This document shows, in pieces, positions 1 through 58,924 of a DNA stretch of 58,924 nt; positions within the stretch are counted from its first letter, which is position 1; the number at the start of each line of letters is the position of its first letter. Origin of the DNA: Nitrospiraceae bacterium (GTDB lineage Bacteria > Nitrospirota > Thermodesulfovibrionia > Thermodesulfovibrionales > Dissulfurispiraceae). The notes below the pieces were generated by a model. The model searched no databases. It worked only from the letters and a program-made list of their open reading frames with translations, and had not been told where the DNA came from. Both the position numbers and the translations under genes were made by a program. The stretch covers positions 1 through 58,924 of the forward strand of contig JAAYUK010000223.1 of NCBI GenBank assembly GCA_012517735.1. Direction: 5' to 3'.

Positions 1-1900
1 ACCGTATCCGTCCCCTCGCCGGCATTCTCGTTCACCACATCTCCAGCGTTGTCTACCACATAGGTATCATCGCCGAGCCCGCCGGTCATGGTGTCGGCTC
101 CGCCCTTGCCGTCGAGAACATCATTGCCCTCACCGCCAACCAATACATTTGCGGCGCTGTTGCCGGTAATGACGTTATCCAGAGCATTGCCCGTACCGTC
201 GATCACCGGCGTAACCGGCACCATCTGCGACTCCACATGCGAACCGACCACGCGCCATTCGTTGTAACCACTCGAAATATAGCTCCAGATATAGTAGCTC
301 GCATCAACATATGCAAGCACATAAAAACCATAAATAGTCGGCACCCACGCATAGTAACCATAGGGGACAAATACCCATCCGTAATGGCTCGTATCCACAT
401 ACACCCATCCGTAATCCTGCACCGTCACCTGCGTGCCGACCATCTTGGTCTCTTCGAGGGTCAGGTTCTCCATGTTTTCACCGAGCGTATAGGTGATGGT
501 GCTGCGCACCGTATCGGTTCCCTCGCCGGCGTTCTCGGTCACAACATCGCCGGCATTGTCCACAACATAGGTATCGTCGCCCTTGCCGCCGGTCATGGTA
601 TCAGCGCCACCCTTGCCGTCGATCACGTTTGCTGCATCATTGCCGGTTATCGTGTTGTTCAGTTCGTTGCCGGTGCCGCTGATCGCAGCCTCGCCGCTCA
701 GGACAAGATTCTCGACATTGGCACCCAGCGTATAATTCACCACGCTGTCGACGGTATCGGTTCCCTGATTCGCCATTTCGACGACAACGTCGCCGGTGTT
801 GTTCACATAATAGATGTCATTGCCTGCTCCGCCGGTCAGTACGTTTGCGGCGCTGTTACCGATCAGCACATTGTCGAGCGCATTGCCGGTGCCGTTGATT
901 GCCGACGTGCCGGTAAGCGTGAGATTCTCCACGTTGGCACTAAGCGTGCAGGTAATCGAGCTCTGCACCGTATCGGTGCCTTCATCGGCATTCTCTACCA
1001 CCACATCACCGGCATTATCAACCACATAGGTATCGTCACCCGTGCCGCCGGTCATGGTGTCCGCTCCGGTGCCGCCATCGAGATAGTCGTCTCCTGCCCC
1101 GCCCGAAAGAGCATTGTTCTTGCCATTGCCGACCAGCCAGTTGTCGAGCGCATTGCCCGTGCCGTTCAGCGCAGCGCCGATCAGTTCGAGATTCTCGACA
1201 TTCTCCCCGATGGTATAGTCAATGGAAGCATAAACCGAGTCAATCCCTCCGTCAGCCAGCTCGGTAACCGTGTCGCCGGCATTGTCGACGAAATACGTGT
1301 CGTCGCCCATACCACCGGTCATGGCATCAGCGCCTGCTGCACCGTCCAGAACATTGTCGGCATCGTTGCCGTTCAGCGCGTTATCCAGCGCATTGCCCGT
1401 GCCGTTGATTGCCGCAAATCCGGTAAGCATCAGGGCCTCGATGTTTGCGCCGATCGTATAGGAAACCGAAGACCGCACTTTATCGTAGCCCTCATCGGCC
1501 CTCTCGACCACCGTATCTGATGAATTGTCGACAATATACGTATCATTGCCGGCACCGCCCTTGAGCGTGTCGGCTCCTTCGCCGCCGTCAAGCAGGTTGT
1601 TTCCGTCATTACCGGTCAGGCGGTTGTTCTGTCCGTTGCCGGTGCCGTTGACGTTATCGGTGCCGGTCAGGACAAGGTTTTCGACATTGTCCGGCAAGGC
1701 ATAGGTAATGCTGGACTTTACCGTATCGAAACCGCTGTATTGCTGCTCTACAACCACATCACCCGCGTTGTCGACGATATAGGTATCATCTCCGCCAAGG
1801 CCGCTCATGGTGTCTGCTCCGGTGCCGCCGTCGATCAGGTTCCCACCCGCGTCACCCACCAGCGTATCGTCGCCGGCTGTGCCTGCGATGACAGGGACCT
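1..1900 (-). repeat. Tandem ~81-residue RTX units in the C-terminal part of the giant protein
   Basis: The motif VENLxL and its neighbours ([14 protein letters not shown], [15 protein letters not shown]) recur. Its start lies near 471, 713, 928, 1194, 1438 and 1681. Spacings are about 243 nt, with one of 215 and one of 267. The differences match one nonapeptide (27 nt) lost or gained in the GGxGxDxLx block, plus one residue. Each unit joins calcium-binding nonapeptides to a beta-rich segment, the layout of serralysin-type RTX proteins. Confidence 0.85.
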
Positions 1901-4900
1901 GAGCCTCCGCCGCACTCATCGACGGAACAATCAGCACGCTTCCGGCTGCATCCGTCGCAACCACATTCTTGAGCAGCACGGACTGTCCTTCCGGCAGCAT
2001 CACCCGCGTGTCGGCGCCTTCCTGCACAAACGAGGCGACGTTCGCCACAAGCGTCTCTGCACCGAATCCGGTCAGTTCAAGCGTGTCCACACCGACGACA
2101 AAATCCGTGATCGTATCGACCGCACCGCTTTCTTTCCGTACGGAGAATGTGTCGGCGCCCGCGCCGCCGGTCAGGGTGTCATTGCCCCTGCCGCCGGTCA
2201 GACGGTTGTTTGCTGCATTGCCGACCAGTGTATCGTTACCGTCGCCGGTGACAATGTTTTCAATGGATGAAGGATTGGTGATGCTCAGGGCCGTGCCGCC
2301 TATGCTGGCCACGCCGGTTGACAGATTGATGCTGCTGGCCGCCGTAACGGCAGCTGCGTTAACAGTGTCGATTCCGTTATCCGTATCGTTCAGCACATTG
2401 CGGCCGCCTGTCGCCGCAACCGAGGCAAACTCGTTCGTATACACATACGTATCGTCGCCGTTATCGGTCTTGCCGTACAGGTTCAGGCTCCAGCTCGTAA
2501 GGGTGCCGGTCTTGCCGGATGCTGCATCAATCACCTTCAGCGTCCAAGTGCCTGCTGCCGACTCTCCCCAGTCGTGCGTGGTGTCCAGGGTAAAGGCAAG
2601 CGTATCGGAACCGTTGAAATCCTTGTCTCCGGTCACCGAGGCGACACTGCCCGGCACCTTACCCGGACGATTGATCAGCACCGACTCGGTCCCCGACGGC
2701 GCAACGAGTTTCACAATCAGGTCGCCCGCGTTCTGGTGCGTCAGGGTGATCGTCACCTCGGCACGCTCCACCAGCATGGTATCGGTCACCGTAAGCGTAC
2801 TGCTGATGCCGGTTGCATTGTTATCGGGAATCGCAAGATTGACGGTGCCGCTCGACGGCGGCGCTGCAAGCGTTGCCCGATTGGCCGCAGTCCGCTGCGC
2901 AGTCCATGTTTCGGCAAGACGCACCGCGGCGAGCGCATCCACTTCGCCGAATCCATAGTCGTGCGACACATGCATGCCGCCGCCATTGCTGTTCTTTGCG
3001 CCGTTGTCCTTCCAGTCGGTCGAAGGGTCGTTCACCTTGCGGGCGGTCAGCGCAAGGATCTCCTGCACATCGCGGTATCCGAGGTTCGGGTTTGCCTCAA
3101 GCATAAGCGCAACGACACCCGACACGATCGCGGCGGAGAAGCTCGTGCCGCTGCCCTTGTCGTAATCAGTACCCATGACCGTGCCGTTTTCGTTCTCCAC
3201 CGACACCGACGTGCTGATGATATTGCTGCCCGGAGCCGAAACCAGCAGCGACGCGCCCGGCGTGCTCGACGAGATGCGCGACGACTCAAGACCGCCGAGA
3301 TCGGCAACCGTATTGATCTCGCCGACCACAATCACATCGCGGTTGTTTGTCATGACCGACTCGTTCGTGTTGCCGCCGATGTTGCGCACATTACCCGCAG
3401 CATCCACAATGACCGTGCCGAGATGATTGCGGCCGTTCGTCACAGCATCGGTCACCGCATCGGCAAAGGTGTTCAGGGGAGCAAACTGCCGCAGGACGCC
3501 CCAGCTGTTGTTCGCAATGTCGTAGTCCTTCATCTTCGCAAGGTTCTGCAGGTTGTTTGCATCCACGTTATAGCCGGCAAGCGTGGCATCGTAGGCAACA
3601 CCCACCGTACCCTCGCCGTTGTTGGCAGCAACCATAACCCCCGCGACCATGGTGGCATGATTCGAGGCAACGTCCTCGCTGCCCTCTCCTGCGCGCTCGC
3701 CCTCAGTCGCACGTGCCAGCCATGCAGCGTCAACATTCTGCTGCAGATCCTCGTGGCGGAAATCGAATATCTCTTTTGTCGTGCCGCCGACATCCGCCGG
3801 CTCGAACTGCGCAATCTTCACGCCTGCGCCGGTATAGTCCTTCCACACCGGCAATATCTTCGTGTCGGCAAGATACGTCTGCTCCACAAGCAGCTCATCC
3901 TTCGGCAGATCGGGTGTGCGGAGCGTAACCGTTGCGCGCATGACCGTATCCGTTTTGCCCGTCTCCTTCGCCGTTGCCGCTGCATGTCCGGCGCTGTCCT
4001 TTACCGTGTACTTGAAACTCATGAATCCGGTATAGTTGGCATCCGGCGTAAACAGCACATCTCCCGATGCCGTAATCTGCGCCGTGCCGCCGCGCACATC
4101 GTACAGCTTCAGAATCTGCAGACTGTCGCCCTGCAGGTCGAGGTCGTTCTTCAGCAGATGGTCTTTGGAGATCAGATGCGCCGAAGTGCGGTCAAATGCA
4201 TTGCCGTCGGCATCTTTCTCCAGCACATCGTCGGCAGGCAGCGGATTCGGCAGGTCCAGATCGATCACGCCGGTGTCCTTGAAGCTCAGTCGCTCGATGT
4301 TCTGCAGATAGTCAGCACCGTCCCTGCCGCTCACCGTATCGGAGACAAGCACCCCGTCCTTTGTCCGGGTAATCCGGTAGTCGGCAAAGTTGCCGCTGAA
4401 CTCGGCCGCATCGATACCGTCGCCGCCGTCAAGCACATCGTCGCCAGCGCCGCCCTTGAGCACGTCGTTCCCGCGGCCGCCCGAAAGCTCGTCATCGTCA
4501 AGCCCGCCGTCAAGCACATCGTCGCCCGCGCCGCCCATCAGCGTGTCGCGGCCCCTGCCGCCACGGAGGATGTCGTTGCCTGCGCCGCCGTCCACAAAAT
4601 CGTCGCCGTCGTCGCCGTTCAGCACATCGTTGGCGGCTCCGCCGATCATGATGTCGTCTCCCTCGCCGCCGCTCATCACTACGGTCTTCCTGCCGCCGCC
4701 GATCAGCACATCGTCGCCGCTGCCGCCCTCGACCATCTCGGCCTCGGCCTCGGCAAGATTCAGCACCACACCGCGCGTGTCCTTGACAATGATCCGGTCA
4801 AACCCCTCACCGGCATGCAGGTTTATCTGCTTGTCGTCTGCGTCGATTACCAGCACGTCATCTCCCGCGCCGGCCTCGAAAATGTCGGAGCCTGCGCCGC

Positions 4901-6557
4901 CTTCGAGCCAGTTGTTGCCGACCGTGCCGATCAGCGTATCGTTGCCCGCCCCGCCGATCGCGTTGAGCATGCCCTTGTCGCCAAGGTTGATATACTCGTC
5001 AAACGCCGTCATGGCAGTGTACGTCTTTGCCGGATCGGGAGCCTTTTCGATCTTGTCGGTATCAAGCGCCTTCCAGCTTTTTACGCTCGCATAGCCGCTG
5101 TCACTGTCGCCACCGCCGCCACCGTAGCTGCTTCCGCTGTCGCCGCCACCGTATGCGCCGCCGCCATAGGCACTGGTGCTTGTCGACATGGTCAGCTGGA
5201 AACTGTTGTTCGTGGCCGAGATGCTAATACCTCCGCCACCACCGCTTCCGCCGCCATAGTCTATATAGCCGCCTCCAGAACCGCCTCCCGAAGTACCGCC
5301 GGTGCTGCCGACACCTGACGAAAAATTCCACTGGGAAAACGCGATCTCGACATCGGCATCTGACTTCCCGACAAGCGGGGTGTAATCGACATTTTGCGAA
5401 GCGGCAGTTTGCGTAGTACTCTCTACGAATGTCTTGCCGTCTTCGCCGAGCACACAACTATTGCTTAACTCAATACCTCCACCGGCAGCACAATATGCCG
5501 CGGCTTCGGCATTACCGGTTTCAGAGCTGGGGGCTGTCTCGGCATTCCACGTTGCCCAATACGCAAGGCCGTTCAGCAGCGGGCTTTCACCTACCTGACA
5601 GACGTTGGGGTTCGTGGCAGGTGAGGTGGTGTAGGTGCAGACTTGAGCGGTGTTTTGGACGGGAAGTTCAAGTTCCTGCCCTTCGTAAATTTTTACATCC
5701 TTGATGCTTCCGTCTGCATATCTTGTGATTTTGCTTTCCGGTATGTTGTTGACACTTACAAGTTCAGCAAGCGTTGTATTGAATTTGTTTGCAATATCAC
5801 CTAACACATTATTTTTTTGAACCGTATAGACACCGGTAGATAAAGCTTCCTGGATGTCCTCCTCCTGCACAGGGATGAACTTCCTATTTCCACTAATTCC
5901 GCTCACATCATATACTTTTGTGACACTACCCTCACTAATTGAACAGACTCCCCCTGTTGTATTAAATCTTATATCTGGAATTTGATTTTCAATGACTTGA
6001 AAAGGCTTTATTGGACAATCAAGATTTATAGATGGAGAATATTTGATCTGCTCATAGCCAGTTCTTATGTTGATATCATTATTAGCGTTATTCCACCAAC
6101 TGCCGGACGTATCTAGATTAGGATTTGAAAAATACTTTGTCAGTGCATTATAAAGACCTCCACCCGCTAAGCATTCGCTCTCCGAAAGTCCCGCAGCACG
6201 ACATGCAACTCCAAGGACATAACTCGCTGCGGGAGTGAACGCAGACACAAATCCTGTCGAGTCTTGGGCCACATAGCCGTTGTAAGATCTTTGCAAGTCG
6301 TCATACCCCCCCCTCCTAAATGCATCTACAAAAATGCTATAAGTTACGGCACGTCCTACAGAAGTTGCATTGCTCGATGAAGACAATCCTGCATACCGAT
6401 CAATAAATTCAGCTAGATTAAAATCAGCAGGCACGACATACGGGGTACCGTCTTTTTTTAGAATATAATTCCCATCTTTGTCTCTAAGATATTTAGCTGA
6501 AACAGGGGAGCCCCCCCTTGAGTACACAGTAAATGACTCAGGATCAAATATTCCCAT
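1..6557 (-). CDS. Giant RTX repeat protein with subtilase (S8) and P-domain, 3' end beyond the window
   Basis: One reading frame stays open from an ATG at 6557 (GAGGG Shine-Dalgarno just upstream) to the window edge, at least 2,185 codons. There is no signal peptide, as expected for type I secretion. Order from the N-terminus: a unique AT-rich region; a LysM-like motif (about 5740-5835); a Gly/Ser/Tyr linker (5090-5310); RTX nonapeptides of GGxGxDxLx type (4400-4990); a cadherin-like segment (about 3960-4250); a subtilase domain (about 3110-3850); a P/Homo-B-like domain (2480-2850); then RTX units to the edge. In the subtilase, His967 (NHATMVAG), the NNSWG oxyanion region and Ser1139 (GTSFSA) are visible. 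The usual Asp position reads AQFEP, so Glu919 replaces Asp. The likely role is an extracellular calcium-dependent protease or adhesin. Activity is uncertain because of the Glu. Confidence 0.9.
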
Positions 6558-6581
6558 AAAAACCCTCGTGCATTAATATAT

Positions 6582-7163
6582 TCATTTAATTCCGCAAACA
6601 ATTTGAAGCATATAAAAATGCTCATCTACTTTAAAAACTGAATAAGAGCAGCCGTCTCTGATATTCTGATCATGTGAGATTATTTCATCTGTGACATCAT
6701 AAACCAATACATAATCAGACCCAGAGTATTTCTTTAAACGCCATTCTTTATATCTGCTATTAATATGTTCTGTATCAATCATTTCGCGATTAAATATATT
6801 TTTTTGAATCAAGAATTCAATAAAATGTCGCGAGTGGTAAAAACTTTTTTTAATCGGCAATGTATCTGCCGAAATAAAAATATTTAAGGGTGAACATCCA
6901 AGCAAAAAAGCCAGAAGAATCGGCGCAATATAAAATAAACTTTTTTTAAATTGTTTCTTAATGAGCAAAAAAAACATGTATATCATAAAAAAGAGAGAAA
7001 GCCCCCAAATGGCGATAACTGTTAAATAAGAAACTAAATCAACATACAGAAAAATCCAACATACAATAAACAAAACAATCATCATAAATAATGGAACGAC
7101 CTCAGCTTTTTGGGGACAGAAGCGCGAAAAAGGGGACGGTTCTATTATTTGTTCATTCGGCAT
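6582..7163 (-). CDS. Unrecognised membrane protein encoded just upstream of the RTX gene
   Basis: This 193-residue protein starts at ATG 7163, behind a GGGGGG Shine-Dalgarno tract. The start overlaps the end of the preceding gene by 11 nt, and its stop lies 24 nt before the RTX start. Residues from about 25 to 105 contain hydrophobic segments (MMIVLFIVCWIFLYV, YLTVIAIWGLSLFFMIYMFF, FYIAPILLAFLLG), so two to three membrane spans are likely. They are followed by a charged soluble C-terminus ending in VCGIK. I recognise no family. The gene is much more AT-rich than its neighbours on either side, which suggests separate ancestry. An alternative start is the Met pair near 7085. A role in handling or immunity for the RTX protein is only a guess from position. 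Confidence 0.7.
   Translation of the reverse strand: MPNEQIIEPSPFSRFCPQKAEVVPLFMMIVLFIVCWIFLYVDLVSYLTVIAIWGLSLFFMIYMFFLLIKKQFKKSLFYIAPILLAFLLGCSPLNIFISADTLPIKKSFYHSRHFIEFLIQKNIFNREMIDTEHINSRYKEWRLKKYSGSDYVLVYDVTDEIISHDQNIRDGCSYSVFKVDEHFYMLQIVCGIK
7112..7137. repeat. Paired GGGGAC motif (REP-like) inside the start of the membrane-protein gene
   Basis: GGGGACAGAAGCGCG is followed, 20 bp after its start, by GGGGACGGTTCTATT. The two GGGGAC hexamers are direct repeats. Tracts of this kind resemble dispersed REP-type repeats in bacterial genomes. Here the motif lies within codons near the N-terminus and at the edge of the AT-rich stretch. Calling it REP is an inference from resemblance. Confidence 0.35.
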
Positions 7164-7563
7164 ACTGCCCCCCAGTCGGCATCTTCGCAAAAACCACTCC
7201 ATACTTCCCCGCATTGCCATCCGACGCAGTAAACGGATACACATGCGTGCGCTGAATGAGTTCTTCAAACGGTTCGTCCTGAAACCCTGCGTGCACGCGC
7301 ACGTAAAACTCTGTTTTGTCGTTCAGGTCTTTTATGATGCTTGCCTTGGCCACACAGCTTGCAGAAATGCCATAGCCCAGCGACTGCTGCTGTTCGACAA
7401 TCTGCCGGAGCAGCGGTGTGAGGTCTTCAACAGGCCGCTCGGAGGCAATGACAATGCCCTGTACTATGCCTTTGACCGTACGTGGCGCCCCCTGCCCCGC
7501 CGGCCCGTTCGGCGCGCCGGACGGTGCAGCTGTTTCCGTGATCTGATCTGACGCTTTATTCAT
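7153..7563 (-). CDS. Unrecognised 136-residue protein of the RTX operon
   Basis: ATG 7563 has a clear AAGGAGA Shine-Dalgarno, and the gene follows the previous one by 21 nt. Residues 1-28 form a low-complexity Pro/Gly/Ala-rich tail. The remainder is a compact alpha/beta-looking domain (IVQGIVIASERPVEDLTPLL, EFYVRVHAGFQDEPFEELI). It has no signal peptide, membrane span or metal motif. Codon use is GC-rich like the upstream gene and unlike the AT-rich gene downstream. No family is recognised. Its place between the 296-residue gene and the RTX gene, with a translationally coupled downstream neighbour, argues that the products work together. Confidence 0.7.
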   Translation of the reverse strand: MNKASDQITETAAPSGAPNGPAGQGAPRTVKGIVQGIVIASERPVEDLTPLLRQIVEQQQSLGYGISASCVAKASIIKDLNDKTEFYVRVHAGFQDEPFEELIQRTHVYPFTASDGNAGKYGVVFAKMPTGGQYAE

Positions 7564-7584
7564 GCTGTCTCCTTCGGTGTTTTT

Positions 7585-8475
7585 TCAGGCCCTGCCGGTG
7601 CTTTCACCGCCTTGATTGACGAGGCTGTGGCCGCAATATATGGAGAAAAAGTCTTTTCCGTTTCTGTCCGTGCCGCCGGCGATATGCCCGAACTTGACCG
7701 CTCCTGCCTGGGTGTGAAGCGCTTCGCAGACCTCGGGCGGTATTGCGTAGTGCCGCAGCAGGCGGAAAATGAGGGCGTAGAAGTCGCGAAGCTGGTAACC
7801 GGCATCGTAGAGGTTCAGGTCGAACGAATTTCTCCGGGTGTTGTTGTCGCTGACTTCGAGGTAGAGCAGGTCCTGCGCGTTGATCTTTGCGGCAGCGCAT
7901 TGGATGATGCTGCGCGAGATGTCGAACGGAACGCCTTTGGGGTCGTATATGGCGGCAATGCGCTCGCAGAGCCTGTCAACAGACAGGCCGGGGTGGCAGG
8001 TGTACTCGGAGACAAGATGCTTGGCGGCGGGGTCAAAGGCGTCCCACTTGTACCCGAACGCGCCAATGAACGGGTCGCGGCGGAAGGGGATGGTTTTTTT
8101 GTCGACGAGCATTTCGCCGTAGATTTTATAGACTGAGGAGGTTTCGCCTTCTTCGTATCCGAACAGGATATATGCCAGCCTCGGGAACAGCTCGCGGAGC
8201 GATGCTTTCTGCGCTTCCGGCATGTTCAGCTGTTCGCAGACGCCGAGCAGTTTTGCCTCGCCGTCGGGGCCGAGGTCTTCTCGCTTGACGGTGTAGACAA
8301 ACCGGTTGATGAAGAGCTTGCGGTCTGCCACCTTGCAGGAACGCTCAAACCAGGTCGGCACGCGCAGCCCGCCGACCAGCTGCACGAGCAGGCGCTCTTT
8401 CTCCCGCTTTTGCGCGACATGATCCGCCGCGGTCGTCTGCGGGGGTGTGTCTGTACTCTGTTCAGTCTGGTTCAT
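7585..8475 (-). CDS. Unrecognised 296-residue protein, first gene of the RTX operon
   Basis: The start at ATG 8475 is preceded by GGAGAG. It appears to be a soluble protein with a charged N-terminal 30 residues. The rest is rich in aromatic residues, with a striking C-terminal stretch (KFGHIAGGTDRNGKDFFSIYCG) that looks like paired beta strands around conserved Gly/Asp. It has no signal peptide. I do not recognise a family. It could be an enzyme acting on the RTX protein or an independent product. The three following genes lie on the same strand with gaps of 21 nt, an overlap, and 24 nt, so co-transcription through the RTX gene is likely. Confidence 0.7.
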   Translation of the reverse strand: MNQTEQSTDTPPQTTAADHVAQKREKERLLVQLVGGLRVPTWFERSCKVADRKLFINRFVYTVKREDLGPDGEAKLLGVCEQLNMPEAQKASLRELFPRLAYILFGYEEGETSSVYKIYGEMLVDKKTIPFRRDPFIGAFGYKWDAFDPAAKHLVSEYTCHPGLSVDRLCERIAAIYDPKGVPFDISRSIIQCAAAKINAQDLLYLEVSDNNTRRNSFDLNLYDAGYQLRDFYALIFRLLRHYAIPPEVCEALHTQAGAVKFGHIAGGTDRNGKDFFSIYCGHSLVNQGGESTGRA

Positions 8476-8504
8476 GGAACTCTCCGTAAAATTAGCATTT
8501 CAAC

Positions 8505-8570
8505 GTATCAGCATTCAGCTGTCAGCTATCAGCGTTCAGCATTTAAGCGTGGCAGCAATCAGCATTCAGC
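8505..8570. repeat. Degenerate TCAGC(A/G)TTCAGC repeat tract
   Basis: TCAGCATTCAGC occurs at 8508 and again near 8559, with related copies (GTCAGCTATCAGC, CAGCGTTCAGC) between. Units differ in spacing and sequence. The tract is non-coding and directly upstream of the RTX operon's first gene. Confidence 0.6.
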
Positions 8571-8781
8571 AAAAGAAGAACAAAACAATTGCATAGTATT
8601 TTCCCCGGCCTATTGCCTATCGCCTCAGGCCAGGCGCCTGCTTTTGTCTCTTGCCTGTCTTTGACTGATTGCTGACCGCCGCTTCCAGAGCGCCTACTGT
8701 TGGTGACGGCTGAGTGCTTCTTTACCGCTTCATTTTTTCCAGCTCCGCAATTAAAACATTTTTTCGCGCGCGTGTCTATCC

Positions 8782-8805
8782 GTAGAACTACTTAAGTATT
8801 TCTAC
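8782..8805. promoter_or_regulatory. 24-bp near-perfect palindrome, candidate operator
   Basis: The sequence is GTAGAA, one variable base, TACTTAAGTA, one variable base, TTCTAC. Both halves match except for a single complementary position. CTACCTAAT, a related half-site, follows at 8802 and recurs at 8825. A dimeric LuxR/NarL-type regulator could bind such a site. The response regulator gene at 8862-9494 is the obvious candidate, by position only. Confidence 0.5.
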
Positions 8806-8861
8806 CTAATCTGCCTTGCGGAAACTACCTAATGGACCGTTGGGGGATGTTTGAAAACAGC

Positions 8862-9494
8862 CTATTTTGAAGGGATTATCTTGTGCCTGATCGCGTATTG
8901 TGTAAGCTCTGAGACCGATGTCAGCGCAAGCCGGTTCATGATGCGATAACGATGCGAGTCAACCGTGCGCATACTGATATCGAGCATCTGCGCAATCTGC
9001 TTTGTCGTCTTCCCGCCGCAGATCAGAACAACAATCTGGATTTCCCGTTTGGACAGGGAGGGTTCATGCTTGGAGGCAGGGATTCCGGTCAGCGCGGTCT
9101 TGAGCGACTCGGCGCTGAAATAGGTGTGCCCCTGCGCTACATGCCTGATTGCCGCAATCAGGTCGTGGGAGCTGCAGTTTTTGAGGACATAGCCTACGGC
9201 CCCTGCCTGAATCATCGAGGCAACGGTCGCAGGTTTGTCCGTTGCGGTAAACGCGAGGACCTTTGCATTGCGGTTGGCGGCAACGATCCGGCGCGTTGCT
9301 TCTATGCCGTTTATCTCCGGCAGTTCGATATCCATGAGGCAGACGTCGGGCTTCAGCTGCTCAGCCATGGTTACCGCCTCTGCGCCATTGAACGTCTGCC
9401 CGGCGATGGTGAAGTCCTTCACCGACGCAAGACGCTGGCAGATCATTTCGCGGACAAAGCGGTGATCTTCAACGATGAGCAAGGAAATTGGCAT
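8862..9494 (-). CDS. NarL/FixJ-type response regulator
   Basis: The 210-residue protein has a receiver domain (residues 1-120) and a LuxR-type helix-turn-helix (about 145-205). The receiver shows the acidic pair ED near residue 9, the phospho-acceptor in CLMDIELPEI, the switch Thr in AFTATD, and the Lys in VLKN. The output domain has LSKREIQIVVLICGGKTTKQIAQML and the recognition-helix region RTVDSHRYRI. ATG 9494 is chosen because GGGGGAG lies about 7 nt before it; a GTG five codons earlier would bury that site. No sensor kinase lies next to it, so its partner is elsewhere. It may control the RTX operon through the palindrome at 8782. Confidence 0.9.
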   Translation of the reverse strand: MPISLLIVEDHRFVREMICQRLASVKDFTIAGQTFNGAEAVTMAEQLKPDVCLMDIELPEINGIEATRRIVAANRNAKVLAFTATDKPATVASMIQAGAVGYVLKNCSSHDLIAAIRHVAQGHTYFSAESLKTALTGIPASKHEPSLSKREIQIVVLICGGKTTKQIAQMLDISMRTVDSHRYRIMNRLALTSVSELTQYAIRHKIIPSK

Positions 9495-9620
9495 TATTCT
9501 CTCCCCCACACAGGGAACAAACTGAGTCTCAAAGTATCAAAAAAACCGAAGGATGTCAACAGGTGCGGGGCAGCGGCAGAGGCTTTTTCAGAGGAACGCC
9601 CAGCATGGAGCGCCGGACGA

Positions 9621-10067
9621 TTATTTGTTTATGGCTGTTTCAACCAGATGCATATGGCGGCCGTGAAAAGGATCCACAACCGTCACGCCTCGCCAGATAA
9701 AACCGTCCTGCAGATCTTCGCTGATGAGCAGCCGGCAGCGATTCTCCGCAGCCACGGCAAGAATGAGCGCATCCCAGATCTGCATGCTGTGGTCAGCCGC
9801 ACAATCGAACGCCGACTGAAAAGCCGGCCAGGTCGAGTCGGCCACCTCAAAACTGTCCGCCCAGGAAAGCAATGCCTGACGGGCAACGTCGGGCGTGCGA
9901 CCCGCCTTTGCAACCAGCACGCGGTACAGTTCTCCAAGGGTTTGCGCAGGCAGAATAACCCGATCAACAGGAAGCGTGCTGATAAGGTCCGCGGCAGCGG
10001 CGCAACGGGCTCTGTCTCCAAGTCCCTCCGCATAGGCAAGAATGTTGGTGTCGAGCGCGACTCTCAT
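9621..10067 (-). CDS. vapC: PIN-domain toxin (VapC-like)
   Basis: The 148-residue protein begins MRVALDTNILAYAEG, the first acidic strand of PIN ribonucleases. Further acidic positions are present (GELYRV, WDALILAVAA, LISEDLQDG). PIN toxins cleave RNA, often tRNA or rRNA, using Mg2+ held by these Asp/Glu residues. Its start shares one base with the stop of the antitoxin gene (TGATG), so translation is coupled. Confidence 0.85.
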   Translation of the reverse strand: MRVALDTNILAYAEGLGDRARCAAAADLISTLPVDRVILPAQTLGELYRVLVAKAGRTPDVARQALLSWADSFEVADSTWPAFQSAFDCAADHSMQIWDALILAVAAENRCRLLISEDLQDGFIWRGVTVVDPFHGRHMHLVETAINK

Positions 10068-10300
10068 CAGTCGTACAACTCATTTCTCGACCACATGCGT
10101 TTTCCCGCCGCTTTCTGGCCGCGGAGCCGCTCCACAAGCTTGTTTCGTGCGGCGTTGCGCTGGGCGGTGCCGGTTTTTGCCGGAACAATGTTCGCAACCG
10201 CCTGTCCGCGGGATACAACGGTGATCGTGGCGCCATGACTGACATCGCGAAGGAGTTTTGAAAATTGCCGATTGGCTTCGCTTGCCGATATGACTTTCAT
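10067..10300 (-). CDS. Phd/YefM-type antitoxin
   Basis: The 77-residue protein begins MKVISASEANRQFSKLLRDV and continues with GATITVVSRGQAVANIVPA, the classic Phd/YefM DNA-binding fold. The charged, probably flexible C-terminus would neutralise the downstream PIN toxin. The protein likely represses its own promoter together with the toxin. A palindrome lies exactly at the predicted start of transcription. Confidence 0.85.
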   Translation of the reverse strand: MKVISASEANRQFSKLLRDVSHGATITVVSRGQAVANIVPAKTGTAQRNAARNKLVERLRGQKAAGKRMWSRNELYD

Positions 10301-10315
10301 AGGATAAACCCCAAT

Positions 10316-10360
10316 GTAGTATTTAACACTACTTTATAGAATCGATATGCGCACTGTCAA
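10316..10360 (-). promoter_or_regulatory. Toxin-antitoxin promoter with operator palindrome
   Basis: On the minus strand TTGACA (10355-10360) is followed after 16 nt by TATAAA (10333-10338). A 17-bp imperfect palindrome GTAGT-N7-ACTAC (10316-10332) begins right after the -10 hexamer and covers the expected start of transcription. This fits autorepression by the antitoxin. Confidence 0.6.
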
Positions 10361-10513
10361 TGAACCGGGCCGACATTGCATGGAGAATGCCCCCGCACTG
10401 TAGTCACGCCGCATGTCTTGCGCCGGCGCTGCGCGTCGTATATACTTTCACGTGTCGACATGCTGCCATGTCGGCAGGTATCAGAAGAATACCGCTTCAG
10501 GAAAGGGTCTGCC

Positions 10514-11701
10514 GTGAACCGTGTGATGCCACGCTTGTTTCTGTTCTGCACAATACTTCTGCTCTGGCCGCTGCTCAGCCAGAACACGGTGTGGGCCGCA
10601 TGCACGGATACGGAAGAATCGCTCCGTACCTATATCACATCGGCAAAATCGCCGCTCGATCCGATTGAAGGCATCTGGAGCCTCACCTATACGAGAACCA
10701 TATACGACAGCAGCGGCAAGCAGGTTTCGCGCAAGGTGCATCAGGATTTATTCCGCGTCGGCATCAAACGCGCGGGCGCGCTGTTCGATGGCTGCATACT
10801 GACTGCTTCGGACGCCAAACTTGTCGGCAGGGGCATCGGACAGTTTCAGCCCACGTCGACACCGGGCGCATACCTGTTCAAACTCGCATTTCTGCCAACA
10901 GGCGCTTCGGCAAAAGCAGTTGCCGGCATAACCTCCAAGAGACTCCTGAGTTTTGTTATCGCGGTGCCAAAAGAGCAGGTGAAGCATGAGATGGGCGACA
11001 AATACGACAATAATCAGATCACCACATCGTACCAGCTGCTGCGGCTGTTCCCGCTGAGCAAGGGCGGTGCTGCCGGCGTCTTGTCGGGCAGCGGGTTTGC
11101 CATCGCCGAAAACGGCATGATCGTAACCAACTCGCATGTTGTCAACGGCGCTACCAGAATACGGGTCAAGGGAGTGGAGGGGAATTTTTCGCGCACGTAT
11201 TCGGCGCGCATCGTTGCAGAGGACGCGCGGAACGATCTGGCGCTGCTGCGGATTGATGATCCCGGGTTTTCGAAGTTTTCGCCGATTCCGTTCGGGGTGA
11301 GGCCGCAGATCGCGCAGATCGGGGAGAACGTTTTCGTGCTGGGCTATCCGCTCCGGGCGTCAATGGGCGACGACATCAAGCTGACCAACGGCATTATCAG
11401 CGCCACGTCCGGCGTCAGGGGGAACCTGACGATGTACCAGATATCGGCGCCCATCCAGCGCGGCAACAGCGGCGGCCCGCTCTTCGATGCGCAGGGAAAC
11501 CTTATCGGCATTATCCGCTCCAAACATAGCGAGGCCGAAAACGCCAGCTATGCGATCAAGGCGACGCATCTGGTCAATCTGATCGAGACCCTGAAAGACC
11601 GTTTTCCGCTGCCCGAACAGAACGCAGTGGCAGGAAAGCCGCTTCCGGAGCAGGTCGCCGCGCTCCGGCAGTTCGTCTTCATTATCGAAGCATTCCGGTA
11701 G
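10514..11701 (+). CDS. Secreted trypsin-like serine protease (S1C/DegP type, no PDZ)
   Basis: GTG 10514 is preferred because AGGAAAGGGT lies just upstream; an ATG at 10526 is possible. The N-terminus has a signal peptide (PRLFLFCTILLLWPLLSQNTVWA). About 150 residues of unrecognised N-terminal domain follow. Then comes a chymotrypsin fold with His in IVTNSHVVNGA, Asp in DARNDLALLRID, and Ser in QRGNSGGPLFDAQGNLIGI. The protein is about 395 residues long with no PDZ domain, so it is not a full HtrA/DegP. It is expected to act in the periplasm on misfolded or specific substrates. Confidence 0.85.
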   Translation: MNRVMPRLFLFCTILLLWPLLSQNTVWAACTDTEESLRTYITSAKSPLDPIEGIWSLTYTRTIYDSSGKQVSRKVHQDLFRVGIKRAGALFDGCILTASDAKLVGRGIGQFQPTSTPGAYLFKLAFLPTGASAKAVAGITSKRLLSFVIAVPKEQVKHEMGDKYDNNQITTSYQLLRLFPLSKGGAAGVLSGSGFAIAENGMIVTNSHVVNGATRIRVKGVEGNFSRTYSARIVAEDARNDLALLRIDDPGFSKFSPIPFGVRPQIAQIGENVFVLGYPLRASMGDDIKLTNGIISATSGVRGNLTMYQISAPIQRGNSGGPLFDAQGNLIGIIRSKHSEAENASYAIKATHLVNLIETLKDRFPLPEQNAVAGKPLPEQVAALRQFVFIIEAFR

Positions 11702-11806
11702 TTTCACGACGGCTTTGTTCAAGAACAACCGCGCTGCTGTCTGGAAAGAGTCAGAGGGTCAAGCGCTTGTTATCAGCTGGCAGTGTGTGCTTTGGACTGC
11801 GGATTA

Positions 11807-12976
11807 TCACTGTGTGACGGAAAGAGAACGCACAAGTTCACCAATGAGCGCGGCAGGAAGTGCTTGCACGTTTTCTGCAAGCGGATAGGTATCCGCCCCC
11901 GGATACACGACAAACCCTCTTTTGCATGACAAGTCGGCAAATGCATTCCAAAAACTGCGCCCTATTTTGGGCGCGGAGGAGTACTTCACTTCTACAGCCA
12001 CCAGCTTGTTGTTGATATCGGGGAGAACGAGATCTACCTCGGCGCCTGCAGCTGTCCGGTAGAACCAGAGCGGCTGACCTGCCGGGAGCTGTCGTGCAAT
12101 CTGTTCCACACAAAAGGATTCCCATGAAGCTCCCAGCAACGGCATACCGGCAAGGTGCTCTGCTGTACCGACGCCAAGCAGGGTGTGGCACAGGCCGGTG
12201 TCACGCAGATAAATCTTTGGCGACTTGACCAGACGCTTCTTGATATTTGTTGAGAACGGCAGCAGCTGTCGCACCAGAAACGTTTCCTGCAAAATATCGA
12301 GATACCGCTTTGCTGTGGGCGGGCTGATCCCGAGACTTCCCGCAATGTGGCTTGCGTTCCAGAGTTGGGCGTTCATATGCGCCAGCATGGTCCAGAATCG
12401 GTGCAGCTGCGGCGAGGGGATGCGCACGCCCAATCGCGGGATATCCATTTCAAGGTAGGTGCGAATAAATGCCTCGCGCCACCGAACACTCGCCGCATCG
12501 CTCTTTGCCAGAAAACTCAGCGGAAACCCACCGCGCAGCCAAAGCCGGGAAAGGTGCTCAGTCCCGGTCTCCGCAACGGTAAGCGGCGACAATTCGTGAT
12601 AGATAATTCTTCCCGCAAGACTCTCCGAAGCGTTGCGGATAAGATCGGGGGATGCGGATCCAAGCAGCAGAAACCGTCCTGCCGAGCGATCCTGATCAAC
12701 GAGTGCGCGCAAAACTGGAAAAAGATCCGGCATGCGCTGGACTTCATCGATAATGACGAGCTGTCCGGCAACAGACCGAAGATAGAGTTCGGGATCACGC
12801 AGCTTGTTTGCATCCGAAGGGAGCTCCAGATCAAGGTAGAGAGATGAGCGCTCGCTCTTTTCCCGTACCATGCGAGCCAGTGTTGTCTTGCCCACCTGGC
12901 GCGGCCCAAGCAGTCCGACCACAGGAAAGTGCTGTAATGAATCCATGATATCCTGTAATATTTTTCGGTCTATCAT
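11807..12976 (-). CDS. AAA-family ATPase with DUF4143 C-terminus
   Basis: The 389-residue protein carries Walker A GPRQVGKTTLAR near residue 25, Walker B LVIIDEVQRMPDL and sensor-like FLLLGSAS. It ends with a DUF4143 region containing an AEVDLVL...VAVEVKYS stretch typical of a restriction-endonuclease-like fold. ATG 12976 starts MIDRKILQDIMD, which fits the family; longer versions run into AT-rich non-coding DNA. Function of this family is poorly known. It is convergent with the protease gene and not in a clear operon. Confidence 0.85.
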   Translation of the reverse strand: MIDRKILQDIMDSLQHFPVVGLLGPRQVGKTTLARMVREKSERSSLYLDLELPSDANKLRDPELYLRSVAGQLVIIDEVQRMPDLFPVLRALVDQDRSAGRFLLLGSASPDLIRNASESLAGRIIYHELSPLTVAETGTEHLSRLWLRGGFPLSFLAKSDAASVRWREAFIRTYLEMDIPRLGVRIPSPQLHRFWTMLAHMNAQLWNASHIAGSLGISPPTAKRYLDILQETFLVRQLLPFSTNIKKRLVKSPKIYLRDTGLCHTLLGVGTAEHLAGMPLLGASWESFCVEQIARQLPAGQPLWFYRTAAGAEVDLVLPDINNKLVAVEVKYSSAPKIGRSFWNAFADLSCKRGFVVYPGADTYPLAENVQALPAALIGELVRSLSVTQ

Positions 12977-13045
12977 ATTGAATATTAAAATACTAATTTT
13001 TAATTTGCAAGAATAATTTTTCAGCAAAAATGCCTGGAAACAGCA

Positions 13046-13081
13046 AAAGCCCCGGTCCGAATGCTGCATGACCGGGGCTTT
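13046..13081 (-). terminator. Terminator after the serine hydrolase gene
   Basis: A perfect 12-bp stem, AAAGCCCCGGTC paired with GACCGGGGCTTT, encloses a 12-nt loop. On the minus strand it ends in TTTT. It lies 25 nt downstream of the serine hydrolase stop at 13106. Confidence 0.8.
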
Positions 13082-13105
13082 GACTGCTTATGCAATAATG
13101 TGTGC

Positions 13106-14284
13106 TTACTTCTTCAGCGCATACTGGTTGTAAAGTTTCCCGGCAATTTCATTCAGCGCTTCGGTCGCTTTCTGCGTCGATACATTGGTGGTAATGACCA
13201 TGGCGAAGTCGAGCTTCGGGTCGAGCCAGATATGCGCCAGATTCATGGTATTGGAACCGCCGTGGTAGACGAGCGGATTCGGCAGCCCCGGCACAATCAG
13301 TTCTCCCCAGCCGAGAGCATACTTTCCGCTGGGAGGCGTGCCGGGAGGCGCATCTTTCTTCACCGGTAACGATACAACCGGGGTGTGCAGCCGGCGCAGT
13401 GTTTCAGCACTGACCAGCGCCGGACCCCGCTTGCCCTCGCCGGCATTCCATCCGGCCCACTTCGCAAAGTCGAGAATCGACATATGTGCCACACCCGCCG
13501 GGCCGATCAGTGCCGGCGCATCGGACGTCGGGCTGGCCAACAGCGGCTTGAGCTTCCCGTCGATAACCACATGCGCAAGCGGCGCATCAACCCGTCCGGG
13601 AGAAGACTGGGGGCCGAGACCGGCAGTTTTGAGTCCAAGCGGTTCATATATCTTCTCGACGATAAGTTCCTCCCAGGTTTTCTTTGCAAGACGTTCCACG
13701 ATGATGCCGGCGATCACGTAGTTCATGTTTGCATAGGCAAACCCTGATCCCGGTTTGGCAGCCAATGGCGTGCCGCACCACTGTTTGAACAGATCGTATC
13801 TGACTTCATCGAGATTGCCCGGCTCCAGAATCGCCCGCTCGAACAGCTCTCTCAGATCGTCATTATCGGGCGCAACCCCGCTCGTATGGGAAAGGAGCTG
13901 CTCGACAGTGACGCCGCGAAATGCCGCGTCCATTTTCGCGGCAAGTTCGGGGAACAGTTCACCGACGGTTGACGTCCACTTCAGCCGTTTCTGCTCCACC
14001 TCCATGGCGACCAGAAGGGCTGTCATCGCCTTGGTGTCAGAGCCGATATGGTAGCGATCGTTGACTGTGACCGGAATGTTCTGCCCAGCCCGACGGGTTC
14101 CGACCGCTCCGGCAGCGATTACCTTGCCGTCTTTCACAACCGCAGCGGCAACTGATGGCAGTTCATGGCTGGCAAGGTACGGGCTGAGCAGGGCATTGAG
14201 TTCGGACTCAGCACATGCCGAAGCAGCAAGACAGAAGATGGCGATGACAAGACCTGCGGCAAGAAACGGCTTTTTTCGTTTCAT
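13106..14284 (-). CDS. Secreted serine hydrolase of the class C beta-lactamase/esterase fold
   Basis: The 392-residue protein has an N-terminal signal peptide (KPFLAAGLVIAIFCLAASACAES). The catalytic SxxK is seen in GSDTKAMT near residue 82, and the YxN in FAYANMNYV. The third motif near the C-terminus is HGGSN. Such proteins cover beta-lactamases, D-Ala-D-Ala peptidases and esterases, and the substrate cannot be told from sequence alone. A Shine-Dalgarno AAGGAGGA precedes ATG 14284. Confidence 0.85.
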   Translation of the reverse strand: MKRKKPFLAAGLVIAIFCLAASACAESELNALLSPYLASHELPSVAAAVVKDGKVIAAGAVGTRRAGQNIPVTVNDRYHIGSDTKAMTALLVAMEVEQKRLKWTSTVGELFPELAAKMDAAFRGVTVEQLLSHTSGVAPDNDDLRELFERAILEPGNLDEVRYDLFKQWCGTPLAAKPGSGFAYANMNYVIAGIIVERLAKKTWEELIVEKIYEPLGLKTAGLGPQSSPGRVDAPLAHVVIDGKLKPLLASPTSDAPALIGPAGVAHMSILDFAKWAGWNAGEGKRGPALVSAETLRRLHTPVVSLPVKKDAPPGTPPSGKYALGWGELIVPGLPNPLVYHGGSNTMNLAHIWLDPKLDFAMVITTNVSTQKATEALNEIAGKLYNQYALKK

Positions 14285-14375
14285 GGGGAGATCCTCCTTC
14301 AGGGCAACACCGGTTCATCAGTCTCATGGTAGCACATCTGTCCCGCCAGCTTAAAGAGCACGATGTATGAGCGGG

Positions 14376-14717
14376 CTAGCCCCCTGAACGCTTTGGCCGG
14401 TAACCGATACCCTGGAGATGCTCCATGACAAAGCTGCAGTGATCGCCCTGGATTTCGAGCACGCCTTCCTTGAGCGCACCGCCGCTTCCGAGACGGGTCT
14501 TGAGCTGCTTCAGGAGCGTTTCCTTTTCTCTCGGAGCCATCTGGAGTCCTTCAATAAGGGTGACCGATTTCCCGCCGCGCCCTTTCCGGTCGAGCTTGAC
14601 GATTACCTTTTGACCAGCGGCGACTTCCGCCTTCTGGAGTGCAACCTCAGCAGGCTTCTCTTTCCGGGGAATCGTCTGCTCCGTCGAATAGACCAGTCGT
14701 GCGTTTTTCTCTTTCAT
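14376..14717 (-). CDS. SUI1-family translation factor (YciH-like)
   Basis: The 113-residue protein contains VIVKLDRKGRGGKSVTLIEGL and GSGGALKEGVLEIQGDH, the core of the eIF1/SUI1 fold. The bacterial members are YciH-like and bind the small ribosomal subunit. It lies 18 nt after a small membrane-protein gene on the same strand. Confidence 0.85.
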   Translation of the reverse strand: MKEKNARLVYSTEQTIPRKEKPAEVALQKAEVAAGQKVIVKLDRKGRGGKSVTLIEGLQMAPREKETLLKQLKTRLGSGGALKEGVLEIQGDHCSFVMEHLQGIGYRPKRSGG

Positions 14718-14735
14718 GCCATGAACACACTCCCC

Positions 14736-15116
14736 TCAATCGTTGCCGCGCGGCCGCCGTCGCTGATCGCGGATATCGCAGATTTTCAACTCGATCAGGA
14801 AGGATGCAAGCGCCTGCCCCGTGAGCAGAAAGCCGGCAAGAACTCTTTCGCCGACCCACAGGATACAAGGAATGGTCAACACGGAAAACCCGATAAACAG
14901 GACAAGACAGAGCGGCAGGCCGAGAACTTTTGAGCGGTCCAGAGAAATGGACATGCTCAGCAGGCAGCTCACGGCGCCTCCTGCCGCAACCAACAGGTAA
15001 AACAGCGGGCTGCCTGACATATCCTTCGGCATGAGAAAAGCACAGAGCATCCCATACGCAAAAAGAAGCAGCGGGATTTCCATCAGCATGCCGCGCTCGT
15101 TGTCCAGATAGTTCAT
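14736..15116 (-). CDS. Unrecognised small membrane protein
   Basis: The 126-residue protein starts at ATG 15116, which overlaps the stop of the preceding gene by 4 nt (ATGA). Three to four hydrophobic stretches (IPLLLFAYGMLCAFLM, LFYLLVAAGGAVSCLLSM, LGLPLCLVLFIGFSVLTIPCILWV, VLAGFLLTGQALASFLI) predict an inner-membrane protein with a basic C-terminal tail. No family is recognised. Overlap with the 274-residue membrane protein suggests joint function. Confidence 0.7.
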   Translation of the reverse strand: MNYLDNERGMLMEIPLLLFAYGMLCAFLMPKDMSGSPLFYLLVAAGGAVSCLLSMSISLDRSKVLGLPLCLVLFIGFSVLTIPCILWVGERVLAGFLLTGQALASFLIELKICDIRDQRRRPRGND

Positions 15117-15937
15117 AGCTCCTCCCCGCATGTCTTGACACGATTTTTTTTTCGGGCGGCAAGTGAATCGTATACAGCATATCCCAGAAGATACAGTGTT
15201 GCAATACCAAAAGCACTCAATGTGCCCAACCATATGCCGAGCGGCTCATAGAGCGCATAGACAGCAAGATCATACACTATGAGACTGCCGAGTCCTGAAG
15301 GGAAATGTTTTACCAGCGCGTGAACAGTCGGCGCTCCATACGAAGCATGCAGGATGAGCATGATCGGGAACAGTGTGGAGGGAAATGCCGCAAACAGTCC
15401 GGCATATTCGGGCCCGACAACATGCGCCAGACCGGTGATAAGGATAATGATGCCCGCTGCCGTTCCTGCACGGACAACCATTACTCCATGCGTAATCCGT
15501 ACCCGGTCGGCAATCACCAGATCAGGAATGCGCCGGAAGAGACGGAGAAACAGGATCGCGGACGAGACGGCAACAACGGTCGCCATAATGACCCCGATCG
15601 GGGCCTGACGGATAATCCAGATGACCGCAAGATACCCTGCAAAGGCGAGCGCCGATGTGGCTGCAATGCCGCATGGCCGGCGCCCTGAGGACGCAACATA
15701 GTAGAAGTACACAAACGCCTGGGTGGCGACCAGACCAATAAGGGTATAGAGGGCGCTCTGGGCTGCAAAAGCAGGCCCGATCTCGTAGCCGAAAAAAAAG
15801 AGATTGAGCGCAATGCCTGCCGGATATCCGGACAGCACGCCGGCCACACGCGGACTGACGCGTTCGGCAATCAACGACAGGCCGAGGACGACGATAATGG
15901 ATATGCCAAGCTTTGCGAGCAGAAGCGTCGAATCCAT
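15113..15937 (-). CDS. Unrecognised polytopic membrane protein
   Basis: From ATG 15937 the protein has 274 residues with about eight hydrophobic segments. It has small-residue-rich motifs (SGYPAGIALNLFFFGYEIGPAF, GLFAAFPSTLFPIMLILHASYGA) that suggest a transporter-like inverted repeat. Longer readings would overlap the divergent tsaC gene and are rejected. A TATAAT lies 6 nt before the start, so the transcript may be leaderless, although AGGAAG could also act as a weak ribosome site. Function unknown. Confidence 0.75.
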   Translation of the reverse strand: MDSTLLLAKLGISIIVVLGLSLIAERVSPRVAGVLSGYPAGIALNLFFFGYEIGPAFAAQSALYTLIGLVATQAFVYFYYVASSGRRPCGIAATSALAFAGYLAVIWIIRQAPIGVIMATVVAVSSAILFLRLFRRIPDLVIADRVRITHGVMVVRAGTAAGIIILITGLAHVVGPEYAGLFAAFPSTLFPIMLILHASYGAPTVHALVKHFPSGLGSLIVYDLAVYALYEPLGIWLGTLSAFGIATLYLLGYAVYDSLAARKKNRVKTCGEEL

Positions 15938-15943
15938 CTTCCT

Positions 15944-15994
15944 ATTATAACGCTCTCCCGGGATTCCGGCTCCCGGCATGCCGTCAGGTATAAT
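15944..15994. promoter_or_regulatory. Divergent -10 elements close to two start codons
   Basis: On the minus strand TATAAT (15944-15949) ends 6 nt before ATG 15937. On the plus strand TATAAT (15989-15994) ends 6 nt before ATG 16001. Neither has a strong -35. Such spacing puts transcription start at or next to the start codon. Confidence 0.55.
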
Positions 15995-16000
15995 GAATAC

Positions 16001-16612
16001 ATGGATCTGCTCACCCCGTCTGCAGACACAATCGCCCGAACTGTTTCGGTTCTGAACGCCGGAGGAATTGCCGCATATCCGACCGAAACCTTTTACGGAC
16101 TGGGGGCGCGGTTCGACCGTGCAGACGCGGTCGACCGTATCTATGTGCTCAAGCATCGCCCCCCGGACAAGGCGCTTCCGGTCATCATTGCAGACCGTGA
16201 ACAACTCTTTCTGCTCGCCGCATCGGTCCCCGCAACGGCCGAAATTCTCATCGACCGTTTCTGGCCCGGGCCGCTTACCCTCATTCTGCCTGCCCTGCCG
16301 GGCCTCACCAACGGCATTGTGCATGAACAGAAGATCGCCGTCCGCATTCCGGGACCGTCGTTTGCCTTCGATCTCGTCAATGCGGCCGGATTTCCTATCA
16401 CCTCGACCAGCGCCAACCCCAGCGGCCAGCCGCCGGCCGCCACCGCAGGAATGATCAGGGAGTATTTCCCGCACGGAATCGATCTGCTCATCGATGGCGG
16501 TACGGCAGCGTCTTCCCTGCCTTCGACCATTGTGGATCTCTGTGGAGATTCCCCCCGCATCTTACGGGAGGGAGCGATCCCCCCTGCTTCGCTTTTCAGC
16601 GCCCTTCGCTGA
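16001..16612 (+). CDS. tsaC: Threonylcarbamoyl-AMP synthase (Sua5/YciO/YrdC family)
   Basis: The 203-residue protein makes threonylcarbamoyl-AMP from threonine, bicarbonate and ATP for t6A modification of ANN-decoding tRNAs. The family signature is clear: GGIAAYPTETFYGLG near residue 21, KHRPPDKALPVII, FWPGPLTLILPA, AVRIPG and TSTSANPSG. It is the single-domain (YrdC) form, lacking the Sua5 C-terminal domain. ATG 16001 has no Shine-Dalgarno but a TATAAT 6 nt upstream. Confidence 0.92.
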   Translation: MDLLTPSADTIARTVSVLNAGGIAAYPTETFYGLGARFDRADAVDRIYVLKHRPPDKALPVIIADREQLFLLAASVPATAEILIDRFWPGPLTLILPALPGLTNGIVHEQKIAVRIPGPSFAFDLVNAAGFPITSTSANPSGQPPAATAGMIREYFPHGIDLLIDGGTAASSLPSTIVDLCGDSPRILREGAIPPASLFSALR

Positions 16613-16847
16613 TTTTTTTGCCGGCCGGCGTATTCCAACTCTGTTCCGCAATAATGAACGATTGTTCCTGATCCCGGTTTTATTGTTCCGGATTTGTGAA
16701 TCACTGCCAGGCAATTGTCATCATTAACAAGCCAAAGATGACCGTTCAGCAAGGGTTTTCAGGGAGAAATCACAATCAAGAACAGTCGTTGCCTGAAAGT
16801 GAATGTTCACTGAAAGAGAACTATCGTTTCAAAATGTGATTTTTTTG

Positions 16848-16876
16848 TTGACAAATTGCATTTCTTCTGATAGAGT
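16848..16876 (+). promoter_or_regulatory. Sigma-70-type promoter of the winged-helix gene
   Basis: TTGACA (16848-16853), a 17-nt spacer and TAGAGT (16871-16876) form a good promoter. The expected start of transcription (about 16883) lies before GTG 16898 and its GGAGA ribosome site. Confidence 0.7.
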
Positions 16877-16897
16877 TTGACATATGGAGATGACCAC

Positions 16898-17443
16898 GTG
16901 CTGAAAAGCCTGTTCTCATCGTCTATCCGGGCGGATGTCCTCTCGCTTCTGCTCAACAGTCCCGACGAAAAATTCTACGTCCGGGAGATAGCGAAGCTGC
17001 TCCGGAAAAACCCCTCGGGGGTCAAACGGGAACTCGACAAGCTGGAAGAGATGGGCATCGTCACCAGCGAAAAAGTCGCAAACCTCAAGTATTTCCAAGC
17101 GGACAAGGAATCTTCCCTCTTTTCGGAACTCAAAGAACTCATTGCCAAATCACTCGGCCTCCCCGGAGCATTGAAAAGCCTGCTTCGCGCCAACGACGTC
17201 AAGATCGCCTTCATTTACGGTCCCTATGCAGACGATGAAGATGTTGCAACCGTCGACCTGCTGGTCGTCGGCCCGTCGACACCCGCTCTGCTCATGGGCC
17301 TGAAGAATTTCGAGCGCAAATTCCAGAAGACCATAAACTGTACCGTGCTTGATGAAGAAGACTATCGTGCAAAGAAGCGCAAGGATGCGGGCATCAAGCG
17401 CATCCTGACCGGCAAACGGATCCCGCTGCTCGGACGGGCATAG
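16898..17443 (+). CDS. Winged-helix regulator with a nucleotidyltransferase-like domain
   Basis: The chosen GTG 16898 has GGAGA 8 nt upstream. An earlier TTG (16877) would lie ahead of the predicted start of transcription. Residues 1-75 form an ArsR/MarR-like winged helix (IRADVLSLLLNSPDEKFYVREIAKLLRKNPSGVKRELDKL). Residues about 95-160 resemble the minimal nucleotidyltransferase fold (KIAFIYGPYADDEDVATVDLLVVG). The usual GS...D.D catalytic pattern is degenerate, since GPYADDEDV replaces GS, so catalysis is doubtful. The two-domain layout is common in Gram-negative anaerobes. Targets are unknown. Confidence 0.75.
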   Translation: MLKSLFSSSIRADVLSLLLNSPDEKFYVREIAKLLRKNPSGVKRELDKLEEMGIVTSEKVANLKYFQADKESSLFSELKELIAKSLGLPGALKSLLRANDVKIAFIYGPYADDEDVATVDLLVVGPSTPALLMGLKNFERKFQKTINCTVLDEEDYRAKKRKDAGIKRILTGKRIPLLGRA

Positions 17444-17511
17444 GGATTTTCGGCATTATTCCGCTCCCGGAGGGACCGCTCTCAGGGAGGATGAAAGGAG
17501 GTGGCGAAAGA

Positions 17512-17592
17512 ATGGCAACTGCAAAAAAGGCTCCGGCGAAAAAGGCTGCAGCAAAGGCTCCGGCAAAGAAGGCAGCAGCAAAGAAGAAATAA
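17512..17592 (+). CDS. 26-residue Lys/Ala-rich (histone H1-like) microprotein
   Basis: A perfect AAAGGAGGT ribosome site precedes ATG 17512 and the frame closes at TAA 17590. The product is almost only Lys, Ala and Pro in a repeated (A/P)AKKA pattern, like the tails of bacterial H1-like proteins (Hc1/Hc2, AlgP). It would carry about 11 positive charges and could bind DNA or RNA. Its small size hides it from most gene callers. A large hairpin with a T8 tail follows 22 nt downstream. Confidence 0.75.
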   Translation: MATAKKAPAKKAAAKAPAKKAAAKKK

Positions 17593-17613
17593 GTTCCGTA
17601 CGAACGATTTCTT

Positions 17614-17699
17614 GGGGATACCCAAAGGGCTTTGCCGATCAGGTTGTGGTTATCGGTCAAAGCTCTGCTGCAGGAATGTTGGGTATTCCCATTTTTTTT
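17614..17699 (+). terminator. Two-helix hairpin with T8 tail: terminator or small RNA
   Basis: The outer helix pairs GGGATACCCAA (17615-17625) with TTGGGTATTCCC (17679-17690), 11 bp with one bulge. The inner helix pairs CTTTGCCGAT (17630-17639) with ATCGGTCAAAG (17652-17662), 10 bp with one bulge. The inner loop is CAGGTTGTGGTT. Eight T follow at 17692. This is much larger than a simple terminator. Confidence 0.65.
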
Positions 17700-17748
17700 C
17701 GCTTCTTTCATCCCCGTCAACCCCATCACGCAATAACCATATCGTCAT

Positions 17749-17778
17749 TTGCAGCAAGCTTCCGATCCATACTATAAA
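17749..17778 (+). promoter_or_regulatory. Promoter of the diguanylate cyclase gene
   Basis: TTGCAG (17749-17754), an 18-nt spacer and TATAAA (17773-17778) end 9 nt before ATG 17788. No Shine-Dalgarno is present, so a leader of about 3 nt is predicted. Confidence 0.6.
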
Positions 17779-17787
17779 ATAAACGCT

Positions 17788-18897
17788 ATGTACTGGTTCG
17801 TGATCAAGACAGCGCTTCTTGGTGCGGCGAGTGTTCTGGCACCGCTCGTCGTTTTCCGGCTGACCGCCCACTACCAGGCTCAGCAGGGTCTGGTGTCTCT
17901 GGGCATCTCCCTGCTCGTGGCCTCGGCCTTCGCCATTCCGGTAGCACTGCTCGTCAGAAGCACCCTGGCATTCGTGAAGCAGTATCAGGAAGCCATCAAG
18001 CCGCCTGCGCCTGCGCGGCACACCATCCAGATGCTCGATGCGTACCTTGACCCCTTCAAGGCACTGATGGACTCGACAAAAGACTCGGTCTACCTTCTGG
18101 GCCGCGACGGCCGCTTCCTGTTCGTGAACAAAACCCACCTCGACCGGATGGGCCTCCAGGAGCATGAGGTTGTCGGGCGCTACTATCAGGACATCCACTC
18201 CCCCGAGGAGTGGATACGCACCGAGAGCGTTCTTAATCGTGTCCTGCGCAATAATGTTGTCGCTGAAGAGGAATACCAGAGTTCCCGCGACGGCGGATAC
18301 TATCTGCAGACCATGGCCCCGGTGCAGGACGACAAGGGCCGGCTCAGTGCCGTCCTCGTCACTTCAAAGGATATCAGCGAACGCCACCAGTTCGAGGACC
18401 GCATGAAAACCTGGGCCATGCAGGATGAGCTTACCGGACTGCTCAATCGCCGGGGATTTCTCTTCTTTGCCGAACAGCAGCAGTCCGTTGCCAGACGCCT
18501 CGGCAGAAAGCTCCTTCTCCTGTTCATGGACATGGACAATCTCAAGACGATCAACGACACCCTCGGTCATGAACTGGGAGATGCGGCAATTCAGGAAATG
18601 GCACAGGTGATGAACGAAACCTTCCGCAAAGCCGACATCCTCGCCCGGATCGGCGGCGATGAGTTTGCCGTGCTCGCCTTCGAGACAACCACCGGATATG
18701 CGGAGACGCTCCAGTCGCGCCTTCTCCAGACCGTCCTGACCCATAATGCACGCAAAGGACGGAAGTTCGATGTCTCCATGAGCGTCGGTGCCGTCATCTG
18801 GGATCCCGCATCGTCTGAAACGATTGAGGATGTTCTCACCACTGCGGACAAACTGATGTATGAGCAGAAGATGCAAAAGAAAGGCCGGAAGAAATAA
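17788..18897 (+). CDS. Membrane-anchored PAS-GGDEF diguanylate cyclase
   Basis: The 369-residue protein begins with two membrane spans (MYWFVIKTALLGAASVLAPLVVF and GISLLVASAFAIPVALLV). A PAS domain follows (about 85-205: DSTKDSVYLLGRDGRFLFVNKTHLDRMG) and then a GGDEF domain (about 210-365) with DELTGLLNRRGF, MDMDNLKTINDTLGH and the intact active-site motif RIGGDEFAV. It makes cyclic-di-GMP from GTP. I see no RxxD I-site ahead of the GGDEF (it reads FRKADILA), so product inhibition may be weak. ATG 17788 is chosen because the longer TTG version would start at the -35 hexamer. Confidence 0.9.
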   Translation: MYWFVIKTALLGAASVLAPLVVFRLTAHYQAQQGLVSLGISLLVASAFAIPVALLVRSTLAFVKQYQEAIKPPAPARHTIQMLDAYLDPFKALMDSTKDSVYLLGRDGRFLFVNKTHLDRMGLQEHEVVGRYYQDIHSPEEWIRTESVLNRVLRNNVVAEEEYQSSRDGGYYLQTMAPVQDDKGRLSAVLVTSKDISERHQFEDRMKTWAMQDELTGLLNRRGFLFFAEQQQSVARRLGRKLLLLFMDMDNLKTINDTLGHELGDAAIQEMAQVMNETFRKADILARIGGDEFAVLAFETTTGYAETLQSRLLQTVLTHNARKGRKFDVSMSVGAVIWDPASSETIEDVLTTADKLMYEQKMQKKGRKK

Positions 18898-18990
18898 GCG
18901 GTCTGAGATGGGAGCGCATTATCAGGCGAGTCCTTTTTTATAGCAGACAACTTCTGGGCTGCCTGCACTGATCGCAACAATTACCCGCTT

Positions 18991-20226
18991 CTATTTGGAA
19001 GCAACGGAACGGATAGTGCGCGCATACCAGAGCGTACCGATCGTAATCACAAAAGGAATGACCGCCAGGAATCCCGCTGTCGGCATGACGCCAAGATGCC
19101 AGACCTCGCAGAGGCCGACCGACTGCACTCCAATGGCATTGCCGGACTGCATGCCCAGCAAATAAATCATCGAACGGGACAGAAACTGCGACGGATCGGA
19201 CGATTCGACAATGGACGCGTAAATGCTGACGCTTGCCAGCCCCATGCAAAGCCCCGAGGCGAAAATGGGCACCCCGGCCATAAGGAAACTGCCCGATGCA
19301 AGACAGAGTGCAAGCACTCCGAGCGACAGCAGCAAACCGATTGCAGAACGCGAAGGCAGTTTTTCGAGGCGCCCGTGAAGGCGCGCAGCCCAGAGGCTCC
19401 CGATCACGGCGCCCACAGATGCAAGCACCGTCATGATACCGACAAACAGCGGGCTCTTGCCCACCTTTGCCTGAAGGTAGTCGGAAAAAAAATATTCGGA
19501 TCCGACAATGAGTATCGAAACCGCCACCTGCCAGGATGTCATGATCCGCAGGACGAATTTGCCACGCTGTTCCGGAACTGCTACAGGGGTATGATCCTCA
19601 TATGCCCATTGCCGGCGCCAGAGACCGAGCGCTGCGAAGAGCGCTGTTACAACACCGAGTCCGGCATTGAGCAGGAAGAAATCCCTCCAGCCTTCCGGAG
19701 AAAACTGGGCGAAAAGCGCTCCCACAATCGGGCCGGCAACCACGCCGATGGCAGTTCCCGCCTCACCCCAAACCAGCGGACGCACAATGCGCCAGCGGTG
19801 AAAAACACTGAGCGTCCAAAGCTGGCCGGCAAAGGCGATAGCACCTCCGACCGCCATGATGACCCGCCCCGCAAAAAACGAGAAAGGGACTGCCGCCTGG
19901 GAACAGACGATATTCCCACCGGCAAACACCGCAAGCCCGAACACAAAAAAGCGGAACGGATTGAAGGTGAGCTTGATCTGGCGGGAAAAAATGAAAATCA
20001 GCAGCATGACCGTGAAGAGCGGATAGAGATAGCTGTTGATGATATAACTCGACAGTTCTTCGGGAAGCCCCAGGCTTTCGGTGATCCGGGCGTTCGCAAC
20101 AATCACCGCAGTCACTTCCAGTGCGGCAAACGCCTCCACAAAGAAGAATCCGACATCGTAGAGGCGGTCGGACAGAGAGTCAGCGCGAATACCTTCAACC
20201 GGCTGTTCAGAGACGGGGTCCGTCAT
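18991..20226 (-). CDS. MFS transporter
   Basis: From ATG 20226 the protein has 411 residues and about twelve hydrophobic helices. The loop after the second pair reads FSRQIKLTFNPFRFF; helix 4-5 has GRVIMAVGGAIAFAGQLWTL. The start codon shares a base with the stop of the upstream gene (TAATG), so the two are translated together. Substrate cannot be deduced. Co-expression with a dCache sensor-like protein and an HdeD-like membrane protein suggests export or uptake tied to an envelope stress or ligand signal. Confidence 0.85.
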   Translation of the reverse strand: MTDPVSEQPVEGIRADSLSDRLYDVGFFFVEAFAALEVTAVIVANARITESLGLPEELSSYIINSYLYPLFTVMLLIFIFSRQIKLTFNPFRFFVFGLAVFAGGNIVCSQAAVPFSFFAGRVIMAVGGAIAFAGQLWTLSVFHRWRIVRPLVWGEAGTAIGVVAGPIVGALFAQFSPEGWRDFFLLNAGLGVVTALFAALGLWRRQWAYEDHTPVAVPEQRGKFVLRIMTSWQVAVSILIVGSEYFFSDYLQAKVGKSPLFVGIMTVLASVGAVIGSLWAARLHGRLEKLPSRSAIGLLLSLGVLALCLASGSFLMAGVPIFASGLCMGLASVSIYASIVESSDPSQFLSRSMIYLLGMQSGNAIGVQSVGLCEVWHLGVMPTAGFLAVIPFVITIGTLWYARTIRSVASK

Positions 20227-21494
20227 TATTCCTCCACGACCCGCTGAAGCGCAATGGCATAGTCCATCATCATGCCGGGAGTCCAGACCATTTCCCGGGC
20301 CTTCCAGCGAATGAAATGGGCTACCCAGAGGTCCTTGTTCGTCAGCAGCAACAGCAACGTTCTGAAGCGCCTCCCCTTGTCGAGGCTTCCCATGAGGGCG
20401 CACTCAAGAGCGAGCGCAACGGCGACAGAACAGTTGCGGTTGGTAAAATTGTACGCACTGATCTTCCGGTAGAGCGCCCAGAATGTCCGCAACTGCGCTT
20501 CGCTGAAATTGCGATAGCGAATCGTCGCGGACGGCAGCACATAGGTCTTGATCTCCTCTTCAAACGACGGGAGATAGACTCCCGGGACATCCTTGCTTCT
20601 CAGGGTTTTCCAGACCTCATCGCCGGAGTCGAATGCTGTGGGATCGCCATCACAATGACTGATGTATATATCAGGCTTCATCTCCAGCGCGGAGTGGCCG
20701 ACGGTGAATTTGCCCTCCGCATTCTGGGTGGCGACATACCGACCGACCAGATTGGGGTTGCGATCCACTTTGGCAACCGTACTCGGCGTCCAGACGTGAA
20801 CCAGCAAATCATCGTGCTTCTGCCCAACCTCGGGAGGCGCTGCCGGAGCGTCGGACAGATACTGCTCGCGGAACCGGCCGGCAACGTGAAAATCGAGAAA
20901 ATACTGCACCGCCATCTCCGGAGTCAGCCCCTCTTTCCCCTGAAGGTAGCGTCCCAGGCGCACGGCTATGCGCAGTGTCGTTATTCCCATGAGTACCAAT
21001 GCGCCGCCGAGAAACAGTGGAACAACCCATGAGATCGCGTCCTTCCACGTCAGGAAAATCAGTCCTCCGAACAACAGGTGCCCCACCCCGCTTACAATAA
21101 ACCATCCCCAGTGGGGATACCGGATCACTACAGCGGAAAGCGTCTGATACAAGCCGTTCAGGAGCAGTGCCAGACCAAAGAGCCACGGGATCGCATTTTG
21201 GGATTGGTGCGGAAAGTCTGCGATGGCAATGCCGAGAATCACAAACACGAGCCCCTGAAACCCGAAAAACGACGGCATCCCGCCGCCGTTCGCAAGAATG
21301 GAAAACGCCATCTTAGCGAGCCCCATGACCACCATGACCCATCCGAATGCCTCAAGCGTGATCAGGGTAACCGTATCGGAAGCGTCAATTATGATAAATA
21401 ATCCGGTCGCAACGAGCAGTATGCCGAGCGCCATAATGTACAAACGATTTCGCCGAAGATTTCCTGGCCCGAGGAGCAGCATCGCCAGATTCAT
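20226..21494 (-). CDS. HdeD-like membrane domain fused to a papain-like (permuted NlpC/P60-type) domain
   Basis: Residues 1-180 contain six hydrophobic helices in the DUF308/HdeD style (two three-helix repeats, e.g. LYIMALGILLVATGLFIIIDAS and WLFGLALLLNGLYQTLSAVV). Residues about 215-420 form a soluble domain. GHSALEM near residue 275 (His) and NFTNRNCSVAVALALE near residue 362 (Cys) stand in the His-then-Cys order of permuted papain-like enzymes (LRAT/YiiX type). A hydrolase or transferase acting on envelope lipid or peptide is inferred. The gene overlaps the sensor gene by 4 nt and the MFS gene by 3 nt. Confidence 0.7.
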   Translation of the reverse strand: MNLAMLLLGPGNLRRNRLYIMALGILLVATGLFIIIDASDTVTLITLEAFGWVMVVMGLAKMAFSILANGGGMPSFFGFQGLVFVILGIAIADFPHQSQNAIPWLFGLALLLNGLYQTLSAVVIRYPHWGWFIVSGVGHLLFGGLIFLTWKDAISWVVPLFLGGALVLMGITTLRIAVRLGRYLQGKEGLTPEMAVQYFLDFHVAGRFREQYLSDAPAAPPEVGQKHDDLLVHVWTPSTVAKVDRNPNLVGRYVATQNAEGKFTVGHSALEMKPDIYISHCDGDPTAFDSGDEVWKTLRSKDVPGVYLPSFEEEIKTYVLPSATIRYRNFSEAQLRTFWALYRKISAYNFTNRNCSVAVALALECALMGSLDKGRRFRTLLLLLTNKDLWVAHFIRWKAREMVWTPGMMMDYAIALQRVVEE

Positions 21495-22642
21495 TGTTGA
21501 TCATCCCGTTCGGCGGTCCGGTCCGGCATTTCTTTTCCCTTGAGCGCCTCTCCCAGCGAGGTCAGCGCCATGCCCAGCTCACGCAGCTCCTCGGTTTCAT
21601 GCACCACTGGAGCGGGATTCCTGAAATCGCCGCTCGCATACTGCCGTGCCTGCTCAGCCAGCTGCCTGAGCGGACGGGTTATCGCATCGTTGAACGTCCT
21701 GTTCAGGAACCAGATTGCGCCTCCTCCGAGAAACAGATAGAGTACCAGCATTCTGCGGGCAATGGTATTCAGAGAACCCAACCGCTCTTCGATCGGCCAG
21801 CTGACAATGAGCGACCAGTCGCCGCCGCCGTTTTTCGCCGAAAGCGATGGAATCGGGGACTCGACGATCCAGGATGTTTTTTTGGTGACCGGATCCTTCA
21901 TTTCCACCGTGTCGACTCCGGCGCGGCGCATCAGCGCGGTAAGTTCGCCGAGCTCCTGGCTGTTTGCAACATCGGCGACTGCCTTCAAGGCAGGGTGCGC
22001 CAGAATCTTCCCGGAAGGATTGATAAGGTAGACCGTCCCGCTGCCGCCGGGCTTCAGGAAGTAGAGTCTTTTCAACAGCTCGTCAAGGGAGAGATCAACC
22101 GCTACCATCCCGACGATCCGGTCTTTCTGTCTGAGCGGAGCCACATAGCTCACCATGAGAACTTCGCCGCCTTCTCCGAAATACGGGCTGATCCATTGTC
22201 CCCGCGACCGTTCCAGCGGCTTCTGATACCAGTCATATCGGGTATATTCGTACGGAAGGACAATCTCCGTCTCCACCCCCTTTTTGCGGAACACATAGGG
22301 GGCAAAGCGTTTCAGGGGAGTCTCGGCCGGATCAAGGGCGACTGCAAGGCCATAGATATCAGGGGACTCCCGAAGAGTTCTCCGAAGCAGTTCGCGGATC
22401 GTGTCCGCCTTCAAAACAGGATCGGTCTCGAGCGCGCGGACAAGGCTCTCGGCAACCAGCCGGGGGGGGGCAAATATGAGGTCGATTTCAGCGGTCTCGA
22501 GCTTTGCAACCTGGAGCGTCTCCTTTTTCATCTCGGCAATGAGTGTGTTCCGACTGGTCTGGTAGCTTTCGTACAACATCAGGATCAGCGGCACCCCGAC
22601 GAGGAAGGCAAGCAGAATCTGGATTCTTTTTTTGATGCTCAT
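21491..22642 (-). CDS. dCache-HAMP sensor protein without an output domain
   Basis: The 383-residue protein has an N-terminal membrane helix (IQILLAFLVGVPLILMLYESY), a periplasmic double Cache domain (about 35-290, with the YFGEGGEVLMVSYVAPLRQKDRIVGMVAVDLSL signature), a second helix (MLVLYLFLGGGAIWFLNRTF) and a HAMP linker (about 310-365). It ends 15 residues later with a charged tail (KGKEMPDRTAERDDQQ). No kinase, GGDEF, phosphatase or MCP signalling domain follows. It has a GGGAGAGGG-type ribosome site. It probably signals by contact with its neighbours or with a separate output protein. Confidence 0.85.
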   Translation of the reverse strand: MSIKKRIQILLAFLVGVPLILMLYESYQTSRNTLIAEMKKETLQVAKLETAEIDLIFAPPRLVAESLVRALETDPVLKADTIRELLRRTLRESPDIYGLAVALDPAETPLKRFAPYVFRKKGVETEIVLPYEYTRYDWYQKPLERSRGQWISPYFGEGGEVLMVSYVAPLRQKDRIVGMVAVDLSLDELLKRLYFLKPGGSGTVYLINPSGKILAHPALKAVADVANSQELGELTALMRRAGVDTVEMKDPVTKKTSWIVESPIPSLSAKNGGGDWSLIVSWPIEERLGSLNTIARRMLVLYLFLGGGAIWFLNRTFNDAITRPLRQLAEQARQYASGDFRNPAPVVHETEELRELGMALTSLGEALKGKEMPDRTAERDDQQ

Positions 22643-23000
22643 GGTTGACAGCCCTCTCCCTGAGTTAGTGTTCCTACCTGTTCAGCCGGGAATTGTCAGG
22701 AGCGCGCCAGGACACGCACCATCACTCATCCTGTCGTGCCGCACGCAAAGGAATCCCTTTGTGATGACAATGGTGATTCGATACCGTAATTGTACCTGAA
22801 ATGAACACGTTTGGTAATAATCCCAGAATTGTCACTATCCCGGCAGGACAGGCTCGGAGCGTTATAGGGTCAAATCCAATGACAATTCCAGGGTAATTCA
22901 TATCCCCCTTTTCTGGTGGCTCAGAAAAGAGCGGCCTCGACACACTCCTGGCAAGATAATGGTGAGGAAAGCATCCGGCAAATCGGGAAGATAAAAAATG
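22643..23000. other. 358-bp intergenic region with a dispersed repeat
   Basis: No gene is supported. The region separates lpxC from the dCache operon on the same strand, so the promoter of the dCache operon should lie here. It contains one copy of a palindromic repeat also found near 44.06 kb, and further AATTGTCA-like pieces near 22690. Confidence 0.6.
22821..22899 (+). repeat. Dispersed palindromic repeat, copy 1
   Basis: The core at 22859-22887 matches 44071-44099 at 27 of 29 bases. Both copies are flanked by AATTGTCA on the left and end in TGACAATT on the right, so each is an inverted repeat. Copy 1 has a longer insertion between the arms. Confidence 0.75.
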
Positions 23001-23882
23001 TCAGATGGCGGCTATCGTCGCTGCGTGATTGAAATCGGTTACGACAGTGTACGTTTCCGGTGCGGCGAGAAGACGCTTGAGGAAATTGGTGTTCGCCTTG
23101 TGGCCGGATTTCTCCAGCGTAATGTGTCCGATGATCGGCATGCCGATGAGCGAAAAATCGCCGACCGCATCAAGCATCTTGTGGCGGACAAACTCATCGC
23201 GATATCTGAGGCCGGTAGGGTTCAGAACCCCCTCATCGCCGATGACGATGGCATTGGCGAGTGACCCTCCCCGGGCAAGCCCATTCGCCTTGAGCATTTC
23301 GACATCCTTCAGAAACCCGAACGTGCGGGCAGGCGCCACTTCCTCGGTGAAGGAGCGTTCATTCAACTCAAGCCGGAGTTCCTGATGCCCCAGAAGGCCG
23401 TTGCTGAAATCGATACGGTAGGTCATGCGTCGGCCCTCATACGGAACGACCGAGACGCGTGCATGGGAATCCTCATAGATCAGGGGTTGTGTGATGCGGA
23501 TATGCGGCATGACCCTGCCCTGCCGGGCGATCCCTGCATCGAGCAAGGAGGAAACAATTCCGAGCGCACTGCCGTCAAGAATCGGTACCTCAGGCCCGTC
23601 GATATCCACAAAAAGATTATCAACGCCCAGACCAGCCGCAGCCGCCAGCAGATGCTCGACCGTCCGGATATGAACCTGCCCAGTGCCGATCGTCGTGCAG
23701 AACGATGTTTCGGTAACCGCATGCAGATTCGCCCGGATCAGCATGTCTTTGTCGGTGCGGTAAAAGGCTATGCCGCTGTCAGCCGGAGCCGGTCGCAGCC
23801 GAACCGTCGCCGGCCGGCCGGTATGGACACCGACGCCCGAAAAAGTCACTTCATGACGTATGGTTCTCTGGAGTCTTGTCAT
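23001..23882 (-). CDS. lpxC: UDP-3-O-acyl-N-acetylglucosamine deacetylase
   Basis: The 293-residue enzyme performs the committed zinc-dependent step of lipid A synthesis. The family motifs are clear: TFSGVGVHTG, the zinc His in TVEHLLAA, GPEVPILDGSA, HKMLDAVGD (further zinc ligands) and the catalytic His in SGHKANTNF. It shows that the organism is Gram-negative with a lipid A outer membrane. The ATG at 23882 has no strong ribosome site. tldD lies upstream on the same strand. Confidence 0.96.
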   Translation of the reverse strand: MTRLQRTIRHEVTFSGVGVHTGRPATVRLRPAPADSGIAFYRTDKDMLIRANLHAVTETSFCTTIGTGQVHIRTVEHLLAAAAGLGVDNLFVDIDGPEVPILDGSALGIVSSLLDAGIARQGRVMPHIRITQPLIYEDSHARVSVVPYEGRRMTYRIDFSNGLLGHQELRLELNERSFTEEVAPARTFGFLKDVEMLKANGLARGGSLANAIVIGDEGVLNPTGLRYRDEFVRHKMLDAVGDFSLIGMPIIGHITLEKSGHKANTNFLKRLLAAPETYTVVTDFNHAATIAAI

Positions 23883-24004
23883 AATGGAGCTGATTGAAAA
23901 GCAAATACAATGCCAGAAAGTATCACAAATGAAATCAAACGGTTACCCAATGGTGATGGCGGCAGAAATGCTCATACTGTGGTTTATTAACCACACTGAC
24001 AGAG

Positions 24005-25405
24005 TCAGGATGATACCTCACCGCCCACCACGATCTCGGGGATGCGGAGCGTTGGCATGGCATCGGAAACCGGAACCCCTTGGGCATCCTTGCCGCAGGT
24101 CCCGATCGAAAAGCCGAGGTCTGAGCCGACCATATCGATCGACTGCAGCACTTCAGGACCGTTGCCGATGAGCGTTGCTCCCCTCACCAGCTCCCCGACC
24201 TGTCCGTTCTCAAGCAGGTAGCCCTCCTGGACCTCGAAAACAAAATCACCGGTAATGGTATTGACCTGCCCGCCGCCCATCTTCTTCACAAAAAGCCCGC
24301 GCGGGACGGAGCGGACGATCGTTTCAGGATCAGCCCCGCCGGGAACAATAAACGTATTGGTCATGCGGGGGATCGGTTTATGCTCATACGATTCACGGCG
24401 GCCGTTGCCCGTAGATACAGTTTTATCCACCATCGCCGTATACCGGTCATACATGAAACTCTTCAGCACACCGTTTTCGACCAGCACCGTGCGGCGGGAC
24501 GGAGCCCCTTCATCGTCAAAGGCAAACGAGCCCCGCTTGTTCGGGATGGTCGCATCGTCAACCACGGAGATGACCGGGGCTGCCACCTGCTGCCCACGTT
24601 TGCCGGAATAAATCGAGAGTCCCTGCTGCGCGAGATCCGCCTCGAGTCCATGCCCGATCGCTTCATGAATCATCGTGCCGCCCGCTTCCGAAGAGATGAC
24701 CACCGGCATGCGCCCCCCCGGTGCACGGCGCGCATGCAGCATGCGCACGGCCCGGTCGGCAGCCTTTTGTGCAACCGTTTCGATCGGAACGCTCTCGAAA
24801 ATTTCATAGCCCACCAGCCCGCCGACCGGCTCATAGCCTGTCTGGATCGTTCCGTTCTCACCCGCCACGACATGCACCATTGCCGTGGTATATACCCGCT
24901 CGTCCTCGGCAACGACGCCGTCCGACGTGACGATCTTCACCGACTGAACCGCATCGCGGTACACCACATGCACCTGCCGGACACTCGCATCAAACCCGCG
25001 CGCCACGCCATTGCCCCGTTTTACCAGAGCCACCTTTTCCGACAGAGACACCGTATCCGGATGAAGCCGGATAATGCTGGATATCGTCGGGCGCAACACC
25101 TTCAGATTCAGCACCGGCTCAGCAGCATTTCCGCGCAGCAGCTCCCGCGCAGCAGTCCGGAGCGTGTCCGCAATCCCCATCAAAGTGCCGCGTGAAAAAT
25201 CGTTGCTGAAAGCGAACGCCGTCATGCTGCCCACGACAAGGCGGACACCGATACCGGCATCCATTCCCGCAAGCACCTTCTCGATCTTGTCGTCCTCCAG
25301 GGAAACCGCTGTGCTGAAGCGGCGCTCGACAAACACGTCGGCATAGTCGCCGCCCTGCGAGAGTGTTTTCTTCAGCACATCCGACAAGAGTCCGGTATCG
25401 ACCAT
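24005..25405 (-). CDS. tldD: TldD-family metalloprotease
   Basis: The 466-residue protein has the zinc motif HEAIGHGLEAD near residue 250, preceded by SSEAGGTMI, and the family's C-terminal NTITGDFVFEVQEGYLLENG and GNGPEVLQSIDMVGSD. TldD works with TldE in peptide maturation and antitoxin degradation. No tldE partner lies adjacent. ATG 25405 with GGGGAGG upstream is chosen; longer readings run into the divergent phosphorylase gene. Confidence 0.93.
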   Translation of the reverse strand: MVDTGLLSDVLKKTLSQGGDYADVFVERRFSTAVSLEDDKIEKVLAGMDAGIGVRLVVGSMTAFAFSNDFSRGTLMGIADTLRTAARELLRGNAAEPVLNLKVLRPTISSIIRLHPDTVSLSEKVALVKRGNGVARGFDASVRQVHVVYRDAVQSVKIVTSDGVVAEDERVYTTAMVHVVAGENGTIQTGYEPVGGLVGYEIFESVPIETVAQKAADRAVRMLHARRAPGGRMPVVISSEAGGTMIHEAIGHGLEADLAQQGLSIYSGKRGQQVAAPVISVVDDATIPNKRGSFAFDDEGAPSRRTVLVENGVLKSFMYDRYTAMVDKTVSTGNGRRESYEHKPIPRMTNTFIVPGGADPETIVRSVPRGLFVKKMGGGQVNTITGDFVFEVQEGYLLENGQVGELVRGATLIGNGPEVLQSIDMVGSDLGFSIGTCGKDAQGVPVSDAMPTLRIPEIVVGGEVSS

Positions 25406-25450
25406 GTCATCCTCCCCATTCATAGCTTTCATATTACCACAGCAGCCCGG

Positions 25451-25480
25451 TTGCAGAAACCGGAATGCATTCCCTACAAT
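25451..25480 (+). promoter_or_regulatory. Promoter of the nucleoside phosphorylase gene
   Basis: TTGCAG (25451-25456), an 18-nt spacer and TACAAT (25475-25480) end 6 nt before ATG 25487. No ribosome-binding site is visible, so a leaderless transcript is predicted. Confidence 0.6.
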
Positions 25481-25486
25481 AATCCG

Positions 25487-26272
25487 ATGAAAATCGGATT
25501 GATCGGCGGCAGCGGTGTCTATCAGCTTGAGGGGCTGCATGTCGTCGAAACCAGAACCATCGATACGCCGTTCGGGATGCCGTCTGCCCCTATAACCGAG
25601 GGCGAGATTGACGGACGACCGGTTTTTTTCCTGCCGCGCCACGGCGCAAACCATGAAATCCCCCCGCACAGGATCAACTACCGCGCAAACATTGCCGCAT
25701 TCCGGCAGCTCGGCGTTGACCGCATTTTCTCGATCGGAGCGGTCGGCAGTCTGCATACCGAATGGAACCCCGGCACCATCGTTGTTCCGGACCAGATCAT
25801 CGATATGACCGTCGGCGCCCGTGCCGGAACCTTCTTCGACAGCGGGCAGGTCATGCATGTCGATTTTTCAGAGCCTTATTGCTCCGGTCTCCGGACGACG
25901 GTGATCAGGGCGGCTTCCGAAACGCACGAAATCGTGATTGACCGGGGAACGTATGTCTGTACGAACGGTCCTCGCCTTGAATCGGCTGCGGAAATCAGGT
26001 ATTACGCCATGATCGGCGCAGACATCGTGGGCATGACAGCCATGCCGGAAGCGGTCCTTGCACGCGAAGCGGAAATCTGTTATTGCGGCATCTGCATTGT
26101 CACGAATCCGGCTGCGGGACTGAAAAACGAAAACCTTACCGCAAAAGAGGTCATAGACGCAATGAAAGAGGCATCGGTGCAGTTGCGCCTCCTGCTCCGT
26201 ACCGCTATTCTCGCGCTCAGTCCCGATCGCCACTGCTCCTGCGGCTCCGCCCTCTCAGAAGCAGGCGTGTAA
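25487..26272 (+). CDS. MTAP/PNP-family nucleoside phosphorylase
   Basis: The 261-residue protein starts MKIGLIGGSGVYQLEG and shows FFLPRHGANHEIPPHRINYRANI (phosphate and nucleoside binding), SIGAVGSLHTEWNPGTIVVPDQIID, and GMTAMPEAVLAREAEICYCGICIVTNPAAGL. It cleaves purine nucleosides with phosphate. NPAAG instead of the ATDYD of true MTA phosphorylases favours 6-oxopurine or methylthioinosine substrates. The C-terminal extension HCSCGSALSEAGV is unusual. Confidence 0.88.
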   Translation: MKIGLIGGSGVYQLEGLHVVETRTIDTPFGMPSAPITEGEIDGRPVFFLPRHGANHEIPPHRINYRANIAAFRQLGVDRIFSIGAVGSLHTEWNPGTIVVPDQIIDMTVGARAGTFFDSGQVMHVDFSEPYCSGLRTTVIRAASETHEIVIDRGTYVCTNGPRLESAAEIRYYAMIGADIVGMTAMPEAVLAREAEICYCGICIVTNPAAGLKNENLTAKEVIDAMKEASVQLRLLLRTAILALSPDRHCSCGSALSEAGV

Positions 26273-26639
26273 ACGCCCTGATCAGATGCATCAAGGAAGG
26301 AACCTGGCCGTGTCGGCCTGTGGGTGCGATCGCATGGCGTGCGGTTGCCGGGCACCTGTCCGCACTCTCCCTTCCGCGCATTTTCAGGGTGGATTGCTCT
26401 CGTGCTGCCGTCCACCGAGGCACTGGCTCCATGGCTGGCATTGCATGCTCCGCTTCGGTCCGACTGCACCGCCACGGTCCGTGAAAAAGCCGTAACTGTT
26501 TGACTAATATGGCGCCTTTTCAGTACCATACCAATGGTTGTTTTTTCTCGAATCTCGCTGCTGCGAGTCAATGCAAGAGAGCCGAAAGGCCGAACTGACC
26601 GCTGACTGACTGTTCCATATTTAGAGACGGGGGCTTCAC
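26273..26639. other. 367-bp region with no supported gene
   Basis: The first 220 bp are GC-rich and the last 150 bp more AT-rich. A weak TTGACT (26500) and a short CTCGC/GCGAG hairpin near 26557 are seen. It should contain the yebC promoter, but I could not assign it with confidence. Confidence 0.5.
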
Positions 26640-27374
26640 ATGGCTGGACATTCCAAATGGGCGCAAATCAAACGCAAAAAAGCTGATATCGACGCAAAAC
26701 GCGGCAAGGCATTCACCAAGATTGTGAAGGAAATTGCGGTCGCGGCAAAGATGGGTGGTTCCGACCCCGATGGCAATCCGCGTCTGAGAACAGCCATTGA
26801 TAAGGCAAAAGAAGTGAACATGCCCGCCGACAACGTAAAACGGGCGATCATGAAGGGTGCCGGGGAACTGCCCGGTTCTGTGTATGAAGATATCATTTAT
26901 GAAGGCTACGGGCCCGCAGGCGTCGCCATTCTGATCGAAACGCTCACGGACAACAAGGTGCGTACGGTCAGTGAAATCCGCCATATTCTCTCGAAAAACG
27001 GCGGCAATCTCGGCGAATCCGGCTGTGTGAACTGGATGTTCGAAAAAAAGGGAACCATTTTTGTCGAACGCAGCGCCGCCGATGAAGATACGCTCATGAC
27101 GATTGTCCTGGAAGCCGGGGCTGAAGACATGAAGAGCGATCCTGACGATGACTTCGAGATCATCACTGCACCCGAGATGTTCGAGCCGGTCAAGGCGGCC
27201 CTGACCGCAAACAATATCGCAATCGCATCATCCGAAATTACGATGGTGCCGAAAAATACCGTGCCGGTTGAAGGAGCAGCCGCAGCCCAGCTGCTCCGGC
27301 TGATGGATGCGCTGGAAGACAACGACGATGTACAAAATGTTTATGCGAACTTTGACATGCAGGATCAGGAGTAG
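26640..27374 (+). CDS. yebC: YebC/PmpR family translation/transcription regulator
   Basis: The 244-residue protein opens with the hallmark [22 protein letters not shown] and contains [43 protein letters not shown] and [24 protein letters not shown]. Members regulate transcription or relieve ribosome stalling at proline stretches. It stands at the head of the glmU-glmS-pcrA run. Confidence 0.95.
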
Positions 27375-27451
27375 CAGATAAAACGGCACCGTACCTGCGG
27401 AATGGTTCCGCGGGAAACAGCACCAGATCGACCAGACAAAGGAGCATACGC

Positions 27452-28840
27452 GTGAGTCTTGCCGTTATCGTACTAGCCGCCGGGCTGGGTACTCGCATGA
27501 AGTCCGAAACGCCGAAAGTTCTGCACCCGCTGCTCGGCAAACCGATCATCAACCATGTTCTCGATGCAGTCACCCCGCTGAATCCGGCAAAAACCATCGT
27601 TGTCGTCAATCCGCAGGGAGAGACGGTTCGCACAGCGCTTGCCGGCAGAAATATCACATTCGCCGTCCAGAAGAAGATGAAGGGAACCGGAGATGCCGTC
27701 AGGGCGGCTGCCCGCTTTCTTCGTACGTATTCCGGCACGGTCCTGATCGTCAATGGAGACACGCCGCTGCTCGCCGCTGAATCGCTCAGGCGCTTTGTGA
27801 AGCTGCATGCAGTCCGCAGGGAATCGGTCTCACTCCTCTCCTTTCTGGCAGACCCTCCGCATGAATACGGCCGCATCCTCCGCAAAGACGGGCAGGTGGT
27901 CGGCATCGTCGAGAACCGCGATGCAACCGCGGAGCAACTGCCAATCCGCGAAGTCAACAGCGGTGTCTATGCCATGAAATCAGAGGCCCTTGCCCTGCTG
28001 AAGCGCATCCGGATCAATGTCTCCAAAGGCGAGTATTACCTTACGGACATCGTCAGCATTGCCGTGCGTCAGGGACTGAAGGTCGGCGCTCACCTTATCG
28101 GATCCGCCGGTGAGTATGCCGGCATAAATACCCGCGAGGATCTTTGCGCAGCGGGGCTCTCCCTCCGACGCTCGATCGCATCGGGGTGGATGCTGAACGG
28201 GGTCACGATCATGGACCGTGACTCGGTGTTCATTGATCCTGCTGCACAGATCGGCAGGGACACGATTATTTATCCCGGCGTACATATCGAAGGCAAGACG
28301 GTCGTCGGCGATCACTGCGTAATCTATCCCAACTGCCGCATCAGCAACTGCACCATCGGCAATGCGGTCACCATCAAGGATTCCACGGTCATGGAAGACG
28401 CCGTTATCAGTGACCATGCCTCGGTCGGTCCGTTTGCCCATATCCGGCCGGCGACGCTCATCGGCGAGAAGGCAAAGATCGGCAATTTCGTCGAAATAAA
28501 AAAGTCGCATATCGGCACCGGATCGAAAGCATCGCATCTGAGCTATATCGGCGATGCCGAAGTGGGTGCGGGTGTCAATATCGGCGCCGGGACGATCACC
28601 TGCAACTACGACGGGCTGAACAAGCATGCCACGGTGATTGAAGACGGTGTTTTTATCGGCAGCGACACGCAGCTGGTTGCTCCGGTTACCGTCGGCAAGG
28701 GCGCGTATGTCGGCGCCGGATCGACGATCACGAAAGATGTCCCTCCTCTGGCGCTCGGGCTGAGCCGCACCAGCCAGATCAATATCGAGGGATGGGTTCC
28801 GCGCCACGCGCCGCGGAACAGGAGAAAAAAGGGACGCTGA
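27452..28840 (+). CDS. glmU: Bifunctional UDP-N-acetylglucosamine diphosphorylase / glucosamine-1-phosphate N-acetyltransferase
   Basis: The 462-residue protein starts at GTG 27452 behind AAAGGAG. The uridyltransferase domain (1-230) has VLAAGLGTRMKSETPKVLHPLLGKP and KGTGDAVRAA. The left-handed beta-helix acetyltransferase domain follows, with hexapeptide repeats and NFVEIKKSHIGTGSKASHLSYIGDAEVGAGVNIGAGTITCNYDG. It makes UDP-GlcNAc for peptidoglycan and lipid A from the product of the adjacent glmS pathway. Confidence 0.96.
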   Translation: MSLAVIVLAAGLGTRMKSETPKVLHPLLGKPIINHVLDAVTPLNPAKTIVVVNPQGETVRTALAGRNITFAVQKKMKGTGDAVRAAARFLRTYSGTVLIVNGDTPLLAAESLRRFVKLHAVRRESVSLLSFLADPPHEYGRILRKDGQVVGIVENRDATAEQLPIREVNSGVYAMKSEALALLKRIRINVSKGEYYLTDIVSIAVRQGLKVGAHLIGSAGEYAGINTREDLCAAGLSLRRSIASGWMLNGVTIMDRDSVFIDPAAQIGRDTIIYPGVHIEGKTVVGDHCVIYPNCRISNCTIGNAVTIKDSTVMEDAVISDHASVGPFAHIRPATLIGEKAKIGNFVEIKKSHIGTGSKASHLSYIGDAEVGAGVNIGAGTITCNYDGLNKHATVIEDGVFIGSDTQLVAPVTVGKGAYVGAGSTITKDVPPLALGLSRTSQINIEGWVPRHAPRNRRKKGR

Positions 28841-28882
28841 AAGGAGATCCGCCGAGGCGCTGCGTCCGGCGGAACATGCGAT

Positions 28883-30712
28883 ATGTGTGGAATTATCGGG
28901 TACATCGGTGCGAACAAGAATGCCATTCCGGTGGTGATGGACGGTTTGAGAAAACTGGAGTACCGCGGCTACGATTCGGCCGGCATCGCCTATTTTTCGG
29001 AGCATGGGCTGGAAGTGAAGCGCTGCAAGGGAAAGATCAGTCAGCTTGATCAGCTCGTCAGCTCCCTTGCGCTGTCCGCCGACCTGGCGATCGGACATAC
29101 CCGCTGGGCAACGCACGGAAAACCCTCCAACGAAAACGCGCATCCGCACCGGTCGGGAGACATTGTCCTCGTGCATAACGGCATCATCGAGAATTATGTC
29201 GAACTGAAGGCACAGCTCCAGCAGGAAGGATACGCATTCACCTCAGAGACCGATACGGAAGTCCTCGCCCATCTGGTCAGCAGGCATGCGTCCGGACGTA
29301 CGCTCGAAGATGCGGTCCGTTTGGCAATCCGCGATATCAAGGGAGCCTTTGCCTTTGCAGTGGTCAGTGAGCGGGAACCGGACAAGATCGTTGCGGTCCG
29401 AAAGGAGAGCCCCCTTGTGGTCGGTCTCGGCGACGGGGAGTATTTCCTCGCCTCCGACGTTCCGGCGTTTCTCAACCACTCAAAGCAGGTCATCTTTCTT
29501 GATAATGGAGAAATGGCGGTCCTGCACAAGGACGGAGTCATCGTTACCGACTTTGACGGACAGCCGGTGAACAAACCGATCGTGACGATCTCATGGAGTC
29601 CCTCCATGGCGGAAAAAGGCGGCTACCGGCACTTCATGCTAAAGGAGATTTACGAGCAGCCGCGCGCCATTGCCGACACCATTCGCGGCCGCATTACCGC
29701 TGAACGGAGCGATGTCGTGATCGAGGAATTCGGCATGACCCGTGAGCTCATGGCATCGATTGACCGGATCGTCATTGTCGCCTGCGGCACATCATACCAT
29801 TCCGGCATGGTCGGCAAATACATGATCGAGGAACTCGCGCGGATTCCGGTTGATGTGGACATTGCGTCGGAATACCGCTATCGGCAGCCGATTCTGTCGG
29901 ACAGGACGCTCTTCATAGCCATTACCCAGTCGGGAGAAACCGCCGACACCCTTGCTGCGATGCGGGAAGCGAAGCGTCTCGGCGCCAGAACGCTGACCAT
30001 CTGCAACGTGATCGGCAGCAGCGCTGCGCGCGAAGCGGAATCAGTATTCTATACCCACTCGGGCCCGGAAATCGGTGTTGCCTCCACGAAGGCATTCACC
30101 ACCCAGATTGTTGCGCTGTACCTCCTCGCAATAGCCTTCGCCAACAATCGCGGCACACTGCCGTCCGCCGAGGCCGGCCGGATGCTTGAAGACCTGCTCC
30201 GCCTTCCGGCGCAGGTCGAGAACACCGTTGCGCATGATTCCGACATTGCGGCGATTGCAAAGGATTTCGTCAAGGCCCGGGGGTTCCTGTATCTGGCAAG
30301 GGGAGTGCATTACCCGATTGCGCTGGAAGGAGCGCTCAAGCTCAAGGAGATATCGTATATCCATGCGGAGGGGTATGCTGCCGGCGAGATGAAGCACGGT
30401 CCGATCGCCCTGATCGATGAAGAGCTGCCTGTTGTGGTGCTCGCTCCTGAGGACAAGCTGCTCGAAAAAGTCCTTTCCAACATGGAAGAAGTGCGGAGCC
30501 GGGGCGGCAGGCTTATTGCATTGACAACACGAGACAACGACCATGTACGAAAGCTTGCGCAGCATATGCTTTCGATCGAATCGAACAACCATCTGCTCAA
30601 TACCGTTCTGCTGACGATTCCGCTTCAGCTGCTGGCATACCATGTAGCGGTATTGCGCGGCTGCGATGTGGATCAGCCGAGGAACCTTGCAAAAAGTGTC
30701 ACCGTCGAATAA
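28883..30712 (+). CDS. glmS: Glutamine-fructose-6-phosphate aminotransferase
   Basis: The 609-residue enzyme begins MCGIIGYIG, whose Cys2 is the nucleophile that releases ammonia from glutamine. It continues with LEYRGYDSAG and GHTRWATHGKPSNENAHPH. Two SIS domains bind the sugar phosphate (ACGTSYHSGMVGKY, TQSGETADT, GVASTKAFTTQI) and the C-terminus ends DQPRNLAKSVTVE. It lies 42 nt after glmU. I see no glmS ribozyme in this short gap. Confidence 0.97.
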   Translation: MCGIIGYIGANKNAIPVVMDGLRKLEYRGYDSAGIAYFSEHGLEVKRCKGKISQLDQLVSSLALSADLAIGHTRWATHGKPSNENAHPHRSGDIVLVHNGIIENYVELKAQLQQEGYAFTSETDTEVLAHLVSRHASGRTLEDAVRLAIRDIKGAFAFAVVSEREPDKIVAVRKESPLVVGLGDGEYFLASDVPAFLNHSKQVIFLDNGEMAVLHKDGVIVTDFDGQPVNKPIVTISWSPSMAEKGGYRHFMLKEIYEQPRAIADTIRGRITAERSDVVIEEFGMTRELMASIDRIVIVACGTSYHSGMVGKYMIEELARIPVDVDIASEYRYRQPILSDRTLFIAITQSGETADTLAAMREAKRLGARTLTICNVIGSSAAREAESVFYTHSGPEIGVASTKAFTTQIVALYLLAIAFANNRGTLPSAEAGRMLEDLLRLPAQVENTVAHDSDIAAIAKDFVKARGFLYLARGVHYPIALEGALKLKEISYIHAEGYAAGEMKHGPIALIDEELPVVVLAPEDKLLEKVLSNMEEVRSRGGRLIALTTRDNDHVRKLAQHMLSIESNNHLLNTVLLTIPLQLLAYHVAVLRGCDVDQPRNLAKSVTVE

Positions 30713-30765
30713 TGCTGCGGTTCTGCAACACGGCAGGAAATATGGTAAAATAAGGGAGTAATGCC

Positions 30766-32871
30766 ATGGCAAAAGATGTCCTGTTAGACGATCTCAACAA
30801 TGAGCAGCGCCTGGCTATCCAGCATTGTGATGGACCGCTCCTTGTCCTCGCCGGTGCGGGTAGCGGCAAGACGCGCGTCATTACCCGCAAATTCGCCTAT
30901 CTGGCAAAGAAGAAAAAACTCCCGCCTGCGTCCATCTTCACCGTTACCTTTACCAACAAGGCGGCAAACGAGATGAAGCAGCGCATCGGCCAGCACATCA
31001 CCGCAGACAACAAGGGATTCTGGGTCGGCACCTTTCATTCCCAGTGTAACCGCATCCTTCGCCGGGAAATCGCCGCACTCGGCTACAAACCGGATTTCAC
31101 CGTCTATGACGACGATGATCAGAGCAGTCTTATCCGGCATATTCTCCGGGAGTTCAATATTTACGAAGCACTCTTCAAAGGGGTCGTCTCGCGGATCAGC
31201 ATGCTGAAAGCCCAGCTCATTACTCCGGAGGATTTTCTGGCAAGGGGGGACGGGTTCAGTTTCGACGAGAAGCTCGGCCGCGCCTATCTCAAATACCAGC
31301 ATGAACTGAAGCGTGCCAATGCCCTGGACTTCGATGATCTGATCATGCTGACCGTCAAGCTCCTGGAAGAAAACCCGAAAATTCTCAAGAAATATACCAG
31401 CCTCTTCGAATACCTGCTCGTCGATGAATTCCAGGATACCAACCGGGCGCAATATCGCCTGATGCAGCTGCTCTCCTCCGGGCACAACAACATCTCGGTT
31501 GTCGGGGACGACGATCAGAGCATTTATTATTTCCGGGGCGCCGATGTCAGCAATATCCTGAACTTTGAAAAAGACTATCCGAAGGCGAAGGTGATCAAGC
31601 TCGAACAGAATTATCGTTCGACGCAGAGCATTCTCGATGCATCAGGTTCGGTTATTGCCCAGAACAAGGACCGGAAGGCAAAGCAGCTCTGGACAGAACG
31701 CAGATCGGACGAAAAAGTCTGCTACAGCCTGGTCCAGAACGAAGATGAAGAGGCAAAACAGGTTGCCCGTTCGATCAAGGATCTCTACCTTAAAGGCAAG
31801 TGCGAATACCGCGATGTGGCAGTCCTGTACCGGACAAACATCCAGGCGCGTGCCATTGAAGATGCCTTGCGGGCAGAGCACATTCCGTACCATGTCATCA
31901 GCGGCATCAGCTTCTACCAGCGCAAGGAAATCAAGGATATTCTCTCGTACATGCGGCTGGTGACGAACAGCGACGACAACGTAAGTCTGCGGCGCATCAT
32001 CAACAGCCCGCCGCGCGGGATCGGGGTGTCGACTATCACCAAAGTCGAGCAGGAGGCCAAGAAACAGGGTGCCAGCATGTTCCGCACGATGAAGCTGATG
32101 CTCAAGTCGCAGAGCCTTGCCGCATCATTCAAGGACAAGGTCGGCGAATTTGTCCATCTCATCGAGAAACTTGCGCACACCCCGCACAAGACCGCTGCGG
32201 ACATGCTGAAAGATATCGTTGAACGCTCCGGATATCTGAACGATCTCGAAGACGAGCGCATCCAGAATGTGCTCGAGCTGGTTTCGTCCGCTGAGGGGAT
32301 TCCGGTACGCGAGTTCCTCGACCGGGCTGCACTTTCGTCGGCGACGGATCATTTGCAGGAATCAAAGGGAGTATCGCTGCTCACCCTGCACAGCGCCAAA
32401 GGACTTGAGTTCCCGACGGTGTTTATCGTCGGGCTCGAAGAGGGTATTCTCCCCTATTTCAAGGCTATGGATTCCCCGCGTGAAATACAGGAGGAGCGCC
32501 GACTGTTTTATGTCGGCATGACCCGGGCAAAAGACCGTCTTTTCCTCTCAAGCGCCCGAAGACGTCGCTTGTATTCGAAGATCCAGGATCAGGAACCGTC
32601 GAGATTTCTTAAGGATATCCGCCCGAAAGACTGCGAACGGGTCGAGCGCACCTGCTCCCAGCCGGTAGCGGTTGCCGCTCCGGCAAAAGCATTGCCGAAG
32701 GCGCCAAAGTCGTTGTATATCGTCGGGTGCCGCGTCAAGCACCCCTCGTGGGGCATCGGCGTTGTTCGTGACTGCAGCGGTGAGGGTGAGGACACCAAGA
32801 TTACGGTCAATTTCCAGAGCGTCGGCCTGAAACGCCTGGCCGTAAAAATGGCAAATCTTGAAAAGGTCTAG
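30766..32871 (+). CDS. pcrA: UvrD/PcrA-type DNA helicase
   Basis: The 701-residue SF1 helicase carries all motifs in order: NNEQRLAI, AGAGSGKTRVI (Walker A), FTNKAANEM, DEFQDTNRAQY, GDDDQSIYYFRGA, LEQNYRST, TLHSAKGLEFPTVF and VGMTRAKDRLFL. The C-terminus has the PcrA/UvrD Tudor-like domain (GCRVKHPSWGIGVVRD). It unwinds DNA in repair and displaces RecA or stalled polymerase. GGGAG precedes ATG 30766. Confidence 0.94.
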   Translation: MAKDVLLDDLNNEQRLAIQHCDGPLLVLAGAGSGKTRVITRKFAYLAKKKKLPPASIFTVTFTNKAANEMKQRIGQHITADNKGFWVGTFHSQCNRILRREIAALGYKPDFTVYDDDDQSSLIRHILREFNIYEALFKGVVSRISMLKAQLITPEDFLARGDGFSFDEKLGRAYLKYQHELKRANALDFDDLIMLTVKLLEENPKILKKYTSLFEYLLVDEFQDTNRAQYRLMQLLSSGHNNISVVGDDDQSIYYFRGADVSNILNFEKDYPKAKVIKLEQNYRSTQSILDASGSVIAQNKDRKAKQLWTERRSDEKVCYSLVQNEDEEAKQVARSIKDLYLKGKCEYRDVAVLYRTNIQARAIEDALRAEHIPYHVISGISFYQRKEIKDILSYMRLVTNSDDNVSLRRIINSPPRGIGVSTITKVEQEAKKQGASMFRTMKLMLKSQSLAASFKDKVGEFVHLIEKLAHTPHKTAADMLKDIVERSGYLNDLEDERIQNVLELVSSAEGIPVREFLDRAALSSATDHLQESKGVSLLTLHSAKGLEFPTVFIVGLEEGILPYFKAMDSPREIQEERRLFYVGMTRAKDRLFLSSARRRRLYSKIQDQEPSRFLKDIRPKDCERVERTCSQPVAVAAPAKALPKAPKSLYIVGCRVKHPSWGIGVVRDCSGEGEDTKITVNFQSVGLKRLAVKMANLEKV

Positions 32872-32876
32872 ATTGA

Positions 32877-33161
32877 ATGATTACCCGTGACGATGTACAC
32901 CATATAGCCCGATTGTCGCGCCTCTCCCTCTCGGAAACCGAGACTGCGACGTATGGCGATCAGTTGAATGCAATCATCGCGTATGTGGAACAGCTGAACA
33001 ATCTTGACACCGGAGACGTCGAGCCGACCTCGCATGTCATTCCGCTCAAAAATGTGACCCGGGTGGATTCAATCCGTCCGCCGCTCCCTCGAGAAGAGGC
33101 CTTACGGAACGCGCCGGACGCTACCGGACGTTTTTACCGGGTACCGAAGATTATTGAGTAA
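32877..33161 (+). CDS. gatC: Aspartyl/glutamyl-tRNA amidotransferase subunit C
   Basis: The 94-residue protein matches GatC over its whole length: ITRDDVHHIARLSRLSLSETE, then QLNNLDTGDVEPTSHVIPL and the typical PLPREEALRNAPDATGRFYRVPKIIE end. GatCAB converts Glu-tRNAGln and Asp-tRNAAsn to their amides. gatA and gatB are not next to it here. It lies 5 nt after pcrA. Confidence 0.95.
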   Translation: MITRDDVHHIARLSRLSLSETETATYGDQLNAIIAYVEQLNNLDTGDVEPTSHVIPLKNVTRVDSIRPPLPREEALRNAPDATGRFYRVPKIIE

Positions 33162-33221
33162 CCACCTGCGGGCGCGCACCGGCGGACCCGTTATTTCTGC
33201 AGAAATCGAGAGGACCATCCG

Positions 33222-33569
33222 ATGTTGAGATGTTTTTTACGTTCAAAAATTCATATGGCTACGGTTACCGAATCCAACCTGCTCTATGAAGGCAGCATAA
33301 CGATCGACAGCGATATCATGAAAATGGCGGATATTCTGCCGTTCGAGCAGGTGCAGATCAGCAACCTGAACAATGGTGAGCGTTTTGAAACATACGCCAT
33401 TCCGGGGAAGCCGGGGTCGCGCGAATTCTGCCTGAACGGCCCGACCGCGCGCAAGGGAGCGGTAGGTGACAAGATCATTATTTTTGCCTACTGCTATCTG
33501 AAAGATGTTGAAACGTCGAAATTTCCGCCCATCATCATCAAGATGGACGATCAGAACAACCCGAAATAA
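33222..33569 (+). CDS. panD: Aspartate 1-decarboxylase
   Basis: The 115-residue proenzyme starts MLRCFLRSKIHMATVTESNL and has the self-cleavage site at Gly24-Ser25 in LYEGSITID, which creates the pyruvoyl group. NGPTARKG and DKIIIFAYCYL follow, as in the family. It makes beta-alanine for pantothenate and CoA. Its last 32 nt overlap the end of the convergent bioD gene. Confidence 0.95.
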   Translation: MLRCFLRSKIHMATVTESNLLYEGSITIDSDIMKMADILPFEQVQISNLNNGERFETYAIPGKPGSREFCLNGPTARKGAVGDKIIIFAYCYLKDVETSKFPPIIIKMDDQNNPK

Positions 33570-34281
33570 CTTCCATCAGATCGCCGGGATCGACTGCTTC
33601 GAGAGCAGCATCGATTCCGGCGATTGTTTTTTCCGTGCAGTGCGGAAACGGTCCGACTACCGGAACCGAGAGCAGTTCGCGCAGCAGTGCCGGATTCGTC
33701 AGCTCAGCAGGATCATTGACCGGCAGCACAATCTGATTCAGCACAACCCCTGCAATCGGGATGCGCGCTGCATCAGCCTGCCGGACACTTAACAGCGTAT
33801 GGTTGATCGTTCCGAGCCGCGTCCCCGCAACAAGCATCAACGGCAGCCCAAGATCCCTGACGAGATCAATCATGAAATATCCGCCGCTCTGGTCACTGAT
33901 CGGCACCATCAGGCCGCCAGCGCCCTCAACCACCACAAAATCAAAAGATGCCGTCAGACTGTCGAATGCCTCATGGATCGCTTCAAGATCAACCGGATAT
34001 CCTTCCCTGCGGGCAGCAACCATCGGAGCGGCTGGCGTTGCATAGCGAACCGGAACAATCTGATCGACCGGCAGGGAAAGCCCCGCCGCCTCACGCAGAA
34101 ACAGACCGTCCGCGGGAATCAACGTGCCGTTTTCCTGCAGACAGCCGGTTTCAACCGGCTTCAAGGCAGCCACCCGCACTCCCCGCCTGCGCATGCTCCT
34201 GATCAGCGCAGCGGCAATCATCGTTTTACCGACTCCGGTATCCGTGCCGCTGACAAAAACGCCTCTGCTCCGTATTATCAT
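33538..34281 (-). CDS. bioD: Dethiobiotin synthetase
   Basis: The 247-residue enzyme has the P-loop GTDTGVGKTMIAAAL near residue 12, ALKPVETGC, and VVVEGAGGLMVPISDQ. It closes the ureido ring of biotin using CO2 and ATP. ATG 34281 follows GGAAGG; a GTG six codons upstream is possible. No other bio gene is adjacent. Confidence 0.93.
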   Translation of the reverse strand: MIIRSRGVFVSGTDTGVGKTMIAAALIRSMRRRGVRVAALKPVETGCLQENGTLIPADGLFLREAAGLSLPVDQIVPVRYATPAAPMVAARREGYPVDLEAIHEAFDSLTASFDFVVVEGAGGLMVPISDQSGGYFMIDLVRDLGLPLMLVAGTRLGTINHTLLSVRQADAARIPIAGVVLNQIVLPVNDPAELTNPALLRELLSVPVVGPFPHCTEKTIAGIDAALEAVDPGDLMEVISGCSDRPS

Positions 34282-34331
34282 ATCCTTCCGTTCATACACT
34301 ATTTCTCTCTTTTCGCTTTACCGATCACTCA

Positions 34332-35063
34332 TCACCGTTCACTCTTTACTGTTTCAGAACTGAAACGATCCAGTATCGGAGGAAGATCTGCATAATGTCC
34401 CAGCCATGCATCCGGTGCAAATCCTTCACACTCCCGCCACTCACTTTGAAACAGAATAAACTTCATGCCGACCGACTTCGATCCGACCAGGTCCTTCGGC
34501 GGATTGTCGCCAATATACACCGATTCTTCCGGCTTTACCCCGACCCTCCGCATCGCTTCGCGAAAGAGGCGGGTATCCGGTTTCTTGTAGCCGAATCGGG
34601 ACGAAAGCAGGATAGCCTCAAAAAAACGATCGAGCCCGAGCATCCGCATTTCCGGCTCGGTAAACACCCACTGGGCATCAGAGACAAGACCCACATGATA
34701 GCGCTCCTTCAGATGGGCAAGTGTTTCTGCCACATGAGGGAAAAGGCCGAAACGCCGCATGGTCAGCGAGCGGAAGAGCATGGCAGCATCCACGACAGCC
34801 TGGCGGGCATATGGGCCGGTTCCATACCGCTCCATGATCTCCCCAAAGACTTTGTATACATCGACCTCGGGATGCCGCTCCTGGCTCTTTTTCAGCTGCC
34901 GTTCGACCAGCGAGAAAAAGGCTGCCTCAAGATCGTCGGGCGGAACATGCACTCCATGATACTTGAGATACCGTGCGAGCGGCGCGTAGACATCGCGATC
35001 GCCCTCATCAGTCCTGATGTCAATCAACGTGCCGTAGAGATCAAAGAAAACCGCCCGGATCAT
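34332..35063 (-). CDS. HAD-family hydrolase
   Basis: The 243-residue protein has the nucleophile motif AVFFDLYGTLIDI, motif II LVSDAQ, the Lys in YKKPDTRLFREAMRRVGV, and motif IV YIGDNPPKDLVGSKSVGMKFI. It is a phosphatase of the class-I HAD type with a helical cap; substrate unknown. Its start overlaps the phosphotransferase gene by 4 nt (ATGA), so the two probably act in one pathway. Confidence 0.85.
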   Translation of the reverse strand: MIRAVFFDLYGTLIDIRTDEGDRDVYAPLARYLKYHGVHVPPDDLEAAFFSLVERQLKKSQERHPEVDVYKVFGEIMERYGTGPYARQAVVDAAMLFRSLTMRRFGLFPHVAETLAHLKERYHVGLVSDAQWVFTEPEMRMLGLDRFFEAILLSSRFGYKKPDTRLFREAMRRVGVKPEESVYIGDNPPKDLVGSKSVGMKFILFQSEWRECEGFAPDAWLGHYADLPPILDRFSSETVKSER

Positions 35064-36061
35064 CCCAGTTTCAACCCCCACTTGAGACATTCCAGCGCCT
35101 CCACGGCAAGATGCCGGCGATAGGTCCAGTCAAGATAGTCATTACGGGCGATGCGGAATTCGGTCATTGCCATGAAAAACGGGTTTCTCCTCGTTATGCG
35201 CCTGAACGCATCTTTCGGATCAGGGAAATACGCCGCATAGCTCTTCAAAAAATGCCGAATGTACGGCTCTGAGGCAAAACGGTCGTTTCTCCGCCAGAGA
35301 AACGCATGCTTCAGTTCTCCGCAGATCATGCCGACATCAAACATACAGTCCGACTCCTGCATGCGTTCCAGATCAATCGCAACCACATTGCTGCCGCCGG
35401 TAAAAATAAAGTTGGTCGGAGTTGCATCACCATGCACCAGCACACGGGTTTCACGCTCAAGATCCATGCGGAGCAGCCAGCGGTCCATCAGACGAAGCGC
35501 CCATGCTCGTTCGTCGTTGCCCAAGACCGTCTGGCGATGCAGTTTTTCAACAACTTTCCGGAAATACCCGCTGATCGGATCCGGCACAACCGGTTGCTGC
35601 GTGGCGGTACGCTCATGAAGGGCGCGAAGGAATCCCGCGAGGGCCGAAAGACGCCGTTTCAGCGAGTCATGGCCGTTCCTGCAGATCGCTTTCATGATAT
35701 AGTGGTCAAGGTCCCGGCCGGTGATGAACTCCTCAACAACCGCAAGTCCGATGCGCTCTTCACGGGCAAGGGGCTGCACCACATAATGCGGAAAGGCATC
35801 AAATCCGAAGGAACGGATCGTCCGGAGCTTGTCATACTCCCCCTTGATCCGGACCACCCGCTCATGGCGATCATCATCGAGCTGGAAAAACTTTCCGACA
35901 AGAGCGCGGCGGGTTTGCTCCTCCGTGTAACGGTAGACACCTCCACCCGACATCCGGTCGACATGAAAAGACGGGCCGGTAATGTCAGGACACACCCTGT
36001 CGAGAAACACCTCATATAAAGGATCGCGATAATCAAGGATGCCGAGATATGCAGTCTTCAT
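35060..36061 (-). CDS. Aminoglycoside-phosphotransferase-like kinase
   Basis: The 333-residue protein has the catalytic loop VLVHGDATPTNFIF and the metal-binding IDLERM, preceded by a P-loop-like N-lobe. Such kinases phosphorylate small sugars, amines or lipids; the substrate is unknown. The HAD gene overlaps its 3' end. A TACAAT lies 8 nt before ATG 36061, so the transcript may begin at or next to the start codon. Confidence 0.8.
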   Translation of the reverse strand: MKTAYLGILDYRDPLYEVFLDRVCPDITGPSFHVDRMSGGGVYRYTEEQTRRALVGKFFQLDDDRHERVVRIKGEYDKLRTIRSFGFDAFPHYVVQPLAREERIGLAVVEEFITGRDLDHYIMKAICRNGHDSLKRRLSALAGFLRALHERTATQQPVVPDPISGYFRKVVEKLHRQTVLGNDERAWALRLMDRWLLRMDLERETRVLVHGDATPTNFIFTGGSNVVAIDLERMQESDCMFDVGMICGELKHAFLWRRNDRFASEPYIRHFLKSYAAYFPDPKDAFRRITRRNPFFMAMTEFRIARNDYLDWTYRRHLAVEALECLKWGLKLG

Positions 36062-36069
36062 GATACCTC

Positions 36070-36075
36070 ATTGTA
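36070..36075 (-). promoter_or_regulatory. -10 element of the phosphotransferase gene
   Basis: TACAAT on the minus strand is 8 nt before ATG 36061. The -35 is weak. A GAGG between them could instead act as a ribosome site. Confidence 0.4.
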
Positions 36076-36135
36076 GCACTGAACGGCAGCCTGATACGAA
36101 CTGTCGCAACCGCTCATGGCAACCCGTTTGGGAAA

Positions 36136-36861
36136 CTATATGGATCTGCTGTCCAGGCAGAAAACCTGTCCGGTCACGCCCCGCATGCGGGTCAGATTGC
36201 AGACGAACTCTGCCGCCTCTGCCGGATCGGAAAGGCTTCCCAGCATGCTGGCGTGAGCCGCCGCTTCGGCGGCATGGATTGCCCGTGGCCCCATGCCGAC
36301 CGGAAGATACCCGGGAAGCACTGCATTGACGCACACGCCCGATGGTCCGAGTTCAATCGCCGCAGTCCTCGTAAAACCGAGGAGCGCCGCCTTTGACGCA
36401 CTGTACGCTGCCTGTCCCTCCTTGCCCTTGAGCCCAGAATAGGAAGAGACGTTGACGATATGTCCCCCGTCCTTCATCAGCGGAACAAACGCCCTGGTTG
36501 CATGAAACGCGCCGCCGAGATTCACACGCATGACCTCGTCCCAATCCTCCTCGCGCTGTCGCACCAGGAGCGCATCGCGTGTTATGCCGGCATTGTTGAT
36601 GAGGACATCGGCCCGGCCCCAGAACTGACAAAGACGCTCGGCTGCAACGGTCATCTCCAGACTGCTGCCGACATCGACACAATGAGTCTGCACCTGCCCC
36701 GGGAATTCCGCCGTCAGGGCGGAGGCCAGCTGCCCCGCGGAACGATACAGGCCGTAGATCCGGAATCCCGCGCGCGCATACGCAGCAGCGAGCGCTGAAC
36801 CGAATCCGCCGGTAATGCCGGTGATCACTGCAACCGGCCGGCATGTCAGGGATGCTCCCAT
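36136..36861 (-). CDS. Short-chain dehydrogenase/reductase (FabG-like)
   Basis: The 241-residue protein has the NADP-binding GITGGFGSALAAAYARAGF, NNAGITRDALL, the catalytic Ser in VSSYSGLKG and YSASKAALLGF. Length and motifs fit 3-oxoacyl-ACP reductase homologues, though substrate is unproved. Proximity to bioD and CoA-related panD may hint at acyl-chain chemistry. Confidence 0.85.
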   Translation of the reverse strand: MGASLTCRPVAVITGITGGFGSALAAAYARAGFRIYGLYRSAGQLASALTAEFPGQVQTHCVDVGSSLEMTVAAERLCQFWGRADVLINNAGITRDALLVRQREEDWDEVMRVNLGGAFHATRAFVPLMKDGGHIVNVSSYSGLKGKEGQAAYSASKAALLGFTRTAAIELGPSGVCVNAVLPGYLPVGMGPRAIHAAEAAAHASMLGSLSDPAEAAEFVCNLTRMRGVTGQVFCLDSRSI

Positions 36862-36868
36862 TCCTTAT

Positions 36869-36896
36869 GTTATAATGTGCTTGCTGTTCATGCCAA
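36869..36896 (-). promoter_or_regulatory. Promoter of the SDR gene
   Basis: Reading leftwards, TTGGCA (36891-36896), a 16-nt spacer and TATAAC (36869-36874) end 7 nt before ATG 36861. The only ribosome-site-like bases (AAGGA) directly abut the start, so a leaderless transcript is likely. Confidence 0.55.
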
Positions 36897-36982
36897 GAGG
36901 AAAGACAACGGCTTACAGCACAGGAGCGATTCATTGTCTTTCCCTTTTCATCTTCTTCTGATTTTCATCACAGGGAGGCATC

Positions 36983-37561
36983 ATGACACGGTTTGAAGAA
37001 GTCCAGATGCGTATTGCCGAGTCTGCCAGAAATTTCGTGGACATTTATAACATGCAGGTATTTATCGAACAGTTTACGCTGGATCGCGAAAGCCGTTTTT
37101 TTGTGACGCTGCCTGAAATGGAGCAACCCTATCCGATTACCGCCGTGATTTCCTTTGCATACGATACGTTTCAGACCAGCCTATCGATGTCGAAACAGGA
37201 GGAGGAAGAAGACGAACCGCAGGTGGAGGATGCGTCGGTCACCATCGACTTCATGATCAAGCTGCCGATGATGACCGGCTACCCGGACATCGATAAACTT
37301 TTCGCCGAAATCGAGCGCGAGTACCCTGATACCGAGCCGGCGCTCGTAGTACGGGAAACGATCGGCGGTGAGGATGTGTCGAAAGAATACGAAATCAATT
37401 ATGCATACGACGTTTCGGATGAGGACCTGACCGACATGGCGCTCTACGAGGAGCTGTTCGAAGAGCTGCGCGATATCATGGAGCTGATCTTCAACCGCAC
37501 CAAATTCTATATTGACAATTCCTGGTATGAGGGAGAAGATGATCCGCCTCAGCGATATTGA
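36983..37561 (+). CDS. Unrecognised acidic protein
   Basis: A strong GGGAGG ribosome site precedes ATG 36983. The 192-residue product is acidic (runs such as KQEEEEDEPQVEDA) and soluble-looking, with predicted alternating strands and helices. It has no signal peptide or known motif. The next gene starts inside its last 23 nt, so the two are coupled. Confidence 0.7.
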   Translation: MTRFEEVQMRIAESARNFVDIYNMQVFIEQFTLDRESRFFVTLPEMEQPYPITAVISFAYDTFQTSLSMSKQEEEEDEPQVEDASVTIDFMIKLPMMTGYPDIDKLFAEIEREYPDTEPALVVRETIGGEDVSKEYEINYAYDVSDEDLTDMALYEELFEELRDIMELIFNRTKFYIDNSWYEGEDDPPQRY

Positions 37562-38189
37562 TTGCGTCCTGCTCGACATGGACGGTACGCTTCTGGACAA
37601 GTATTTTGACGATTTTTTCTGGGAGCACCTGGTTCCGGAGCGCTACGCCGAACGGCACAACGTCTCATTCGGCCGGGCCAAGGCAGCGCTGATGGATCTC
37701 TATCGGGCGCATGAAAACACCCTCAACTGGACCGACATTGATTTCTGGTCGGCAGAGCTCGATCTCGACATCCCCGCGCTGAAAGAGCAGATCAGACACC
37801 TTATCGATATCCATCCCGATGTGGAAGAATATCTTGCCATGCTCCGGAATCACGGCAAGAAGATTTACCTGGTAACCAATGCTCACTACAAGGTGCTCGA
37901 CCTCAAGATGCGGAAGATTCCGATCGGCCACTACTTCGACCGCTGCATCACGTCGGGAGAAATCGGCTGCCCAAAAGAGTGGATGGAATTCTGGACCCGC
38001 CTTGAAAAGGAAATTCACTTTGACAAAAACCGGACGCTCCTGATCGACGACACCATCGCCATTCTTCGAACGGCACGACAATACGGCATCAGGCATCTGC
38101 TGCACAAAGTCTGTGCCAATTCGAGGATTGCGGCATCCAAACCGGAAGAGTTCCCGGTACTTTGCCACTTCAGGGATCTGATCGGATAA
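37539..38189 (+). CDS. HAD-family nucleotidase (YrfG-like)
   Basis: The 216-residue protein shows CVLLDMDGTLLDKYFDDFFWEHLVPERYA, LVTNAHYKVLDLK, the Lys in GCPKEWMEFWTRL, and LLIDDTIAILRTARQYGI. The layout is that of YrfG, which dephosphorylates GMP and IMP; that activity is inferred. ATG 37539 with GGGAGA is preferred to an upstream ATG at 37512. Confidence 0.8.
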   Translation: MIRLSDIDCVLLDMDGTLLDKYFDDFFWEHLVPERYAERHNVSFGRAKAALMDLYRAHENTLNWTDIDFWSAELDLDIPALKEQIRHLIDIHPDVEEYLAMLRNHGKKIYLVTNAHYKVLDLKMRKIPIGHYFDRCITSGEIGCPKEWMEFWTRLEKEIHFDKNRTLLIDDTIAILRTARQYGIRHLLHKVCANSRIAASKPEEFPVLCHFRDLIG

Positions 38190-38497
38190 CACATTCCGAC
38201 CGGAATTGCCTCGTGAACGGTTCCGCCGTTCCGCTGTCAAGAACGCACAAAAAAACGCGCATATTTTGCGCGCTCAATTTGTATATTCTAGCATCTTTTC
38301 CGCTCGCTCACAACTATTTTTCATCTTCAATATCAACAACTTGACATCCTCATCCTGAGTGGTAGACTGAAAGCAGGAAGTCGGGAATACCCCCCATCAC
38401 AACACAGCAAAAAAAGATTTATCATCGTGCCAATTGTGACGATAACTGAGGCAAAGGGGATCCCGATCATGCATGACAGCGAAGGGAGGTGAACATC
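38190..38497. other. 308-bp region with a promoter and leader
   Basis: It includes a GCGC-loop-GCGC hairpin near 38250, with an A-run to its left, that could serve as a terminator, and the promoter at 38341. The leader before the small ORF is about 120 nt and holds a short ATCGT/ACGAT stem near 38425. Nothing else is recognised. Confidence 0.5.
38341..38368 (+). promoter_or_regulatory. Promoter upstream of the 49-residue membrane protein
   Basis: TTGACA (38341-38346), a 16-nt spacer and TAGACT (38363-38368). Transcription would start near 38375, leaving a leader of about 120 nt. Confidence 0.55.
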
Positions 38498-38647
38498 ATG
38501 ACCGCCACGGGAGATATATTCCTGGGACTCATGTGCCTCGCGGGAGGTTCGGCCATATCCTATTTTGCCGGCTGGCTCTTCGGGCAGGCTATCGATGATG
38601 TCGCTGATTTTCTCAACTTTTTGAAACGGTTCATGAATGGTGAATAG
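38498..38647 (+). CDS. 49-residue single-span membrane protein
   Basis: GGGAGGT precedes ATG 38498 and the frame ends at TAG 38645. The product starts MTATGDIFLG and has one hydrophobic segment (LGLMCLAGGSAISYFAGWLFG), followed by an amphipathic helix with acidic and basic residues. The gene is too short for common callers. It has its own promoter upstream. No homologue is recognised. Confidence 0.65.
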   Translation: MTATGDIFLGLMCLAGGSAISYFAGWLFGQAIDDVADFLNFLKRFMNGE

Positions 38648-38670
38648 CGCCGCAGCAGTGGCGGGCGGCG

Positions 38671-39039
38671 TTATTCAACCGCCAGTTCGTTCTTCAGCCA
38701 GTTTCTGACCTTCTGATTGATCGGATACATCTTGAAATATTCCTTGGCGCTGTTCTCCGCAACCGCTTCCTGCAACAGATCGGCGGGCACATCATCGACG
38801 CGGCAGACCGTCTCGGCATAGTCGCCAGCAGTGTGGCGCAACAGAAAAAGCTGCGGGGCACCGGTTGTTACATCGATGTAAAAAACATATCCCTTGATCT
38901 GACCGCGCTCCTTCGTGCCGTCCTGACTGAGCACACGTCGCGGCTCCATGAGATCTTTCGGTTCGACATCCCACAAAATATGCTCGATGATAAAGCGCTC
39001 CTGCTTGACCGTCTCAAATGAAGCCATTTCCTGAAACAT
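38671..39039 (-). CDS. Unrecognised protein of the FTR/glutaredoxin operon
   Basis: The 122-residue soluble protein starts at ATG 39039 behind GAGGA. It contains one patterned beta region (GYVFYIDVTTGAPQLFLLRHTAGDYAETVCRV) and an amphipathic C-terminal helix (PINQKVRNWLKNELAVE). It has one cysteine and no known motif. It follows the FTR gene by 13 nt on the same strand, so it is likely part of the redox operon. Confidence 0.7.
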   Translation of the reverse strand: MFQEMASFETVKQERFIIEHILWDVEPKDLMEPRRVLSQDGTKERGQIKGYVFYIDVTTGAPQLFLLRHTAGDYAETVCRVDDVPADLLQEAVAENSAKEYFKMYPINQKVRNWLKNELAVE

Positions 39040-39052
39040 GCATTCCTCTTTC

Positions 39053-39376
39053 CTATTGCGTTAATGGTCTGCGTTCCGGCACAAACGGATGCGGTGCAGA
39101 TGATGCATTCCAGTCATGCGAAACATACAGTGAACAATAGCAGCTCCCATACTCCGCTATGTCGGCATCGCGGTAAATGCAGGGACAGATGATATCCCGA
39201 TCCTGCTCCTTGCTGCCACTGGCAAGCCGACAGGGGCAGGAACGGTAGCCATACCGCGCTTCGTTTCTGAGGAGCCCTGTCAGAATATCAAGAACAAACG
39301 AGCGGTCCTGGTTCAGCTCGATGCCCTGCGATGCAGCATACTTTTGAAGGACCTCATACAGTTGCTCGGCAGTCAT
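39053..39376 (-). CDS. Ferredoxin:thioredoxin reductase, catalytic subunit
   Basis: The 107-residue protein has all the family cysteines in SCPCRLASG, DIICPCIYRD and EYGSCYCSLYVSHDW. These bind a 4Fe-4S cluster beside a redox disulfide that passes electrons from ferredoxin to thioredoxin. The variable subunit of plant-type FTR is absent. The gene overlaps the glutaredoxin gene by 4 nt, suggesting that the glutaredoxin is the electron acceptor in this organism. Confidence 0.92.
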   Translation of the reverse strand: MTAEQLYEVLQKYAASQGIELNQDRSFVLDILTGLLRNEARYGYRSCPCRLASGSKEQDRDIICPCIYRDADIAEYGSCYCSLYVSHDWNASSAPHPFVPERRPLTQ

Positions 39377-39633
39377 GGCAATCGCAGCGCCTCCCGGATA
39401 CGGGCTTCATCAAACCCGACAACGACTTCTTCCACAACCAGCGTCGGATAACTGCCGGCAGGGTTATACCGCTTGACCTCTTTGGAGGCAAGCCACTGTT
39501 CTCCACCATCCAGGAGATCGACATCGGTGTGCTCATATGCCATCCCATGCTCATCCAGAAACTGCCGCACCTTTTTGCAGGCAGGACAGGTGCTGAGCGA
39601 ATACAGGCGTATTTTTCGGGTCGGGGCTTCCAT
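39373..39633 (-). CDS. Glutaredoxin-like protein
   Basis: The 86-residue protein has the active site STCPACKKVRQFLDEHG and the glutathione-fold AGSYPTLVVEEVVVGFDEARI, with Ser-Tyr before the cis-Pro. ATG 39633 is one base from the stop of the preceding gene. It overlaps the FTR start. It is a small thiol carrier, likely reduced by FTR. Confidence 0.88.
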   Translation of the reverse strand: MEAPTRKIRLYSLSTCPACKKVRQFLDEHGMAYEHTDVDLLDGGEQWLASKEVKRYNPAGSYPTLVVEEVVVGFDEARIREALRLP

Positions 39634-39634
39634 G

Positions 39635-39991
39635 CTAGGCGTGCCCCACCGGACCGCTGCCATTTTCGGACTCGCTGTGGTACAACTCTGCCGCTGAGAC
39701 ACCGGCATCTTCAAGCATCTCGACGATGGCATGACTGATTCGGGTCATGGAGAGCCCCATTTTGGCTGCAAAATCCTGCAACGACATGGCACTGCCGAAA
39801 TGCATCTCGGCGAGCATGATCTTGAGCGCGTCGTCCTCCACAAACAGACGCAGGCCTGGATCAGCGATCTCCGCCCTGCTGCACGCCTCATCAAAGGTCA
39901 TTCCCTCTGCAATGCCTTCGCGGATACGTCCGATAGCAGCCTCATAAATCGCACTCTCTTCAGGAGAATATTCCTTGTATTCAACACCCAT
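39635..39991 (-). CDS. Unrecognised helical protein of the redox operon
   Basis: AAGGAG precedes ATG 39991. The 118-residue product is acidic and helix-rich (SPEESAIYEAAIGRIREGIAEGM). It has a C-terminal stretch (SLQDFAAKMGLSMTRISHAIVEMLEDAG) that resembles a helix-turn-helix, so it may be a small regulator. No cysteine motif is present. It is first in the four-gene operon. Confidence 0.65.
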   Translation of the reverse strand: MGVEYKEYSPEESAIYEAAIGRIREGIAEGMTFDEACSRAEIADPGLRLFVEDDALKIMLAEMHFGSAMSLQDFAAKMGLSMTRISHAIVEMLEDAGVSAAELYHSESENGSGPVGHA

Positions 39992-40040
39992 AACGACTCC
40001 TTCACATACTCATTGTGCAGCCGGAATACTGCCTGCCGCT

Positions 40041-40691
40041 TTACTGCTTCGCCGGTTTTCCACACTCCGGACAGAATTTGGCATCTGGCCCGGTTTCAGC
40101 ACCGCACTCAGTGCAAAACCGTTTTGCAGCGAGCTTCGTTCCGCAGGCCGGACAGAATTTGGCTCCATGCGTCTCCGCTTTGCAGCTCGGACAGACCAGC
40201 TGCCGGTCTTTGGCAATAACCGCACTTGCTCCCCGCTGGCGTCCCTCCTCGGTAGCAGCCTCGACCGCTCCGGAAATCTCGCCCTGTATGCGGGCAGCTT
40301 CAATTTCGACTTCCACGCTCGGTGCACAGCTCAGGCAGAGCCCCTTCTGCGTGTTCCAGCACCGGTCGCAAAAATAGCCGGAACATTTCGCGCAGCGGTG
40401 AAAATGCTTCTTCGCCTGTTCCAGCGCCTTTTTGAACTCCTCGTCATGCGCCTGTCCCCACCCGGCCTGGGCGAGCCCTTCAGCAGCCGAACCGGCACCA
40501 CTGATCACCCCGCCGAAAAAGCCGGCGGCCTTGCCGATCCATCCGGCAGCCTGTCCGGAACGGAACGGCACAAATTCGCTCCGCCAGGTGTCACTGCAGC
40601 GCTCGCAATAGAACTCGAACTGAAATCCTGCCGCCACGCCCGTCTGCTGGCAGAGGTCATTGAAGTTTTTGCTGAATTGCATTTCACCCAT
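40041..40691 (-). CDS. Multiple zinc-ribbon protein
   Basis: The 216-residue protein carries zinc-ribbon pairs: YCERCSDTW near residue 28, CAKCSGYFCDRCWNTQKGLCLSC in the middle, and a C-terminal double ribbon (CPSCKAETHGAKFCPACG, CTECGAETGPDAKFCPECG). A Gly/Ala-rich stretch (GQAAGWIGKAAGFFGGVISGAGSAAEGLAQAG) resembles an amphipathic or membrane-associating helix. Function is unknown. Confidence 0.75.
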   Translation of the reverse strand: MGEMQFSKNFNDLCQQTGVAAGFQFEFYCERCSDTWRSEFVPFRSGQAAGWIGKAAGFFGGVISGAGSAAEGLAQAGWGQAHDEEFKKALEQAKKHFHRCAKCSGYFCDRCWNTQKGLCLSCAPSVEVEIEAARIQGEISGAVEAATEEGRQRGASAVIAKDRQLVCPSCKAETHGAKFCPACGTKLAAKRFCTECGAETGPDAKFCPECGKPAKQ

Positions 40692-40784
40692 GAACAGTCC
40701 TCCAAATCATCTGCAAACAGCTTATGCAACACCTGCCCCAAAAGTCAAAACCGTATTGCCGGAAAATCCGACCACTCTCCACGA

Positions 40785-41579
40785 TCACGGCTCTCCCGCG
40801 ATAATCCCGAGCGCCCGCTCGTGCAGCCGGGCATTACCGGATGCAAGCAGGTCAACACTTCTGTGGAGCCCAAGCAGCGCCGCGTCAATCGCATTGCCGG
40901 CAGAGTCGGTAACAATCCCGCCCGCCTCCCGCACCAGCAATATCCCTGCCCCGAAATCGATGCTGCGCGACGGGGCATTCATATGAAAAACACTGATCGA
41001 ACCATATGCAACGTGCGCAAGGTCGAGGGCGACCGCACCGAGACAGCGCACGCGGCGGGCCGAGGCAAGCAGCGGGAGGAGCTGCGGAAGATCGCGATGC
41101 GGCACCTGTGCCTCGAACGCCACAACCCGCATAACCTCATCCTGCTGGGCCTGCAGACGCTCTCCGTTGAAAAATGCGCCTGACCCCTTCTCCACCCAGA
41201 ACTCGTCACCGCTCAGCAGATTGATCACATACCCCTTCGTGATGTCGCCAACCGTGTCTCCGTCAGCAACCGCGATGGAGGCGCAATACAGCGGCAGTCC
41301 GGAAATGGCGTTTTTGCTGCCGTCGACCGGATCAATCAGCACACGTCTCCCGCCTCCCAGCAGCTCCTTGCTGCCGAACTCCTCAGAGACGATGCTCATC
41401 GGCTCACGCAACGATTCCAGCCCTGCGAGAATACAGTCTTCCGCCTGTTTGTCAATCGCAAAGGTACGATCACCCCCGGCGCCCTTCTCAAGAGGAATTG
41501 CCGTTGCATTCGTAAGCCTGACTTTGCCCACGTCCCGGAAAAGCTGCTGCCCGATCCTGCGGAGGTCTTCGATGTGCAT
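40785..41579 (-). CDS. Inositol monophosphatase family protein, candidate histidinol-phosphatase
   Basis: The 264-residue protein has the Mg2+ motifs SIVSEEFGS, LIDPVDGSKNAISG and SRSIDFGAGILLVREAGG. It is divergent from hisC-hisB, sharing a promoter region with overlapping -35 hexamers. The adjacent HisB is only the dehydratase domain, so a separate histidinol-phosphatase is needed. Some IMPase-family enzymes (HisN) do this. The assignment is an inference from context. Confidence 0.8.
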   Translation of the reverse strand: MHIEDLRRIGQQLFRDVGKVRLTNATAIPLEKGAGGDRTFAIDKQAEDCILAGLESLREPMSIVSEEFGSKELLGGGRRVLIDPVDGSKNAISGLPLYCASIAVADGDTVGDITKGYVINLLSGDEFWVEKGSGAFFNGERLQAQQDEVMRVVAFEAQVPHRDLPQLLPLLASARRVRCLGAVALDLAHVAYGSISVFHMNAPSRSIDFGAGILLVREAGGIVTDSAGNAIDAALLGLHRSVDLLASGNARLHERALGIIAGEP

Positions 41580-41584
41580 GCGCT

Positions 41585-41614
41585 ATTATATCCGTGCCTC
41601 TTGTGCATTGACAA
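41585..41614 (-). promoter_or_regulatory. Promoter of the IMPase gene
   Basis: Minus strand TTGTCA (41609-41614), an 18-nt spacer and consensus TATAAT (41585-41590) end 5 nt before ATG 41579, so the transcript would start at or near the start codon. Confidence 0.65.
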
Positions 41615-41637
41615 CGTTTCGGAGCGAATACTATGAT
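41608..41637 (+). promoter_or_regulatory. Promoter of hisC
   Basis: TTGACA (41608-41613), an 18-nt spacer and TATGAT (41632-41637) end 8 nt before ATG 41646. The -35 overlaps that of the divergent IMPase promoter by 5 bp. Confidence 0.65.
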
Positions 41638-41645
41638 AGACAATC

Positions 41646-42695
41646 ATGAAAACGATTGATTTTACAGCACTTGCACGACAGAATATCCGCTCGCTCACCG
41701 CATATGAAGCAAAGGAAATCCCCTGCAGGATCAAGCTCGATGCCAACGAAAGCCCGGTTGCTCCCGTTATATCGCTTGATCCGAAAGTGCTCAGCAGGCT
41801 GAACCGGTATCCGGACCCTCAGGGGTCAGCCCTGAAAAAAACCCTCGCCAGGGAACATGGCGTGATGCCTGATCAGCTGCTGCTCGGCAACGGATCGGAC
41901 GAAATCATCTCATACCTGATCACTACCTTCGGCGGCCCTGTCCTGTATCCGGTGCCGACCTTTTCGATGTACGGCATCACCGCCCAGACGCTCGGCGAGC
42001 CGGGTATCGGCATACCGCTCCAGAGCGATATGCAGCTGGATCAGCGGAAAATGGTCGCTGCAATCCGCAAGCTTGCGCCGAAACTCATCTTTCTGAGCAC
42101 ACCGAACAACCCGACCGGCAACGCCTTCCAGCGTGAGGCGATCGAAGAGATCATTCGCATCTCCGGCGGCATTGTGGTGGTTGATGAGGCATACCAGCCG
42201 TTTTCGCGGGAGAAGAGCTTTATCCCCGACATCAAACGTTTCCCGCGGCTTGCCGTACTCCGTACCTTCAGCAAGATCGGCCTTGCCGCCCTGCGTCTCG
42301 GCTATCTCGTTGCAGACAGCGGGCTGATTACCGAAGTCAACAAGGTGCGGCTGCCTTACAACGTCAATGCGCTTTCCCAGGCGCTCGTACTGGCATCGCT
42401 GCGTCAGAAGAACGAAACCCGCGCAGTCGTCAAGGAGATCGTCTCCGAGCGCGAAAAAATGGCCAAGGAACTGCGTGGCATGCCCGGCATCGATGTGGTA
42501 CCGTCGGATGCAAACTTCATTCTGCTCCGGATGCCGAATGCCGACGCTGTTCACGCGGCGCTGATTGCGGCAGGTATCCTGGTCAGGAATCTTGGCAGCG
42601 CAGTGCCGAATGCGCTTCGCGTCACGATCGGAACCCCGAAGGAAAATGCTGCCTTTCTCGCAGCACTGCGAAAGATCATGAAGGAGCGTTCATGA
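41646..42695 (+). CDS. hisC: Histidinol-phosphate aminotransferase
   Basis: The 349-residue PLP enzyme has LDANESPV, LLGNGSDEIISYL, TPNNPTGN, VVVDEAYQPFS and the catalytic Lys in LRTFSKIGLAALRLGY. It acts at the seventh step of histidine synthesis. hisB overlaps its last four bases (ATGA), so the two are coupled. No ribosome site precedes ATG 41646, in line with a leaderless start. Confidence 0.95.
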   Translation: MKTIDFTALARQNIRSLTAYEAKEIPCRIKLDANESPVAPVISLDPKVLSRLNRYPDPQGSALKKTLAREHGVMPDQLLLGNGSDEIISYLITTFGGPVLYPVPTFSMYGITAQTLGEPGIGIPLQSDMQLDQRKMVAAIRKLAPKLIFLSTPNNPTGNAFQREAIEEIIRISGGIVVVDEAYQPFSREKSFIPDIKRFPRLAVLRTFSKIGLAALRLGYLVADSGLITEVNKVRLPYNVNALSQALVLASLRQKNETRAVVKEIVSEREKMAKELRGMPGIDVVPSDANFILLRMPNADAVHAALIAAGILVRNLGSAVPNALRVTIGTPKENAAFLAALRKIMKERS

Positions 42696-43276
42696 GAAAA
42701 GCCACCGTTACCCGAAAAACCAAGGAGACCAATATCTCCGTTTCCCTGAATCTGGACGGCACCGGCACCAGCGACATCAAGACCTCGGTTCCGTTTCTGG
42801 ACCACATGCTCGACCTGATGACCTTTCACGGGCTGTTCGACCTCAAGATAAAAGCAGCTGGCGATATTGAGATCGACTATCATCATCTCATGGAAGACCT
42901 GGGCATCACACTCGGTGAGGCCCTGAAAAAAGCGGTCGGCGACAAAAAGGGGATTAAACGCTATGGCGCGTCCTGTGTCCCGATGGATGAAGCCCTCGCC
43001 CGCGTTGTGCTGGATCTGAGCGGGCGGCCGTATCTTGTCTACCATGTCAAACCGGGCCGGGGCAGCGTACGTGATGTCGAGATCTCGCTGTTTGAGGATT
43101 TCTTCCGCTCGGTCAGCAATAACGCCCAGATGAACATCCACATCAACCTTGAATACGGACGGGACCTGCACCATATCATCGAGGCGATTTTCAAGGCGTT
43201 CGGGCGTGCCCTGCGCGACGCTGTCACCATGGATGACCGCAGACACCGCGTGCCTTCAACGAAAGGAAAGCTCTAG
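42692..43276 (+). CDS. hisB: Imidazoleglycerol-phosphate dehydratase
   Basis: The 194-residue enzyme has FLDHMLDLMTFHGLFDL, DYHHLMEDLGITLGEAL and HIIEAIFKAFGRALRDAV, the manganese ligands of the family. It lacks the N-terminal histidinol-phosphatase domain of enterobacterial HisB, so that step must come from another gene. Confidence 0.95.
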   Translation: MRKATVTRKTKETNISVSLNLDGTGTSDIKTSVPFLDHMLDLMTFHGLFDLKIKAAGDIEIDYHHLMEDLGITLGEALKKAVGDKKGIKRYGASCVPMDEALARVVLDLSGRPYLVYHVKPGRGSVRDVEISLFEDFFRSVSNNAQMNIHINLEYGRDLHHIIEAIFKAFGRALRDAVTMDDRRHRVPSTKGKL

Positions 43277-43278
43277 CC

Positions 43279-44004
43279 ATGCCGGAAGCCGCGCTCAAGG
43301 TGATCCTCCTGCGCCACACCCCGAATCCTGAAGAGACCATCGCCCTTGCCGCGAAGCTCTGTTACAGTCCATCGGATATCGAATCGCTCAAGGGGAAGAT
43401 CGAAGCGAAGGATCAGAAGACATTTGTGGAGCGTTTGATGAAGATGGGCCACCAGAGCCCGATCGAGCATTCCTCGTTCACCTTTGCGATTGAGGGGATC
43501 AGCAGGGCATGCAGCCATCAGCTCGTGCGCCATCGACTCGCCTCTTACAGCCAGCAGTCGCAGCGGTATGTGAGCGAGACTGCAGGATTCGACTATATCA
43601 TTCCGCCGAGCATCAAGGCCGATCCCGAACTCACCGCGACATTCGAGCGCTGCATGGAGCGGGTGCAGGATGCATATCGCACGATGGTTTCCGAACTGAA
43701 CAAGCGCGGGATCACCGGAGAGGCTGCAAATCAGGACGCACGCTTTGTCTTGCCGAATGCTGCCGAAACAAAGATTATCGTCACCATGAATGCCCGCGAA
43801 CTACTCCACTTCTTCGGCCAGCGCTGCTGCATGCGCGCCCAATGGGAGATCAGGGCCTTGGCCGACGAAATGCTGAAACTGGTTCAGGCGGTGTCTCCGG
43901 TCGTTTTTGCCAATGCCGGTCCGGGCTGCCTGAAAGGCCAGTGTCCTGAGGGAGAATACTCCTGCGGCAAGGCTATTGAAGTGCGAAAGAAATACGGCAA
44001 GTAG
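43279..44004 (+). CDS. thyX: FAD-dependent thymidylate synthase
   Basis: The 241-residue flavoprotein has the ThyX motif RHRLASYSQQSQRY (RHRxxSxxxxSxRY), plus HQSPIEHSSFTFAIEGISR and ELLHFFGQRCCMRAQWEIR. It makes dTMP from dUMP with methylene-tetrahydrofolate and FAD. It follows hisB by 2 nt, an unusual partner for histidine genes. It makes a ThyA-type enzyme unnecessary, though none can be excluded elsewhere. Confidence 0.95.
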   Translation: MPEAALKVILLRHTPNPEETIALAAKLCYSPSDIESLKGKIEAKDQKTFVERLMKMGHQSPIEHSSFTFAIEGISRACSHQLVRHRLASYSQQSQRYVSETAGFDYIIPPSIKADPELTATFERCMERVQDAYRTMVSELNKRGITGEAANQDARFVLPNAAETKIIVTMNARELLHFFGQRCCMRAQWEIRALADEMLKLVQAVSPVVFANAGPGCLKGQCPEGEYSCGKAIEVRKKYGK

Positions 44005-44054
44005 ATCGCGGGCGCCTATCCCAAAAGAATTTTGCCTCTATCAAAAGGGATTAA

Positions 44055-44108
44055 CCCGGAATTGTCATTAGCGTTATTGGGTCTAATCCAATGACAATTT
44101 TGGGATTA
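44055..44108 (+). repeat. Dispersed palindromic repeat, copy 2
   Basis: The arms CCCGGAATTGTCATTAG and CCAATGACAATTTTGGG are inverted. The core 44071-44099 matches copy 1 at 27 of 29 bases. Its right edge supplies the TAA stop (44106-44108) of the HDOD gene. Confidence 0.75.
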
Positions 44109-45290
44109 ATTTGCCGTTGTTTCGCTGGTCAGCGTGGCAAGCACATTTTCAAGCCGCTGGGACTCTTCCAGAATGATCTGGACGTACTGCCACCCCTCGG
44201 CATCCTTGTCGATGGAATGGGAAAGGCGCTTGGCAAAACCTCCAACAAGCGTAAGCGGGTTTCTGATCTCATGGACAATGGTCTGGAGCATGTCCCGCAT
44301 TTCAGGAGACTGACTCACCTTTTTCAGCGGGAGCGGTTTGTTCGCCATCTGGTGCTGCCAGATGAGCACCTTTGCCGAAAGCTCGCTCAATGAGGTATTC
44401 GCCTTTCTGACGAGTCCGACAACATCCTTCTGGGCGTCAACCGAAACCTTCAGGCTGTCAGCAATATGATCCACCTCTTCCAGCGTTCCGACGAGAATAT
44501 CGCTCAACACATCACTCGCGATACCATAAACGTCCTCCGCCTTTCTGAAAAGCGGATCCCATTCCTGCGAATCTTCACAGATGAGAGCGGCAAATTCACG
44601 GGAAATCTCCGAGACCAGTGCGATCGGGGGCATGGAGTCAGGGACTTCGTCAAGCGAATGCATCCGCTGAGCGAGGATGATGGTTTCCGGAAAACGCCAG
44701 AAACGGAGCGCTTCTTCGCCGACCTGCCGGTGATCGACACCGAAATGCTCCCGCTCCCATGCCAGCAGCGGCTGCAGCGGGTAGAAATGAAATTCTGTCT
44801 CAATATCCTTTCCCTTCAGGAACAGGTCATGAAAGATGAGAAACCCGACCTCCAGCACCAATCCGGACACGAATGCTTCCTCCGGCTTGCAGGTACTGAG
44901 GCTCTGTGCCAGCTTTTTTGCAAGCAGCGCCTGATAGAGCGAGGAACGCCAGAACCGCTCGTAGTCCATCATCCCCACCTTGCCCATGGGAAAGGTATCG
45001 CGGAGCGAAATGGAGAGCGCCATGAGGCGGAGATGGTTCGATCCAATCCGCATGATGGCCTGTTCCACAGTTGAAGCCGGTTCGACCCTGCGGAAAAAGA
45101 CGCTGTTGGCAAGCCTGAGCAAACGCACCGTCAAGGCAGGATCCGTCTCGATCAGTTCCGCCATTTCTTCAATCGTCACGGTTTCACTGGATGCGAGATT
45201 GACCAGCTTCAGCGCGACAAGCGAGAGCGACGGAAGCGAGTATCCTTCGCGAATACGGTCGAGAACCGAATCATCAGGCGAGCTTTGCAT
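44106..45290 (-). CDS. HDOD-domain protein ending in a lone HisKA dimerisation domain
   Basis: The 394-residue protein has an HDOD domain (about 15-220, LPSLSLVALKLVNLASSETVTIEEMAELIETDPALTVRLLRLANS). A coiled linker follows, and then HisKA with the H-box IVHEIRNPLTLVGGFAKRLS near residue 345. The protein stops at about the end of HisKA. No ATP-binding domain follows, and only the palindromic repeat and thyX lie beyond. It may be a truncated kinase or a dimerising phospho-acceptor. Confidence 0.85.
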   Translation of the reverse strand: MQSSPDDSVLDRIREGYSLPSLSLVALKLVNLASSETVTIEEMAELIETDPALTVRLLRLANSVFFRRVEPASTVEQAIMRIGSNHLRLMALSISLRDTFPMGKVGMMDYERFWRSSLYQALLAKKLAQSLSTCKPEEAFVSGLVLEVGFLIFHDLFLKGKDIETEFHFYPLQPLLAWEREHFGVDHRQVGEEALRFWRFPETIILAQRMHSLDEVPDSMPPIALVSEISREFAALICEDSQEWDPLFRKAEDVYGIASDVLSDILVGTLEEVDHIADSLKVSVDAQKDVVGLVRKANTSLSELSAKVLIWQHQMANKPLPLKKVSQSPEMRDMLQTIVHEIRNPLTLVGGFAKRLSHSIDKDAEGWQYVQIILEESQRLENVLATLTSETTAN

Positions 45291-45296
45291 GGCTAA

Positions 45297-45325
45297 AACC
45301 TAACAGAATCGGAACAATCTGTCAA
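45297..45325 (-). promoter_or_regulatory. Promoter of the HDOD gene
   Basis: Minus strand TTGACA (45320-45325), a 17-nt spacer and TAGGTT (45297-45302) end 6 nt before ATG 45290. The -35 is a perfect consensus; the -10 is weak. No ribosome site is visible. Confidence 0.5.
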
Positions 45326-45361
45326 GCGAACAGCAGCGGAAAAAACCAGGGAGGGAAACGG

Positions 45362-45856
45362 TCAGTCGTGTGCCGGTTTCTTGCCCCTGCCCTCAAAAAA
45401 GAACGTGTGGATGAGCAACATGCCGATACCGATGCAGAGGCCGACATCGGCGACATTGAATGCTGGCCAGTGGAAAGAACCCACATAAAAATCAAAAAAA
45501 TCGATGACCGCGCCATGCACGATCCGGTCAGTGAGGTTGCCGAGCGCCCCCCCAAGGACAAAACTGAACGCCAGCCGGTTTTCCGAATCCTTGAGGATGA
45601 GATACGAAACGATCACCGCAGCAACAATCGCAACCCCGATAAAAAAATACACTCCCAGATCCCTGAACATGCCGAAGGCTGAACCGAGGTTTTCAACATA
45701 GACGAGATTGAAGAACGCGGTGACCGGTATCACTTCGTACGGGCCGATGTTCTGCTTGGCCAGGTATTTGGTTGCCTGGTCGAGCAGGTAGACCGCAATG
45801 CCGAGCAAAAACGCACTTCGCACCGACAGACGCACCCGGAAGAGCCGGTTGATCAT
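45362..45856 (-). CDS. lspA: Prolipoprotein signal peptidase
   Basis: The 164-residue protein has four membrane helices and the aspartyl peptidase motifs: LDQATKYLA, FFNLVYVENLGSAFG, GGALGNLTDRIVHGAVIDFFDF and FNVADVGLCIGIGML. The catalytic Asp pair lies in IDFFDF and NVADV. It removes signal peptides from lipoproteins. It lies 1 nt after ileS. Confidence 0.95.
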   Translation of the reverse strand: MINRLFRVRLSVRSAFLLGIAVYLLDQATKYLAKQNIGPYEVIPVTAFFNLVYVENLGSAFGMFRDLGVYFFIGVAIVAAVIVSYLILKDSENRLAFSFVLGGALGNLTDRIVHGAVIDFFDFYVGSFHWPAFNVADVGLCIGIGMLLIHTFFFEGRGKKPAHD

Positions 45857-45857
45857 A

Positions 45858-48650
45858 TTATGCGGTCACAACCGTATGGCAGCGTTCGCAAAGTGCGGGA
45901 TGGTCGACAAAGGAGCCGACCTTGGCACTCCAGTTCCAGCAGCGTTCGCACTTGCGGCCCTCAGCCTTGAGGACCTGAATCGAAACGCCGGAGAGTTCCG
46001 TGCTTTCGTATGCATCGGGCAGCCGCGTGCCGGACGGAACCATCTCCACCGCCGAAACAATGAACAATGTCGGCAGAAACGCGGTATAGTCGGCAAGCAA
46101 CGTCAGATACTCATCGGGAAGCGCAAAGACCAGCTTCACCTCGAGCCCGCTGCCGACGAATTTCTCCTGCTTCCTGATCTCAAGCGCCTTGTTGGCCTCG
46201 TTGCGCAATGCGATCAGTTTATCCCAACGGGCCTCCAGTTCTGCATCAATAAGTCCTTCGTCAGCTGCGGGATATCCGGACAGGAACACACTCTCGGCAG
46301 CATTGCCGGAATCCTTTGCAATATAGCCCCAGATCTCCTCCGCGGTAAATGAAAGTACCGGTGCGATCAGACGGGTCAGATCGACCAGAATCCGGTGAAG
46401 CACCCACTGGGCGGCACGACGCTCCCGCGAGTCTTTTTTATAGGTGTAAAGGCGGTCCTTGAGAATATCGAGATAAAAAGAACTGACCTCAACCACACAG
46501 AAATTATAGGTTGCATGAAACGCTTCATGAAAATCGAAGCGGTCAAAGGCAGCCGTAACGCGACGGATCAGACCGTTGAATTTGGAGAGCATCCAGCGGT
46601 CGATCTCCAGGAGATCAGCGCGGTAATCCCCATAGTCGAAATCAGCGATATTTCCGTGCAGGTACCGTGCGGTGTTGCGAATCTTGCGGTACGCCTCGAC
46701 CAGACGGCTGACGATCTCTTTGGAGAGCTTGACGTCATCCTGGTAATCCTCAGCCGACACCCACAGACGGATAATCTCCGCCCCGTTTTGCTTGATAATT
46801 TCCTGGGGTGCGATCACATTGCCGAGCGATTTGGACATCTTCTTGCCCTGCCCGTCGACGGTAAAGCCATGCGTCAGGACCGAGCGGTACGGCGCCTGAT
46901 CGCGCGTGCCGACCGAGGCCAGCAGCGAACTCTGGAACCAGCCGCGATGCTGGTCGCTGCCCTCAAGGTACATGTCGGCCGGCCAGCTCAGACGATCATC
47001 CTGCTCAAGCACCGCCGCGTGGCTGACGCCCGAATCGAACCAGACATCCAGTATATCCATTTCCTTCTTGAATGCAGTGCCGCCGCACTTTGCACAGGTG
47101 CGCGGTTCGCCAAGCAATTCCTCAATGGTCTTTGCATACCAGATGTCGGCACCCTCGGCTGCGGTCATTGCCGTAATTCGATCGAACAATGCCTCATCGT
47201 TGATGAAGGTTCCGCAGTCTTCGCAGGTGATGAGCGTTATCGGCACGCCCCACGAGCGCTGACGCGAGATGCACCAGTCCGGCCGATTGGCAACCATATT
47301 GGTGATGCGTTCACGGCCCCACGCCGGAATCCAGGTGGTCTTCTGAATCTCGGCAAGGCTCTTGTCGCGGAGATTGTTTCCAGCCATCGAGATAAACCAC
47401 TGCGCGGTAGCGCGGAAAATGACCGGTTTCTTGCAGCGCCAGCAGTGAGGATACGAGTGCCGGATGGTATTGGTGCCGAGCAATGCGCCTTTTTCCTGCA
47501 GCAGCGTAATAATGCCCTCGTTCGCCTTGAAGACAAACTGTCCCGCAAACTCAGGGACGTCTTTGGTGAACTTGCCGTAGTCATTGACCGGCGCATAGAT
47601 GTCGAGCCCGTACTGGAGTCCTGCCTCATAATCGTCTTCGCCATGGCCCGGAGCGATATGGACAACGCCGCTGCCCTCTCCGGTCGTGACGAAATCGCCG
47701 AGAATGACCTTTGAATCGCGATCGATAAACGGATGGCGCGCAACAACTCCTTCCAGATCCTTCCCCGCGAGTCGAACCAGCACCTCACCGGAAAGTCCGA
47801 TTTTTTCGCGCAAGGCTTCAAGATTGTCCTCCGCAACAATGACGATACGGTCGCCATGAGCAATCGCTCCATACGTCAGTTCAGCATGCACCGCCAACGC
47901 AAGATTGGCGGGAAGCGTCCAGGGAGTGGTCGTCCATATGACAATGGCGACCTCTTTGCCCGCTGCGTCCGGAACAAGACGGGTGGCATCAGCCTCAGTC
48001 AAGGGAAATGCGACAAAAACCGATGGGGACTCCTTATCGGTATACTCGACTTCGGCTTCGGCAAGTGCGGTCACACACGATGGGCACCAATGCACCGGTT
48101 TTTTCCCCTTGTAGACAGCCCCCCGCTTCACAAAGCGGAAGAACTCACGGACAATCGAAGCCTCATATGCATACGACATCGTCAGGTACGGATTCATCCA
48201 GTCGCCGAATACCCCCAGTCGGCGGAATTCCTCACGCTGAATATCGACATACTTTGCCGCATATTCGCGGCAGAGCTGCCGCTTCTGTAACACATCGAAC
48301 CCATCCTTTTTGTCACCAAGGTTTTTGTCCACCTGAAGCTCAATCGGCAGGCCGTGGCAGTCCCACCCGGGAACATACGGAGCATAATACCCCTGCATCG
48401 CCTTGTATTTGACAATGATATCCTTGAGGATCTTGTTCAGCGCATGGCCGATGTGGATATTGCCGTTCGCATACGGCGGGCCGTCATGCAGGAGGTAATG
48501 CTCGTTCAGACGGTTCTTTTCCTGAAGCTTGCGGTAAATGTCTTTCTCCTCCCAGAACCTGAGCATCTCCGGCTCGCGCTGGCCGAGATTCGCCTTCATG
48601 GGAAAGTCCGTCCGGGGGAGGTTAAGTGTTTCTCTGTAATCGATCGGCAT
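45858..48650 (-). CDS. ileS: Isoleucyl-tRNA synthetase
   Basis: The 930-residue enzyme has HIGH (GNIHIGHALNK), WCISRQRSWGVPI, KMSKS (GKKMSKSLGNV) and the C-terminal zinc knot CERCWNW...CERCHTVV. It charges tRNAIle. ATG 48650 begins MPIDYRETLNLPRTDFPMKANL, the usual family start. Longer readings reach into the divergent mscL promoter region. lspA follows at once, an order common in bacteria. Confidence 0.96.
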   Translation of the reverse strand: MPIDYRETLNLPRTDFPMKANLGQREPEMLRFWEEKDIYRKLQEKNRLNEHYLLHDGPPYANGNIHIGHALNKILKDIIVKYKAMQGYYAPYVPGWDCHGLPIELQVDKNLGDKKDGFDVLQKRQLCREYAAKYVDIQREEFRRLGVFGDWMNPYLTMSYAYEASIVREFFRFVKRGAVYKGKKPVHWCPSCVTALAEAEVEYTDKESPSVFVAFPLTEADATRLVPDAAGKEVAIVIWTTTPWTLPANLALAVHAELTYGAIAHGDRIVIVAEDNLEALREKIGLSGEVLVRLAGKDLEGVVARHPFIDRDSKVILGDFVTTGEGSGVVHIAPGHGEDDYEAGLQYGLDIYAPVNDYGKFTKDVPEFAGQFVFKANEGIITLLQEKGALLGTNTIRHSYPHCWRCKKPVIFRATAQWFISMAGNNLRDKSLAEIQKTTWIPAWGRERITNMVANRPDWCISRQRSWGVPITLITCEDCGTFINDEALFDRITAMTAAEGADIWYAKTIEELLGEPRTCAKCGGTAFKKEMDILDVWFDSGVSHAAVLEQDDRLSWPADMYLEGSDQHRGWFQSSLLASVGTRDQAPYRSVLTHGFTVDGQGKKMSKSLGNVIAPQEIIKQNGAEIIRLWVSAEDYQDDVKLSKEIVSRLVEAYRKIRNTARYLHGNIADFDYGDYRADLLEIDRWMLSKFNGLIRRVTAAFDRFDFHEAFHATYNFCVVEVSSFYLDILKDRLYTYKKDSRERRAAQWVLHRILVDLTRLIAPVLSFTAEEIWGYIAKDSGNAAESVFLSGYPAADEGLIDAELEARWDKLIALRNEANKALEIRKQEKFVGSGLEVKLVFALPDEYLTLLADYTAFLPTLFIVSAVEMVPSGTRLPDAYESTELSGVSIQVLKAEGRKCERCWNWSAKVGSFVDHPALCERCHTVVTA

Positions 48651-48804
48651 AGTCTTTGAAATTACCACTTGGCCGGACATCAAGTCAACCGAAACAAGGA
48701 CTTTCATGAGCACACCGGAGTTCTGCCGTTCGTTGACAGCACTCAAGCTCCATGCTATCGTTAACTAGCAGCACTCAATCTTGCAGGCATATGAGGAGGA
48801 ATCC

Positions 48805-49257
48805 ATGCTGAAAGAATTCAAGGAATTTGCCCTCCGTGGCAACGTCGTCGATATGGCGGTCGGTATTATCATCGGAGCGGCATTCGGCGGGATTGTCACC
48901 TCGTTTGTCAATGATGTCATCATGCCTCCGATAGGGCTGCTGCTCGGAAAGACCGACTTTTCGAATCTGTACCTGACCCTGAAAGAAGGAACCGTTGCAG
49001 GCCCGTACCCGACTGTCGCCGATGCAAAAAAGGCCGGTGCGGTCACCATGAATATCGGGCTGTTCCTGAACACGATTATCAATTTCACCATCCTTGCCTT
49101 CTGCATTTTCATGGTCGTCAAGTCGATGAACACGCTCAAGCGCAAGGAAGAAGCTCCCTCTGCAGAACCGGCCACCAAAGATTGTCCCTTCTGCTTCACG
49201 GCGATTCCGGTCAAGGCGATCCGATGCCCGAACTGCACATCGGAACTCAAGGCATAA
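48805..49257 (+). CDS. mscL: Large-conductance mechanosensitive channel with C-terminal zinc ribbon
   Basis: The first 115 residues are typical Msc[45 protein letters not shown] and the second helix [21 protein letters not shown]. The C-terminus adds [18 protein letters not shown], a two-CxxC zinc ribbon. Its release at high membrane tension protects from osmotic shock. GAGGAGG precedes ATG 48805. The ribbon could bind a partner or sense metal or redox state; that is an inference. Confidence 0.93.
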
Positions 49258-49267
49258 GGAGGAAGCC

Positions 49268-50011
49268 ATGCTGAACCTGATCCGTCTGTGTATGACTGTC
49301 GTCAGCCTGCTCACTGTCTGCTTTGTACAGAGTGAGGCAGCCTCGTTTCTGGAAAATCTTTTTGAAGACAAGCCAGCTGCAGTTGCACCTGCCCCCGCGC
49401 CTGCGCAGCAGAATACAGCCACGATAGCTTCCGGGCTCAGGGAGGCACTGGCGATCGGCACGCAGAACGCAATAAGAACCGTCGGAAAAACAGACGGCTA
49501 CTTCGGCAACAGCCTCATCAAAATTCTCCTGCCGGAAAAACTGCGCACCATTGCAGACACCCTGAGCGCTCTGGGCTTCAGAAAGGAAGTCGATGCACTC
49601 GTGCTGAGCATGAATCGAGCCGCTGAAAATGCCGCGCCCAAAGCGGAAACGATTTTCGGTGACGCGATCCGGCAGATGTCGATCGACGATGCGCGAAAGA
49701 TTCTGGCAGGAACCGATACCGCAGCGACAGATTATTTCAGGAGTAAAACGACTGCAAAACTGACGGAAGCGTTCAAGCCGGTCATTGCGAAAAGCCTTGA
49801 TGAGGCGGGAGGCATACGTGCCTACCGGAATTTTGTGAGCAAGGCTGAAGCTGTTCCGTTTCTGAACAAGGAATCGCTCGACATCGATGCCTATGTTACC
49901 AACAAGGCGCTTGAAGGACTCTTTACCATGGTGGCTCAGGAGGAGAAAAAAATCCGCACCAATCCAGCAGCCCGGACAACCGATCTGCTCAGGACCGTGT
50001 TCGGGAAATAA
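49268..50011 (+). CDS. DUF4197 protein
   Basis: The 247-residue protein has a signal peptide (LIRLCMTVVSLLTVCFVQSEAASF), then a Pro/Ala linker and helical DUF4197 (SGLREALAIGTQNAIRTVGKTDGYFGN, ILLPEKLRTIADTLSALGF, GDAIRQMSIDDARKILAGTDTAATDYFR). The domain is widespread in Gram-negative bacteria and of unknown function. It lies 10 nt after mscL and 26 nt before selD. Confidence 0.88.
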   Translation: MLNLIRLCMTVVSLLTVCFVQSEAASFLENLFEDKPAAVAPAPAPAQQNTATIASGLREALAIGTQNAIRTVGKTDGYFGNSLIKILLPEKLRTIADTLSALGFRKEVDALVLSMNRAAENAAPKAETIFGDAIRQMSIDDARKILAGTDTAATDYFRSKTTAKLTEAFKPVIAKSLDEAGGIRAYRNFVSKAEAVPFLNKESLDIDAYVTNKALEGLFTMVAQEEKKIRTNPAARTTDLLRTVFGK

Positions 50012-50037
50012 ACCGGAATCACTGCGCAAAGGAGTAT

Positions 50038-51051
50038 ATGGATTATCGCTTGACAGAACATGCCAAGGCTGCCGGCTGAGCGGCAAAGATCGGTCCGGCG
50101 GACCTTGAAGACATACTGAGCGGGCTGAGCCTGCCCGTCCATCCGAACCTGATCGTAGGCCCCGGCGACGATGCCGGGGTGTTTGTGCGGAATGGGATTG
50201 CCCTCATCGAGACCGTTGATGTCATTGCACCGGTCGTCGATGACCCCTATACGTTCGGCGCAATCAGTGCAACCAATGCAATAAGCGACGTGTTCGCAAT
50301 GGGAGGGTCTCCGATCACCGCCCTTGCGGTTGCAGGGTTTCCACTGTGCTCGTGCTCTCCCTCAATCCTCACGGACATTATCCGCGGAGCAGCGGACACC
50401 CTCCGGGAAGCGGGAGCCGTCCTCACCGGGGGACATAGCTTCGACAATGCCGAAATCAAATTCGGCCTTGCAGTCACCGGAATCGGGAACGCTGACCGTA
50501 TTCTGCAGGTCTCCGGAGCACAGCCAGGAAATCTGCTGGTGCTGACCAAACCGATCGGCATCGGCATGATTACGACTGCACTGAAAGGCGGCAAGGCCCG
50601 GCCGGAGGAAATAGACGAAGCTGTCCGCTGGATGCTTACGCTCAACAGGGAAGCTTCGGAGCAAGCGCTTGCCGTCAGGGCAACTGCTTGCACCGATGTC
50701 ACCGGTTTCGGGCTGCTCGGTCATGCGCATACGATGGCAAGAAGACAGCCGATCGACTTTGAGATACTCGCTGGAACGGTTCCGGTCCTTCCTGCTGCCT
50801 GGCGCTGCCTCGATGCGGGAATGTCTCCGGAAGGCGCCTATAAAAATCTCGAGTATCTGAAGAGCCGCGTCGATTTCGATGCAACCCTGTCTGACGAAAT
50901 GAAGCTCATGCTTGCTGATCCGCAGACATCGGGAGGGCTTTTGATCGCACTGCCGGAAGAAGGACTGCCTTCCCTTCAGCAATCAGGCATCTCTCATGCG
51001 GTTATCGGGAAGGTCGTGGCAGGAAGCGGACGCATTCGGGTCAAGGCGTAA
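50038..51051 (+). CDS. selD: Selenophosphate synthetase with in-frame Sec codon
   Basis: The true frame starts at ATG 50038 (AAAGGAG 5 nt upstream). It reads through TGA 50077-50079 as selenocysteine at residue 14 (AAG-Sec-AAKIGP), and ends at 51051, giving 337 residues. The Sec occupies the catalytic Cys position of the family, followed by the conserved Lys. Downstream are PGDDAGVF, TNAISDVFAMGGSPITAL, TGGHSFDN and TDVTGFGLLGHA. The enzyme makes selenophosphate from selenide and ATP. A standard caller would place the start near 50179 and lose the active site. Confidence 0.95.
50080..50104 (+). promoter_or_regulatory. Candidate bacterial SECIS hairpin
   Basis: GGTCC (50092-50096) and GGACC (50100-50104) pair across a GGC loop. 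The loop lies 18 nt beyond the UGA, within the usual 16-37 nt for bacterial SECIS elements. The 5-bp stem is short and the loop small, so SelB binding is plausible but unproved. Confidence 0.55.
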
Positions 51052-51077
51052 GTCCGCTCAGGTATTCGTAAAGAAGA

Positions 51078-51103
51078 AGGGCAGCTGATACTGCCCTTTT
51101 TTT
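51078..51103 (+). terminator. Terminator after selD
   Basis: AGGGCAG (51078-51084) pairs with CTGCCCT (51091-51097) around CTGATA, followed by T's to 51103. It ends 52 nt after the selD stop and separates selD from the convergent LysR gene. Confidence 0.85.
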
Positions 51104-51124
51104 GTTGCGAATAAGAGGGTGCGC

Positions 51125-52051
51125 TCAGACTTTACAGTCGAGAGTAAGATTCTCATAGGGATACGCCTTGAGGTACGAGACGAATTCGTCAACCGCATGC
51201 GTATGCACTGCGTTCTTCGGAGTCACAATCGAGAACTTCCGCAGGATGCGTCCTTCTTTGGGCACCAGCACCTTGAGCGTGCCGCCCTTGATCTCCTTGC
51301 GAATGGCCCATTTGGACGCAACAGAGACCCCCATGCCGCGCTCAACGGCCTCTTTCACCGAACCGATACTGCCGAGGATCAGCGCAACATGCATATCATT
51401 GACGCTGATACCGTGCTCCGCAAAATATCTCTCGATGATTTCCCGGGTTGCTGACCCCTCTTCCCGCAACACGCATGGCTCCTTCGTCATCTCGATGATC
51501 GAAACCACTTTTTTCTTGGTCCACGGATGGAACGGTGGAGCGATAATAAAGAGTTCATCGGAAACCATCGGTTCAACGATCAGCTTGCTGCTTGGTTTCA
51601 TGTCACCGAGAATACCGAAATCGATGACGCCGGAATTCAGCAGCTCCACGATCCGTTTGGTATTCCCGATAACAACATGAATCTTGATCTTCGGATGGGT
51701 CTTCTTGAAATCCACAATAACGCTCGGCAGGATATAATTGCCGACCGTCGTACCGGTGCCGATCTTGATGCTGCCTTTGATCAAACCGGTAATCTTGCCG
51801 ATGTCCTTCTCCGCTTTTGCATACAGCGCAAGGATTTCCTTCGCAAACCGGTACAGGACTTCTCCGGACGGGGTCAGGTTGATCGTACCGCTGGAGCGGT
51901 CGAAAAGCTTCGTTTCGTAGATTTCCTCAAGCGCCTGTATCTGGAGACTGACGGCAGGCTGGGTCAAATGAATGATCTCGGAGGTCTTTGAAAAACTCTT
52001 TGTCTCCGCGACCGTGCAGAACACCTTTAATTTATGGTCTTCCATGCTCAT
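51125..52051 (-). CDS. LysR-type regulator (selenium-metabolism type)
   Basis: The 308-residue protein has the LysR helix-turn-helix (LKVFCTVAETKSFSKTSEIIHLTQPAVSLQIQALEE) and an effector-binding domain from about residue 95. It lies convergent with selD. This arrangement is typical of the selenium-metabolism-associated LysR group, a link based on neighbourhood. ATG 52051 is chosen; ATG 52045 is an alternative. Confidence 0.88.
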   Translation of the reverse strand: MSMEDHKLKVFCTVAETKSFSKTSEIIHLTQPAVSLQIQALEEIYETKLFDRSSGTINLTPSGEVLYRFAKEILALYAKAEKDIGKITGLIKGSIKIGTGTTVGNYILPSVIVDFKKTHPKIKIHVVIGNTKRIVELLNSGVIDFGILGDMKPSSKLIVEPMVSDELFIIAPPFHPWTKKKVVSIIEMTKEPCVLREEGSATREIIERYFAEHGISVNDMHVALILGSIGSVKEAVERGMGVSVASKWAIRKEIKGGTLKVLVPKEGRILRKFSIVTPKNAVHTHAVDEFVSYLKAYPYENLTLDCKV

Positions 52052-52073
52052 ATGTCTGAGAGTTTACAATAAG

Positions 52074-52091
52074 ATTTATTTATAAGTAAAT
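52074..52091. promoter_or_regulatory. 18-bp imperfect palindrome upstream of the LysR gene
   Basis: ATTTATTTATAAGTAAAT has complementary halves except one position. It lies 23 nt before ATG 52051 in AT-rich DNA. An operator for autoregulation is plausible. Confidence 0.45.
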
Positions 52092-52189
52092 AGGTTTTGC
52101 TTAATTTGCGCTGCCGGCAAGGCTTTCGCAGGCACGGCAGATCACTTCTTCAGACCAGACACTACACGAAAACGGGGGAATCCGCCGCC

Positions 52190-52954
52190 CTATTCTCCAG
52201 TATTCTGTCGGCAGGAATTTGCCACGTTTCCGTTTGACGCTTCGGCATCGGGTCTCACATAGTACAGGATGCGCCGGCACTGCGGGCAGGTCTCTATCGC
52301 ATCGCCGCTTTTGATCTCGACAAACAGCTGCGGCGGAATATGGATACAGCATCCCTGGCAGACCTCGTCACGCGCTTCGGCAACGGCAACGCCCCGGCAG
52401 GCACGCATCAAAAGCATATAATGATCATTCACATCAGGTTCAAGCTTCGCTACGATCTTTTTGCGCTCGATCTTCAGCCGCTTGATTTCCGCTTCTTTTT
52501 CCGCCGCCTCGGCAGCAATCCCCTCGCGCTCTGCCGAGATCCCCTCCTGCTCGACCGCAATCCGCTTCTTTGCTTCGGCAGCTTCCTGGTGAGCCCGATT
52601 GACCTGCTCTGAAAGGGTGATCAACGCTGCATCCAGCGTTTTGATGTCGGCTTCCACCCGCTCCAGTTCCGCAAGATGTGCCTGGTATTCCGTGTTCTTT
52701 TTTATCTCGGAGGAACGCTTCTTCAGTTTTTCGATCCGGTCGTTCGTCTCGCTGATCTCGCGCTCCTTGTCATGCTTCTTCTGGAGTGCCTCTTCAGCTG
52801 TTTTTTCCGCCTGGGCATACAGTGCCTCGGCTTTCTTCAGGGCAGCCTCGCGCTCTGTAAGCCGCAGCGGCATCAGGTCGACATCCCGACGGGCGGCAAG
52901 AATCGTGCTGTCAATCTTCTGGAGAGCTATCAAAAGCTGCAGCTGTTCGTTCAC
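52190..52954 (-). CDS. Coiled-coil protein with C4 zinc ribbon
   Basis: The 254-residue protein starts at GTG 52954, behind AAGGAG. Residues about 10-180 form a long coiled coil (runs such as REAALKKAEALYAQAEKTAEEALQKK). The C-terminus has the paired CQGCCIHIPPQLF and CPQCRRILYY ribbon. Homologues are often called YacN-like or C4-type zinc-ribbon proteins and occur widely near dnaG/rpoD genes. Function is unknown. Confidence 0.82.
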   Translation of the reverse strand: MNEQLQLLIALQKIDSTILAARRDVDLMPLRLTEREAALKKAEALYAQAEKTAEEALQKKHDKEREISETNDRIEKLKKRSSEIKKNTEYQAHLAELERVEADIKTLDAALITLSEQVNRAHQEAAEAKKRIAVEQEGISAEREGIAAEAAEKEAEIKRLKIERKKIVAKLEPDVNDHYMLLMRACRGVAVAEARDEVCQGCCIHIPPQLFVEIKSGDAIETCPQCRRILYYVRPDAEASNGNVANSCRQNTGE

Positions 52955-53008
52955 TCGCACTCCTTGCACTTCCGGCATTGACAGGCAAAAAGCCTGCGCA
53001 GGGTGAAA

Positions 53009-53084
53009 TGGTGGGCCCACCAGGGCTCGAACCTGGGACCAACCGGTTATGAGCCGGTAGCTCTACCAACTGAGCTATGGGCCC
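53009..53084 (-). tRNA. tRNA with CAT anticodon (Met, or Ile2)
   Basis: The 76-nt cloverleaf begins GGGCCCATAGCTCAG and ends TGGGCCC plus ACCA, so CCA is encoded. Acceptor 7 bp, anticodon loop CTCATAA, and T arm CCAGG-TTCGAGC-CCTGG are visible. CAT fits elongator Met; Ile2 (lysidine-modified) is not excluded by sequence reading alone. Confidence 0.95.
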
Positions 53085-53127
53085 TGCTGTAAAGAAGTTT
53101 AACTATACTTGCCGGTTCACCAGCGAG

Positions 53128-54675
53128 TCAAGAGCGGGTCAGAAAATCCCTCAGCCACATGCTGCGCGACGGATGCTTCAGTTTTCTGATCGCCTTGACC
53201 TCGATCTGGCGAATCCGCTCCCGCGTGACATCAAACTCAACCCCGACTTCCTCAAGCGTCAAGGGGCCATCCTCGCCGATACCAAAGCGTTTGCGGATGA
53301 TATCGGCTTCTTTATCCGAAAGTGTCGAGAGTACCCGCTCGATGCTGAGGCGGAGATCCTTCAAAATAGCGGCTTCCAACGGCGACGGGCATGATTTGTC
53401 CACGAGGAAATCCCGCAGCATGGAATCCTCGTCGTCGCCGATCGGCATCTCAATCGAAATCGGCTCCTTTGAAATCTTCATGATTGTCCGAACCTTATCG
53501 ACCGACATCCGGGAGCGATGGGCAATATCGTCGGCCCCCGGCTCATTGCCGCTTTCCTGCACCAGTTCCTTGGCAGCACGATTGACCCGGTTCATGTTCT
53601 CTATCATGTGTACCGGAATACGGATCGTCCGCCCCTGATCCGCCAACGCACGACTGATGGACTGGCGTATCCACCAGGTCGCATAGGTGCTGAACTTGTA
53701 TCCGCGCTGATACTCGAATTTGTCGGTTGCCCGCATCAGACCGATGTTCCCTTCCTGTATCAGGTCGCTCAGGCTCAGCCCCTTGCCGATATATCGCTTG
53801 GCAACGCTGATGACAAGGCGAAGGTTCGCTTCAACCAGCTGTCCCTTGGCCAGGTTGACCGTCGTTTCAGCCTCACGCAGTCGCCGGAGCACCTTTTTGA
53901 GTTCAGCCGCCGGCAGGCCGACCGTGGTTTCGATCTCTGCGATCCGGTCACGACACTGTTTGAGGGCCCCCCTCGACGCCTTGTTCTTCCTGAGCTCTGC
54001 AAGCTCGATCTCGACCGACTGAAGCGACTGTTCGGCGGCATACACCCGCTCCGCGAAATCATGCAGCACCTCGTCCTTGAGCTTCAACCCCAGGAGCAAC
54101 TCAAGAATCTGCCCTGAAATCCGCTCTGCGGGATCCGGCCTGGCTGAACGTGAGGCAGAAGTTTTGGAGGACGAGGGCCCCGGCCGGGAAGCATCGACCA
54201 GCCGCTGCCGCTTTTTCGCCAGGGAAGCAATAGACTGGAGACTTTTCGCGAAACGGTCTTTTTCCGCAAGGAGATCGCTGTCAGTGAATTCATCGGCATC
54301 CTGAACCAGTTCGATGAAGGGGGCCTCCCCGCGTGCTACCAGCCTGCCGAGGTCGGCCAGCTTTGCGCAGACGAGCGGGATGGAAAGCAGTTCCCGAAGA
54401 TATTCGTTCTTGCCGCTTTCGATACGCTTGGCGATTTCAACCTCGCCTTCCTTGGTCAGCAGCGGAATGAGACTGATCCCTTTCAGATAAGCCTTAAGCG
54501 GGTCGAACTCCTGCTGATAGATATGATCCGCCTCTATTTCTTCCGGTGGAGTTTCCCCCTCCTCATCCGTCAGTTCAAGATTCTGAACCAGTCGTTCTTC
54601 CGAAAGCTTTTTGTCTTCCTCGTGTGCCGGGTCCTGCTGGAAATCGTCGCCATACATCCCAAATGGTTCTCTCAA
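53128..54675 (-). CDS. rpoD: Primary sigma factor (sigma-70)
   Basis: The 515-residue factor has region 1.2 ([29 protein letters not shown]), region 2 ([59 protein letters not shown]), region 3 and region 4 ([31 protein letters not shown]). The start is uncertain: TTG 54675 behind AGAGGTG is preferred; ATG 54657 and GTG 54693 are possible. It lies 24 nt after dnaG, the common macromolecular synthesis order. Confidence 0.93.
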
Positions 54676-54699
54676 GATGGCACCTCTCCGCACATAGTA

Positions 54700-56424
54700 T
54701 CAGTTTCCGCTTTTTTCTCCGCGCACCAGACGATTCTTTTCCGCAATCAGTTCTGCAACGAGCTGCGCATCCTGTGAAGCCTCCGCATCACGAATCCTGC
54801 GGGTGATCGCCCTCAGGGCAATGCCGTGCAGACAGTCCCGAACAGTCCGATCCGCATGCTCTTCATCAGCAGGATAGCTCATCATCAACCGGGTAACAAA
54901 CGATCGCTCTTCAGGCGTGCTGTCGGCCAGCAACTGCTCCTGCAGTCCCTTGATATAACCGTCCGAACCCAGCGCCGCCATTTTTTTAACAATGTTTCGT
55001 ATTGTACCATCTTCGATGCTCTCGACCTCAAGTAGCCCGAGAATTCCCTGGCGCTTTTCGGGGAACGCCAGCGCAATGGCAAGCAACGCCTCTTCCTCGG
55101 GATTTCTCGTTCCCGTTCCCCAGGCAAGTGAGGAGCCCTTTGCGACAGCCGGGGCATGCTCCGACCGCCTGGCCATATGCATCAGCCCCTTCATCTCGTC
55201 GCGCAGGACTGCTTCATGTATTTTGGCAATATCGGCAAGCTCCCGAAGCGACTCATCACGTATCAGGCCATCCGGGCATGCTACCAGCAGTTTCAGGACC
55301 GCCCGGGTTCCGTCAAGTGCATTTCTCTTGTGCAGGCGCATGAGAAACTGCACCGGAGACAATGCGCCTCCAAGCTTCCGGCGAAACGCCTGCTCGCCCT
55401 GATTCCTGAGCATCGTGTCAGGGTCTTCTCCCTCAGGCAGCACAGCAATTTTGACTGTCATCCCCTCTGCAAAGGCAAGATCAAGCGCCCGGCGGGCTGC
55501 AGCGATTCCGGCCTTATCGCCGTCAAAAACGAAAACCGCCTTGTCCGTATGACGGCGGAGTTTTTTCAGATGGCCGGGAGTAAGGGCGGTACCAAGCGGA
55601 GCAACGGCATGCAGAAATCCGAACTGATGGCAGATGATCGTATCGAGGTACCCCTCGGTTATCAGGACGTATCCCTTCTCGGTAATCGCCTGCTTTGCAA
55701 GGTGGAGTCCGTAAACAGTTTCGCTCTTTTTGAACAGTACGCTCTCCGGGGAATTGATGTATTTGGGAAGGTTTGTTGCGGCCGTCAGTATTCGTCCGCC
55801 AAATGCCACGATCTTGCCCTGCGGATCAGCGATCGGAAACATGATGCGGTCACGGAAAAAATCATACGGGCCGGAATCGCCAAAATGGATGAGGCCGGCG
55901 GTTCGCATCTGTGCATCTGAGTAACGGGCATTCTTCAGAAAGGCATAGAGCGCCTGCCGATCAGTTCCGCTGTAACCGACCCCGAACCGTTCGAGGGTCC
56001 CGGGACTCAGCCCCCGCTCCTGCAGATAGCCCTGCGCCTTGCGAGAACCGGAGAGCGCCTTCTGGAAAAAAACGGCAGCCTCACGGTACATTGCCAGCAA
56101 AGCGTCTTTTTCACTCCGTTGCCTGCCGCCGCGCCCTCTTTCAAGCGTCACGCCAGCCTGCTCAGCCAGGGTTGCAAGTGCTTCCGGGAAAGAAATCCCC
56201 TCGCGCTCCATCAAAAACGTGAAAATGTCTCCACCCTTGTGACAGCCATAGCAATGGAATATCTGTTTGGCCGGGCTCACCATGAACGACGGGGTTTTCT
56301 CGGAATGAAACGGGCAAAGTCCCTTGAAATTCTGCCCCGCCCGCTTGAGATCAACATACTGACGGATAAAATCGACGATATCAAGCCGCTCCCTGATCTC
56401 CTCGGGCACGCGATCATGTACCAT
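54700..56424 (-). CDS. dnaG: DNA primase
   Basis: The 574-residue enzyme has the zinc finger CPFHSEKTPSFMVSPAKQIFHCYGCHKGGD (about 40-65), the primase core, and the Toprim motifs EGYLDTIICHQFG and VFVFDGDKAGIAAAR. It makes RNA primers at the replication fork. ATG 56424 begins MVHDRVPEEIRERLDIVDFI, the usual family start. The NIF3 gene ends 45 nt upstream. Confidence 0.95.
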   Translation of the reverse strand: MVHDRVPEEIRERLDIVDFIRQYVDLKRAGQNFKGLCPFHSEKTPSFMVSPAKQIFHCYGCHKGGDIFTFLMEREGISFPEALATLAEQAGVTLERGRGGRQRSEKDALLAMYREAAVFFQKALSGSRKAQGYLQERGLSPGTLERFGVGYSGTDRQALYAFLKNARYSDAQMRTAGLIHFGDSGPYDFFRDRIMFPIADPQGKIVAFGGRILTAATNLPKYINSPESVLFKKSETVYGLHLAKQAITEKGYVLITEGYLDTIICHQFGFLHAVAPLGTALTPGHLKKLRRHTDKAVFVFDGDKAGIAAARRALDLAFAEGMTVKIAVLPEGEDPDTMLRNQGEQAFRRKLGGALSPVQFLMRLHKRNALDGTRAVLKLLVACPDGLIRDESLRELADIAKIHEAVLRDEMKGLMHMARRSEHAPAVAKGSSLAWGTGTRNPEEEALLAIALAFPEKRQGILGLLEVESIEDGTIRNIVKKMAALGSDGYIKGLQEQLLADSTPEERSFVTRLMMSYPADEEHADRTVRDCLHGIALRAITRRIRDAEASQDAQLVAELIAEKNRLVRGEKSGN

Positions 56425-56469
56425 CAGGCATCTTCTCCCCTGTGGCTGGACAAAGGGCTCATGCCGCAA

Positions 56470-57423
56470 TTACCGCGGGAAGCGACGGAATCCGGAACAC
56501 TCCAGCACCGTTACCGGCTCACCAAACAGGACGTTGTCCAGCAGCAGATTCATGCCGAACGTATCGCTGGCAATATGACCGGCAATCACCACATTCACAT
56601 GATGCTTTTCTGCTTCCTTGCGGTGTTCTTCGCTCAGGTGCATGCCCACGACCGTATTGATGCCGCCATGGGCCAGGTTTTCGTAAATATCCTTTGAACC
56701 TTCTGTTCCGCCGGTCATGTCGACGAGAATCTTGCCTGCCTTCCGCCTGCCCGAGCCAACGGAAATGCGCGGTCCTGCATTCAGTCGTGCGGCATCGTGA
56801 TATTCGGGTATTTCCATGAGAAGATCGACAATATCTTCAAGGGTATGCGGTTTCTTTTCATCAAAATGCTTCTGAAGATACGATGAAACCATATTGTCTG
56901 CGGGGGTATGCAGGCAGCAGAGAGGCTGGTTGAGCAGGCGTGCCGCATCGGGAGTGCGGTTGTGGTTGATCGGCAGCAACCGGCGCTCCACTTCCTTGAT
57001 ACGCCCGTCCATGAGATCCTCGGCAATATTGATCGGGACCCCGGCGAGGCTCAGGATATCCGCCTGCATCGGCATGACCGCGGCGAGATTGGAAAAAGCC
57101 CTGCCGCTCGTATGGTGTGAAACGACCAAGTCGATCGGCACGCCCCGTGATTTCAGCATCTGCGCAAGCAGCAACTCTCCCACATCGATATCAATACCGA
57201 CCAGAATGGATTTCACTTCGGCATCCGGATTCCCGGCGAGAATGCGGGAATCAGCATAGGGATTCGCCAGGCGATCCGTATCGAACAGATCCTTCTCCTT
57301 CGGCTTCATGTCGTCATACTCTTTTTTCAGCCGTGCAAGATCGGCAACAACCCTCTCTTTTCCTCGCGGATCATGATCGATGGCGACAGCAATGGCTTTC
57401 GTGAAAAAATCGGTTATATTCAT
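56470..57423 (-). CDS. NIF3-like protein
   Basis: The 317-residue protein shows VVSHHTSGRAFSN, CLHTPADNMVSSYL and HVNVVIAGHIASDTFGMN, the metal-binding His-rich motifs of the NIF3/DUF34 family. Members are predicted di-metal enzymes of undefined substrate. It lies between yqeY and dnaG, as in many genomes. Confidence 0.9.
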   Translation of the reverse strand: MNITDFFTKAIAVAIDHDPRGKERVVADLARLKKEYDDMKPKEKDLFDTDRLANPYADSRILAGNPDAEVKSILVGIDIDVGELLLAQMLKSRGVPIDLVVSHHTSGRAFSNLAAVMPMQADILSLAGVPINIAEDLMDGRIKEVERRLLPINHNRTPDAARLLNQPLCCLHTPADNMVSSYLQKHFDEKKPHTLEDIVDLLMEIPEYHDAARLNAGPRISVGSGRRKAGKILVDMTGGTEGSKDIYENLAHGGINTVVGMHLSEEHRKEAEKHHVNVVIAGHIASDTFGMNLLLDNVLFGEPVTVLECSGFRRFPR

Positions 57424-57486
57424 CGGCTCCCCCTTCTTGAATCAAGACCTGTGATGCAACAGTATCCTGCGGACAGCAGGGAGGTG

Positions 57487-57930
57487 CTACGAAAGGAGTT
57501 CTCGCACCCGCTGGTTGACCGCCTTGCCGTCTGCTGCACCCTTGACCTTCGGAGCAAGGACTTTCATAACCTTGCCGAGGTCGTTGGCAGATACCGCGCC
57601 GGTTTCCTGAATGGCTGCGCGAATGAGTCCGTCAAGTTCTTCCTTCGAGAGTTGTTTCGGCAGATACGACAAAATGATGGAGAGCTCCTGCTCTTCGCGG
57701 GAGGCGAGGTCTGCGCGGCCGGCGGCAGCATACTGTTCGACCGACTCACGCCGCTGCTTGGCCATGGTGGACAGCGCTGCAACGATTTCATCGTCGGTCA
57801 GTGCCGCCATTTTTTCGATTTCCCTGTTTTTGAGAGAGGCCTTGATCATGCGGAGGGTGGAAAGCTTCAATTCCTCCCGTGCCTTCAAGGCCTCCTTGAG
57901 TTCGACGGTGATCGTGTCGAGAATGGACAT
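57487..57930 (-). CDS. yqeY: YqeY/GatB-tail family protein
   Basis: The 147-residue protein has MIKASLKNREIEK, LSYLPKQLSKEELDGLI and KVLAPKVKGAADGKAVNQRVRELL, typical of YqeY, which resembles the tail of GatB and is inferred to bind tRNA. It follows rpsU by 3 nt. Confidence 0.92.
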   Translation of the reverse strand: MSILDTITVELKEALKAREELKLSTLRMIKASLKNREIEKMAALTDDEIVAALSTMAKQRRESVEQYAAAGRADLASREEQELSIILSYLPKQLSKEELDGLIRAAIQETGAVSANDLGKVMKVLAPKVKGAADGKAVNQRVRELLS

Positions 57931-57933
57931 TGC

Positions 57934-58140
57934 CTACCTCGACCGTGCTGCAGAGAACTTCGGACGCTTCGATGCCTTTTTACGGGCAGCCAAGATTTTT
58001 TTCTTCTTCTTGACGCTCGGTTTGTCGTAATGTTCCCTCTTTTTTATTTCTGACAGGATGCCTTCACGCTCGCACTGCTTCTTGAACTGCTTCATCGCAA
58101 CTTCAAACGAGTCGGCGTCCTTCACTTTTACAGAGGGCAT
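57934..58140 (-). CDS. rpsU: Ribosomal protein bS21
   Basis: The 68-residue basic protein starts [48 protein letters not shown]. It is part of the small-subunit platform and heads the macromolecular synthesis group here. The GAGAGAGGGG ribosome site lies 11 nt before ATG 58140. Confidence 0.96.
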
Positions 58141-58142
58141 CT

Positions 58143-58215
58143 AACTATTCACCCCTCTCTCTATAATGGGATTCTAAGATTGAATAGTTTATCAGGAGAG
58201 GTAGTGAACTGTCAA
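58143..58215 (-). promoter_or_regulatory. rpsU upstream region: promoter and 9-bp inverted repeat
   Basis: TTGACA (58210-58215), a 16-nt spacer and GATAAA (58188-58193) form a candidate promoter. AACTATTCA (58143-58151) and TGAATAGTT (58181-58189) are a perfect inverted repeat. The outer arm overlaps the -10 and the inner arm lies 2 nt before the start codon. Operator or attenuating hairpin cannot be decided. Confidence 0.5.
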
Positions 58216-58238
58216 CAAATTGAATCACTTACTTATCC

Positions 58239-58772
58239 CTAATCGCCCTCGAACTCGGTCAGGGCATAGAGCCGGTAACCATGCTCCTGGAGCCTGGCCG
58301 CACCGCCGACATCCGGCAGATTGACGATAAACGCCATTTCGACAACCGATCCCCCGAGTTTCTCAATCAGGGCGGCGGTCGCAAGGGCGGTGCCGCCGGT
58401 GGCGATCAGGTCGTCGATAACCAGCACCCTGGCGCCTTTCGGGAACGCGTCCGTATGCATCTCGATGGTGTCGGTGCCGTATTCGAGTTCGTACTCATGA
58501 CTGATGGTCTCTGCCGGCAGCTTGCCCTTCTTGCGGACCGGGACAAACCCCTTGCCGAGCGTGTAGGCAAGTGCGCCGCCGATAATAAAACCGCGGGATT
58601 CGATGCCAACAATGACATCAAAGTCGATATCCCCCTTGATATAGCGTTGCGTGAAATTGTCGATCACGAGCCGGAACCCCACCGGATCCTTGATCAGTGT
58701 CGTTATGTCGCGAAACATGATGCCCTTCTTCGGGTGATCCGGAATGGTGCGAATCTTTTCTTTAATCGGCAT
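58239..58772 (-). CDS. apt: Adenine phosphoribosyltransferase
   Basis: The 177-residue enzyme converts adenine and PRPP to AMP. It shows IRTIPDHPKKGIMFRDIT, GIESRGFIIGGALAY and the PRPP loop RVLVIDDLIATGGTALA. A GGGGGG ribosome site lies just before ATG 58772. An IS630-type end begins only about 13 nt upstream. Confidence 0.95.
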   Translation of the reverse strand: MPIKEKIRTIPDHPKKGIMFRDITTLIKDPVGFRLVIDNFTQRYIKGDIDFDVIVGIESRGFIIGGALAYTLGKGFVPVRKKGKLPAETISHEYELEYGTDTIEMHTDAFPKGARVLVIDDLIATGGTALATAALIEKLGGSVVEMAFIVNLPDVGGAARLQEHGYRLYALTEFEGD

Positions 58773-58784
58773 GAGTCCCCCCTC

Positions 58785-58924
58785 TAGTGTAGTGTTTCAT
58801 AAGTATCTAGCACAATAATTGCATCTATAACAGGCATTCTGTAGCATAGGAGAGTGCCGATGAAGACAGGTCGCCCCAAGAAGCCATTGATACTGACCGA
58901 TGAAGAGCGAAAGCAGTTGGAAAG
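58785..58924 (+). mobile_element. Left end of an IS630-type insertion sequence, cut by the window edge
   Basis: The sequence after TAGTGTAGTGTTTCATAAG (58785 on) looks like the terminal repeat of this type of element, starting at a TA. A transposase gene begins inside it at 58860. The right end lies beyond the window, so family and boundaries are inferred. Confidence 0.6.
58860..58924 (+). CDS. IS630-type transposase, N-terminal fragment
   Basis: From the ATG at 58860 the frame reads MKTGRPKKPLILTDEERKQLE and runs off the window. The GRPKKPL...LTDEER start is typical of IS630-family transposases, just before their helix-turn-helix. GGAGAG lies upstream as ribosome site. Confidence 0.75.
   Translation, partial: MKTGRPKKPLILTDEERKQLE

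Follow-up and report, generated by a model that had tools for sequence, protein, structure and literature searches.

A selD gene with an in-frame UGA at its catalytic codon and a SECIS-type hairpin downstream in a Nitrospirota draft genome

The window, the whole stretch of 58,924 nucleotides analysed here, contains a gene that almost certainly encodes a functional, selenocysteine-containing selenophosphate synthetase (SelD), in which an in-frame UGA near the amino-terminus would be read as selenocysteine by way of SelB and a hairpin located shortly downstream. The insertion itself, the binding of SelB and the presence of a selC gene are parts of this reading that we infer. The features concerned, all on the forward strand, are the following.

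50028..50034, + strand: AAAGGAG, likely ribosome binding site for the ATG at 50038, read in the sequence.
50038..51051, + strand: selD, selenide water dikinase (selenophosphate synthetase), 337 amino acids with one selenocysteine (U14).
50077..50079, + strand: UGA, predicted selenocysteine codon at the catalytic position; TGA at this site in 48 of 48 resolved loci of the order.
50092..50104, + strand: putative bacterial SECIS-type hairpin with a five base-pair stem (GGUCC/GGACC) and loop GGC, based on synonymous-site conservation, pair counts and the consensus bSECIS rules (PMC13188914).

The selD frame starts at the ATG at 50038 and ends at the TAA of 51049–51051. As the initial annotation had it, codon 14 is an in-frame UGA; this TGA (50077–50079) is the only in-frame stop, the frame being open before and after it. 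The read-through product begins MDYRLTEHAKAAG-U-AAKIGPADLEDILSGL, with a start, MDYRL or MNYRL, that is common to its relatives. It matches the selD family TIGR00476 with 337 bits (curated cut-off 125 bits) over residues 4–308, corresponding to profile positions 1–309 of 311, and is thus family-like on either side of the TGA, as had been claimed. The gene is present as a single copy in the genome, and its product is 70% identical to the SelD of a 'Nitrospirae bacterium' MAG contig. Upstream, selD is adjoined by a gene for a DUF4197 protein (258 bits, window 49268–50011), which ends 26 bases before the selD start. Elsewhere in the window, imperfect direct repeats are present at 1–1856 and 4423–4964, with spacings of 216–267 nt and a 27-nt register; these are probably coding repeats of large repetitive proteins.

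The closest relative of known structure is SelD of Aquifex aeolicus (PDB entries 2yye and 2zod), which aligns with residues 7–327 with a score of 283 bits; the crystallised sequence has a cysteine in place of selenocysteine, and this cysteine is aligned with U14. E. coli SelD (PDB entry 3u0o) is the same enzyme, can be aligned over the whole length and contains the catalytic C-x-x-K motif. U14 falls on the active-site cysteine of both structures, in agreement with the earlier assignment of the selenocysteine to the catalytic position, and the conserved lysine follows at +3, with G-U14-A-A-K17 aligned to GCGCK in 3u0o and to GCAAK in 2yye. The E. coli enzyme therefore uses cysteine in its GCGCK motif, whereas the motif in the window's SelD is GUAAK. 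A mechanical open reading frame call begins at the GTG at 50179, dropping the first 47 residues of SelD and, as had been foreseen, the active site with them.

The TGA is conserved in relatives. Of 60 genomes belonging to the same order, 58 have a SelD match over the cut-off, and in each of these matches a single TGA is the only stop. At the catalytic position, TGA is present in all 48 loci of the order that could be resolved at the sequence level, the window and a genome of the same genus included. In 91 motif matches from mixed phyla and from relatives within the order, the site is TGA in 87, TGT in two and TGC in two; these matches were collected with peptide patterns, in which the motif permitted only a stop or cysteine at the site and other residues were uncounted. 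One might suppose that a cysteine codon, TGC or TGT, was turned into TGA by an error in sequencing or assembly, which would make the gene an ordinary cysteine-type SelD. The assembly is indeed a fragmented draft of 268 contigs, and TGC or TGT does occur at the site in four of the 91 homologues. However, an error is hardly conceivable when the 48 resolved loci, that of the same-genus genome among them, uniformly carry TGA and the downstream bases are kept at synonymous sites, as a SECIS element requires. Since all 58 selD-bearing relatives among the genomes of the order carry TGA, sequencing error is excluded for practical purposes.

The hairpin is formed by the arms GGTCC (50092–50096) and GGACC (50100–50104), with the three-nucleotide loop GGC between them. 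The initial annotation placed it 18 nt downstream of the UGA; the two arms are present and 18 nt is the right distance for the loop G, but the stem already begins after 12 nt and the loop after 17 nt. Published rules for bacterial SECIS elements ask for a loop of 3–9 nt with a G in the first two positions, a stem of 4–16 base pairs, a loop located 16–37 nt past the UGA and an energy of -7.5 kcal/mol or lower (PMC13188914). With its GGC loop, five base-pair stem and spacing of 17 nt, the selD hairpin agrees with the geometry, and its distance from the UGA is, as had been stated, usual for bacterial elements. Its energy of -7.2 kcal/mol (ensemble -7.3 to -7.8) is borderline with respect to the -7.5 threshold. 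In single-sequence folding, the prediction that had been proposed as a check, the energy is not better than that of shuffled sequences, and folding energy was therefore set aside as evidence for the hairpin. An Rfam scan of the SECIS region returned no relevant family.

The question of a chance origin is answered by conservation in relatives rather than by folding energy. Among 48 relatives, 31 of the 32 glycine codons found in the stem are GGT, against a share of 16% for GGT in the rest of these genes, and where the stem codon encodes serine, it is AGT in 15 of 16, against 33% of the AGY codons elsewhere. The aspartate codon of the opposite arm is GAC in 44 of 47 (43% elsewhere); the binomial values for these biases ignore shared ancestry, so that only their direction and size are usable. 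Stem cells are paired in 89% of cases in the hairpin register, compared to 12–60% when the register is slid, and two stem pairs show double changes, from GC to AU in three sequences and from CG to UA in one, although the sequences counted are related and the counts are small. This pattern, shown here from comparison of the genes, points to constraint on the hairpin at the RNA level.

A selenocysteine gene implies that the organism should encode SelA, SelB and a selenocysteine tRNA elsewhere, and genes for the two proteins are indeed present. No selC, whose absence had been named as grounds for refutation, was found in the draft, and this is the weak point of the reading. The selA gene is located on another contig (G000:C134, 602 bits); selB (G000:C214, 335 bits) is truncated after 583 residues, where its contig ends (at 9502). 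Furthermore, three genes of the formate dehydrogenase alpha type (FdhA-like) contain a TGA at the classic selenocysteine site, AR[LI]UH, with the motif ARLUHAPTVAGLA occurring once and ARIUHSATVPALA twice; as these genes carry TGA at this site, decoding of UGA as selenocysteine is supported beyond selD. These data also bear on the idea that the gene is a pseudogene, or a truncated SelD translated from the GTG at 50179, with the UGA a true stop and the selenium system lost together with selC. The mechanical reading frame start and the lack of a selC in the assembly would fit such a loss. We nevertheless judge it very improbable: selA, selB and the three formate dehydrogenase genes are still open save for their UGA, the stretch 50038–50178 is under visible selection at the level of both protein and RNA, and a missing tRNA gene means little in a draft that also misses tRNA-His and tRNA-Ile(GAU).

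No selC gene was detected in the 268-contig draft with the Rfam tRNA-Sec model; the RF01852 matches in the genome were rejected, as they coincide with the genes for tRNA-Ser, Trp, Tyr, Gly, Leu, Arg and Met according to ARAGORN or to the position of RF00005 matches. A canonical tRNA-Sec(UCA) gene is present in the same-genus genome, as in most relatives, and no DNA stretch similar to the same-genus gene was found in the window's genome. The nearly invariant tRNA-Sec anticodon arm, CTGGTGTCCCNCNNGGACTTCAAATCC, is likewise absent from it, with up to three mismatches permitted. The draft contains 36 recognised tRNA genes, none of them for tRNA-His or tRNA-Ile(GAU), two tRNAs that the organism cannot do without. 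Because these two required tRNAs are absent as well, an assembly gap is the simplest explanation for the absence of selC, which would then lie in sequence that the assembly lacks. In the same-genus genome, selC sits between a GGDEF gene and cinA; here these flanks are on two contigs (C10 and C179), with no tRNA beside them on either. In one groundwater Nitrospirae lineage selC overlaps selB (PMC8124441), which is why the cut-off selB matters. Similar intergenic stretches, of the GAGCGGATTTATTCGGCGAAGCAGCACATACAGG type, occur on different contigs of the window's genome (L021, about 2524–2832 and 3265–3606; L183, about 3869–4060), and such dispersed copies may be one cause of the fragmentation into 268 contigs.

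Eight more relatives with a UGA-containing selD (G004, G005, G009, G019, G025, G026, G029 and G030) have no clear canonical tRNA-Sec, either by model or by pattern. This is more than expected from missing DNA alone; G009, for example, is 100% complete in 50 contigs and has a complete selB with no tRNA-Sec nearby. It is conceivable, though unlikely, that this species and several members of its family really lack selC or carry a strongly altered one, and that the UGA is decoded by a tRNA which the standard models do not recognise, possibly one overlapping the 3' end of selB as in the groundwater Nitrospirae lineage.

Several tRNA-Sec-like tRNAs with a GCA (cysteine) anticodon arm, CTGGTCTGCAAAACCAG, were observed in relatives, at L242:189–280 (- strand) and L240:239–366 (+ strand), and further ones at about 271–393 of L241 and about 195–317 of L244 (both + strand). 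Some have very long variable regions, with matches of 123–128 nt, and ARAGORN detects only one of them. They look like the selC* tRNA-Cys of Nitrospirae (PMC7609411). Decoding of the selD UGA as cysteine by a tRNA of this type, instead of as selenocysteine, might be considered: Nitrospirae are known to contain selC* tRNA-Cys, and a UCA anticodon occurs in some selC* tRNAs (PMC7609411). The tRNA-Sec-like tRNAs of the relatives carry GCA and not UCA, however, and searches of the window's genome revealed none of them. Together with the canonical tRNA-Sec(UCA) of the same-genus genome and the presence of SelA and SelB, this makes cysteine decoding highly implausible.

The preferred reading remains that of selenocysteine decoding. 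When the ribosome reaches the UGA at 50077, Sec-tRNA(Sec) would be delivered by a SelB molecule that is attached to the GGUCC-GGC-GGACC hairpin, and selenocysteine would be inserted at position 14, the catalytic position, to give G-Sec-A-A-K. The predicted activity of the enzyme is the synthesis of selenophosphate from selenide and ATP. SelA would use this selenophosphate to make more Sec-tRNA(Sec), and in this way SelD would feed its own synthesis.

Selenocysteine-containing SelD is a textbook selenoprotein, well known in many anaerobic bacteria. The SelD described here shows no substantive difference from the selenocysteine-containing SelD proteins (SPS2-Sec) recorded in Deltaproteobacteria and Clostridia, and it adds no new principle, because selenocysteine-type SelD genes followed by a hairpin have been known for a long time. 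The window's selD is a first-hand record of this type of enzyme in this Nitrospirota draft. For annotation, the gene is a case for rescue, given that both the start at 50038 and the catalytic residue are lost if the UGA is taken for a stop. For the biology of the organism, it indicates that this uncultured Nitrospirota lineage is a producer of selenoproteins.
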